Shown here: positions 1 to 35,842 of the stretch, piece after piece
How positions within the stretch are numbered: position 1 is the stretch's first letter
Layout: each line of letters begins with the position of its first letter
DNA from: Pseudobdellovibrionaceae bacterium
GTDB taxonomy: Bacteria; Bdellovibrionota; Bdellovibrionia; Bdellovibrionales; JAMPXM01
NCBI GenBank assembly: GCA_947462815.1
Contig: CANHQR010000038.1
Span: 1-35,842 of the forward strand
Reading direction: 5' to 3'
DNA length: 35,842 bases
The notes under the pieces: model-generated
Told to the model about the DNA's origin: nothing
Seen by the model: the letters and a program-made list of their open reading frames with translations, nothing else
Databases searched by the model: none
Translations under genes and position numbers: made by a program

Positions 1-1186
1 ACACCAAATCTTCAGGATGCGACTCGGCCGTGTAGCGCAGGTGGAGCCGGGTCACATAGACGGGCTGAGCGCCGCCGCCCGGTGGCATGAATACGGGCAT
101 GGGTCTTCGTCGACCCGGAGGTGGAGGCGGCATCGAGGCATCGCCGCCTTCACTCGAGCCGCCCACCCAAAACACACCGAGTTTGCGAAGCTCGTCGCTT
201 GAGAGTGGATCAGCCGCACAGGGATCGCACCAGCCCATGTCCCAAGCGTACTCCAGCATCATCGCCTTCATACTCTCGCGTTTGACGGCCTCGGAGAACA
301 TCGACTTGTAAAAGTCTGCAAACTTATCCTTCACGTAGAGTGGAATGTCTAAATCCGACGGGATCTTTGCCGTGCGATAATTGGTCGATTCGACGCGGCC
401 TGTTTTTGTGAGAGCAAAGATGAAGAGATCTTGGGCGCCATCGGCGTTCACTGTGCCTAAGCGAATGGGCAGCATAAAGCGCGGCGATTCATAGGCGATC
501 TGAATCGGACGCAGGTAAGTGAAGCCCGACTTGCTTTGCTCTTTGAGATTCACCTTGGCCACAAAGAATTTCAAATTCTGGGCGATGTAGGATTCCAGAA
601 CTTTGTCGGCTTTCGAGGTCACTTTGTAACCCTCTTGCGAGAGCCACTTGCGAAGTCCCGTGCTCTCTTTCGCCGACAAAATCATGATGTCGTATTCGCC
701 GACGGTGAAGGTGGCTTCGATTGTCACGCCTAACTGCTTCGCACTTTGTCGGGCGCCGCCGCCAGCCATGTCCATCGCGGCTGAAGGAGCGGCCATCATC
801 TCGCTTTTTCGCATCATCATGTCGCACGGGTTATCGTCAAAGTATTCGACCAGCCGAGGTGCGGTGAAGGCGTCGATGCGATCGACGTATTTCATATCGC
901 CCACGTTGATTTGGTCTTTCTCGAGAACGGTGGGGACGGGGATCACCATCGCGAACTCTTTCATGTTGCCTTTGAAATCGTTCACCATGGTGAGCACGGT
1001 GCGATCGCCGTCGCGAACCAGAACCACTTTCGAGGCTTTGTTAAAGAGTTGCGTGTCCGCCTTCGCGACGTAGAATCCGCAAAACGCCTGAGCCTTGAAG
1101 GTCACCAGGGCGCTGAAGCCCAAGGCGCAGACCCAGCCGAGTGATCGAAGTGATCGAACGCAAGTGCGAGCGACAAGACGGCGCAT
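1..1186 (-). CDS. DUF2330 domain secreted protein (C-terminal end beyond window)
   Basis: The frame is open from an ATG at 1186 to the window edge, so at least 395 residues are visible and the C-terminus is missing. The ATG follows AGGA by five bases. Residues 1 to about 34 are a signal peptide (Arg-rich start, hydrophobic core, AQA before the mature FCGFYV). The mature start FCGFYV, the stretch reading 'VVLVRDGDRTVLTMVNDF', the IPVPT segment, the APRLVEYFDDNPC segment and the late HLRY followed by HPEDLV are hallmarks of DUF2330, a family of exported proteins common in myxobacteria and relatives. Just after position 350 there is a Pro/Gly/Arg-rich stretch, probably a linker. The biochemical role of the family is unknown. 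It is the most downstream of a minus-strand set of exported proteins, but the terminator at 1341-1387 separates it from the next gene, so it should have its own promoter. Confidence 0.85.
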   Translation of the reverse strand, partial: MRRLVARTCVRSLRSLGWVCALGFSALVTFKAQAFCGFYVAKADTQLFNKASKVVLVRDGDRTVLTMVNDFKGNMKEFAMVIPVPTVLEKDQINVGDMKYVDRIDAFTAPRLVEYFDDNPCDMMMRKSEMMAAPSAAMDMAGGGARQSAKQLGVTIEATFTVGEYDIMILSAKESTGLRKWLSQEGYKVTSKADKVLESYIAQNLKFFVAKVNLKEQSKSGFTYLRPIQIAYESPRFMLPIRLGTVNADGAQDLFIFALTKTGRVESTNYRTAKIPSDLDIPLYVKDKFADFYKSMFSEAVKRESMKAMMLEYAWDMGWCDPCAADPLSSDELRKLGVFWVGGSSEGGDASMPPPPPGRRRPMPVFMPPGGGAQPVYVTRLHLRYTAESHPEDLV

Positions 1187-1340
1187 GTGAATCCTTTCGA
1201 CAAGCGAGGAGCCCCTTGGGCCCGTGTTGGACCTTTGAGGTTTTGAGTTTCGATGCTGAGAGCATGAAAAGTGTTGCGAGTTCAAAGAAATTTGACAAGC
1301 GGCGATCCTGGCCGTCGCCCGCTTGCGATGCGGAGCATAG

Positions 1341-1387
1341 AAAAACCAAACGCCGCTTCGGTCCCGACGGACAAAAAAGCGGCGTTT
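1341..1387 (-). terminator. Factor-independent terminator after the 1432-2214 gene
   Basis: Bases 1348-1358 and 1377-1387 form a perfect 11-bp inverted repeat with an 18-base loop. Read on the minus strand, the stem is followed by a T-rich tract (complement of 1341-1347). It lies about 45 bases past the stop of the upstream minus-strand gene. Confidence 0.75.
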
Positions 1388-1431
1388 CGAGTACGAGCGG
1401 CGCACGGGCCGTTCGGCCAAGCTTTCAGAGG

Positions 1432-2214
1432 TTAGTTGAGAGTGGTGTGATGGCTTGAGCCATCACCGCGAACAAAGAACTGATCGCGGCCCTGAATGAC
1501 CTTCAGGATGGACTTCATTTCCCACTGCACGGTCAGGTCCACGCCGGGTGTCGGCGAAGCCGCTGAACCTGTGTTGATCGGCTGGCCAACTTGCACGTCC
1601 GAATTGAGAGTGAAGCCCCAAGCCACGTCAACAGCCGTCGGAATGATGGTGGCGTTAGCAAGGAAAGCGCCCTGGCCCTGGACTTGACCACCGTAATTGA
1701 AGGCGACGGTGTAAGTGTGGCTGATCACGGTGATGCCGTAGAGGTTCTTCGCAGAGACTGTGTAGCTTCGCGAGTAAGGACCTTTCCAGTTTTCCATCGC
1801 CATCCAGTTTTGCGCGAGAGCCTGCGGAACAACGGTCACAGTTTGTGTGCGCACGTTCACCACGGGCTGGTTGTTCGCAATCAACTTCCAGAATCGGTTG
1901 CCGAGCGTCGCCCAGGCCTTCGGGTCATCGAGGTTGACGATCAAATCCGTGAGAGCGTCGAAGATCGTGCCCTCATTAGCGCTGGCTCCGCCCAGGCGAA
2001 CGCCTGCGGCCTCCAGCTGTGTCGATGAAAGTGCTGTGGGCACTTCGTTGATTTCGACATCGGCGATGTCGAAGTAGCCTTGCATCTCAACGGGCGACGA
2101 GAAGCCGTAGTCGGCTGCGCGTAGAGAATCTGCCGGAGCAAATTCGTTGGCCGAAGCGCTCGAAGCGCCGATCATGAGAACCGTCAGTAGAACCGAACTG
2201 ATTTTCTTCCCCAT
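1432..2214 (-). CDS. Secreted protein of unknown function
   Basis: The product is 260 residues and I do not recognise the family. The ATG at 2214 is preceded by GGAGG at six-base spacing on the minus strand, a strong ribosome binding site. Residues 1-22 are a typical Sec signal peptide (MGKK, hydrophobic core, SASA before NEFAPAD). The mature protein has no cysteine. It has many alternating polar/hydrophobic stretches with Thr/Val/Asn, particularly residues 118-225, which suggests a beta-rich fold, either a periplasmic beta-sandwich or an outer-membrane-associated protein. It ends in a hydrophilic tail with two adjacent histidines. A clear terminator follows at 1341-1387, so the gene looks monocistronic. 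Confidence 0.7.
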   Translation of the reverse strand: MGKKISSVLLTVLMIGASSASANEFAPADSLRAADYGFSSPVEMQGYFDIADVEINEVPTALSSTQLEAAGVRLGGASANEGTIFDALTDLIVNLDDPKAWATLGNRFWKLIANNQPVVNVRTQTVTVVPQALAQNWMAMENWKGPYSRSYTVSAKNLYGITVISHTYTVAFNYGGQVQGQGAFLANATIIPTAVDVAWGFTLNSDVQVGQPINTGSAASPTPGVDLTVQWEMKSILKVIQGRDQFFVRGDGSSHHTTLN

Positions 2215-2359
2215 AGTAACCCTCCCCCTGGGTGACCTCTTGAGCTCAGCACATCCGAGCGCGAGGTGCTTAATGTTGGAGGCAGGTTGAACTCACTTCA
2301 GGGGCCTGAAGCAATGTCACGACGCTGAGTTGAAAACATTTCCTCGCTGCCGCAGTGAG

Positions 2360-3046
2360 TTATCGACCGGGATCGGCCGTTGCGGGCCGCCGGGAGGACT
2401 CGCTAAGCTCGTTGGCCTGCGATTGTCGCAGATCGCCTTCATCGCGCAGGGGAAGATAAGCCTGCTCAACGAGTTTGCGATCGATTCGGTAAATATGTCG
2501 TCGATAAAACACCTCGCCGCGATGGCCGAAGTGCAGGGCCTCGGCGGTGTCGATCAGTCGGCCTTGGTTCCTCGAGCTGCTACTTTTTTGCGCTCTAACC
2601 GGCACGACCATAAGGCGCGCTTCACTGGTGTTTGAAACTGATGCAATGGGTTTTCGTTTTTTGATTCGCGCCCGCAGGTCGCGCAAGGCCTGTCGCTCGG
2701 GTGCATTGTCCGCACAAAAGATCTGTTCAGCGGCCTCTTCAAGTGTCCGTTGTGGATAATCGAGATTGGTTGCGGGATCTACCCAGAGAACCACATTGTG
2801 AAGGCAGTTATGATCGATCCGGGCGGACGAAGTGGAATTCGTCGAAGTCGCCAATGGGCTGAGTGTTGGGTTTGGATTCAGAGTCGCCGAGCTTGTTGAG
2901 TCGGAGCTTTGGGCTTGAGCCAAGCTCAGGCCGGCGAATAAGGAGATGCTCACTCTGCCGATGCTCAATGCGAAACTGCTCAATGCGAAACTGCTCAATG
3001 CGAAACTGCTCAATGCGAAACTGCTCAATGCGAAAATGCGGATCAT
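2360..3046 (-). CDS. Exported protein of unknown function with a repeat-built signal peptide
   Basis: The open frame extends upstream to 3295, but the ATG at 3046 is preceded by AGGA with five-base spacing and begins a signal peptide, so I place the start there (228 residues). The N-terminus is unusual. After MIRI come five consecutive copies of the pentapeptide FALSS (the last one FALSI), encoded by a 15-bp tandem repeat, then a second hydrophobic run ending in LAQAQ, a plausible signal peptidase I site. The mature part starts Ser/Thr/Asn-rich (about 30 residues), then has a region with two cysteines (NCLHNVVLW and IFCADN), followed by a charged, probably helical C-terminal half rich in Arg, Glu and Gln. 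I recognise no domain. The gene lies 167 bases beyond the HiPIP stop and may be co-transcribed with it. Confidence 0.6.
   Translation of the reverse strand: MIRIFALSSFALSSFALSSFALSSFALSIGRVSISLFAGLSLAQAQSSDSTSSATLNPNPTLSPLATSTNSTSSARIDHNCLHNVVLWVDPATNLDYPQRTLEEAAEQIFCADNAPERQALRDLRARIKKRKPIASVSNTSEARLMVVPVRAQKSSSSRNQGRLIDTAEALHFGHRGEVFYRRHIYRIDRKLVEQAYLPLRDEGDLRQSQANELSESSRRPATADPGR
2963..3037 (-). repeat. Five tandem 15-bp repeats inside a signal-peptide coding region
   Basis: The unit GCTCAATGCGAAACT (plus strand) occurs at 2963-2977, 2978-2992, 2993-3007 and 3008-3022. A fifth copy at 3023-3037 differs in the last bases (AAT for ACT). The first four are identical. The unit is a multiple of three, so copy-number change would lengthen or shorten the hydrophobic region of the signal peptide without shifting the frame. 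Confidence 0.95.
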
Positions 3047-3213
3047 CACATTCCTAGGACAATTCAGCTTCGCGTTTGGGTCAATGCCCAACCGCAGCGC
3101 CCAAAGGTAAAGCCCAAAAACAATGCCCAGCGCCGGAGCGCTGGGCGAAAGTCGAGAGGCACAGAGCCCAAAACTTCGAGCCCGAAAACGCCAACCCGAA
3201 AACGAGACGCGGA

Positions 3214-3582
3214 TCAGCCTTTCACAGCGGGATTTTGCGCCCAGCTGTTGCACCAGCCGCGTGCCATGACTTCGTTCTTCGGGAAGAGCGTGCACTTACC
3301 TTGCTTAGCTGTTTTCACGTCACCATCGGCTTTTAACAACAGGCAGTTGTAGCAGAACTGCTTCTTGCCCGCGTCGCCGGCGCGCTTGGTCCATGTCTTG
3401 GTGTCGACTTTGCTCGCGTCTGCCACGTAGCCGAGTGACTTGGCCATCTGATCTGTTTCGCTCAAGAGAGGGAGAGGAGTTGCGGCTCGCGCCGGTGCGG
3501 GCGACAAAGTGAGTCGGCCTGCGGCCCAAGCTCCAAAAATTGTCCAACCTGCTTTTTTCAAAAACTCGCGACGTTGCGACAT
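3214..3582 (-). CDS. High-potential iron-sulfur protein (HiPIP), Tat-exported
   Basis: This 122-residue protein is a periplasmic electron carrier holding one 4Fe-4S cluster. Four cysteines (C77, C80, C97, C111) have the spacing C-x2-C-x16-C-x13-C, which matches the classical HiPIP pattern. The segment SLGYVADASKVD before the cluster is also typical of the family. The N-terminus MSQRREFLKKAG, with a hydrophobic stretch to about residue 33 (ARA before ATPL), is a twin-arginine-type signal, expected because HiPIPs are exported folded with the cluster in place. The ATG at 3582 follows GGAGG by five bases. In other bacteria HiPIPs carry electrons between the bc1 complex and a terminal oxidase or reaction centre; no such partner is visible here, so the partner is unknown. 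Confidence 0.93.
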   Translation of the reverse strand: MSQRREFLKKAGWTIFGAWAAGRLTLSPAPARAATPLPLLSETDQMAKSLGYVADASKVDTKTWTKRAGDAGKKQFCYNCLLLKADGDVKTAKQGKCTLFPKNEVMARGWCNSWAQNPAVKG

Positions 3583-3879
3583 AGTGACCTCCGGTGGTTT
3601 CGTCCGATCATTATCAACTGAGTTTCAATTGCAGTCTACCTAGGAACTGAAATTTTGTGAGGTCTCCGTCAGGATTTGCTGAACCTAAAGTCGAGTCGTG
3701 TGGCCCATTGTCGAGCGTGACTTGGGACAAACAAGCTCGAAGACGAGTGCGCGAATTCGTGCGGCTTGTCTTGATCTCAAAACCTGTGTTGGGTCAGAGT
3801 GGGTGGCGACAGATTGAAAAAACTTGGACCGAGACCCTCTAGCCCATACCATCCGTCAAAATTTGGTGAGAACAACTGG

Positions 3880-5046
3880 ATGACACAACAGGCGACTGCA
3901 CTCAACGCGCGTATCAGCGCCATCGACGATCCTCCTGCGGCTCGGATCGCCGAAAGTTCGGAAAAAAAACCGGAGCAGATTTCGGATGCGCGCTTGAATG
4001 CATCACGCGAGCGCGTACCCTTGCATCTCGAGGCGGTGAGCCGGTCGTTCGCGTTTTGTATTGCGCGCCTTGAGCCTGAGCTTCGCGAACCCATCGGACT
4101 TGCGTATTTACTCTGTCGCATGCTCGACACCATCGAAGATTCCCCTTGGGAATCGGTGGCTGCGCAAGATCAAGCTTACGAGCATTTTTTGCGAGCCCTT
4201 GAGGATCCGAGTCTTGAGTTTGCGCCGGGAGCCGAGACGTGGCCGTGGGAAAGATTTCGGGAAGGGGAGCAAGCGCTGTTTCGCGACTTCGATTCGCTTC
4301 GCGAACTCTGGTGGGTGCAGCGGCCTCAGGTGAAGGCGGCGATCGCAGATTGTGTGCGATCGATGCAAAAAGGCATGCAGGGCTTTCGCGCGGCGATTGA
4401 GGCTTCGGCGGCGCCGGATCTCGAGACAGTTTTGTCTCTTGGTACGCTCGGCGACGTGAATCGATATTGCTTCTTTGTTGCCGGAATTGTGGGCGAGATG
4501 CTCACGCGTGTTTTCCGAAGTGTGCAGCCGAACTTTTCCCCTCGCCCCGAAGAGGCCTGGCGTTTTGGTTTGTTTTTGCAGAAAGTGAATATCTTGAAGG
4601 ACCAAGAGGCCGACGAGCGAGAGGGCCGCAGGCTTGTGCCGTCGCGAAAGCTCGTGCTGCATTCTGCACTCCATGATGCAGAGGCGGCCTGGCTTTACAT
4701 CCAAAGCATCCCGTCTTCGTGGCCTGGGTATCAGCTGTTTTGTGCTTGGTCTTATTTCTTGGGCCTGGAGACGCTGGTGCGTTTGGCCCAGCAGCGTGAG
4801 GGAGAGGCTCGGCTCGCGACCTCACGATGGGAAACTCTGGAGCTCATCGCGCAAATCGAAAATGAACTGGCTTGGCCCGAGGCTTGGCGCGAGCGCCGCG
4901 AAGTTTTGATGCAGCGATTGCGTTCCGCGATCGGCGAGTTTCAAGAGCAAGCGCCTCAAGCGGCGCGCGTGCCTTGGTCGAAGCTCGCGGCGGCTTATCA
5001 GGGCGAATTGACAGCCCAAGATCTGGTCTCACTCGCGAGCGATTGA
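3880..5046 (+). CDS. Squalene/phytoene synthase family protein
   Basis: The protein has 388 residues and is a head-to-head prenyl transferase of the class I terpene synthase fold. The diagnostic parts are SRSFAFCIARLEP followed by the first aspartate-rich motif DTIED (residues 83-87), the YCFFVAGIVGE helix (196-206), and the second metal-binding region NILKDQEAD (237-245) followed by GRRLVP. The order and spacing fit squalene synthase more closely than bacterial phytoene synthase, so the likely reaction is farnesyl diphosphate dimerisation to squalene or presqualene diphosphate. The exact product cannot be read from sequence. An in-frame GTG exists at 3799, but the ATG at 3880 has GGTGAG nine bases upstream and is preferred. 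No hopanoid cyclase, desaturase or other isoprenoid gene lies in the window. Confidence 0.85.
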   Translation: MTQQATALNARISAIDDPPAARIAESSEKKPEQISDARLNASRERVPLHLEAVSRSFAFCIARLEPELREPIGLAYLLCRMLDTIEDSPWESVAAQDQAYEHFLRALEDPSLEFAPGAETWPWERFREGEQALFRDFDSLRELWWVQRPQVKAAIADCVRSMQKGMQGFRAAIEASAAPDLETVLSLGTLGDVNRYCFFVAGIVGEMLTRVFRSVQPNFSPRPEEAWRFGLFLQKVNILKDQEADEREGRRLVPSRKLVLHSALHDAEAAWLYIQSIPSSWPGYQLFCAWSYFLGLETLVRLAQQREGEARLATSRWETLELIAQIENELAWPEAWRERREVLMQRLRSAIGEFQEQAPQAARVPWSKLAAAYQGELTAQDLVSLASD

Positions 5047-5077
5047 TTTCTGGGAGCAGCTCGCAAGCGCTCGGTCG

Positions 5078-5674
5078 TCAGCCTGTGGCTCCCTTGGACT
5101 CATCCGCAGGATCTTCGCCCAAGTACACCTTCCACGACGCCGGTAGACTCTCCCATCGACTTGCTGTCTCAAGTGGCGGAAGCCATGCGGGCACACGCGG
5201 TTCATTCAAAAGCGGCATGCCCGCCGCAAGCGGCGTGCGGTTCGCTTTTCGATGATTGCATCGGCGACAGGCGGTGACCATATTCGTCCAATCTTTGCGG
5301 CCCGAGCGAGACGCAGGCACGACATGATCTAAGGTGAGATCGCGTGGATGAAAGTTCTTTCCACAGTACTGGCAGGTGAAATTGTCGCGCCGATACACGT
5401 TTTCGCGACAGAACTTCACCCGCGCAAAGCGCCGCTGGTTGACGTAACGCTTCAGGCGCAAAACGCTGGGGATCTGAAATTCCGCGCGAGCGCTGCGAGC
5501 GACTTCCGTATGGTATTCAACAACTTCGACCTTACCTTGAAACCACAATATGAGGGCGCGTTGCCAGCTCACCATTTTCACAGGCTGATAGCTCGAGTTC
5601 AACACCAAGGCGCGTTGACTGGCGAGGCGACGATGCGTGTTGGAGGAATCAGGTGACGTGTTGTCCGAAGTCAA
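5078..5674 (-). CDS. HNH endonuclease family protein
   Basis: The protein has 198 residues from a TTG start. The N-terminal part has the conserved core RALVLNSSYQPVKMVSWQRA seen in a widespread bacterial HNH family. A zinc-binding HNH domain follows: CQYCGK, then LTLDHVVPASRSGR with the catalytic DH, then NMVTACRRCNHRKAN. The two CxxC pairs bind zinc and the His/Asn residues act in nicking or cleaving DNA. The family's cellular role is unsettled; members are often chromosomal and not linked to phage. No ATG precedes the conserved core: TTG at 5674 is the only common initiation codon upstream in this frame, with no good ribosome binding site. The frame stays open about 95 codons further upstream (see the separate entry). 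It converges on the prenyl synthase gene with a 31-base gap. Confidence 0.82.
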   Translation of the reverse strand: MTSDNTSPDSSNTHRRLASQRALVLNSSYQPVKMVSWQRALILWFQGKVEVVEYHTEVARSARAEFQIPSVLRLKRYVNQRRFARVKFCRENVYRRDNFTCQYCGKNFHPRDLTLDHVVPASRSGRKDWTNMVTACRRCNHRKANRTPLAAGMPLLNEPRVPAWLPPLETASRWESLPASWKVYLGEDPADESKGATG

Positions 5675-6164
5675 AGGTTCGGTGGATTCGGAGGGGGAGT
5701 CTGACGTGGCGTCCGGAGTGGACTCAAAAAGAGGGTTCGCTTCGCGTGAGTCGGTCGAGAGGGATGAGGCCTTCGATTTGTTTCGGCGCCGAGGCGGGCT
5801 CTGTGGGGTGGGAGGCGCGCTGGCGGTCAGAGCAACCTCACTTGCAGATCTTGCAGAACTTGCTGAAGCCGCAGACCTTGGTCCATCCTGCAGAAAATCG
5901 AATTTTGCATCCAGAGCCTTAGGATTGAAGGCGGCACCTCCGTGCGGCGAGGGCGGGTTTTAATAACCCTCTTACTTGATGTTCTCACTTTGATGCGGTT
6001 CTGCAAGACCCTCTGTGGTCCAGGTCTCAACGCGGGACGATAATCAGGGAGTATTTTGGGAGGGCGATTTGGAAAGGATTTGAGGTCGAACTCAAATTCA
6101 ACGTCATGGATCTCAAAAATTGGACAGCCCCAACTTGCTGGCATAGGCTGATTCACAACTTCTT
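5675..6164. other. Spacer of about 490 bases with an open, Ser/Pro/Ala-rich frame upstream of the HNH gene
   Basis: On the minus strand the HNH frame continues open from 5674 back to a TAA at about 5961-5963. It encodes a low-complexity Ser/Pro/Ala/Thr stretch but contains no ATG, GTG or TTG. GGAGGTG occurs on the minus strand near 5940 without a suitable start codon behind it in this frame. It could be a real N-terminal extension started at a rare codon, the relic of a frameshifted longer gene, or untranslated DNA. From 5964 to 6164 I see no gene; it probably holds the kup promoter. Confidence 0.4.
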
Positions 6165-8132
6165 ATGCCAGATTCATCTTCGTCGCCTCCTTCAAGCTCT
6201 TCGGCCCAGGCCTCGTCCAACGATCCCATGCGGGCTCCCCAAAGCCACGGGCATGCCTCAACTCCGCTGGCGCAAATGGCGCTGGCGGCCCTCGGCGTCG
6301 TTTACGGCGACATCGGCACCAGTCCACTGTACGCACTTCGCGAGTGTTTTCACGGCGATCGCATCGCCGTGAACTCGGCCAATGTGCTGGGGATTTTGTC
6401 GCTGATTCTCTGGGTGCTGATTCTCTGTATTGGCGTGAAGTATATGGTCTTCGTGCTTCGCGCGGACAACCGCGGCGAAGGTGGAATCTTGGCTCTCACC
6501 GCGCTGGCGTGTCCGGCACGACTTCGCAATCGCAAATGGCTTTTGTTCGGATTGGGAATTTTTGGAGCCGCGCTGTTGTATGGGGATGGCATCATCACGC
6601 CCGCGATCTCAGTTTTGTCGGCCGTTGAAGGTTTGAAGCTTGCGACCGATGGGCTCACGCCTTTTGTGGTGCCGATCACCGTGGCGATTTTGGTTGTGCT
6701 GTTTTTGCAGCAGCGGCATGGCACGGGGAAGATCGGCGCCGTGTTTGGACCCATCGTGGTCTGTTGGTTTGTGACGCTGGGAGCCCTCGGTGTCCATGGA
6801 ATTTTGATGAACCCTGGTGTTCTGGCGGCCATCAATCCAGCCTACGCCTTGAGTTTTTTCATCGAAAATCAAATGGAGGGATTCTTTGTTCTCGGCTCCG
6901 TGTTTTTGGTGGTGACGGGTGGTGAGGCCCTCTACGCCGATATGGGGCATTTTGGACGAAGACCCATTCGCCTGGCATGGTGGACTTTGGTGATGCCGGG
7001 TCTGGTTCTCAACTACTTCGGTCAGGGCGCGCTGATGTTGACTAAGCCTGAGACCGCGATGAATCCCTTCTATTTGTTGGCGCCCTCTTGGGCACTTTAT
7101 CCGCTCATCGCGCTTTCGACCATGACCACTGTCATCGCTTCGCAAGCCTTGATCAGTGGCGTGTTCTCGATCACCAAGCAGGCGATTCAAATGGGCCTGT
7201 GGCCGCGTCTGCAGATCATTCACACTTCGTCGCGTGAAATCGGGCAAATCTATTTGCCGCAGGTGAACGCCGCACTGTTGATCGGTACCGTGTGGTTGGT
7301 GCTGCAGTTTCAAAGTTCATCGAACTTGGCAGCGGCCTATGGCATCAGCGTGTCGGGAGCCATGGTGGTCACCACGCTTTTGATGTACATCGTGGCTCGG
7401 CGCCAGTGGGGTTGGACGACTTGGGTCGCTGTGCTCGTTTGCGGTCCATTGTTTTTGATGGATCTAGCCTTTTTCGGAGCCAACATCATCAAGGTCCACC
7501 AAGGCGGCTGGGTGCCTCTGGTGATCGGCCTTGCGATGCTGTTCTTGATGCTCACATGGCGCGAGGGTCGAAAGATTTTGGCTGATCGCATGCGGAAGAG
7601 TCAGCCTCCGCTTGCGGCTTTCTGGCAGGATGCGGAAGAGCGTTTGGCGCGAAAGACAGGCATTGACTGTGCGGTGCGCGTTCCTGGCGTGGCCGTGTTC
7701 ATGGTGGGCGATCGCGAGACCACACCACCTGCGCTTGTGCACAATGTGAAGCACAACAAAGTTTTGCATGACAAGATCATCATTCTCACCATCGTCAGTG
7801 AAGAGGTGCCGGTGGTTCGCGAGAACGAGTGGCTTGAGATCGAAAAGGCGGCGGATCGCGTGTATCGCGTGGTCGCGCACTACGGCTTTATGGAGACACC
7901 GGATGTGCAAGAGATCATGGAGCGGATCCGTGAGACCGGTATTCAATTTGAGCCACGCGATGTGACTTATTTTGTCGGTCGCGAGACTTTGATCGCGAGC
8001 GAGAATCCCGGCATGGCGATTTGGCGCGAGCAGGTGTTCGCCTTCATGGCGCGAAACGCTTTCCGCGCCACCATGTTCTACAACATTCCGGCCGATCAAG
8101 TGATCGAAGTGGGCATGCAAGTTGAGCTCTAG
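6165..8132 (+). CDS. kup: Kup family potassium uptake protein
   Basis: The 655-residue inner-membrane protein is a proton-coupled low-affinity K+ transporter of the KUP/HAK/KT family. Clear family signatures are GVVYGDIGTSPLYALRECF at the first membrane segment, GDGIITPAISVLSAVEG, the long acidic/hydrophobic stretch ending GGEALYADMGHFGRRPIR, and a cytoplasmic C-terminal domain of about 170 residues after the last membrane segment. There are about twelve hydrophobic segments. The length is close to E. coli Kup (622) plus a roughly 30-residue Ser/Pro/His-rich N-terminal extension. An in-frame stop at 6144-6146 makes the ATG at 6165 the earliest start. It has no obvious ribosome binding site, and the ATG at 6228 is a weaker alternative. 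Its end overlaps the rhomboid gene. Confidence 0.95.
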   Translation: MPDSSSSPPSSSSAQASSNDPMRAPQSHGHASTPLAQMALAALGVVYGDIGTSPLYALRECFHGDRIAVNSANVLGILSLILWVLILCIGVKYMVFVLRADNRGEGGILALTALACPARLRNRKWLLFGLGIFGAALLYGDGIITPAISVLSAVEGLKLATDGLTPFVVPITVAILVVLFLQQRHGTGKIGAVFGPIVVCWFVTLGALGVHGILMNPGVLAAINPAYALSFFIENQMEGFFVLGSVFLVVTGGEALYADMGHFGRRPIRLAWWTLVMPGLVLNYFGQGALMLTKPETAMNPFYLLAPSWALYPLIALSTMTTVIASQALISGVFSITKQAIQMGLWPRLQIIHTSSREIGQIYLPQVNAALLIGTVWLVLQFQSSSNLAAAYGISVSGAMVVTTLLMYIVARRQWGWTTWVAVLVCGPLFLMDLAFFGANIIKVHQGGWVPLVIGLAMLFLMLTWREGRKILADRMRKSQPPLAAFWQDAEERLARKTGIDCAVRVPGVAVFMVGDRETTPPALVHNVKHNKVLHDKIIILTIVSEEVPVVRENEWLEIEKAADRVYRVVAHYGFMETPDVQEIMERIRETGIQFEPRDVTYFVGRETLIASENPGMAIWREQVFAFMARNAFRATMFYNIPADQVIEVGMQVEL

Positions 8133-8922
8133 CGCCGACTGCACCCCGGGAGGTATCCGGGGCGTCATCAGTCATCGAAAGCTCGTCGAGACTTGGCTAT
8201 CGCGAAATGGTCGACAACTCGAAGAGGAAACGCATCACGCGATCCTCTCGACCACGATCTGGGCTACGATTGTCAGCGCGACCAGTCTCTGGGCTTGGCA
8301 ATCCGATGCGCATTTGTCCTCGATGGCCATGATTCGTGATGCGGTCTTGGAACAGGGCGAGTGGTGGCGGCTCTGGTCGATGATGCTCGTGCATGCGGAT
8401 GTCGCGCATTGGGCCTCGAACCTGCCGCTGATGATTCTCTTTGGTTATTGGCTGACTCAGTACTTTGGCTGGCGCTTGTTTCCCTGTACGGCCTTCGCTG
8501 TGGCGGGCTTCGCGCACGCCTTGGTGCTTCCGAGCTACGCGGGCGACGCGCAGGTGATTGGCGCCTCGGGGCTTGTGTATCTCATGGGCGGCACTTGGTT
8601 AGCCCTGCAGTTTTTCATACAGCGCCAACATCGTTTGGGCGGACGATTGTTACGCGTCTTGGGTGTGATGGCGCTGCTCTTTTTGCCACAGGAATACCGC
8701 CCTCATGTCGCGGAACGCGTGCACATGGCCGGCTTGGCCGCGGGTCTCTGTTTGGGTACGTTTTGGTTTCTCTTCTATCGAAACAAGTTTCGCGCGGCCG
8801 AAGTTTGGCAGGAGGTGTACGAGGAGGTCGACGAGCTCGATGAGTGGGGTGGGTCGGCCGAGCAAATTCGCGAACGTTTCTCTCGCGAGGGTTCAGCCTC
8901 ACGCGATGACGGTGGGGCTTAA
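8122..8922 (+). CDS. Rhomboid-family intramembrane serine protease
   Basis: This 266-residue polytopic membrane protein has the rhomboid motifs. They are EWWRLWSMMLVHADVAHWASN (the WR motif plus HxxxxHxxxN), the catalytic serine in GASG (GxSG) at about residue 150, and a late histidine in HMAGLAAGL as the second dyad residue. A hydrophilic, acidic C-terminal tail of about 50 residues follows. Rhomboids cut substrates within the membrane; the target is unknown. The only common start codon upstream of the first membrane segment is TTG at 8122, inside the end of kup, so translation may be coupled to kup. A good Shine-Dalgarno-like GGGAGG lies at about 8148-8153 but has no standard start codon after it, so the true start is uncertain. 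The stop codon shares the palindrome TTAA with the convergent gene. Confidence 0.85.
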   Translation: MSSSADCTPGGIRGVISHRKLVETWLSRNGRQLEEETHHAILSTTIWATIVSATSLWAWQSDAHLSSMAMIRDAVLEQGEWWRLWSMMLVHADVAHWASNLPLMILFGYWLTQYFGWRLFPCTAFAVAGFAHALVLPSYAGDAQVIGASGLVYLMGGTWLALQFFIQRQHRLGGRLLRVLGVMALLFLPQEYRPHVAERVHMAGLAAGLCLGTFWFLFYRNKFRAAEVWQEVYEEVDELDEWGGSAEQIRERFSREGSASRDDGGA

Positions 8923-9527
8923 GTTGTCGACTTGTTCGCCTTCACCCAGCCGGTGATGGCCAGCTGGAGGGCGCGATCCGCGGTGAGCTGAGTTTCGCGC
9001 ACGGCACTCGCATCGACGATGTAGGTCGTGCCACCAAAGCCGTAGCTAAAAGGTACGAAGACCGCGACTTTGCCGGGCTCAATCGGCTGACCGGGCAAAT
9101 CGTCAAAGCGGTCTCGCATCACCAGACCCATCAGCTCAATACCCGGAGCAAAGCGAATGAACACCACGCGCTGCGAACCGCCACCTTGCGAACTGGATTG
9201 GGCGCGACTCAAGAGATCGGTGAGATCGCGAAGCGGCGAGTAGATCGCGCGAACCACGGGAAGACGCTTGAGTTGGCGTTCGAGGCCTTCGACGGCGCGT
9301 TGGGTGAGGTAGTGCTCGACGATGAGACCCACAAAGAAGATTGTCGTGAGCGCCATCAGGATGCCAAGGCCCGGAATGTAATAGCCCTCTGGCAAAAATG
9401 CGGTGATGACGCTGCCGAAGCTGCCTTCAAGACTGCCGGCCATCCACGTGATCAGATACAGCGTGATCGTGAGTGGCAGAAGTGTGATCAGACCCTTGAT
9501 GAGAATGGAATTGAGACGGCCAAACAT
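8919..9527 (-). CDS. DUF502 family membrane protein
   Basis: Starting from the ATG at 9527, the protein has 202 residues. Two N-terminal membrane segments (LIKGLITLLPLTITLYLITWM and the IPGLGILMALTTIFFVGLIVEH region), then PVVRAIYSPLRDLTDLL, then a soluble beta-rich part with VFIRFAPGIELMGLVM and VFVPFSYGFGGTTYIVD, match DUF502 throughout. Family members are inner-membrane proteins; plant homologues (COV, continuous vascular ring) are also in this family, but no bacterial function is established. An in-frame TTG at 9605 would add 26 hydrophilic residues. I prefer 9527 because family proteins usually begin just before the first membrane segment. The gene follows the DUF2878-like gene on the same strand and is probably co-transcribed with it. 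Confidence 0.85.
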   Translation of the reverse strand: MFGRLNSILIKGLITLLPLTITLYLITWMAGSLEGSFGSVITAFLPEGYYIPGLGILMALTTIFFVGLIVEHYLTQRAVEGLERQLKRLPVVRAIYSPLRDLTDLLSRAQSSSQGGGSQRVVFIRFAPGIELMGLVMRDRFDDLPGQPIEPGKVAVFVPFSYGFGGTTYIVDASAVRETQLTADRALQLAITGWVKANKSTT

Positions 9528-9621
9528 GGAGGACACCCCGAGGCTTGCGGAAACTTGACGGCGAGTGTGCTTTGCTCGCTCCGACTTCGTCAACGTCGAG
9601 GCCAAAGGGACTCGAAAAGCT

Positions 9622-10155
9622 TCACCTTGAGAGGGTCGACCAGGGAAATCGATACACCAAAACCCAGCAGGCCAGGGCCCAGATCCCCGACACGGCCATC
9701 AATCCAGCTAAAGCACCTTGAGGCCAGGTCAAAGCGCCAAGGCTTGGCCCCGGCGCATACGAGCTGAGGCCGCCGAGGGCGCCCAGTAAAGGTGCGAGCC
9801 AAGCTCGACTTTGCAGGCGCAGCCAAAACTTCGGTGTCTCAAGCGCGACCACAGCCAAAATGTACCAAAGTCCGACCAGCCAGAGAGGGGGCAGAGCGAG
9901 CTCGGGCGTGAATTGAGTTTGAAATTCGCCGGCATAGGCGACGAGATTTAAGTTTTGTAAGAGGCCTTCAAGTGCGCCACCCATCGCGGTGAAGCCCAAC
10001 ACATGCACCCAGTGCCTGTGGCCTCGGACAAAGGCCACGAGGGTCCATATGCCAATGAGCCCCAAGGCGATGACCGACGTCGCGGGATGATCGGCACTCA
10101 ACACCAGGATCCACCAGCTTGCTTGGAAGCCTAAAAAAGTGGCGACGACTTGCAT
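9622..10155 (-). CDS. DUF2878-like integral membrane protein
   Basis: The product is 177 residues and almost entirely hydrophobic, with about six membrane segments separated by short polar loops. The opening (FLGFQASWW followed by a hydrophobic helix), the central ALEGLLQNLNLVAYAGEF and the PPLWLVGLWYILAV segment resemble DUF2878, a small family of uncharacterised inner-membrane proteins. I make this match from memory of the family pattern and did not search it. The ATG at 10155 has only a weak binding site (TAGG). The gene is divergent from the secreted protein gene at 10210 across a 54-base gap and lies just upstream of the DUF502 gene. Confidence 0.65.
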   Translation of the reverse strand: MQVVATFLGFQASWWILVLSADHPATSVIALGLIGIWTLVAFVRGHRHWVHVLGFTAMGGALEGLLQNLNLVAYAGEFQTQFTPELALPPLWLVGLWYILAVVALETPKFWLRLQSRAWLAPLLGALGGLSSYAPGPSLGALTWPQGALAGLMAVSGIWALACWVLVYRFPWSTLSR

Positions 10156-10209
10156 AGCCTATGATGTGATGAGGAGACCGTCCTGACAATGTCTTCCGGG
10201 AGGTTTCAC

Positions 10210-10710
10210 ATGCCGAGTTCACTTCGCCTTCAATTTCCTCGCTTGGTCGGTGTCATCTTGGTCACGGCATTCGCCGGGGGGCGCGGAGACTTGGCGCGTG
10301 CACAACTGAGTTTGGATGTGGGCGCTTCGTCGGGAAGTGTGAATGGCGTCAGCGTCTCGGAGATGAACGTCGGGGTGAATGCGCAGTTTGCGGAGTTCTT
10401 CACTTGGCGTAACTCGGGCTTTGCGCGATTTCAAACCGGGACGGAGAACGTTTACGGCTTGGACACCAGTCTCCGGGCGGGGATCGATGTGGGGGATGAG
10501 GCGATGAGCTTCTCGGCCTTTGCGGGACCCGGTTGGCGTTTTGTCTCCAAAGGGACTTCGGCTCCGATCGTCGAGGGGGGGCTAGGTTTTCGCACGGGCG
10601 GCCTCCACATCGGTGGCGGAGCGAAAGTGATTATGAATTCCGTGGCCGTGAGTGGTGCGAGCAATGAAACCCAGTATTTCATCACTTTGGCCGGCGGGAC
10701 GAGTCTATGA
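10210..10710 (+). CDS. Secreted or outer-membrane beta-barrel-like protein, unknown function
   Basis: The protein has 166 residues from the ATG at 10210, which follows GGGAGG with six-base spacing. An ATG 21 bases upstream lacks such a site. Residues 1-31 form a signal peptide with an RARAQ-like end before LSLDVG. The mature part is glycine-rich, without cysteine, and alternates hydrophobic and polar residues in short strands (for example the AFAGPGWRFVSK, GLGFRTGGLHIGGGAKV and TQYFITLAGGTSL stretches). It ends in a strand, as small outer-membrane barrels do. I recognise no specific family. Its stop overlaps the ATG of the next gene (ATGA), so the two are translationally coupled. Confidence 0.7.
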   Translation: MPSSLRLQFPRLVGVILVTAFAGGRGDLARAQLSLDVGASSGSVNGVSVSEMNVGVNAQFAEFFTWRNSGFARFQTGTENVYGLDTSLRAGIDVGDEAMSFSAFAGPGWRFVSKGTSAPIVEGGLGFRTGGLHIGGGAKVIMNSVAVSGASNETQYFITLAGGTSL

Positions 10711-11078
10711 GCGCTTGGGCAGGAGCGCAGTCGGACGTGAAGTTGGTGCGTGCGAAGATTATCTCGGTGAGCATCGCCGATCGGCCGGCGCAGTGGCGAC
10801 TTGAAGTGGTGTGGTCAGGCCGCGTGGATGTCGAAACCGGGATGGTGGCGGATTTGAGCAGGGTCGACCAAGCGATGGGTCAATTGAGCTTGACGGGTCT
10901 TGAGGTCATGCCGGGGCCGCGGGCTGCCCAAGCATTGCTGACGCAGCTGCAGGGTCACGTGCAGCAGTTGGCTTCGGCGACGAATGCGAGTGTGGGCGGG
11001 GTGGCTGGGCCAGGGCTGCCGATCCCGAGCGAGCTGCGGTTGATCTCGCGGGCGAATCGGTTTGTCGTGCGAGCCTGA
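10707..11078 (+). CDS. Small protein, possibly a degenerate 6-pyruvoyl-tetrahydropterin synthase-like domain
   Basis: The product has 123 residues. The ATG at 10707 overlaps the upstream stop codon. A GTG at 10737 preceding KLVRAKIISV is an alternative start. The segment QWRLEVVWSGRVDVETGMVADLSRVDQAM resembles the 6-pyruvoyl-tetrahydropterin/QueD family, where a beta strand is followed by 'D-x-x-T-G-M-V-x-D(F/L)'. The zinc-binding histidines of active QueD enzymes are not visible: the sequence holds only one histidine (GHVQQL). So if the fold is right, the protein is probably not a normal pterin enzyme. The rest (an Ala/Gln/Gly-rich middle and a basic C-terminus) is uninformative. Function unknown; the fold assignment is inference. 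Confidence 0.6.
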   Translation: MSAWAGAQSDVKLVRAKIISVSIADRPAQWRLEVVWSGRVDVETGMVADLSRVDQAMGQLSLTGLEVMPGPRAAQALLTQLQGHVQQLASATNASVGGVAGPGLPIPSELRLISRANRFVVRA

Positions 11079-11091
11079 GTCTTCGAATCAT

Positions 11092-11123
11092 AAAAAACGG
11101 CGAACCCCAGGGGGCTCGCCGTG
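11092..11123 (-). terminator. Factor-independent terminator of the nrdAB operon
   Basis: Bases 11098-11104 and 11117-11123 pair (ACGGCGA with TCGCCGT), with further CCCC/GGGG pairing inside. On the minus strand the stem is followed directly by TTTTTT (complement of 11093-11098). It lies about 50 bases past the nrdB stop codon. Confidence 0.85.
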
Positions 11124-11172
11124 ATCTGTGCCCAAGGCCTCGTGGACCTTGGGTCCGTTGAAGGGCAGAGAC

Positions 11173-12183
11173 TTAGAAGCTTTCGTCGAAGGCGACTTGG
11201 CCGCTGACACCCATCTGGTAAGCCGACACGCGGCGCTCAAAGAAGTTGGTGAGCTCTTGAACGTCCTGCAGCTCCATGAAGGAGAAGGGGTTCTTTGAGC
11301 CGAACACCGGCTTAATGTTGAGCGATTGCAGACGAAGATCGGCGATGAACTGCAAATACTCGCGCATGTCGGTCAGCGAGAGGCCGGCGATGCCGCCACC
11401 CAAAATGTCCTCTGCGAAAGTCATTTCGCAGTCCACGGCTTCTTTCAGCATCTCGGTGACGAGTTGGTTCATGCGCTCGTCGAAGAGCTCCGGCTCTTCT
11501 TTGCGCACGGTCTCGATGACCTTGAAGGCGAAGTTCATGTGGCAAGATTCATCGCGGAACACCCAGTTGGTTCCCGCGGCCAAACCATCCAAGAGACCCT
11601 TGGAGCGCAGGAAGTACACATAAGCGAAAGCCGCAAAGAAGAAGAGCCCCTCAACGCAGGTCGCAAAGCAAATCAGGTTCATGACAAAGCGACGGCGATC
11701 TTGAAGGGTTTCCAGCTTGTCGAGCTCGTTGATCGAATCCATCCACTTAAAGCAGAAGTCGGCCTTCTTCTTGATCGAGGGAATGTTCTCAACCGCTGCG
11801 AAAGCCCGCGCGCGCTCGTCGTGATCCGGAATGTAAGTGTCGAGCAAGGTCAGGTAGAACTGCACATGCAGCGCCTCTTCATAAAGCTGGCGCGACAGAT
11901 ACAAGCGCGCTTCGGGCGCATTGATGTGCTTGTAAAGATTGAGCACGAGATTGTTGCCGACAATCGAATCGCCCGTGGCGAAAAAGGCGACCAGGCGGTT
12001 GATCAAATGGCGCTCGGCGGGTGTGAGCTTGGTTTGCAAGTGAGTCACATCGCGAGAAAAGTCGACCTCATCCACCGTCCACGTGTTTTTGATCGCGTCC
12101 TTATACATTTCGTAGAAGGTCGGATAGCGCATCGGGCGCAGGGTCAGGTTGAATCCGGGGTCGAGCAACTTCATGTTGTTCAT
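11173..12183 (-). CDS. nrdB: Ribonucleoside-diphosphate reductase, class Ia beta subunit
   Basis: The 336-residue protein is the small subunit of aerobic ribonucleotide reductase. It houses the di-iron centre and tyrosyl radical that start dNTP formation on NrdA. All expected ligands are visible: D72, E103 and H106 (in YEEALHVQFY), E178 (CVEGLFF), and E212 and H215 (RDESCHMNF). Y110, four residues after H106, is the radical tyrosine, so this is a tyrosyl-radical (class Ia-like) enzyme and not the Phe-containing class Ic type. The C-terminal tail ending VAFDESF is the kind that docks into NrdA. The ATG at 12183 has AAAGGA seven bases upstream. The gene follows nrdA after a 138-base spacer with an unusual hairpin, and a terminator follows it. 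Confidence 0.97.
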   Translation of the reverse strand: MNNMKLLDPGFNLTLRPMRYPTFYEMYKDAIKNTWTVDEVDFSRDVTHLQTKLTPAERHLINRLVAFFATGDSIVGNNLVLNLYKHINAPEARLYLSRQLYEEALHVQFYLTLLDTYIPDHDERARAFAAVENIPSIKKKADFCFKWMDSINELDKLETLQDRRRFVMNLICFATCVEGLFFFAAFAYVYFLRSKGLLDGLAAGTNWVFRDESCHMNFAFKVIETVRKEEPELFDERMNQLVTEMLKEAVDCEMTFAEDILGGGIAGLSLTDMREYLQFIADLRLQSLNIKPVFGSKNPFSFMELQDVQELTNFFERRVSAYQMGVSGQVAFDESF

Positions 12184-12207
12184 CGTGTTGTCCTTTGGTC
12201 CTCGTTG

Positions 12208-12228
12208 GAGGAAGCGTCACGCTTCCTC
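12208..12228 (-). promoter_or_regulatory. Perfect hairpin in the nrdA-nrdB spacer
   Basis: Bases 12208-12216 (GAGGAAGCG) and 12220-12228 (CGCTTCCTC) are a perfect 9-bp inverted repeat around a 3-base loop. It sits 24 bases before the nrdB start in the transcript and is not followed by a U-run, so it does not look like a terminator. It could stabilise or process the nrdB part of the mRNA. Confidence 0.6.
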
Positions 12229-12239
12229 GATCGTTTCAG

Positions 12240-12279
12240 TCTTTTTCTCTCTTTTTCTCTCTTTTTTGAGCGCTTTTTT
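12240..12279 (-). repeat. Polypyrimidine (purine-rich in mRNA) repeat tract between nrdA and nrdB
   Basis: On the plus strand the unit CTTTTTCTCT occurs twice in a row (12241-12250, 12251-12260), followed by two CTTTTTTGAG-type units. In the nrdAB transcript this is an A/G-rich, unstructured stretch just upstream of the perfect hairpin. Confidence 0.7.
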
Positions 12280-12321
12280 GAGTGCTCAGTTTTCGAGTCG
12301 GCGATCTGCTTTCCACTCTAC

Positions 12322-14796
12322 TTACTGGCAAGCCTCGCAAGCTTCCGGATTCTCCAGCGAGCACGCCACAGCCTCGGAGTCGCTGTAGGTCTTCGCCGCC
12401 GGCGTGGCCGGACTGGCTTCGATTGCGGGTGCTGTCGCCGTGGGTTCGGCCGCTCCGGTGTTCGACACCGTGACCTTGTTAATCGAGGTCGCGGGGCGCG
12501 AGCGCAGGTAGTAAGTCGTCTTTACGCCGCGCTTCCAGGCGTACATGTACATGCTCGACACTTTGCCGATGGTCGGGCTTTCCATGAACAAGTTCAGCGA
12601 AGCGCTTTGGTCGATGTAGGCGCCGCGATCCGCACTCATGTCGATCAAGGACTTCATCGGCAACTCCCAAGCCGTGCGATAGATCATGCGCACGTCTTCT
12701 GGAATTTCGCTGATTCCTTGGATCGAACCTTCGGCCTTTTTGATCTCGTTGCGAATGCGGTCGTTCCAAAGGTTCAGCGCTTTGAGTTCGCCGATCAGGT
12801 ACTTGTTCACTTGCAGGAATTCGCCCGAGAGCGTTTCGCGCTTAAACAAGTTCGACACCATCGGCTCAATCGACTCGTAGGCGCCGACAATCGATGCGAT
12901 GGTCGCCGTCGGGGCGATCGCAATCAGCAGGGAGTTGCGAAGACCTTTGGCTTTGATCCGCGCCTTCAAGTTGTTCCAGCGCCCCTCGTCCGTGGGCTTT
13001 ACACCCCATAGGTCAAACTGCAACACGCCATCAGCTGCGCGTGTTTCTTGGAAAGCCGGATGCGGGCCATACTGCTCGGCCAGATCACAGCTCGTCTCCA
13101 AGGCGTGGAAGTAAATCTCCTCAGCCACGCGGCGGGAGACTTCTTGAGCCTTCGCGGAATCAAAGGGGAGACGCAGTTTGAAGAACAAATCTTGAAGGCC
13201 CATCACGCCCAAGCCCACAGGGCGCCAGCGTGCGTTGGACTTGGCGGCTTGATCGATCGGGTAGAAGTTGATGTCCACCACGCGATCGAGGAACTTCACC
13301 GCCGTCTTTACGGTTTTCGCGAGTTTTTCGTAATCGAACTCCAGGCCGTGGGCGGTTTCGATCACGTGGCGACCCAAGTTGATCGAGCCGAGGTTGCAAA
13401 CCGCGGTTTCTTTGTTCGAGGTCACTTCCAAAATCTCCGTGCAGAGATTGGAAAGGTGAATGACGTTGCCGGGAAGCTTGGTTTGGTTGGCCTTCATGTT
13501 GGAGGCGTCTTTGAAGGTCATCCAGCCGTTGCCGGTTTGCGCGAGCGTCTTCATCATGCGCGCGTACAAATCGCGAGCTTTCACTTGGCGCATGGCGAGG
13601 CCTTTGGCCTCCGCCTCGAGATAAGCCTTCTCGAACTCTTCGCCGTAGATGTCGGTAAAGTGCGGTACGGCCTTCGGGTCAAACAGCGACCACATTTGAT
13701 CAGTTTCCACGCGCTTCATGAAAAGATCAGGGACCCAGTTGGCGAGGTTTAAGTTGTGGGTGCGCTTGGCCTCATCGCCCGTGTTGTCGCGAAGTTCGAG
13801 GAACTCTTCGATGTCCGAGTGCCAAGTTTCCAGGTACACGCAGCAAGCACCCTTGCGCTTGCCGCCTTGGTTCACAGCCGCGACGGACGAATCCAGGGTC
13901 TTCAGCCATGGCACGATGCCGTTGGAGTGCCCGTTCGTTCCCTTGATCAGCGAGCCGCGCGAGCGCACGCGGTGGTAAGCGACGCCAATGCCGCCCGCGA
14001 ATTTCGAAAGCAGGGCGATATCGGTGTATTTCTGGTAGATCGCGCCGAGATCATCTTCAGGCGAGTCGAGCAAGTAGCAGCTCGACATCTGCGGACGCAA
14101 AGTTCCGGAGTTGAACAGCGTCGGAGTCGATGGCATGTAGTCGAGGCGCGAATTCAATTCGTAAAGCTCGATGGCCTCTTCGGCGCTATGGGCGAGGCCG
14201 CAAGCGACGCGCATGAAGAAGTACTGGGGCGTTTCAAACACCGCGCGGCTCTTGGGATCTTTCAGCAGGTAGCGATCATAGATGGTGCGAAGCCCGAAGT
14301 ACTCAAACAGCTGAGTGCGCGAAGGGTTGATCGCGGCTTCCAGCTTTTCGCGGTTCTTGCGCACGAAATTCAGCGTCGGTTCAGCGATCAGGCCATGCTT
14401 GTGGCCGAACTCGATGGACTCCATGAAGTTGCGGACACCCAGCTGCACGACCTCTTCGTCGATGTAGGTCGAGAGCAGGCGACCGGCGAGCAGAGAGTAC
14501 TGAGGCTCTTCGCCGATCAACAGCGACGCGGTCTGCACGCAGAGATCATCCAGTTCTTTGGTGGTTGCGCCATCGTACAGGCCCGAGATCGCGCGAATGG
14601 CCACGCGGTGGGGGTCCACTTCAGTGAGGCCGCCGCACAAACGTGTCACGCGGTCGACAATCTTAAGAACGTTGACCGGCTCCAAGCGGCCGTCGCGCTT
14701 TTTAACCCGCATCGATGGGGCAATGCCGGCCACGGTCTGCGTGGGGCGCTGTGAGTTCGTGGAGGCCTGAGTTGTGTTTTCTGTCTCGATGTTCAC
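12322..14796 (-). CDS. nrdA: Ribonucleoside-diphosphate reductase, class Ia alpha subunit
   Basis: This 824-residue protein reduces ribonucleoside diphosphates to deoxy forms. It begins with an ATP-cone (about residues 28-115, starting MRVKKRDGRLEP), so dATP feedback inhibition is expected. Catalytic residues are visible. C240 (SSCYLLD) and C467 (AVCNLGS) form the redox pair; N450, C452 and E454 are in SNLCTEILE; the STPTLFNSG motif is present. A YY pair before LRSRPATS carries the radical, and the C-terminal CEACQ (C820, C823) reduces the active site. A linker of about 30 Ala/Thr/Pro-rich residues precedes that tail. The start is GTG at 14796, with GGAG six bases upstream. It is first in an operon with nrdB. 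I could not identify a convincing NrdR box upstream. Confidence 0.97.
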   Translation of the reverse strand: MNIETENTTQASTNSQRPTQTVAGIAPSMRVKKRDGRLEPVNVLKIVDRVTRLCGGLTEVDPHRVAIRAISGLYDGATTKELDDLCVQTASLLIGEEPQYSLLAGRLLSTYIDEEVVQLGVRNFMESIEFGHKHGLIAEPTLNFVRKNREKLEAAINPSRTQLFEYFGLRTIYDRYLLKDPKSRAVFETPQYFFMRVACGLAHSAEEAIELYELNSRLDYMPSTPTLFNSGTLRPQMSSCYLLDSPEDDLGAIYQKYTDIALLSKFAGGIGVAYHRVRSRGSLIKGTNGHSNGIVPWLKTLDSSVAAVNQGGKRKGACCVYLETWHSDIEEFLELRDNTGDEAKRTHNLNLANWVPDLFMKRVETDQMWSLFDPKAVPHFTDIYGEEFEKAYLEAEAKGLAMRQVKARDLYARMMKTLAQTGNGWMTFKDASNMKANQTKLPGNVIHLSNLCTEILEVTSNKETAVCNLGSINLGRHVIETAHGLEFDYEKLAKTVKTAVKFLDRVVDINFYPIDQAAKSNARWRPVGLGVMGLQDLFFKLRLPFDSAKAQEVSRRVAEEIYFHALETSCDLAEQYGPHPAFQETRAADGVLQFDLWGVKPTDEGRWNNLKARIKAKGLRNSLLIAIAPTATIASIVGAYESIEPMVSNLFKRETLSGEFLQVNKYLIGELKALNLWNDRIRNEIKKAEGSIQGISEIPEDVRMIYRTAWELPMKSLIDMSADRGAYIDQSASLNLFMESPTIGKVSSMYMYAWKRGVKTTYYLRSRPATSINKVTVSNTGAAEPTATAPAIEASPATPAAKTYSDSEAVACSLENPEACEACQ

Positions 14797-15468
14797 GCGT
14801 GTCTCCTGACCTTTTTAAAGCTTCTCACTTTTTTCGTTTCGAGTTCGAAGCTCTTAACTTTGTGACTCGCATTCGTTGCGAGCGTTTTTTATCCTCTAAG
14901 TTGATGTCGCCGCATCCGAGCTCCGAGGTGAGTGAACCCTTCGGCGCTCGCAAAAGCGGCGTCGTTGTCTTTGCGCCGAGGACCCGGTGGCCTCTCGCTC
15001 GCGATCCAACTGTGTTGACCCTCAAAACCTTGACCCCTCAAAACTTCGCCGCGCGATCGGCTGGCCGAAGCGGCTCTTCGACTGTGGCGGAGTTTTCACT
15101 TCGCTTCAGTTCCCTCCGATGAGCCCTCCGAAACGCCTTACGAAGAACCCTCCGAGCAGATCTCCGAAGAAACTTCCGAGGAGACTTCTGAAGGGATCGC
15201 TCGATCGCGTTTTCGAATCTTGCGTCAGGCCCACCGAAGTGCGCCTTCAAGACCGACGCTATTGGCGGCTTTTTTTTCTGTCAAAGAGGATTTCAGAACT
15301 TCAAGGCTTCGAATTTTTCGCGAACCCGCGCGCCGCTTTTCAAGCAGAGCCCACAAGTCCTTAGCTCTGCCAAATTCCACGAATTCTTGTAATTTTGCAG
15401 GGTTTCATGCTGGTTTTTTTGGCGATCGACACTGTGTATCGGGGTCGGAAATCTGTCATCGATCTGTC
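14797..15468. other. Spacer of about 670 bases without a convincing gene
   Basis: This region lies between the nrdA start and the corA terminator. Several frames are open on both strands, but none has a good start with a ribosome binding site and none gives a recognisable protein. One plus-strand frame around 15113-15195 reads as a Glu/Ser/Pro-rich repeat (units like PSE, SEE, TSEE) but has no ATG before it. The nrdA promoter must lie near 14820-14900, where T-rich stretches occur. Confidence 0.5.
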
Positions 15469-15493
15469 AAAAAACTGCCTTCATATGTGGCAG
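15469..15493 (-). terminator. Short terminator directly after corA
   Basis: Bases 15475-15479 (CTGCC) and 15489-15493 (GGCAG) form a 5-bp stem. On the minus strand it is followed by TTTTTT (complement of 15469-15474). It begins three bases past the corA stop. The stem is short, so termination may be partial. Confidence 0.55.
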
Positions 15494-15495
15494 CG

Positions 15496-16689
15496 TCAAG
15501 ATTTGGACGCAGAGGGAGAAGGCTGGACATGCTCGCGATGTGAGCGCTCCCAGAGCCAGCCTTTCCATACGAAAAACGCGAGGCTCGAGAAGCCGACAAA
15601 CGCCATGGCGACGAGTGTCGCGTAATAGGCCCAGGGCACCTTGAGCTCGGGCATGTGTTCGAAGTTCATCCCGTAAATGCCGGCGATGAAGTTGAGCGGC
15701 AGAAACACGGTTGAGATCATCGTCAGGACCTTCATGATCCCGTTCATCTTTTGATTGTTCAGTGAGTGCCATGAGTCAAATAGCACGGACACCATTTCCA
15801 TGGAGAGTGAAAGCGAATCCACCACCTGGGCGACATGATCCGAAAGATCCTTCAGGAATAGCTTGGTGTTATCCTGAAACACACTCTGTTCGACCTGCAC
15901 TTTGTTGAGCAAATCGCGCACGGGGAAAATGGATTTTCGAAGCCAGAGAATCTCTCGCTTTAAGGCATAGATGCGATTGAGATGATCGGCGCGCGGCCCA
16001 CGGCGAAGTTCGTCTTCGAGCTTCTCGATCCGATCACCCAAGTGATCCACCACCTGAAGGTAGCCGTCGACGATGGCGTCGAGCAAAGTGTAGAGCAAGT
16101 AGTCCGCGCCGCGATGGCGAAGCTTGCCGGTTTGCGAGCGCAAGCGATCCCGAATGCGGGAAAAAGCGTCGCCGGGTCGCTCTTGAAAAGTCAGAAGGGT
16201 TTGGCCCTTCAAAATCAAACTCACATGTTCGCTGACCAGATGCGGCTCCTGGTCGAGGCCATCGAGGCTGGCCTCATGGGAGAGATAAATCATTTTCACC
16301 GCAAAAAAGAAGTAGCCGGGGTAGGACTCAAATTGCGGCCTGAGGCCACAGTTGACGACGTCCTCGGCGGTGAGGGGGTGGAGATCAAGGCTTGCGGCGA
16401 TTTGTCCGACCAGCTCGGTATCATGAACACCTTCAACGTCGAGCCAAAGCGTGTCGCCCGGAGCGCCTTTGATCAATTGCAGTTGTTCAGGATCAATATG
16501 CAGCCATTCGATGAGATTCTGAGAGTTGAAAATCAAAGCTGTAGCGAAGGCATCGAACTCTTGCGCAACACCCGAGTGAATGGGTGTGCCCGCAGGTTGA
16601 TGGAGCTTCTGCAAGTTGACCTTATCGATCATGCGACGCTTGGTGCGGGGGCGTTGCCGGCGCGGGGGGCGAATCGGAGTGTCGGACAT
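15496..16689 (-). CDS. corA: CorA-type magnesium/cobalt transport protein
   Basis: The protein has 397 residues from the ATG at 16689, which follows GAGGTG with seven-base spacing. The frame is open further up to 16845, but that extension looks like leader sequence. The large cytoplasmic domain (about residues 60-330) shows the CorA helical funnel, including ADYLLYTLLDAIVDGYL and the EKLEDEL helix. Two C-terminal membrane segments are separated by the signature loop GIYGMNFEHMPEL, whose GMN is the selectivity motif. The C-terminal end is basic, as in the family. The N-terminus is unusually rich in Arg, Lys and Pro (PPRRQRPRTKRR), a feature not needed for transport. The channel pentamer imports Mg2+, and possibly Co2+ or Ni2+. 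It is monocistronic, with its own terminator. Confidence 0.93.
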   Translation of the reverse strand: MSDTPIRPPRRQRPRTKRRMIDKVNLQKLHQPAGTPIHSGVAQEFDAFATALIFNSQNLIEWLHIDPEQLQLIKGAPGDTLWLDVEGVHDTELVGQIAASLDLHPLTAEDVVNCGLRPQFESYPGYFFFAVKMIYLSHEASLDGLDQEPHLVSEHVSLILKGQTLLTFQERPGDAFSRIRDRLRSQTGKLRHRGADYLLYTLLDAIVDGYLQVVDHLGDRIEKLEDELRRGPRADHLNRIYALKREILWLRKSIFPVRDLLNKVQVEQSVFQDNTKLFLKDLSDHVAQVVDSLSLSMEMVSVLFDSWHSLNNQKMNGIMKVLTMISTVFLPLNFIAGIYGMNFEHMPELKVPWAYYATLVAMAFVGFSSLAFFVWKGWLWERSHREHVQPSPSASKS

Positions 16690-16940
16690 CGGTGGCACCT
16701 CTGGCATTTGAAGTCGGGTAGAGCAACTTTTGTAAAGGCACCTCATGAGCTCAGGGTGCGATTCCTCATTGGAGAAGCCGGAGCCGAGCTTGTCAATTCG
16801 TTCGCGCCTCAGCTTGAGACGTCTCAGCCTGATCCACGATCTCATGGCCGATCCATTCCTCCAAGGTGATCCAGAACTTCACAAATCCCGCCGTTCGCGG
16901 CTCAAGCCGCGCCGCAGATTCAGCCGATAGGTAGAGGCAT

Positions 16941-17963
16941 ATGGGCGCACCTTCGATGAAGCGTAAAGAAGCGACGATAGAAATCATGGAGCAATTCAGC
17001 TCAGAACAAGTGCGTGAGCGCTTGGCGGGATGGTCCGCGCCGGCCCGCGCTGGTCAAAGCCAGCTCTACGCGCTTCTTGATCCCTTCTTTGACTCCTTCG
17101 CGTTTGAGCCCTCCGTCAAACTGGATTTGCGGGACACAGATCCGCAGTTCTTTGAGATGATCGCTTGGGAAAGGGTCACTTATGAGCCACCGCGGCTTGT
17201 GCGTGTTCCTCCAGAAGGCCTCTCGACACTTCTCGATGGTTTAAGCACAGAGCGCTGGGGCGTGTTTGTCGTCTCGCGCTTTGACCTCAAAGAATTGGCC
17301 GCACATTTTTCGCGCTTTGTGATTGCCCGAGGTCCGGATGGCAGTCCCTACTTTTTGCGCTTTCATGACGCTTCGGTGCTCGGCGTGTTGCTATCGACCT
17401 GGACGCCGGCGGATCGAGCGAAGTTCTTTGGTCCTTGTGATGCGTTTGGATTGACGGATCTCGCACAAGTCGAGGTGCGTCTGGTTGAATCACCCATGGG
17501 TCCGCGGCAACGTAAAGTGCCGGAGCCCGAGGCTTGTCTGTTGGATCTTTCGCGTGAGCAGCTGGAGACTTGCGGTCAGGCTATTGAGCGCGATCTGGTG
17601 CATGTGCTGCATTGGCATCTTCGCAATCACCACGCCAAAGTCGTTCAGCACATCGACCGCGACGTTTTGGAGCGCCGAATTCAAGTCGCGATTCACAAAG
17701 CCCGCCGCTATGGCTTTCAAACAGTTTCGGACTTAGCTGGATTTTCGGCTCTGATGTTTGAGCTGGCGCCTAATTTCGATGAGCATCCCACTTTCCTCAA
17801 AGTCCTCGCGGATCGCGAACTTCCCAGCGAAATGAAGCTGCGAAGACTTTCTCAAAGTATTTCCGAAAAAGACTGGCGCGAGGCTTCAGACCGTTACGAT
17901 CGAACTTTTTGGCTGAAAAACTCAGTGCCATCCGCCGCCTTAAGGCGCCGACGAAGCGGCTAG
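16941..17963 (+). CDS. DUF4123 domain protein (type VI secretion adaptor-like), orphan
   Basis: The product is 340 residues. The N-terminal half (about residues 38-190) fits DUF4123: QLYALLDPFFD at the start, PPRLVRVPPEG, the RWGVFVVSRFDLKELAAHFSRF helix region, and SPYFLRFHDASVLGVLL, equivalent to the family's 'RFyDPrvL'. The C-terminal half is helical (HARRYGFQ-like segments and FELAPNFDEHP), as in longer family members. Known DUF4123 proteins act as chaperones/adaptors that load effectors on VgrG spikes of type VI secretion. No vgrG, PAAR or effector gene is nearby, so either the partner is elsewhere or the protein does something else. The ATG at 16941 has AGAGG very close (three bases); ATGs at 16956 and 16986 are alternatives. 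A terminator overlaps its stop codon. Confidence 0.75.
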   Translation: MGAPSMKRKEATIEIMEQFSSEQVRERLAGWSAPARAGQSQLYALLDPFFDSFAFEPSVKLDLRDTDPQFFEMIAWERVTYEPPRLVRVPPEGLSTLLDGLSTERWGVFVVSRFDLKELAAHFSRFVIARGPDGSPYFLRFHDASVLGVLLSTWTPADRAKFFGPCDAFGLTDLAQVEVRLVESPMGPRQRKVPEPEACLLDLSREQLETCGQAIERDLVHVLHWHLRNHHAKVVQHIDRDVLERRIQVAIHKARRYGFQTVSDLAGFSALMFELAPNFDEHPTFLKVLADRELPSEMKLRRLSQSISEKDWREASDRYDRTFWLKNSVPSAALRRRRSG

Positions 17964-17979
17964 TTTCGCTTCGGGTTTT
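17952..17979 (+). terminator. Terminator overlapping the end of the DUF4123 gene
   Basis: CGAAGCG (17952-17958) pairs with CGCTTCG (17967-17973), an 8-base loop that contains the TAG stop codon, followed by GGTTTTT. A second possible stem (TTCGG/CCGAA around 17971-17985) may serve the convergent phaC gene. Confidence 0.65.
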
Positions 17980-17994
17980 TCCGAACCTGAGTCT

Positions 17995-19035
17995 TCAGTT
18001 CGTGGCCCAAATCTCTGGCCAAATTGTTTCTCGTGATCGACGCGAAAGCAAAGCGCCCAAATGGCCGCCGCGTGCGCGATGCAGGCGGATCTGGGTTTTG
18101 GGGAGAAGCGCTTCAATGGCGCTCGCGCAGGGCTCAGGCACAATGTGATCATCAAGACCAATCAAGGCGTGAACTTCCCCGTGGAGCTCGCGAATCCTTT
18201 GCCAGCTTCCATGGGCGTTGGTGCCCGCGAGGCTGCGCTCGCGATAAACTTTCTCAATAAGGTCCGCCATGAGCTCGCCGGGCACGCTCACTCCATCATT
18301 CGACCAAATTTCCATTTGCAGCCAAGCCTCGCGCTGCGCAGGGTCTGGCCAAGATTTGAGAATCTGCCGCCATCTTTGGAGTTGAGAAGCCGGTCGTAGA
18401 AGTTGGAAACTCGCCTGGAGAATCGGCCAGGGCAGGGTGTCCAGTTGTCGGCCGAGTTTGCGAAAGTCGAAACTCGGGTGTTTGGCCCATGCCTGCAGAA
18501 GTGTGTCGGGCTGGCCCTGTGTCGCGAAGGGATCGATCGGCGTGGTGAGCAAGGTCAGTCGTGCATGCGGAGCCCGCCGAGCGGCCGCGAGCAGGGCCAG
18601 AACACCTCCCAAGCAATGGCCGATTAGGTGGGGAGCGGCGTCGGGATGTCGTTGAACAAATCGACTTCCCGCATCCGCGGCCTGCCAAGCGGGAAGTAAG
18701 CGGTCTTCTAAGAAACTTTCCAGTCCCAAATCAAAATCATATTGGCCCGGAGTTCCCCAGTCGATGAGTTGAACTTCATAACCCCAGCCTAAGAGGGCGC
18801 GCAGTAAACTCCGTCCGCGCCCCAGATCGAGTACATAGGGGCGATTGATGAGCGAGGGCAAGATGATGACTCGTCCGCGCGGATCTTTGCTCCAAGAATC
18901 GTACTGACGAAGCTGGAGGTTGTGATGCCGGTGAATCACTCGATAAGGGGTTGCTTGAAGCAAATCTCGATGCCAGCGACCGAGAGCACCCCATTGCGGC
19001 GATGTGAGCGACTCAAAGAGGGAAACCGCACTCAT
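17995..19035 (-). CDS. phaC: Polyhydroxyalkanoate synthase, class III PhaC-like
   Basis: The 346-residue alpha/beta hydrolase-fold enzyme polymerises hydroxyacyl-CoA into storage polyester. The stretch ILPSLINRPYVLDL followed by GYEVQLIDWGTP is typical of class III PhaC. The lipase-like box is GHCLGG with the nucleophile C141; D296 (LDDHIVP) and H325 (RGGHLG) complete the triad at the expected spacings. The length (about 350) also fits class III rather than the roughly 600-residue class I enzymes. The frame is open to 19191, but the ATG at 19035 overlaps the stop of the upstream gene (ATGA), so I start there. Class III synthases normally need PhaE; the 114-residue partner upstream may take that role. 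No phaA or phaB is present in the window. Confidence 0.85.
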   Translation of the reverse strand: MSAVSLFESLTSPQWGALGRWHRDLLQATPYRVIHRHHNLQLRQYDSWSKDPRGRVIILPSLINRPYVLDLGRGRSLLRALLGWGYEVQLIDWGTPGQYDFDLGLESFLEDRLLPAWQAADAGSRFVQRHPDAAPHLIGHCLGGVLALLAAARRAPHARLTLLTTPIDPFATQGQPDTLLQAWAKHPSFDFRKLGRQLDTLPWPILQASFQLLRPASQLQRWRQILKSWPDPAQREAWLQMEIWSNDGVSVPGELMADLIEKVYRERSLAGTNAHGSWQRIRELHGEVHALIGLDDHIVPEPCASAIEALLPKTQIRLHRARGGHLGALLSRRSRETIWPEIWATN

Positions 19036-19376
19036 TCGTCGGGCTCTTGTTTTGTTGCCGAGTTTGAAGACGAAAAGGTCCAGGGGCGCCTTGCCCTTTT
19101 GTTCAAGGTCCACAGTTCCGAGGCCCAGAGGTCGACTGATCGATGCAGCAGGCGTGCGGCCAGCTCGATTCGCTCCGGACGCCTCGCCCAAGACTGCCAG
19201 AAATGATCGAGCTTTTCGGTGAGCGAGGCCTCAGGCGCTGCGACGGGAGAGGTCACCGGCGATCGCGGAGCGTGGGGCTTCGAATCCTTGGAGCGCTTGG
19301 AAAAGAGACGGTGCATCTCGAAAGTCTGGGCGATTTTGATCGACGACGTCCAAACCCAGTTTCGGAATTGGGGCAT
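19032..19376 (-). CDS. Small helical protein coupled to phaC
   Basis: The product is 114 residues and I do not recognise the family. The N-terminal third is basic and polar, followed by a Pro/Ala/Ser linker. A predicted amphipathic helical region comes next (LTEKLDHFWQSWARRPERIE onward, then LLHRSVDLWASELWTLN), rich in Trp. The last residues are Ser/Asn/Lys-rich. Its TGA overlaps the phaC ATG in ATGA, which strongly implies the two proteins are made together and may interact. It could be a short PhaE-like accessory subunit or a granule-targeting factor. PhaE proteins are about three times longer, so homology is not established. Confidence 0.7.
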   Translation of the reverse strand: MPQFRNWVWTSSIKIAQTFEMHRLFSKRSKDSKPHAPRSPVTSPVAAPEASLTEKLDHFWQSWARRPERIELAARLLHRSVDLWASELWTLNKRARRPWTFSSSNSATKQEPDE

Positions 19377-19455
19377 TTAGAGCCGCGGCTCTAAAAGTGC
19401 ATTTCAAATGGGGCGATCATTGCGTGCGGGGTTTTGTGTCGTGAGCATATCGGAA

Positions 19456-19474
19456 GGTCACGGCCTAAGTGACC
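19456..19474. promoter_or_regulatory. Inverted repeat in the phasin leader
   Basis: GGTCAC (19456-19461) and GTGACC (19469-19474) are perfect 6-base arms separated by 7 bases. They lie 20 bases before the phasin-like ATG, in the space divergent from the phaC pair. This could be an operator for a PHA regulator or an mRNA hairpin near the ribosome binding site. Confidence 0.45.
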
Positions 19475-19494
19475 GCCAACCAAGGAGTGAGGAC

Positions 19495-19776
19495 ATGGCT
19501 AACAAAGAATCAACGACCAAATCGGCATTCGACTTCACAGGCTTTCAGGCCTCGACATTTGAATCGGGAGCGCAGCTGCTTCGCGAGCTCACAGCTCAGC
19601 AGCTTCGCGTTCAGCAGGCGCTCGCGGAACAGACGTTGACGTTCGCACGTCAAGCGGTGACCACAGCTTCGGCTCAGGTCCAGGAAAATCTAAAGCTTCA
19701 GCAGGCTGTGATGCTGGCGGGCATCGGTATGGTCGATGATCTGCGAAAGTTCGCTCAGACTCACACGGCGAATTGA
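19495..19776 (+). CDS. Phasin-like granule-associated protein
   Basis: The protein has 93 residues from the ATG at 19495, preceded by AGGAGTGAGG. The frame is open upstream to 19408, but that part lacks a binding site. The sequence has no cysteine. From about residue 20 it is almost wholly helical and amphipathic, with many Gln, Ala and Leu residues (QLLRELTAQQLRVQQALAEQ and the TTASAQVQENLKLQQAVML segment). This is the character of phasins, the proteins that coat polyhydroxyalkanoate granules. Assignment rests mainly on composition, size and position divergent from phaC, since phasin families are poorly conserved. It might instead be a small coiled-coil protein unrelated to PHA. Confidence 0.7.
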   Translation: MANKESTTKSAFDFTGFQASTFESGAQLLRELTAQQLRVQQALAEQTLTFARQAVTTASAQVQENLKLQQAVMLAGIGMVDDLRKFAQTHTAN

Positions 19777-19811
19777 TTCGCCCCTAAGGGTTTAAGCTCA
19801 ATGCTGTTTGA

Positions 19812-19842
19812 CCTGAACGGCCGCTTCGCGCGGCCTGACAGG
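19812..19842 (+). terminator. Strong hairpin after the phasin-like gene
   Basis: GGCCGC (19819-19824) and GCGGCC (19830-19835) pair across a TTCGC loop. The outer arms CCTG (19812-19815) and CAGG (19839-19842) extend the stem. No T-run follows, so it may be a weak terminator or a 3'-end stabilising structure. Confidence 0.45.
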
Positions 19843-19910
19843 CTCTCTAAACCGTGCCCGGCGAGCGCTTCAACTTGCCAATCCAATTCTTGCGCGCATA
19901 GCATCTCGGC

Positions 19911-21440
19911 ATGACGATCTCCAAGATCAAGATTCGCGAAGAAATGCCCGAAGTGCGTTTTCCGGTCTCCGTTGGCTACGAGAACGTGCTTTGCCGTTTC
20001 AAGTGGGATTATCCGATCGTCAACCTGATGAGCGGACATATTCGCAATTGCTGCCGAGTTCCTAAGCAAGTGATCACTTCCGAGCAGCTGAAGACCTATG
20101 GTCAAGACGCCATCATGAATCTGCCCTATGAAAAAGAGCGGCGTCTGGAAAAGCTTCTCGGGATCACGCATATCGATTGTGAAAGCTGTGTCCGTCTCGA
20201 GCACAACGGGGCAACCAGTCCTCGCTCCGGTGCTTATGAATGGGCGCGAGACTATTATGTGAAGCGGGGATTGGGGCCGGGCACAGCCAAGCAGTTCGAC
20301 GAAATCGTTCAGCGCGAGCTCAAAGAGCTCACCATCGATTCACCCATTCTTCATAGTAATAACCCACAAATGTTGGAGATCGTTCTCGGCAATCATTGTA
20401 ATTTAAAATGCACTTACTGCTCGGTTCATTACTCCACGCAATGGGCGCAGGAGTTGATCAAGAACGGTGAAATGACCGAGGCGCAGTACAAGCGAGATTT
20501 CCCTGAGGCGCCGCCTGAGTTGGAGCCGGTGTTTTGGGAGTGGTTTTACGATATTGGACGTCACAAGGTTGAAACCATCAACATCTTGGGTGGTGAGCCA
20601 ACCTATGTTCCCAAGTTCTATGATCTGCTCGAAAAACTCATCGCCGCTTACAAGGATCTGGGGCCTGGGGATCGTCCTCGGCCAGAGCTCGGCGTGCTTT
20701 CCAATATGAATACGGCACTGCCGCAGATGCAAAAGCTGATGGACTTCATGCCGCGTTTAGCGGAGTACTTTTTGTTCCGCTTACAGCCGAGCATTGAGGC
20801 CTTGGGGCCACGGGCCGAATACATTCGCTTTGGTTTGAAATGGGAAGTGCTCGAGCGGAACGTCAACATGCTGCTCACGCACATGCAAAAGCAAGGTCTC
20901 AATCAAAACCAGTTTTCGATGGGGTTTCAGATTGCGATTAACACGTTCAGTATATCCAGTCTTCCGGATTTCATTCGTTGGGTTCAATCGCTAAACGAGA
21001 AGTACAACGTAGAGCTGGGACTCATGAAGAACGTCGTGAGTTTTCCTCGACATCACAATCCACTCATTCTAACTCCGGACTTCGCACGCTACGTGGGAGA
21101 GGCGATCGAGTTCATCAAACCACTCGAAGAAAAAAATGATCGCATCGCGCGAACGCAAAAGTGGTACGGCTCGTGGTGGAGTTATCGTGAGCATCTCTTG
21201 GAGGGTTTGTATCAGTCGATGGCGCGCGAAGAGCGGAGTGATTTTGATTTACAGTCGCGTGTGCACTTCTATGAGTTCGTGAAGCGAAACGATGCACGCC
21301 GCGGTTGCAACTTCCTTAAAACCTATCCCGAGTACCGCGACTTTTGGCGCGTTTGTGAGCGTGCCGCGGGTGTACCGCCCACGGCCGATCCGCGTGGAGC
21401 TTTGGAATGGATGCGAAAGCTCTGGGCCAAAAGTGAGTGA
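19911..21440 (+). CDS. Twitch-domain radical SAM protein
   Basis: This 509-residue protein carries a radical SAM 4Fe-4S cluster site, C163-x3-C167-x2-C170 in GNHCNLKCTYC. A GGE motif (NILGGEPTYVP) at about residue 226 binds the SAM amino group. Further cysteines lie in the N-terminal part (C28, the pair C47-C48, and C90-x2-C93 in HIDCESCVRL) and may hold a second site, as in the twitch/SPASM groups. The rest matches the 'twitch domain-containing radical SAM protein' type, seen in bacteria and some phages, whose substrates are unknown. The start ATG at 19911 has no strong ribosome binding site. No obvious peptide precursor or partner enzyme is adjacent; the downstream gene is an HD-GYP protein. 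Confidence 0.82.
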   Translation: MTISKIKIREEMPEVRFPVSVGYENVLCRFKWDYPIVNLMSGHIRNCCRVPKQVITSEQLKTYGQDAIMNLPYEKERRLEKLLGITHIDCESCVRLEHNGATSPRSGAYEWARDYYVKRGLGPGTAKQFDEIVQRELKELTIDSPILHSNNPQMLEIVLGNHCNLKCTYCSVHYSTQWAQELIKNGEMTEAQYKRDFPEAPPELEPVFWEWFYDIGRHKVETINILGGEPTYVPKFYDLLEKLIAAYKDLGPGDRPRPELGVLSNMNTALPQMQKLMDFMPRLAEYFLFRLQPSIEALGPRAEYIRFGLKWEVLERNVNMLLTHMQKQGLNQNQFSMGFQIAINTFSISSLPDFIRWVQSLNEKYNVELGLMKNVVSFPRHHNPLILTPDFARYVGEAIEFIKPLEEKNDRIARTQKWYGSWWSYREHLLEGLYQSMAREERSDFDLQSRVHFYEFVKRNDARRGCNFLKTYPEYRDFWRVCERAAGVPPTADPRGALEWMRKLWAKSE

Positions 21441-21571
21441 GACCTTTGTTTTTTTGAGGTGAGCGGCCGTGATTTCGTCTCAAAGTGAGACAAGCTGAGA
21501 TTTCCCAACGCTTATTTAACCTTTGGCAGCTTTCGACTCAGGTCATCAGACCGGATTTCCGAAAAGAAACT

Positions 21572-22237
21572 ATGGCTTACGACATTCCCGATTGGTCACT
21601 TGATGTCGCCAAAAGCATCATGACCATGGTGAAAGTCAAAGACCGGGAGACCTTTAATCATTGCGTGAGAGTGTCGCAATTGGCGCGGCATTTGGCGCAA
21701 TCGTCGGGGCTTTCTCGCGATGATGTCCGCGTTGTCGAATACGCCGGCCTCTTCCACGATATTGGCAAAGTCGGTGTTCCCGATGAGGTGCTCCTCAAAC
21801 CGGCCAAGCTCACTGATGAAGAGTATGAAGTCATGAAGTCGCATCCTGTAAAGTCCGTGGAGATCTTGCATCCTTTGCAGGCCGTGGAGTTCTTTGGGCT
21901 GACGATTCCCGGTGTGCGCCATCATCATGAGCGCTGGGACGGACGCGGTTACCCGCATGGTGTGATGAAAGAGCAGATCCCGCTTGCGAGCCGAATCATT
22001 CTCGTCGTCGACACCTACGATGCGATGACAGCTGACCGTCCGTATCGAAAGGGTTTGGCGCCAGAAGTGGCGTACAAAGAGCTGATGGATTTTGCGGGTC
22101 GACAGTTCGATCCGGATTTAGTGAAAATCTTTTTAGAGTCACACCCTTCAGCGCCAAGCGTGGAAGTCAAAAAGTCCGATGAAACCACCGCGCGCATTGT
22201 GGATTTCAACGGCCAGCGAATCAAAGCTGCCGCCTGA
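21572..22237 (+). CDS. HD-GYP domain protein, probable c-di-GMP phosphodiesterase
   Basis: The 221-residue stand-alone HD-GYP domain breaks down cyclic di-GMP. Motifs run in family order: HCVRVSQLARHLA, the HD pair in FHDIGKVGVPDEVLLKP, MKSHPVKSVEIL, HHHERWDGRGYPHG with the GYP triad, IPLASRIILVVDTYDAM and TADRPYRKG. All metal-binding His/Asp residues of active enzymes seem present. There is no receiver or sensory domain, so activity is probably controlled by expression or by a partner. A longer frame starts at a GTG at 21485, but the ATG at 21572 begins just before the domain and is preferred. It converges on the aldo/keto reductase gene with a 16-base gap. Confidence 0.9.
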   Translation: MAYDIPDWSLDVAKSIMTMVKVKDRETFNHCVRVSQLARHLAQSSGLSRDDVRVVEYAGLFHDIGKVGVPDEVLLKPAKLTDEEYEVMKSHPVKSVEILHPLQAVEFFGLTIPGVRHHHERWDGRGYPHGVMKEQIPLASRIILVVDTYDAMTADRPYRKGLAPEVAYKELMDFAGRQFDPDLVKIFLESHPSAPSVEVKKSDETTARIVDFNGQRIKAAA

Positions 22238-22253
22238 TTCGAGCTTCTCTCCA

Positions 22254-23774
22254 TCAGCTCCGGTGTCGCTGCAGCGACTGCATGAGCTCAAGAGCTTGTT
22301 CGGGAGTGAGTAAGCCTTTGGCTCTCATGACATCTTGCACGTAGCGAGGGCGTCGCATGCCGACCAGGACGCTATGCACTTGGCTGAGGCCCACGAGAGC
22401 CTCGACGGCCTTGAGCGCGAGGCTTTCAGCGCCTTTGAGTTGCGGAATCAAGGCATCGATCTGTTCCATGAAAACCTGAGACTTAGCATTGGCCATGACT
22501 TCCAAGTCCGCGGTGATCAGATCGAGGTAACGAGAAATCGCATGCTCATAGCGAGATCGCCATGCTTGCGCGGCCGCATCTTGAGGTAAGCGACTCAAGG
22601 CTTGTCGAATTGAAGGGTAGATCTTCATCAAGGCAAACTCGCGCCAAGACAGCACGTCGCCGAGCTCGGCGATCGGCTCGCGAAGTTCATGGCCCCAGCG
22701 AAGGCCCATGGGAATCGGCTTGGTGCGGATAGGAAGCTGGCGCTCGAGTTCTAAGACTTGGCCCAGCGTTGCATGGAGTTCGCCTTTGATCTCCACCCCA
22801 TTGTGTTCGGCAAAACGGGCGAGGCGTTGGACTCGGCCCTCGCGACGCGCATTGAACGGGCGATTCGTGAGAACTCCGAGATCGCGAGCGGCGGCCAATT
22901 CGAGAAGGGCTTGGCCATCTTGTTGGCGAAAGAGCAGGGGCTGAGCCTCGAAGAGATTCATGGGGAACTCGATGACGCGAAAGCCGTGCTCGGCTCCGCC
23001 AGCAGCCTCCGCCGCGGCCAGCAGCTTGGTGAGCGAAACATGTGAGCTTTGATTCTCCGGTTCGGGCAGTCCGTTGGAGGAAATGCCGTACCACCGAAGG
23101 CGTCCCGCTTGGCGCTGCGTTTCGAGATAAGCAAAAGCATTTTGCAGACGCTTGTAGAATGTCTTTCGTTCGTCGATGTTCTTTCGCGAAGCTTTGAAGA
23201 AGGTCTCGGGGTTGTGAATGAGCAGCACATCGAGGTGATCGAGTTTGAGGCGCTGCAACGTGTGTTCAAGAGAAACTTCCAAGAAGGCCGGAGAAATGCA
23301 GTGCCAGACATCGGCTGAGACTTCGACCAGATCTGGCCAAAGTTCGGCGCCTGATTTTTGCGCGGCCTTGGCTTGGGCCAAGAGCGAGCCTTGAATGAAT
23401 CCGGCCTTACTGATGACTACGATTTCGTCGCGTTGAAACTCATCGGAGCTTTGAAACAAATCTTGGAGGGCTTGGCCGATGAGTCGCTCACTGGATCCGT
23501 CGGTGTAGTTGGCGCTCGTGTCGATGACATTGATCCCGCTGCGCAGCGCTTGCAACAGAGCTTCGCGATGATCGGGCTCGTGCTCGTGCACGCGATAGGA
23601 ACCGAAACCGAGTCGAGAAACCCAAAGCCCGGTGCTGCCGAGTTTGGCGGGAGCGAGGCGCGACGCCAGGCCACCATTCGATTTCATTCGATCGTGGAAG
23701 CGCTTCGTTCCTGAGGGTGTGGCATGCGACAACATCTCCTGAACATTGTCGCGAGTTTTCACCCCATGAGACAA
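22254..23774 (-). CDS. Aldo/keto reductase with a long C-terminal extension
   Basis: The frame gives 506 residues, well above the usual 300-350. Residues about 40-330 form the (beta/alpha)8 aldo/keto reductase barrel, beginning KLGSTGLWVSRLGFGSYRV. The catalytic tetrad is visible: Asp and Tyr in DTSANYTDGSSE, Lys in VISKAGF, His in LLIHNPE. The family reduces carbonyls with NADPH; the substrate is unknown. After the barrel come about 170 extra residues, largely helical (HELREPIAEL and the AWRSRYEHAISRYLDL region). These return near the end to an AKR-like SQVHSVLVGMRRPRYVQDV segment that normally closes the barrel and contacts the cofactor, so the extra helices appear to be inserted before it. 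Start uncertain: TTG at 23774, or ATGs at 23735 or 23687, none with a good binding site. Confidence 0.85.
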   Translation of the reverse strand: MSHGVKTRDNVQEMLSHATPSGTKRFHDRMKSNGGLASRLAPAKLGSTGLWVSRLGFGSYRVHEHEPDHREALLQALRSGINVIDTSANYTDGSSERLIGQALQDLFQSSDEFQRDEIVVISKAGFIQGSLLAQAKAAQKSGAELWPDLVEVSADVWHCISPAFLEVSLEHTLQRLKLDHLDVLLIHNPETFFKASRKNIDERKTFYKRLQNAFAYLETQRQAGRLRWYGISSNGLPEPENQSSHVSLTKLLAAAEAAGGAEHGFRVIEFPMNLFEAQPLLFRQQDGQALLELAAARDLGVLTNRPFNARREGRVQRLARFAEHNGVEIKGELHATLGQVLELERQLPIRTKPIPMGLRWGHELREPIAELGDVLSWREFALMKIYPSIRQALSRLPQDAAAQAWRSRYEHAISRYLDLITADLEVMANAKSQVFMEQIDALIPQLKGAESLALKAVEALVGLSQVHSVLVGMRRPRYVQDVMRAKGLLTPEQALELMQSLQRHRS

Positions 23775-23906
23775 GTCAGGATCAACGCGGTAGCCTGAGG
23801 GCGAGGTCTAGGCAACCGGCCTCTCGAGTAGGGGGGGCGAAGGCAATACGGTCTCGCGGCCGATCTCGTTGCCAATCGGGTTGTTAAGCCCGAGAGCTTT
23901 TCGCAG

Positions 23907-25958
23907 TTAAGAGTTCAAGGAGAGCTTCACCAGTTCATCAACCACACTGGGATCGGCCAGTGTGGTCGTATCGCCTAAAACTTCACGGAGTGCTTGAGCG
24001 TTTTTCTGTTCCGCTGTCGCCATCGCATTTTCTGCAATTTTCCTCAAAATACGCCGCATGATTTTTCCGGAGCGCGTTTTGGGGAGTCCAGGGGCCCATT
24101 GAACTCGATCCGGTGTCGCAATAGGTGAGAGATGCTTTCGTACCCACTGCGTCAGCTCGCTTCGCAATTCGTCAGAGCTGGGCTCGCCCAGTTTGAGCGT
24201 TACAAAACAATAAATGCCTTGGCCCTTGATATCATGAGGAAAACCGACAACGGCAGCTTCTGCTACGGACTTGTGCCCGACTAAAGCCGACTCAATCTCA
24301 GCGGTGCCCAAACGATGACCGGCGACGTTCAACACGTCATCCACGCGTCCGGTGATCCAGTAGTAGCCGTCAGAGTCTCGACGACAACCATCGCCGGTGA
24401 AGTAGTAGCCCGGATGCGTCGAGAAGTAAGTTTGTTCAAAGCGCGCATGATCCCCAAACACGGTGCGCATTTGCCCGGGCCATGAATCGACAAAGCACAA
24501 ATGGCCGGTGGCCTCGCCGTCGAGCTTCTGGGATTTCTCATCGAGCAGCACGGGCTTAAGTCCAGGCAGTTCGCGCGTCGCTGAGCCCGGTTTCGTTGTC
24601 GTGGCGCCAGGAAGTGGAGAGATCAAGATCCCCCCGGTCTCCGTCTGCCAGAAGGTGTCGACGATCGGGCAGCGCTCCTCGCCGACGACGCGATGATACC
24701 AAAGCCAGGCCTCGGGATTAATCGGCTCGCCAACAGTTCCCAGCAGACGCAGTGATTGTCGCGAAGTTTTCTGCACGGGTGCGTCGCCTTCGCGCATGAG
24801 TGCGCGAATAGCTGTGGGTGCCGTGTAGAAGAGTGTCACTTGGTGCTTGTCGATGACTTGCCAGAAGCGAGAAGCGTCCGGGTAGTTCGGCACGCCTTCA
24901 AACATCAACACGGTCGCGCCATTGGCGAGTGGACCATAGACCAAGTAGCTATGTCCTGTGACCCAGCCGACATCGGCTGTGCACCAGTACACGTCGTTGT
25001 CTTGCAGATCAAAAACATGCTCATGCGTCCATGAAACCCAAGCCATATATCCACCCGTGGTATGCAGCACACCTTTGGGTTTGTTCGTTGAGCCCGACGT
25101 GTAGAGCATAAAGAGCGGATCTTCGGCGTTCATCTCGGCCGGGGGGGCGTCGTGGGGAAGACCTCGCGATACTTCAGCGTAGTCGACGTCGCGTCCGGGC
25201 CGCATGGGGACGAGCGCTCCCGTGTGTCGGATCACAAGAACCTCGCGAACCTGGACGTCAACTTTCGAACCCTTCTTGAGATCATCCAGCCGGTCGAGAG
25301 CGGCATCGACATTGGCTTTGAGTGGAATTCTTTTGCCACCTCGAAGGCCCTCATCGGCCGTGATCAAATAACGCGAACGTGCATCGATGATTCGATCCGT
25401 GATGGAGTCGGGCGAAAATCCGCCAAACACCACGGAGTGCATCGCGCCGATTCGCGCGCAAGCCAACATCGCGAATACGGCTTCGGGAATCATCGGCATA
25501 TAGATGGTCACGCAGTCACCGCGCTGTACACCACGGGCGCGCAGCGTGTTGGCGAAGCATCCGACCTCGCGTGCGAGATCGCGGTAAGTGTAGCGACGCG
25601 CGGGGGTTTGCGGGTCGTCGCCCTCCCAAATGATGGCGACTTTGTCGCCGCGAAGGGCCAGGTGTCGATCGATGCAATTGAAACTTGCGTTGAGTGTGCC
25701 GTCTTCGTACCAGCGAATTTTCACCGGCGACTTAAAGCTCACGTCTTTGATTTTTGTAAACGGCTTAAACCAGCTCAAGCGGCGGCCGATTGCGGCCCAA
25801 GCCTCTTCAGGTTGCAGTGCAAACTTTTGCCTGAGCTCCGTCTCGGTGGCTGCATTCATCCGCGAGCGTGAGGCAAAGCTTGCGGGCGGTGGAAAACGAT
25901 GTGAGTCGGAAACCTTGGAGGCGCCGGGAGAGTGAGAAGTATGTTCTGACATGGTCAT
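23907..25958 (-). CDS. acsA: Acetyl-coenzyme A synthetase (AMP-forming)
   Basis: This 683-residue enzyme activates acetate to acetyl-CoA via acetyl-AMP in the cytoplasm. The P-loop [17 protein letters not shown], the WQTETGG motif, [20 protein letters not shown], and the C-terminal [12 protein letters not shown], with the lysine (PATSG-K) that is acetylated to switch activity off, are all present. The length and order match AcsA. The N-terminal 30 residues are Ser/His/Pro-rich and dispensable-looking. ATGs at 25958 and 25952 are both possible starts, neither with a strong Shine-Dalgarno. It may feed acetyl-CoA into the polyhydroxyalkanoate pathway implied by phaC. A terminator at 26013-26048 isolates it from the gene upstream. 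Confidence 0.96.
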
Positions 25959-26012
25959 TAGACCACAACAAACATCACCCTAGGCTCAAGATTTGGCGCA
26001 GGCGGACTCGGC

Positions 26013-26048
26013 AAAAAAAAGCCCGCGCTCCCCAATGAGAGTGCGGGC
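26013..26048 (-). terminator. Factor-independent terminator after the 26090-26614 gene
   Basis: GCCCGCGCTC (26021-26030) pairs with GAGTGCGGGC (26039-26048) with one G-T wobble. On the minus strand the stem is followed by eight T (complement of 26013-26020). It is about 40 bases past the stop codon. Confidence 0.9.
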
Positions 26049-26089
26049 CAAGTCAGAACTTGCAGCCGGACCCTAGGGTCCCCCGACGA

Positions 26090-26614
26090 TTACTGCAGAG
26101 CTTCCAATTTCACGAAGGTACCGCCGACAGCGATGCCGAAGCCTTCAATGCCCTGGATGCCGAGGTTGATTGTGACGGCATTTTCTTGTCCGAGCAGAGC
26201 GAGCGACCCGCCCAAGCCGGCGCCCACGGCGATCTTCGCGTCGACCACCAAGTAGTTGCCGAGGAGAGCAGAGGGGCCACCCGTTGCGATACCGATGCCT
26301 GTCGCCAGACCTTTAATTGAGATCGCAGGAGCAAATGCCAAGCGGGGGAAGAGAACCGGAGTTCCCATCGAAACCTTCACCGGCAGAACTTCTGTGTTGC
26401 CCGAGACGTCCACGCAAGAAATTTTGCCTGTGCCTTCGAGTTTGGAGTAGCCGACGAGGATCTGAATATCCATGCCTGAAACTTCCATTTCCAAACCGCA
26501 AGTCCAGAGCGGCTCCTGCAAGCGAGGCTGAACTTCTTGAGCCGAAGCCGAATTCACGCCAACCAAAGCAGCCATCATCACCATCGAAGCGAGGAACTTG
26601 TTCATCGAGAACAT
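26090..26614 (-). CDS. Secreted DUF992-like protein
   Basis: The protein has 174 residues from the ATG at 26614, which has AGGA seven bases upstream. The longer frame to 26758 lacks support. Residues 1-25 are a signal peptide (MFSMNK, hydrophobic core, SASAQ). The mature part has two cysteines (WTCGLEM and ISCVDV), suggesting a disulfide. The order then follows DUF992, a family of small secreted proteins: a Cys strand, a 'VGYSKLEG' stretch with the second Cys, and a Gly/Ala-rich second half (SALLGNYLVVDAKIAVGAG, LALLGQENAVTINLG, GTFVKLEAL). This is a pattern-level match that I did not search. Function unknown. The gene stands alone, with its own terminator. Confidence 0.65.
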   Translation of the reverse strand: MFSMNKFLASMVMMAALVGVNSASAQEVQPRLQEPLWTCGLEMEVSGMDIQILVGYSKLEGTGKISCVDVSGNTEVLPVKVSMGTPVLFPRLAFAPAISIKGLATGIGIATGGPSALLGNYLVVDAKIAVGAGLGGSLALLGQENAVTINLGIQGIEGFGIAVGGTFVKLEALQ

Positions 26615-26889
26615 TGAGCGATCCTTTCCGAACCCTCGAGTCGTCGGGGACCACTTTGCGAGTGACCCCTGCTCACGCGAAGAATTCAGTGGGTTAAATT
26701 TGCGGCTTTTGCTCTTCACGTCGCGCCGATTCAGAGGCGGGTTTCCGACGGACAACATGAATTGCAGCTGCCAACACTTGTTTGGCCACGGAGTACTCGC
26801 AGTAGGACTCGGGCGTCTATAGGCAGAGTTGCGCGCCGAACAGCTTTCAGGGATTTCTGTCGGATGGAACCTAACGCGGCATGTTAATT

Positions 26890-28146
26890 TCAGGGTGAGG
26901 TGATGAGTCTTTGCAGTTCCGTAATGATTTGCGCCCGCGGCACTTCACTTTGTGTGCCGGTTTTGAGGGCTTTGATCTGAAAACGGTCAGCGTTCAACTC
27001 GTTGTCCCCAAAAATCACCGCCGCGAGGGCTCCCACTTTGTCGGCGCGTTTCATGCGTTTGCCGACATTGCCACTGAAGCTGAGATCAACGCGAAGGCCG
27101 GCTCGACGCAGATCTTGCGCCAAGCTCGGCAACTCCTGTTCGGCGCGTTCGCCGATCGGGATCAACGCAAAGCTTGCCGAGCTCTTCCAATCGCGCTGCA
27201 ATTCATCCAAGAGCAAAACAAGACGGTCGGTGCCAAAGGCCCAGCCCACGCCGGGAACCCTCGGACCGCCCAAGTCGGAGACGAGCCCGTCGTAGCGTCC
27301 GCCGGCCAGTACGGCATTTTGCGCCCCGAGATTTTCGGTCGTGAACTCAAACACCGTGTGACAGTAGTAGTCCAAGCCTCGAACCAACAATGGATCAATC
27401 ACAACAGGAATTTTGAGGGCCTTGAGTCCGTCTTGAACTTGCTTGAAAAACTCGAGCGCAGCGGGCGTCAGTGAGTCCGCCAGTCGAGGCGCTTGCTCGA
27501 GAAGTTTTCGATCTCGTGGATCTTTCGAGTCGAGAATGCGAAGTGGGTTTCTCTCCAGACGATCCTGACTTTCCTGACTCAGCTCATCGCGATGCGCCTG
27601 AAAGTAGGCTTTGAGCGCCTCGCGAAACTGCGCACGGGAATCCGCGTCGCCGATGGAATTCAGTCGCAGAGTCAGATTTTGCGAGAGCCCCAGTTCTTGG
27701 AGCATGTGATAGCCACAGGCGATCACTTCGAGATCGGCGGCCGGCGAGTCGACCCCGAGGAGCTCAACACCGCATTGATAGAACTGTCGATAACGTCCCT
27801 TTTGCGGGCGTTCGCGGCGAAACATGGGGCCGCGATAAAAGAGTTTAAGCGGCAAGTCTTGGGCAAGGCCCTCCGAGATTAAGGCGCGCGCCACGCCGGC
27901 CGTACCTTCGGGACGCAAAACGAGATCGTCGCCACCGGCATCGGTGAATCGATACATTTCTTTCGATACAATGTCCGATGTGTCGCCGAGTGAGCGCAAA
28001 AAAAGCGCCGCGGGTTCAAGAATCGGCGTTTCGATTTCATCGAATCCGTACAGCGAAGAAATTTGGGACGCCGTCTGTTCGACGTGTCGGAATTTTCGGC
28101 AGGTGCCGGGAAGGAGATCGCGAGTGCCTTTGACCGCTTGAAGCAT
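26890..28146 (-). CDS. hisS: Histidyl-tRNA synthetase
   Basis: The 418-residue cytoplasmic enzyme charges tRNA-His. The N-terminus VKGTRDLLP, motif 2 (LKLFYRGPMFRRERPQKGR followed by QFYQCGVELLG), the histidine-specific GLDYYCHTVFEF and AGGRYDGL, and motif 3 (GVGWAFGTDRL) are all present in order. A short anticodon-binding C-terminal domain (about 90 residues) follows. The length is normal. The ATG at 28146 has no clear ribosome binding site. It is 80 bases downstream of the REC-cyclase gene on the same strand with no obvious terminator between, so it may be read from that operon as well as from its own promoter. Confidence 0.97.
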   Translation of the reverse strand: MLQAVKGTRDLLPGTCRKFRHVEQTASQISSLYGFDEIETPILEPAALFLRSLGDTSDIVSKEMYRFTDAGGDDLVLRPEGTAGVARALISEGLAQDLPLKLFYRGPMFRRERPQKGRYRQFYQCGVELLGVDSPAADLEVIACGYHMLQELGLSQNLTLRLNSIGDADSRAQFREALKAYFQAHRDELSQESQDRLERNPLRILDSKDPRDRKLLEQAPRLADSLTPAALEFFKQVQDGLKALKIPVVIDPLLVRGLDYYCHTVFEFTTENLGAQNAVLAGGRYDGLVSDLGGPRVPGVGWAFGTDRLVLLLDELQRDWKSSASFALIPIGERAEQELPSLAQDLRRAGLRVDLSFSGNVGKRMKRADKVGALAAVIFGDNELNADRFQIKALKTGTQSEVPRAQIITELQRLITSP

Positions 28147-28226
28147 GCGATCAGTTTTAGGCGAAAGGCCATCAGTGGTCCACTACGAATTTCCTCGCAT
28201 CTTGAGGAAGCGTTCCGTGGACGTGT

Positions 28227-29492
28227 TCAGGCTGCTTTGAGTGTTGGCTCGTGAGCCGTGTCCCGCAGAGCTTGCAGATCCTCAGGCTTGACGCGATCGC
28301 TGGCGATCACCGAAAGGCTCACCGGATCCGGTTGGCCGGCAAAGTGATGCGAGCCGATGGGTGAAAATTTGTCGACGAGAATCGGCACCGTGGCGGTTGG
28401 CAGATCGGCATGGGCCCTGCCGCGAAAGAGTTCAACATAGGCTTGGGTCGCGACAATGTTCGTTCCCGGGAGCCGATGCATGAGTTTCTCGATACGATGG
28501 ACCAGATCTACATCCCGCGAGGAGGTGTCGAAGCTTTTCTGGGTGACCGGACCGCGAGGTGTTCGCAGTTGTGTTTCATGAATGTGGATCGGACAAGAAA
28601 GCGCGACGTGCAGGGAGATTCCACATTCAAGCGAGACCCCACTTCGGCTCGACAGCGATCGGAGTCCAACGCGAAACTCGTTGGCCGCGGCGAGGGCCGC
28701 GCTCGCGGCGGGATGAAGTTCGTCGCTCAATCCAAAGTGCGCGTAGGCGGAGTCACCGCTATGCGATTCGCGCCAGCCACCGTGCCGTAACACGCACTCT
28801 GTGAAGAGCTGAATCACTTGCAAACGAATGGGTAACCCTTGGAACTCCACGCCATGCAGTTGGGATGAGCCAATCAGGTCAAAGGCCAAGAGTACGAGAT
28901 CTCGTCGCTCTAGTCCGTCAAGTTTTTGTTCGTGGATGCGTTGGAGAATCGCGGGTGGCACCCAACACTCCAGCTCTTTGCGGATTTCGGCCTCGCGATG
29001 CTTGGCCAGTTGCAGGTCCTTCAGTGTGGCTTCGAGCTGCTGATGGCTCTCGCGCAGCGACTGTTCGCGCATTTTGAGCTCGTGGATGAGGCTTCGGGCT
29101 TGGGACTCGGCCCGTTGCAGTTCAAGAGCTCGCTGGAGACTGGCGAGCAGGTCGTCGACGTCCCAAGGCTTTCGAATGTAATCAAAAATGTGCGCCTTGC
29201 GAACGCTCTCGACGATCAAGTCTTCGTCCGAATAACCCGTCACAATGATCCGTACAGCGTGAGGGACAATTTTTTTGGCGATTTCGAGAAACTGCACGCC
29301 CGGCATTCCCGGCATGCGTTGATCGCTGACGATCACTTGGGGTTGAATGGCGTCGATCTTTTCCAACGCTTGAGCCGCGCTGGTGAATGTGTGCACTTGC
29401 CATTCCTCCGGAAGTGCGGCTTCAAAGACGACAAGATTCTGAGGTTCGTCGTCAACATAAAGCAGTATGGGCTTTTGATCCAACTGGCTCAT
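28227..29492 (-). CDS. Response regulator with divergent class III nucleotide-cyclase domain
   Basis: The product has 421 residues. Residues 8-120 form a receiver domain with acidic D14-D15, phospho-acceptor D57 (VIVSDQRMPGM), and the K108 in IRKPW. A coiled coil follows (about 120-175). Residues 196 to about 360 resemble a class III adenylate/guanylate cyclase. The two metal aspartates are kept: D205 in LAFDLIGSS and D247 in HSGDSAYAHFG. The purine-selecting lysine is not seen before SGD, the usual asparagine of the V-N-x-A-x-R-L motif is Asp (D329, in DVDLVHRIE; R333 is retained), and the usual GIHTG is altered. Catalysis is therefore in doubt; the domain may be a sensor or binding module. 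The start ATG overlaps the kinase stop (ATGA) and has GAGGAGG four bases upstream, so it is coupled to the kinase. Confidence 0.82.
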   Translation of the reverse strand: MSQLDQKPILLYVDDEPQNLVVFEAALPEEWQVHTFTSAAQALEKIDAIQPQVIVSDQRMPGMPGVQFLEIAKKIVPHAVRIIVTGYSDEDLIVESVRKAHIFDYIRKPWDVDDLLASLQRALELQRAESQARSLIHELKMREQSLRESHQQLEATLKDLQLAKHREAEIRKELECWVPPAILQRIHEQKLDGLERRDLVLLAFDLIGSSQLHGVEFQGLPIRLQVIQLFTECVLRHGGWRESHSGDSAYAHFGLSDELHPAASAALAAANEFRVGLRSLSSRSGVSLECGISLHVALSCPIHIHETQLRTPRGPVTQKSFDTSSRDVDLVHRIEKLMHRLPGTNIVATQAYVELFRGRAHADLPTATVPILVDKFSPIGSHHFAGQPDPVSLSVIASDRVKPEDLQALRDTAHEPTLKAA

Positions 29493-31525
29493 GCGGCCTC
29501 CTCGGTCTTTTTATCAGGGGTCGAGTGCGGGGCGATCGCAGGCTTGCCGCCGCTTGAACCGTTCAGCGAATGAGCGGGTGAACCAGCGGGTAAATCGGCG
29601 TTTGAACCAGCCGGCGATGAGGCATTTGAGGCGGCGGCTCCGTCTATCGAGAGGCTTGGGGCTGGAGCCTCGCGAGGCAAAGTGACGGTGAAGCGAGTGC
29701 CTTGCCCGGGAGTTGATTGCACGCGGATCTGGCCATGATGGCGGCGAACTTCATTCATCACAATATGGAGGCCTAGGCCCGTGCCTGAGCCGACAGACTT
29801 CGTGGTGAAAAAGGGTTCAAAGATTCGAGCTTGAGTCGCGGCATCCATTCCGGCTCCGGTATCGGCGATGACCAACTCGAGATCCCCCTCGTGTTGGGGA
29901 GATGCTTGGGCTTTGATGCTGAGCTTTCCGCCCTCAGGCATGGCGTCAATCGCATTGGTCACCAGATTCATCAGAACTTGATTGAGGCCCACCACGCTTC
30001 CGTAGACTTTGCAGCTGGGATCAATGTCGATCTCAGTTTCGATTCGACCTCGGAGTTTGCTTCTCAAGATGGTGAGTGTGGTTTCCGCAACCTGGCGGAG
30101 GGACACGTCGTTGAACTTGGCCTGATTGAGTCCGGTGTAGGATCGCAGCGAACGCACGATCTCCACAGTGAGTTGGAGGCCCTCTTTCATGACGGAGAAC
30201 AAATTTTGTGTTTTTGCGCGATCCGTCTCGGGCATCTTGGCTTGGACCAAACGCTCCAGTGGCTGAAGTGCGCCGTTCACGTAGTTGAGAGAGTTATTGA
30301 TTTCATGAGCGATACCGGCTGACAGAGTACCCAAAGAGGCGAGTTTTGCTGACTGAACGAGTTCCGCTTGGGCCTCTTTGAGAGCGAGCGTCTTGCGTTC
30401 GACTTCGCTCTCCAGGTGAGCCCGCAAATAGTCCCGTTCACGGTAGGTGTCGCTGATGCGTTCGTTGACGGCCAAAGCGAGGAAGAAAACCGATCCTGAA
30501 TAAGCAAGGGGGAACAGTGGGGGAGTGTCGAGGACTCCCGATACTGAAAAGATCTCGTTGAAGCTGCCCAGAGAAAAAAGCAGCAAAGTCCCTGACTGCA
30601 AAACCGACCGACGACGCGAGCGTCCGCGATAAACATCCATCAGCGTCTTTTTGAGCGGTAGGATCACGAGACTCAGTGAAATGGCAAAAGGTAACGATGT
30701 CCCCAATTGGATCGCATCACCGGAATCGGCCATGGCGATGATGGCCACAGCGATCGCCACGTGAGCCGCGTAGATGGTGAAAAAGCGTGTGCCGATCAAG
30801 TTCTCCAGGCGCAAAGAATAAGCCAGCAGAAGAATACTGAACCAAACGCCGAGGTCGGCAATTCGGTGGGCTGTTAGCATACTCAATTCAAATCCGTAAG
30901 CGTCGCTGACGGTGAGTGTGAAATACACAGCGGAGAAGAGCGCGCTGAGAGTGACGGCCGCATTGAGGCGGCCAGGTACCTTGCCGGCAAAGAGCGTCAG
31001 AGAAAAGAGTCCAAGAACGATGGCCATGCCGACACCCGCGATGTGGAGGGTGCGAGCAAAGAAATTGTTGAAGCTCGCACGCGGGGCAAGTCGGGGTTCA
31101 TAGGGAATGCGCGCAAAGTAGGCCGAGTAGCTTGTCACTCGCCAAATGAGGCCAACGGAATCGGTCGGGATCGAGGCGCAAGCGAGCGATGGCGAGGCAT
31201 AAAAGGCACTAGCGCGCTGGAAGCTTGGATCGCCTTGTTGCAGAACTTTGTTGTGTACACCTCGGGCATCAACTGACCAGACTTCATGCGCGCCGTGAAT
31301 CACGCGCGGAAAATTGATGAAGGCTTGCGGATCAGTTTGGCAAGCTTCAAGAATGGACGTGCTCTCAGATTCGTAGAGCCGAATCTCGGCTTGTTGGGAT
31401 GAGTCGAGAGCGGTTCGGATTTGCCATTCGGCTTGAGTCCAATGGGTAGAGTCGGGCGGCGTGTTGGGGACTCCCAACAATTGCGAAAGACCCAGCAGAA
31501 TCGCCACCGCCCACTCATGAAGCAT
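29489..31525 (-). CDS. Seven-transmembrane sensor histidine kinase
   Basis: The product has 678 residues. A signal or anchor helix (about 1-20) is followed by a periplasmic domain (about 25-155) and seven membrane helices (about 160-355). A coiled-coil linker follows, then the kinase core with the phospho-accepting H407 in [15 protein letters not shown]. The N box ([13 protein letters not shown]), the G1 box ([10 protein letters not shown]), and the F/G2 boxes ([10 protein letters not shown] and GTGLGLHIV) are intact. The architecture is that of 7TMR-DISM-type receptors. The last 55 residues are a Ser/Ala/Pro/Gly-rich low-complexity tail. Its start overlaps the upstream synthase stop (TGATG); the TTG at 31528 is an alternative. 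Its stop overlaps the REC-cyclase gene start. It is the likely signal receptor of this operon. Confidence 0.92.
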
Positions 31526-33201
31526 CAAGAAGCCCGCGCTTCATCCACGCTGCTAAACTTGAAGTCGGCTTTCAACATCGCCATCTCCAAAATGTTCAGC
31601 ACCAAATCTAAGTCGCTTTGTGTGTGAGTCGCCATCACGGTGAAACGGAAGCGACAGTTGTTCTTGCTCACCGCCGGATACACAATCGGTACGACGAACA
31701 CACCGTGTTCCATCAGAACCGAATTCATGATCTCGAGTTTCTTTTCGTCGCCGACGATCACAGGAACCACAGCGGATTCGTGGGAGGCTGGCAAGTGGTA
31801 GCCGAGGTGGGCGAGTCCCTTCTTAAAATGTGCGAGGTTGTCGCGCAGTTTCTGGAGGCGCTCGCGGTCGCGCTCGAAGATCTCAATGGCTTTGAGAGCT
31901 GCGGCCGCCGTAGAGGGCGGAATTGAAACTGAAAACACGTGGGCTCGGGCCCAGCACCAGAGCCAATCAGCGACCTCTTCGCTAACGGCCGCAAATCCAC
32001 CGATGCCTCCGCCGATTTTCGAGAAAGTTCCCATGATCACATCGACGTCCTGATAGGCGTTATACTTTTCAACGGCACCCATGCCGTTTTCGCCGATCAC
32101 GCCAAAGCTGTGGGCCTCATCGATCATCAAACGCGCTTTGTTTTCTTTGGCTGTCTTGACCAGTTCGTCGACCGGGGCCACGTCACCATCCATCGAGAAC
32201 ACGCCTTCGCTCACAAGAAGGCAGCCCGCGTATTGATCGCGATGCTCACGCATCACGCGTCGCAGGTGGGCGACGGAGTTGTGTTTGAAGAAGCGGGCCG
32301 CACCCTTCGACATTTGCATCGCGTCTTGAATCGAGGCATGCGCTAACATGTCGGCGACGACAAGATCCTGAGCCTGAACGAGGCTCGAGATGATGCCCAC
32401 GTTTGCGGCATAGCCGGAATTGAAGAGGACAACCCGGTCTTTCTTGAACATCTTGGCGAGCTTCTCGCTCAACTCCACATGGAGGCGCGTGATACCCGTC
32501 GTCACAGGCGAGCCTGTCGAGCCAAAGCCATAGTCATCGATGGCTTTCTTGGCGGCCTCTTTAACTTCGGGGTGTGCGGCGAGCCCCAAGTAGTCATTGG
32601 AACCCATGATGATGTAATCTTGGCGTCCGCCGCGGCGTTTTCGATCCAAAGAAATTCGCGGCCCTTGCGAGGCTTCGCGAATATTTTCATAGGAGAACTT
32701 CGCGGTCTTTCGCCAATCTCGCATGAAAACAGAAAACTGATGCACTTTGCTAAAGATGTCGACATTTGAGCTCGCGGTTTCGGCAAAAGAGGCCATGCTG
32801 AAACGATCCGGCGATAGCTCAAATTCAAATGGTGCATCTGGCTCTTCCAAGGTCTGCAAAAAGTGTTTGGAAAGCGGGGAGTCCACAGGAACCTTGGCGT
32901 CGACACAAGAGAAGCCAAAAAACTGTCGACCGTCTCGAAGTCCGGTGGTCCTCAGCACCATACGACCTAGAGTATACTCGTGATCGCGGAAGGTGATCTT
33001 GGCGGCGGGAACCAGGGCGCCGACGTGAATTTGCTCGTCGGGTGGCAATTCTGCACTCCACACTCCGACGCCCGTGAACGAGACATTGTCGAGGGGGAGG
33101 GTGAGCTTTGTTCCCGTGGGAAGCTCGACATGAAACATCACTTCCGCATCAGGCTTAATTTGAAAACGGCGATGCCGCATTCGGCGAATCAGATCGCTCA
33201 T
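31525..33201 (-). CDS. PilZ domain fused to a PLP-dependent alpha-oxoamine synthase
   Basis: The protein has 558 residues from the ATG at 33201, which has GGGAG five bases upstream; the open frame runs on to 33420. Residues 1 to about 115 form a PilZ domain with both c-di-GMP motifs, R7-x3-R11 and N39-x-S41-x2-G44. Residues about 150-558 form an alpha-oxoamine synthase (KBL/BioF/serine palmitoyltransferase/CqsA fold). They include SNDYLGLAAHPEVK, GSTGSP, H288 (AHAS) stacking on the cofactor, the D361-E-A-H364 pair, and the PLP lysine K395 in GTFSKIGGGIGGF. These enzymes condense an amino acid with an acyl-CoA. The product could be an amino-ketone signal or a sphingoid base; sequence alone does not say which. 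It is first in the operon with the kinase and REC-cyclase genes. A PilZ-synthase fusion is unusual. Confidence 0.88.
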   Translation of the reverse strand: MSDLIRRMRHRRFQIKPDAEVMFHVELPTGTKLTLPLDNVSFTGVGVWSAELPPDEQIHVGALVPAAKITFRDHEYTLGRMVLRTTGLRDGRQFFGFSCVDAKVPVDSPLSKHFLQTLEEPDAPFEFELSPDRFSMASFAETASSNVDIFSKVHQFSVFMRDWRKTAKFSYENIREASQGPRISLDRKRRGGRQDYIIMGSNDYLGLAAHPEVKEAAKKAIDDYGFGSTGSPVTTGITRLHVELSEKLAKMFKKDRVVLFNSGYAANVGIISSLVQAQDLVVADMLAHASIQDAMQMSKGAARFFKHNSVAHLRRVMREHRDQYAGCLLVSEGVFSMDGDVAPVDELVKTAKENKARLMIDEAHSFGVIGENGMGAVEKYNAYQDVDVIMGTFSKIGGGIGGFAAVSEEVADWLWCWARAHVFSVSIPPSTAAAALKAIEIFERDRERLQKLRDNLAHFKKGLAHLGYHLPASHESAVVPVIVGDEKKLEIMNSVLMEHGVFVVPIVYPAVSKNNCRFRFTVMATHTQSDLDLVLNILEMAMLKADFKFSSVDEARAS

Positions 33202-33422
33202 GAAGACTCCCTCTCGCTGTCGTCCTTGTCGTCCATGTCGGCCGACGGTTGCTTGCACTTGTTGCCACTCTGCTCTCAGCACGTGATGCACGAATGGATC
33301 GCCATCACGCACGGCCTGATGAGAAGCCGCTCCACTGTATCGGTCTAAGCCTCGAAAACTTTGAACTGCCGCCGACCTAGGTCTAGCCAGCGTCGTCGGA
33401 ATGTGACATAAGTCGTCCACGC

Positions 33423-34181
33423 ATGACCCAGCTCTCCGTGAACATCAACAAATTGGCAACGCTTCGAAACTCTCGGGGAAAGAACAACCCCGATCTCAGC
33501 TCTTGGGTGACGCGGATCGAGGCCGAAGGCGTACACGGCATTACGGTGCATCCTCGACCGGATGAGCGGCATATCCGCTACCAAGATGTGCGTGTTCTTC
33601 GTCCGCTGGTGCGAACCGAGTTCAACATCGAAGGCTATCCGGATGAAGCTTGGATGCGTCTTGTGGAGGAGGTTCAACCGGCCCAGGCGACTCTCGTGCC
33701 GGATCCTCCCCACGCCCTGACATCGGATGCGGGTTGGTTGGTGCAAGCTCAAGCTTCAACTTTGGAAGCCGTGGTGAAGCGCCTCAAGCGGCAACGCTTA
33801 CGCGTCTCCTTGTTTGTCGATCCCAAGACCTTCTCCACGGAAGATGCGCGGATTGCGCGAGACCTGGGCGTGGATCGCGTCGAGCTCTATACGGAAGCCT
33901 TCGCGGAGGCTCATGCCAAGCCCGAGGCTTTGAACTCTCCGGCTTTGATTGAACAGCTCAAGGCGTACCGGCAGGCGGCGGATCAAGCTCTGGCTTGCGG
34001 TTTAGGCCTCAATGCGGGTCATGATTTGAACCTCGAAAACTTGCCGACGCTATTGCAACAGATTCCTGAAATTCAAGAAGTCTCAATCGGACATGCGCTG
34101 ATTTGCGATGCCTTGAACTACGGAATGGTCGAAACCTTGCGTCGTTACCTTGCTGCAACTCAAAGTCCTCAACGCCGCTGA
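33423..34181 (+). CDS. pdxJ: Pyridoxine 5'-phosphate synthase
   Basis: The 252-residue TIM-barrel enzyme condenses deoxyxylulose 5-phosphate with 3-amino-2-oxopropyl phosphate in the DXP-dependent route to pyridoxal phosphate. The N-terminus SVNINKLATLRNSRG, the GVHGITVHPRPDERHIR stretch with its active-site His/Arg, the EFNIEGYPDE segment, VELYTEAFAEA and GLGLNAGHDLNLENL match PdxJ throughout. The length is normal (E. coli PdxJ has 243). The ATG at 33423 lacks a clear ribosome binding site. It is divergent from the PLP-dependent synthase across 221 bases. The pairing suggests, but does not prove, coordinated cofactor supply. No terminator is seen before feoA. Confidence 0.95.
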   Translation: MTQLSVNINKLATLRNSRGKNNPDLSSWVTRIEAEGVHGITVHPRPDERHIRYQDVRVLRPLVRTEFNIEGYPDEAWMRLVEEVQPAQATLVPDPPHALTSDAGWLVQAQASTLEAVVKRLKRQRLRVSLFVDPKTFSTEDARIARDLGVDRVELYTEAFAEAHAKPEALNSPALIEQLKAYRQAADQALACGLGLNAGHDLNLENLPTLLQQIPEIQEVSIGHALICDALNYGMVETLRRYLAATQSPQRR

Positions 34182-34379
34182 GCTGAATTGTCATCTCGCT
34201 TTCAATAAGTACCGATTTGTCCGGTCGGGCTGCTTCGAGGCGTGAAGCTGTGTTAGCGTGACCCGGTTCGCCGTTCACAGGTCGCAGTTCACACGTCGCC
34301 GAAACCGTTCCGAGAAATTCTCAAATCGCAGAAACGGGGAGCGACAGTCGACGTTTGTCGGCGAGGACCGAGGATAACA

Positions 34380-34847
34380 ATGTCGCGAAAAACGTCACGA
34401 ATCGATCTTTACCAAGCCTGGCTGCAAGTGAATTCGCAACAGACCTCCGTTGACGAATTTCGATTTGTCGTGAGTGAGCTTCGAGGCGAAGTCACGCCTT
34501 CGATCTCGGCGACCTCGGTCGAAATCGTGGAATATTCCCCGAGTTCTCGATTGGATCATCGCCCGAATCAACATCCAGATCATCCATCGGACAATCATCC
34601 GGAACGTCACCCGAACAGCCGACCAGCTCACGCCGAACTTGTTTGTGGTCGACTCATGGATCTCGGGATCGTGGCCGGCGAAACCCTTGTCGTGAAGACG
34701 CGCGCGGCATGGGGCGAGCCGATCTTTGTCGAAATCCATGGTTCGCAATTCGCACTTCGCCGCCGGGAGGCCGAATGCATCTTTGGTGCTCACTCGAATT
34801 TGCATCCAACTCATGAGGCAGGTGCATCATCTGGGAGCGGATCGTGA
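34380..34847 (+). CDS. feoA: FeoA domain protein with a histidine-rich insert
   Basis: The protein has 155 residues; the ATG at 34380 follows GAGGATAACA. The C-terminal half (about residues 89-137) is a FeoA core, with CGRLMDLGIVAGETLVVKTRA followed by GEPIFVEIHG and FALRRREAECIF. This SH3-like protein normally binds and regulates FeoB. Ordinary FeoA is about 75 residues. Here about 55 extra residues precede the core, and a His/Pro/Asn/Asp-rich segment (about 60-84, with H60, H65, H68, H73, H77 and H84) resembles metal-binding histidine tracts. The tail also has three histidines. The extra parts suggest metal sensing or storage, but this is inference. The stop overlaps the feoB GTG in GTGA. 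No clear Fur box was found in the 198-base leader. Confidence 0.85.
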   Translation: MSRKTSRIDLYQAWLQVNSQQTSVDEFRFVVSELRGEVTPSISATSVEIVEYSPSSRLDHRPNQHPDHPSDNHPERHPNSRPAHAELVCGRLMDLGIVAGETLVVKTRAAWGEPIFVEIHGSQFALRRREAECIFGAHSNLHPTHEAGASSGSGS

Positions 34848-35842
34848 AACACCCCTCGCTTTCAGACGTCCAAGCATCCATTTCGCAGCGGGCGTCGCCC
34901 CTTGAAGAATCCGACCAAGCGCGCGTGTTTTTAGTCGGGGCTCCCAACGCTGGAAAGTCGACACTCTTTAATCGTCTGACGGGGCGAAGTGTGAAGACTG
35001 TGAACTATCCCGGCTCAACGGTTGAACTCAACTGGGGGCATTTGCAGGCGAGCGCTTCGTCTGACGGTGCATCCATCAGCCGGCAAAGTGTCGCCATTGT
35101 CGATACACCCGGGGTTTACTCTCTCGATCCAAAGTCGCCTGAAGAAGCCGTCACCTTGCGAGCCTTACAGGCCGTCGCGTCGGTCTCATCGGTCTCCGCT
35201 CTGCCAGCTTCCGGCCTGTCAGCTTCAGGCCAAACTGCGGCGCAAGCTGTGGTGGTGGTGCTGGATGCCACACAGCTGCAGAGACAGCTGGCTCTTGCCC
35301 AGCAAGTGGCTCTGCTTCTTCGATCAGGTCGAGACGCACAAGGCGTCGCTGCCCCGCGAGCTCACGTGCCCATGATCCTGGTCATCACTATGTTGGATCT
35401 GCTCGATGTGCCGTTCGATGAAACGGCCAAGATTTGGTCGCAGTTAAAGTTGGAGCTCGGTGCACAAGTGGTGTTGCTCCCTCGCGGCTCAAATCGCGAG
35501 GAGAATGCGTCTTTGGCTCGATTGGTGCGGACTCTGGAAGATGCCTTATCGGCCACAAAGCGTGAGGACCAGCGCGAACCTGTAAAGCTCGCCGAAGATC
35601 GTCGGTCGCAGCTCGTGCAAGCGAAAAGCTGGACGGCGGAGTTACCTCATTCGCATTCGGTCTCCCGCTTGCGGCAGCGGACTCGGCGGCTGGACGCCTT
35701 GCTCCTGCACCCGATCTGGGGTTGGGGCTTTCTTCTAGGCGTTATGAGTTTGTTATTTGCGAGTGTGTTTTGGATGGCGGCGCCGATGATGGACGCGGTG
35801 GATGGCGGCATCGGTACCATGGTGGAATACTTTGCGGGCATC
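34844..35842 (+). CDS. feoB: Ferrous iron transport protein B (C-terminal part beyond window)
   Basis: At least 333 residues are visible, starting at the GTG at 34844 with GGGAG six bases upstream, overlapping feoA. FeoB imports Fe2+ through a membrane channel gated by an N-terminal G domain. G1 (VGAPNAGKST, 31-40), the G2 threonine (T59 in NYPGSTVE) and G3 (DTPGVYSL, 87-94) are present. The usual G4 NxxD reads T182-M-L-D185 (Asn to Thr), which would weaken guanine recognition. An Ala/Ser-rich insert lies between G3 and the VVVLDATQLQRQLAL helix (about residues 112-134), and a basic stretch follows residue 240. The first membrane segment begins near residue 290 (the WGWGFLLGVMSLLFASVFWM region). 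The window ends inside the channel domain. Confidence 0.9.
   Translation, partial: MKHPSLSDVQASISQRASPLEESDQARVFLVGAPNAGKSTLFNRLTGRSVKTVNYPGSTVELNWGHLQASASSDGASISRQSVAIVDTPGVYSLDPKSPEEAVTLRALQAVASVSSVSALPASGLSASGQTAAQAVVVVLDATQLQRQLALAQQVALLLRSGRDAQGVAAPRAHVPMILVITMLDLLDVPFDETAKIWSQLKLELGAQVVLLPRGSNREENASLARLVRTLEDALSATKREDQREPVKLAEDRRSQLVQAKSWTAELPHSHSVSRLRQRTRRLDALLLHPIWGWGFLLGVMSLLFASVFWMAAPMMDAVDGGIGTMVEYFAGI

Follow-up and report, generated by a model that had tools for sequence, protein, structure and literature searches.

Three overlapping genes in a Pseudobdellovibrionaceae genome, encoding an alpha-oxoamine synthase (AOS), a membrane histidine kinase and a response regulator, raise the question of whether they form a small-molecule signalling system comparable to Cqs or Lqs. 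The window analysed here, 35,842 nucleotides long, is one entire contig (C38) of genome G000. A sequence-only reading had described the three genes as overlapping at both junctions, and we found the minus-strand ORFs and both overlaps at the positions listed in Table 1. The TGATG overlap with the synthase gene makes ATG 31525 the most likely start of the kinase, and not TTG 31528. An upstream extension of the synthase ORF to GTG 33420 is possible; the part aligning with relatives starts at ATG 33201. The pyridoxine 5′-phosphate synthase gene pdxJ (33423-34181, plus strand) lies divergent from the PLP-dependent synthase gene, and it was absent from all other trio loci in a 20-locus neighbourhood comparison. 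Elsewhere in the window, the ORFs at 22254-23774 (506 aa) and 16941-17963 (340 aa) gave no NCBIfam match at E 1e-20.

Table 1. Genes, overlaps and predicted domains of the three-gene locus (window coordinates; residues are those of the respective protein)
Feature	Position	Strand	Length or residues	Basis or motif
Synthase gene	33201..31525	-	558 aa	ORF
Kinase gene	31525 or 31528..29489	-	678-679 aa	ORF
Regulator gene	29492..28227	-	421 aa	ORF
Synthase/kinase stop/start overlap	31523..31527	-		TGATG
Kinase/regulator start/stop overlap	29489..29492	-		ATGA
PilZ-fold domain of synthase	32827..33201	-	1-125	AlphaFold, Foldseek, motif conservation
AOS domain of synthase	31525..32767	-	about 145-558	NCBIfam, Pfam, residue mapping on E. 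coli BioF
Membrane histidine kinase	29489..31525	-	extracytoplasmic domain about 25-155; about 7 helices 156-354; DHp H408; HATPase 513-620	
Response regulator	28227..29492	-	REC (D57); coiled coil 112-175; class III cyclase fold 190-400	

The trio is more than a chance arrangement, since the identical three genes are adjacent again in other genomes. A synthase profile search of 369 Bdellovibrionota genomes returned 18 full-length PilZ-AOS genes in 17 genomes, all scoring 631 bits or more; one of these genes (in G205) is cut by a contig end; the next match below this set scored 453 bits and began only at profile position 131. The sensor profile of the kinase was present in 20 of the 369 genomes, and it occurred in 16 of the 17 PilZ-AOS genomes versus 4 of the 352 others (Fisher p = 2e-23, a value that ignores relatedness). 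We compared 20 trio loci with unrelated flanks, including two paralogues of a single genome and several close relatives. The only families common to at least three of these loci were the synthase (20 loci), the kinase (19) and the regulator (18). A fourth conserved partner was sought across the 20 loci and none was found, nor do genes for a ceramide synthase, a reductase or an ACP recur around the module. The order synthase-kinase-regulator is collinear at most loci; the regulator runs the opposite way in G018 and the two copies of G050, and the kinase does so in L046. Moreover, pairwise distances in any one of the three proteins are correlated with those in the others (r 0.58-0.87, reached in 0-1 of 5000 permutations), to which shared descent contributes. 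Taken together, these comparisons indicate that the trio, whose recurrence the sequence-only reading had put forward as a check, is a real module, conserved and co-inherited as a unit.

The pattern has exceptions. G255 carries the synthase with no kinase/regulator pair beside it, and the sensor was not found anywhere in that genome. The kinase sits at a contig end in G219 and G323, which are also exceptions to co-occurrence, and the sensor occurs without a full-length synthase in G002 and G033, fused in G002 to a CheA-like part. Since the sensor occurs in these two genomes without the synthase, its ligand need not be the synthase product. The G002 gene (L221:6107-8752), which comes from the window's own family, joins the sensor to a CheA-like histidine-phosphotransfer and ATPase part and is a possible eavesdropper. 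At L046 (2323-3297), the sensor domain also occurs on its own, with no kinase part, beside the PilZ-AOS gene, the kinase there being inverted. G050 holds two paralogous copies of the module (L029 and L030), in both of which the regulator is short, without the cyclase part, and is followed by a metallo-beta-lactamase-fold gene.

The full-length synthase was found in none of the 12 other genomes searched from the window's own family, and the patchy distribution of the module suggests that loss or transfer is frequent. Further loci came from a named collection. One of them belongs to Ca. Bdellovibrio qaytius (L040, CP025734; complete genome), an epibiotic predator (PMC11656739) and a known organism in which the module is open to experiment. 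Outside the phylum, a Gammaproteobacteria MAG (L059) carries a PilZ-AOS gene, with PilZ at 16.8 bits and below the cut-off, and a divergently oriented kinase gene whose product has the sensor of the module; among 369 genomes of its class, the sensor was not found beyond L059's own. A Manganitrophaceae MAG (L062) has a PilZ-AOS gene with PilZ above the cut-off (33.5 bits), and the kinases that come after it bear another type of sensor. In this stretch (L062:5716-12124) the PilZ-AOS gene precedes a hybrid kinase bearing a HisKA_7TM sensor as well as a REC-kinase, and the arrangement looks independent. Both synthases fall outside the main PilZ-AOS clade, suggesting that the joining of PilZ to AOS with an adjacent kinase may have arisen more than once.

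We then asked what kind of enzyme the synthase is. Residues 192-540 match the AOS family in Pfam and NCBIfam. The best-scoring NCBIfam model was BioF (368 bits, cut-off 426), followed by TIGR01825 (340 bits, cut-off 535), a CFB-type serine palmitoyltransferase (SPT) model (324 bits, cut-off 640), another SPT model (314 bits, cut-off 500) and the AHK-synthase model NF005526 (212 bits, cut-off 428). All these scores lie below the cut-offs, and the synthase thus passes none of the AOS models. CqsA was among its weaker AOS matches in the PDB, at 129 bits against 261 for the best. The mapped active-site residues of E. coli BioF, N47, H133, S179, D204 and H207, and its PLP lysine K236 are all kept, as N202, H288, S336, D361, H364 and the PLP lysine K395. 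On this mapping, the synthase is a PLP-dependent AOS with intact catalytic residues. It probably makes a small fatty molecule.

G000 has no BioB match, no ceramide-synthase-like GNAT homologue (one probe) and no second AOS, which speaks against biotin or ordinary sphingolipid synthesis. Biotin synthesis was rejected as its role on the grounds that 12 of the 15 trio genomes, including G000, have no BioB match and that the synthase scores below the BioF cut-off. Canonical ceramide synthesis is disfavoured by the lack of a ceramide-synthase-like GNAT homologue in 10 of the 15 trio genomes, again including G000 (one probe only). Two other AOS settings are recorded here. G018, from Bdellovibrionota, has five AOS-family genes within one genome. 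On a Thioclava plasmid (L156, NZ_CP135444), an AOS protein bears an N-terminal extension resembling an acyl-carrier domain, and its gene adjoins separate ACP, ketosynthase and AMP-ligase genes in a biosynthetic cluster.

The N-terminus of the synthase had been assigned a PilZ domain, and structure prediction bore this out. Pfam PilZ was not detected in any of seven window-type synthases scanned, and hhalign of the N-terminus with the PilZ domains of G000 itself gave a weak alignment (12%). Despite this, the structure model settled the fold: the AlphaFold model of residues 1-125 (pLDDT 85.8, pTM 0.76) retrieved PilZ or PilZ-containing entries, including YcgR, MrkH, BcsA and Alg44, at Foldseek ranks 1-18 and at most of the first 30, with YcgR as the top match (E 1.4e-4). 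As modelled, residues 1-125 adopt the PilZ beta-barrel fold. Eight positions, R9, R12, S41, E75, G79, R80, D101 and P105, do not vary across 19 homologues. Of the two PilZ motifs, the first reads R9xxR12, also invariant and one residue shorter than the canonical RxxxR, while the second, [D/N/E]xSxxG, is kept (S41, G44). G000 encodes 13 PilZ proteins above the Pfam cut-off, indicating that c-di-GMP effectors are plentiful in this genome. The proposed link of the module to c-di-GMP or another nucleotide rests on such folds and motifs.

The affiliation of the synthase was studied in a tree of 62 AOS proteins. The references comprised E. coli BioF and KBL, annotated plasmid ALAS, BioF and KBL genes, an SPT chain from the PDB with one plasmid AOS above an SPT equivalog cut-off, and, for CqsA, Vibrio and Ramlibacter members above the NF005526 cut-off together with homologues found with Vibrio CqsA, which itself matches PDB CqsA at 558 bits. 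The PilZ-AOS synthases formed a single clade (support 100/100), separate from the CqsA clade of five references (100/100), from the SPT clade (98/95) and from KBL, and also outside BioF. AU tests on a reduced set rejected neither an unrooted grouping of PilZ-AOS with CqsA (p = 0.10) nor one with KBL/BioF/ALAS (p = 0.43). It is therefore safe to state that PilZ-AOS is a distinct AOS clade within none of the CqsA, SPT, KBL and BioF families, and that the AU test rejects neither deep grouping. For the sequence-only reading, this means that the synthase stands apart from SPT, KBL and BioF and that its kinase and regulator neighbours persist in relatives, the reverse of the outcome named there as damaging to the proposal; membership of the synthase in the Cqs/Lqs family was not borne out.

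The kinase has an N-terminal hydrophobic segment, an extracytoplasmic domain of about 135 aa and then about seven helices, a topology predicted from hydropathy only and in keeping with the earlier description of a 7TM kinase. In the extracytoplasmic domain W30, C63 and C117 are invariant, as are H408 of the kinase DHp and D57 of the regulator across the loci compared. The sensor had no Pfam relative, including no match to any 7TM or DISM model, and no natural PDB relative by profile. A Vibrio CqsS control aligned with the kinase part only (residues 392-619, E 2e-13), and the sensor region showed no detectable similarity to this one Vibrio CqsS (E 0.66 or worse).

The output domain of the regulator, previously described as cyclase-like, was examined by modelling (pLDDT 84.7), and Foldseek matched it to CyaC, Cya2 and CyaB with target TM values of 0.67-0.76, indicating that the modelled C-terminus has a class III nucleotide-cyclase fold. 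The metal-binding D205 and D247 together with R333 are invariant in 14 relatives, in all of which the transition-state Asn is replaced by Asp (D329); the window regulator has Ser where the alignment to Cya2 places the purine Lys. These two replacements suggest that the cyclase domain may be inactive or altered, and the regulator may be either a cyclase that is active though unusual or an output that binds nucleotide without catalysis.

In the best reading, an acyl-aminoketone-type molecule would be made under gating by c-di-GMP and linked to a receptor pair of its own. We propose that the PilZ domain would read c-di-GMP and gate the synthase. This enzyme would condense an acyl thioester with an amino acid, or with an amine donor akin to one, and so yield a small lipid of aminoketone type. 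This product, or an envelope state that depends on it, would be monitored by the kinase, which would phosphorylate D57 of the regulator, whose cyclase-fold domain would be the output. That the trio is a self-contained signalling module, Cqs- or Lqs-like in its working and built from different parts, has in our estimate close to an even chance. The more specific proposal is unlikely as a whole, if still worth stating: an undescribed class of small-molecule signalling in predatory and related bacteria, in which the synthase, gated directly by c-di-GMP, would produce a fatty autoinducer of aminoketone type. A dedicated 7TM receptor kinase whose extracytoplasmic domain bears cysteines would sense this autoinducer, and the regulator, through its cyclase output, would link it to a second nucleotide messenger.

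The same genes could instead serve regulated synthesis of an envelope lipid, a sphingoid-base-like or other aminoketone lipid whose production the kinase and regulator, sensing an envelope or prey cue, would switch together with c-di-GMP acting via PilZ, with no cell-to-cell signal. Serine palmitoyltransferases are among the AOS enzymes with this fold, and the relatives G019, G021, G025 and G016 have SPT-like AOS genes adjoining a GNAT-type gene; the synthase clade is, however, distinct from the SPT clade, and the ceramide-synthase homologue is missing from most trio genomes, G000 among them, by the single probe noted above. The extracytoplasmic domain of the kinase would suit envelope sensing, and the occurrence of the sensor without the synthase fits as well, but no lipid gene recurs in the cassette at the 20 loci. 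We regard this reading as somewhat improbable, with a real share of the probability nonetheless. The lack of a recurring biosynthetic partner and the nearly constant presence of two signalling genes favour signalling over bulk lipid synthesis, short of proof.

It is improbable that the synthase is a metabolic AOS, BioF- or KBL-like for instance, that is accompanied by a regulatory pair and carries a vestigial PilZ domain. BioF does give the top NCBIfam score, under its cut-off, and the first PilZ motif departs from RxxxR with [D/N/E]xSxxG kept; against this stand the absence of a BioB match from most trio genomes (12 of 15, with G000 among them), the position of the clade apart from BioF and KBL, and the invariance of E75, G79, R80, D101 and P105 in 19 homologues, unlike a decaying domain. 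A diverged true member of the Cqs/Lqs family making an alpha-hydroxyketone is already disfavoured and, in our view, very improbable: the PilZ-AOS clade lies outside the five CqsA references (each clade at 100/100), the AHK-synthase and PDB CqsA scores are low, and the sensor, with its large extracytoplasmic domain, is unlike that of the one Vibrio CqsS compared. The shared gene logic of synthase, multi-helix kinase and REC protein and the unrejected unrooted grouping with CqsA (p 0.10) speak for it.

In Bdellovibrionota, the decision between predation and growth depends on c-di-GMP (PMC3271064). If PilZ truly gates the synthase, these bacteria would have a candidate chemical signal of endogenous origin, together with a receptor dedicated to it. 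A PLP-dependent carbon-carbon bond-forming enzyme would then be under direct c-di-GMP control, a case of which we found no example in the open literature searched. Searches there for PilZ with AOS, SPT or aminotransferase returned nothing on point, and no description of a PilZ-AOS protein was found in this open literature, most subscription papers being outside its reach.

Compared with SPT, BioF, KBL and ALAS, the module synthase has the same fold and all catalytic residues, whereas it forms its own clade, carries an N-terminal PilZ domain and has two-component neighbours at nearly every locus. With the PilZ effectors YcgR, MrkH, BcsA and Alg44 its N-terminus shares the predicted fold and [D/N/E]xSxxG, but here the PilZ fold is fused to a PLP enzyme, has RxxR in place of RxxxR and is missed by Pfam PilZ. 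The kinase resembles 7TMR-DISM-type receptor kinases in its signal/anchor helix, extracytoplasmic domain, roughly seven helices and cytoplasmic kinase, and differs from them in having no Pfam 7TM or DISM match and no PDB relative by profile. The regulator is like class III cyclases with REC (CyaC, Cya2 and CyaB folds) in its fold, two metal Asp and transition-state Arg, while Asp stands for Asn and Ser for the purine Lys, and its activity is putative.

In CqsA/CqsS of Vibrio and LqsA/LqsS/LqsR of Legionella, an AOS-fold synthase is encoded beside a multi-helix kinase and a REC protein (PMC3376566). The module has the same overall layout, its PLP-dependent AOS-fold synthase being encoded next to a membrane histidine kinase with several helices and to a REC protein, and to this extent the proposal of a Cqs/Lqs-like system stood. 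Kinship did not follow, given the separate clade, the 212 bits against a cut-off of 428 and a sensor unlike that of the one Vibrio CqsS compared. The module synthase comes from another AOS clade and has a PilZ domain, its kinase combines about seven helices, where the CqsS/LqsS sensor has six, with a large extracytoplasmic domain, and its regulator ends in a predicted class III cyclase fold. The layout resembles that of a chemical signalling circuit, made here of parts unrelated to the known ones, a variant of the synthase-kinase-regulator logic.
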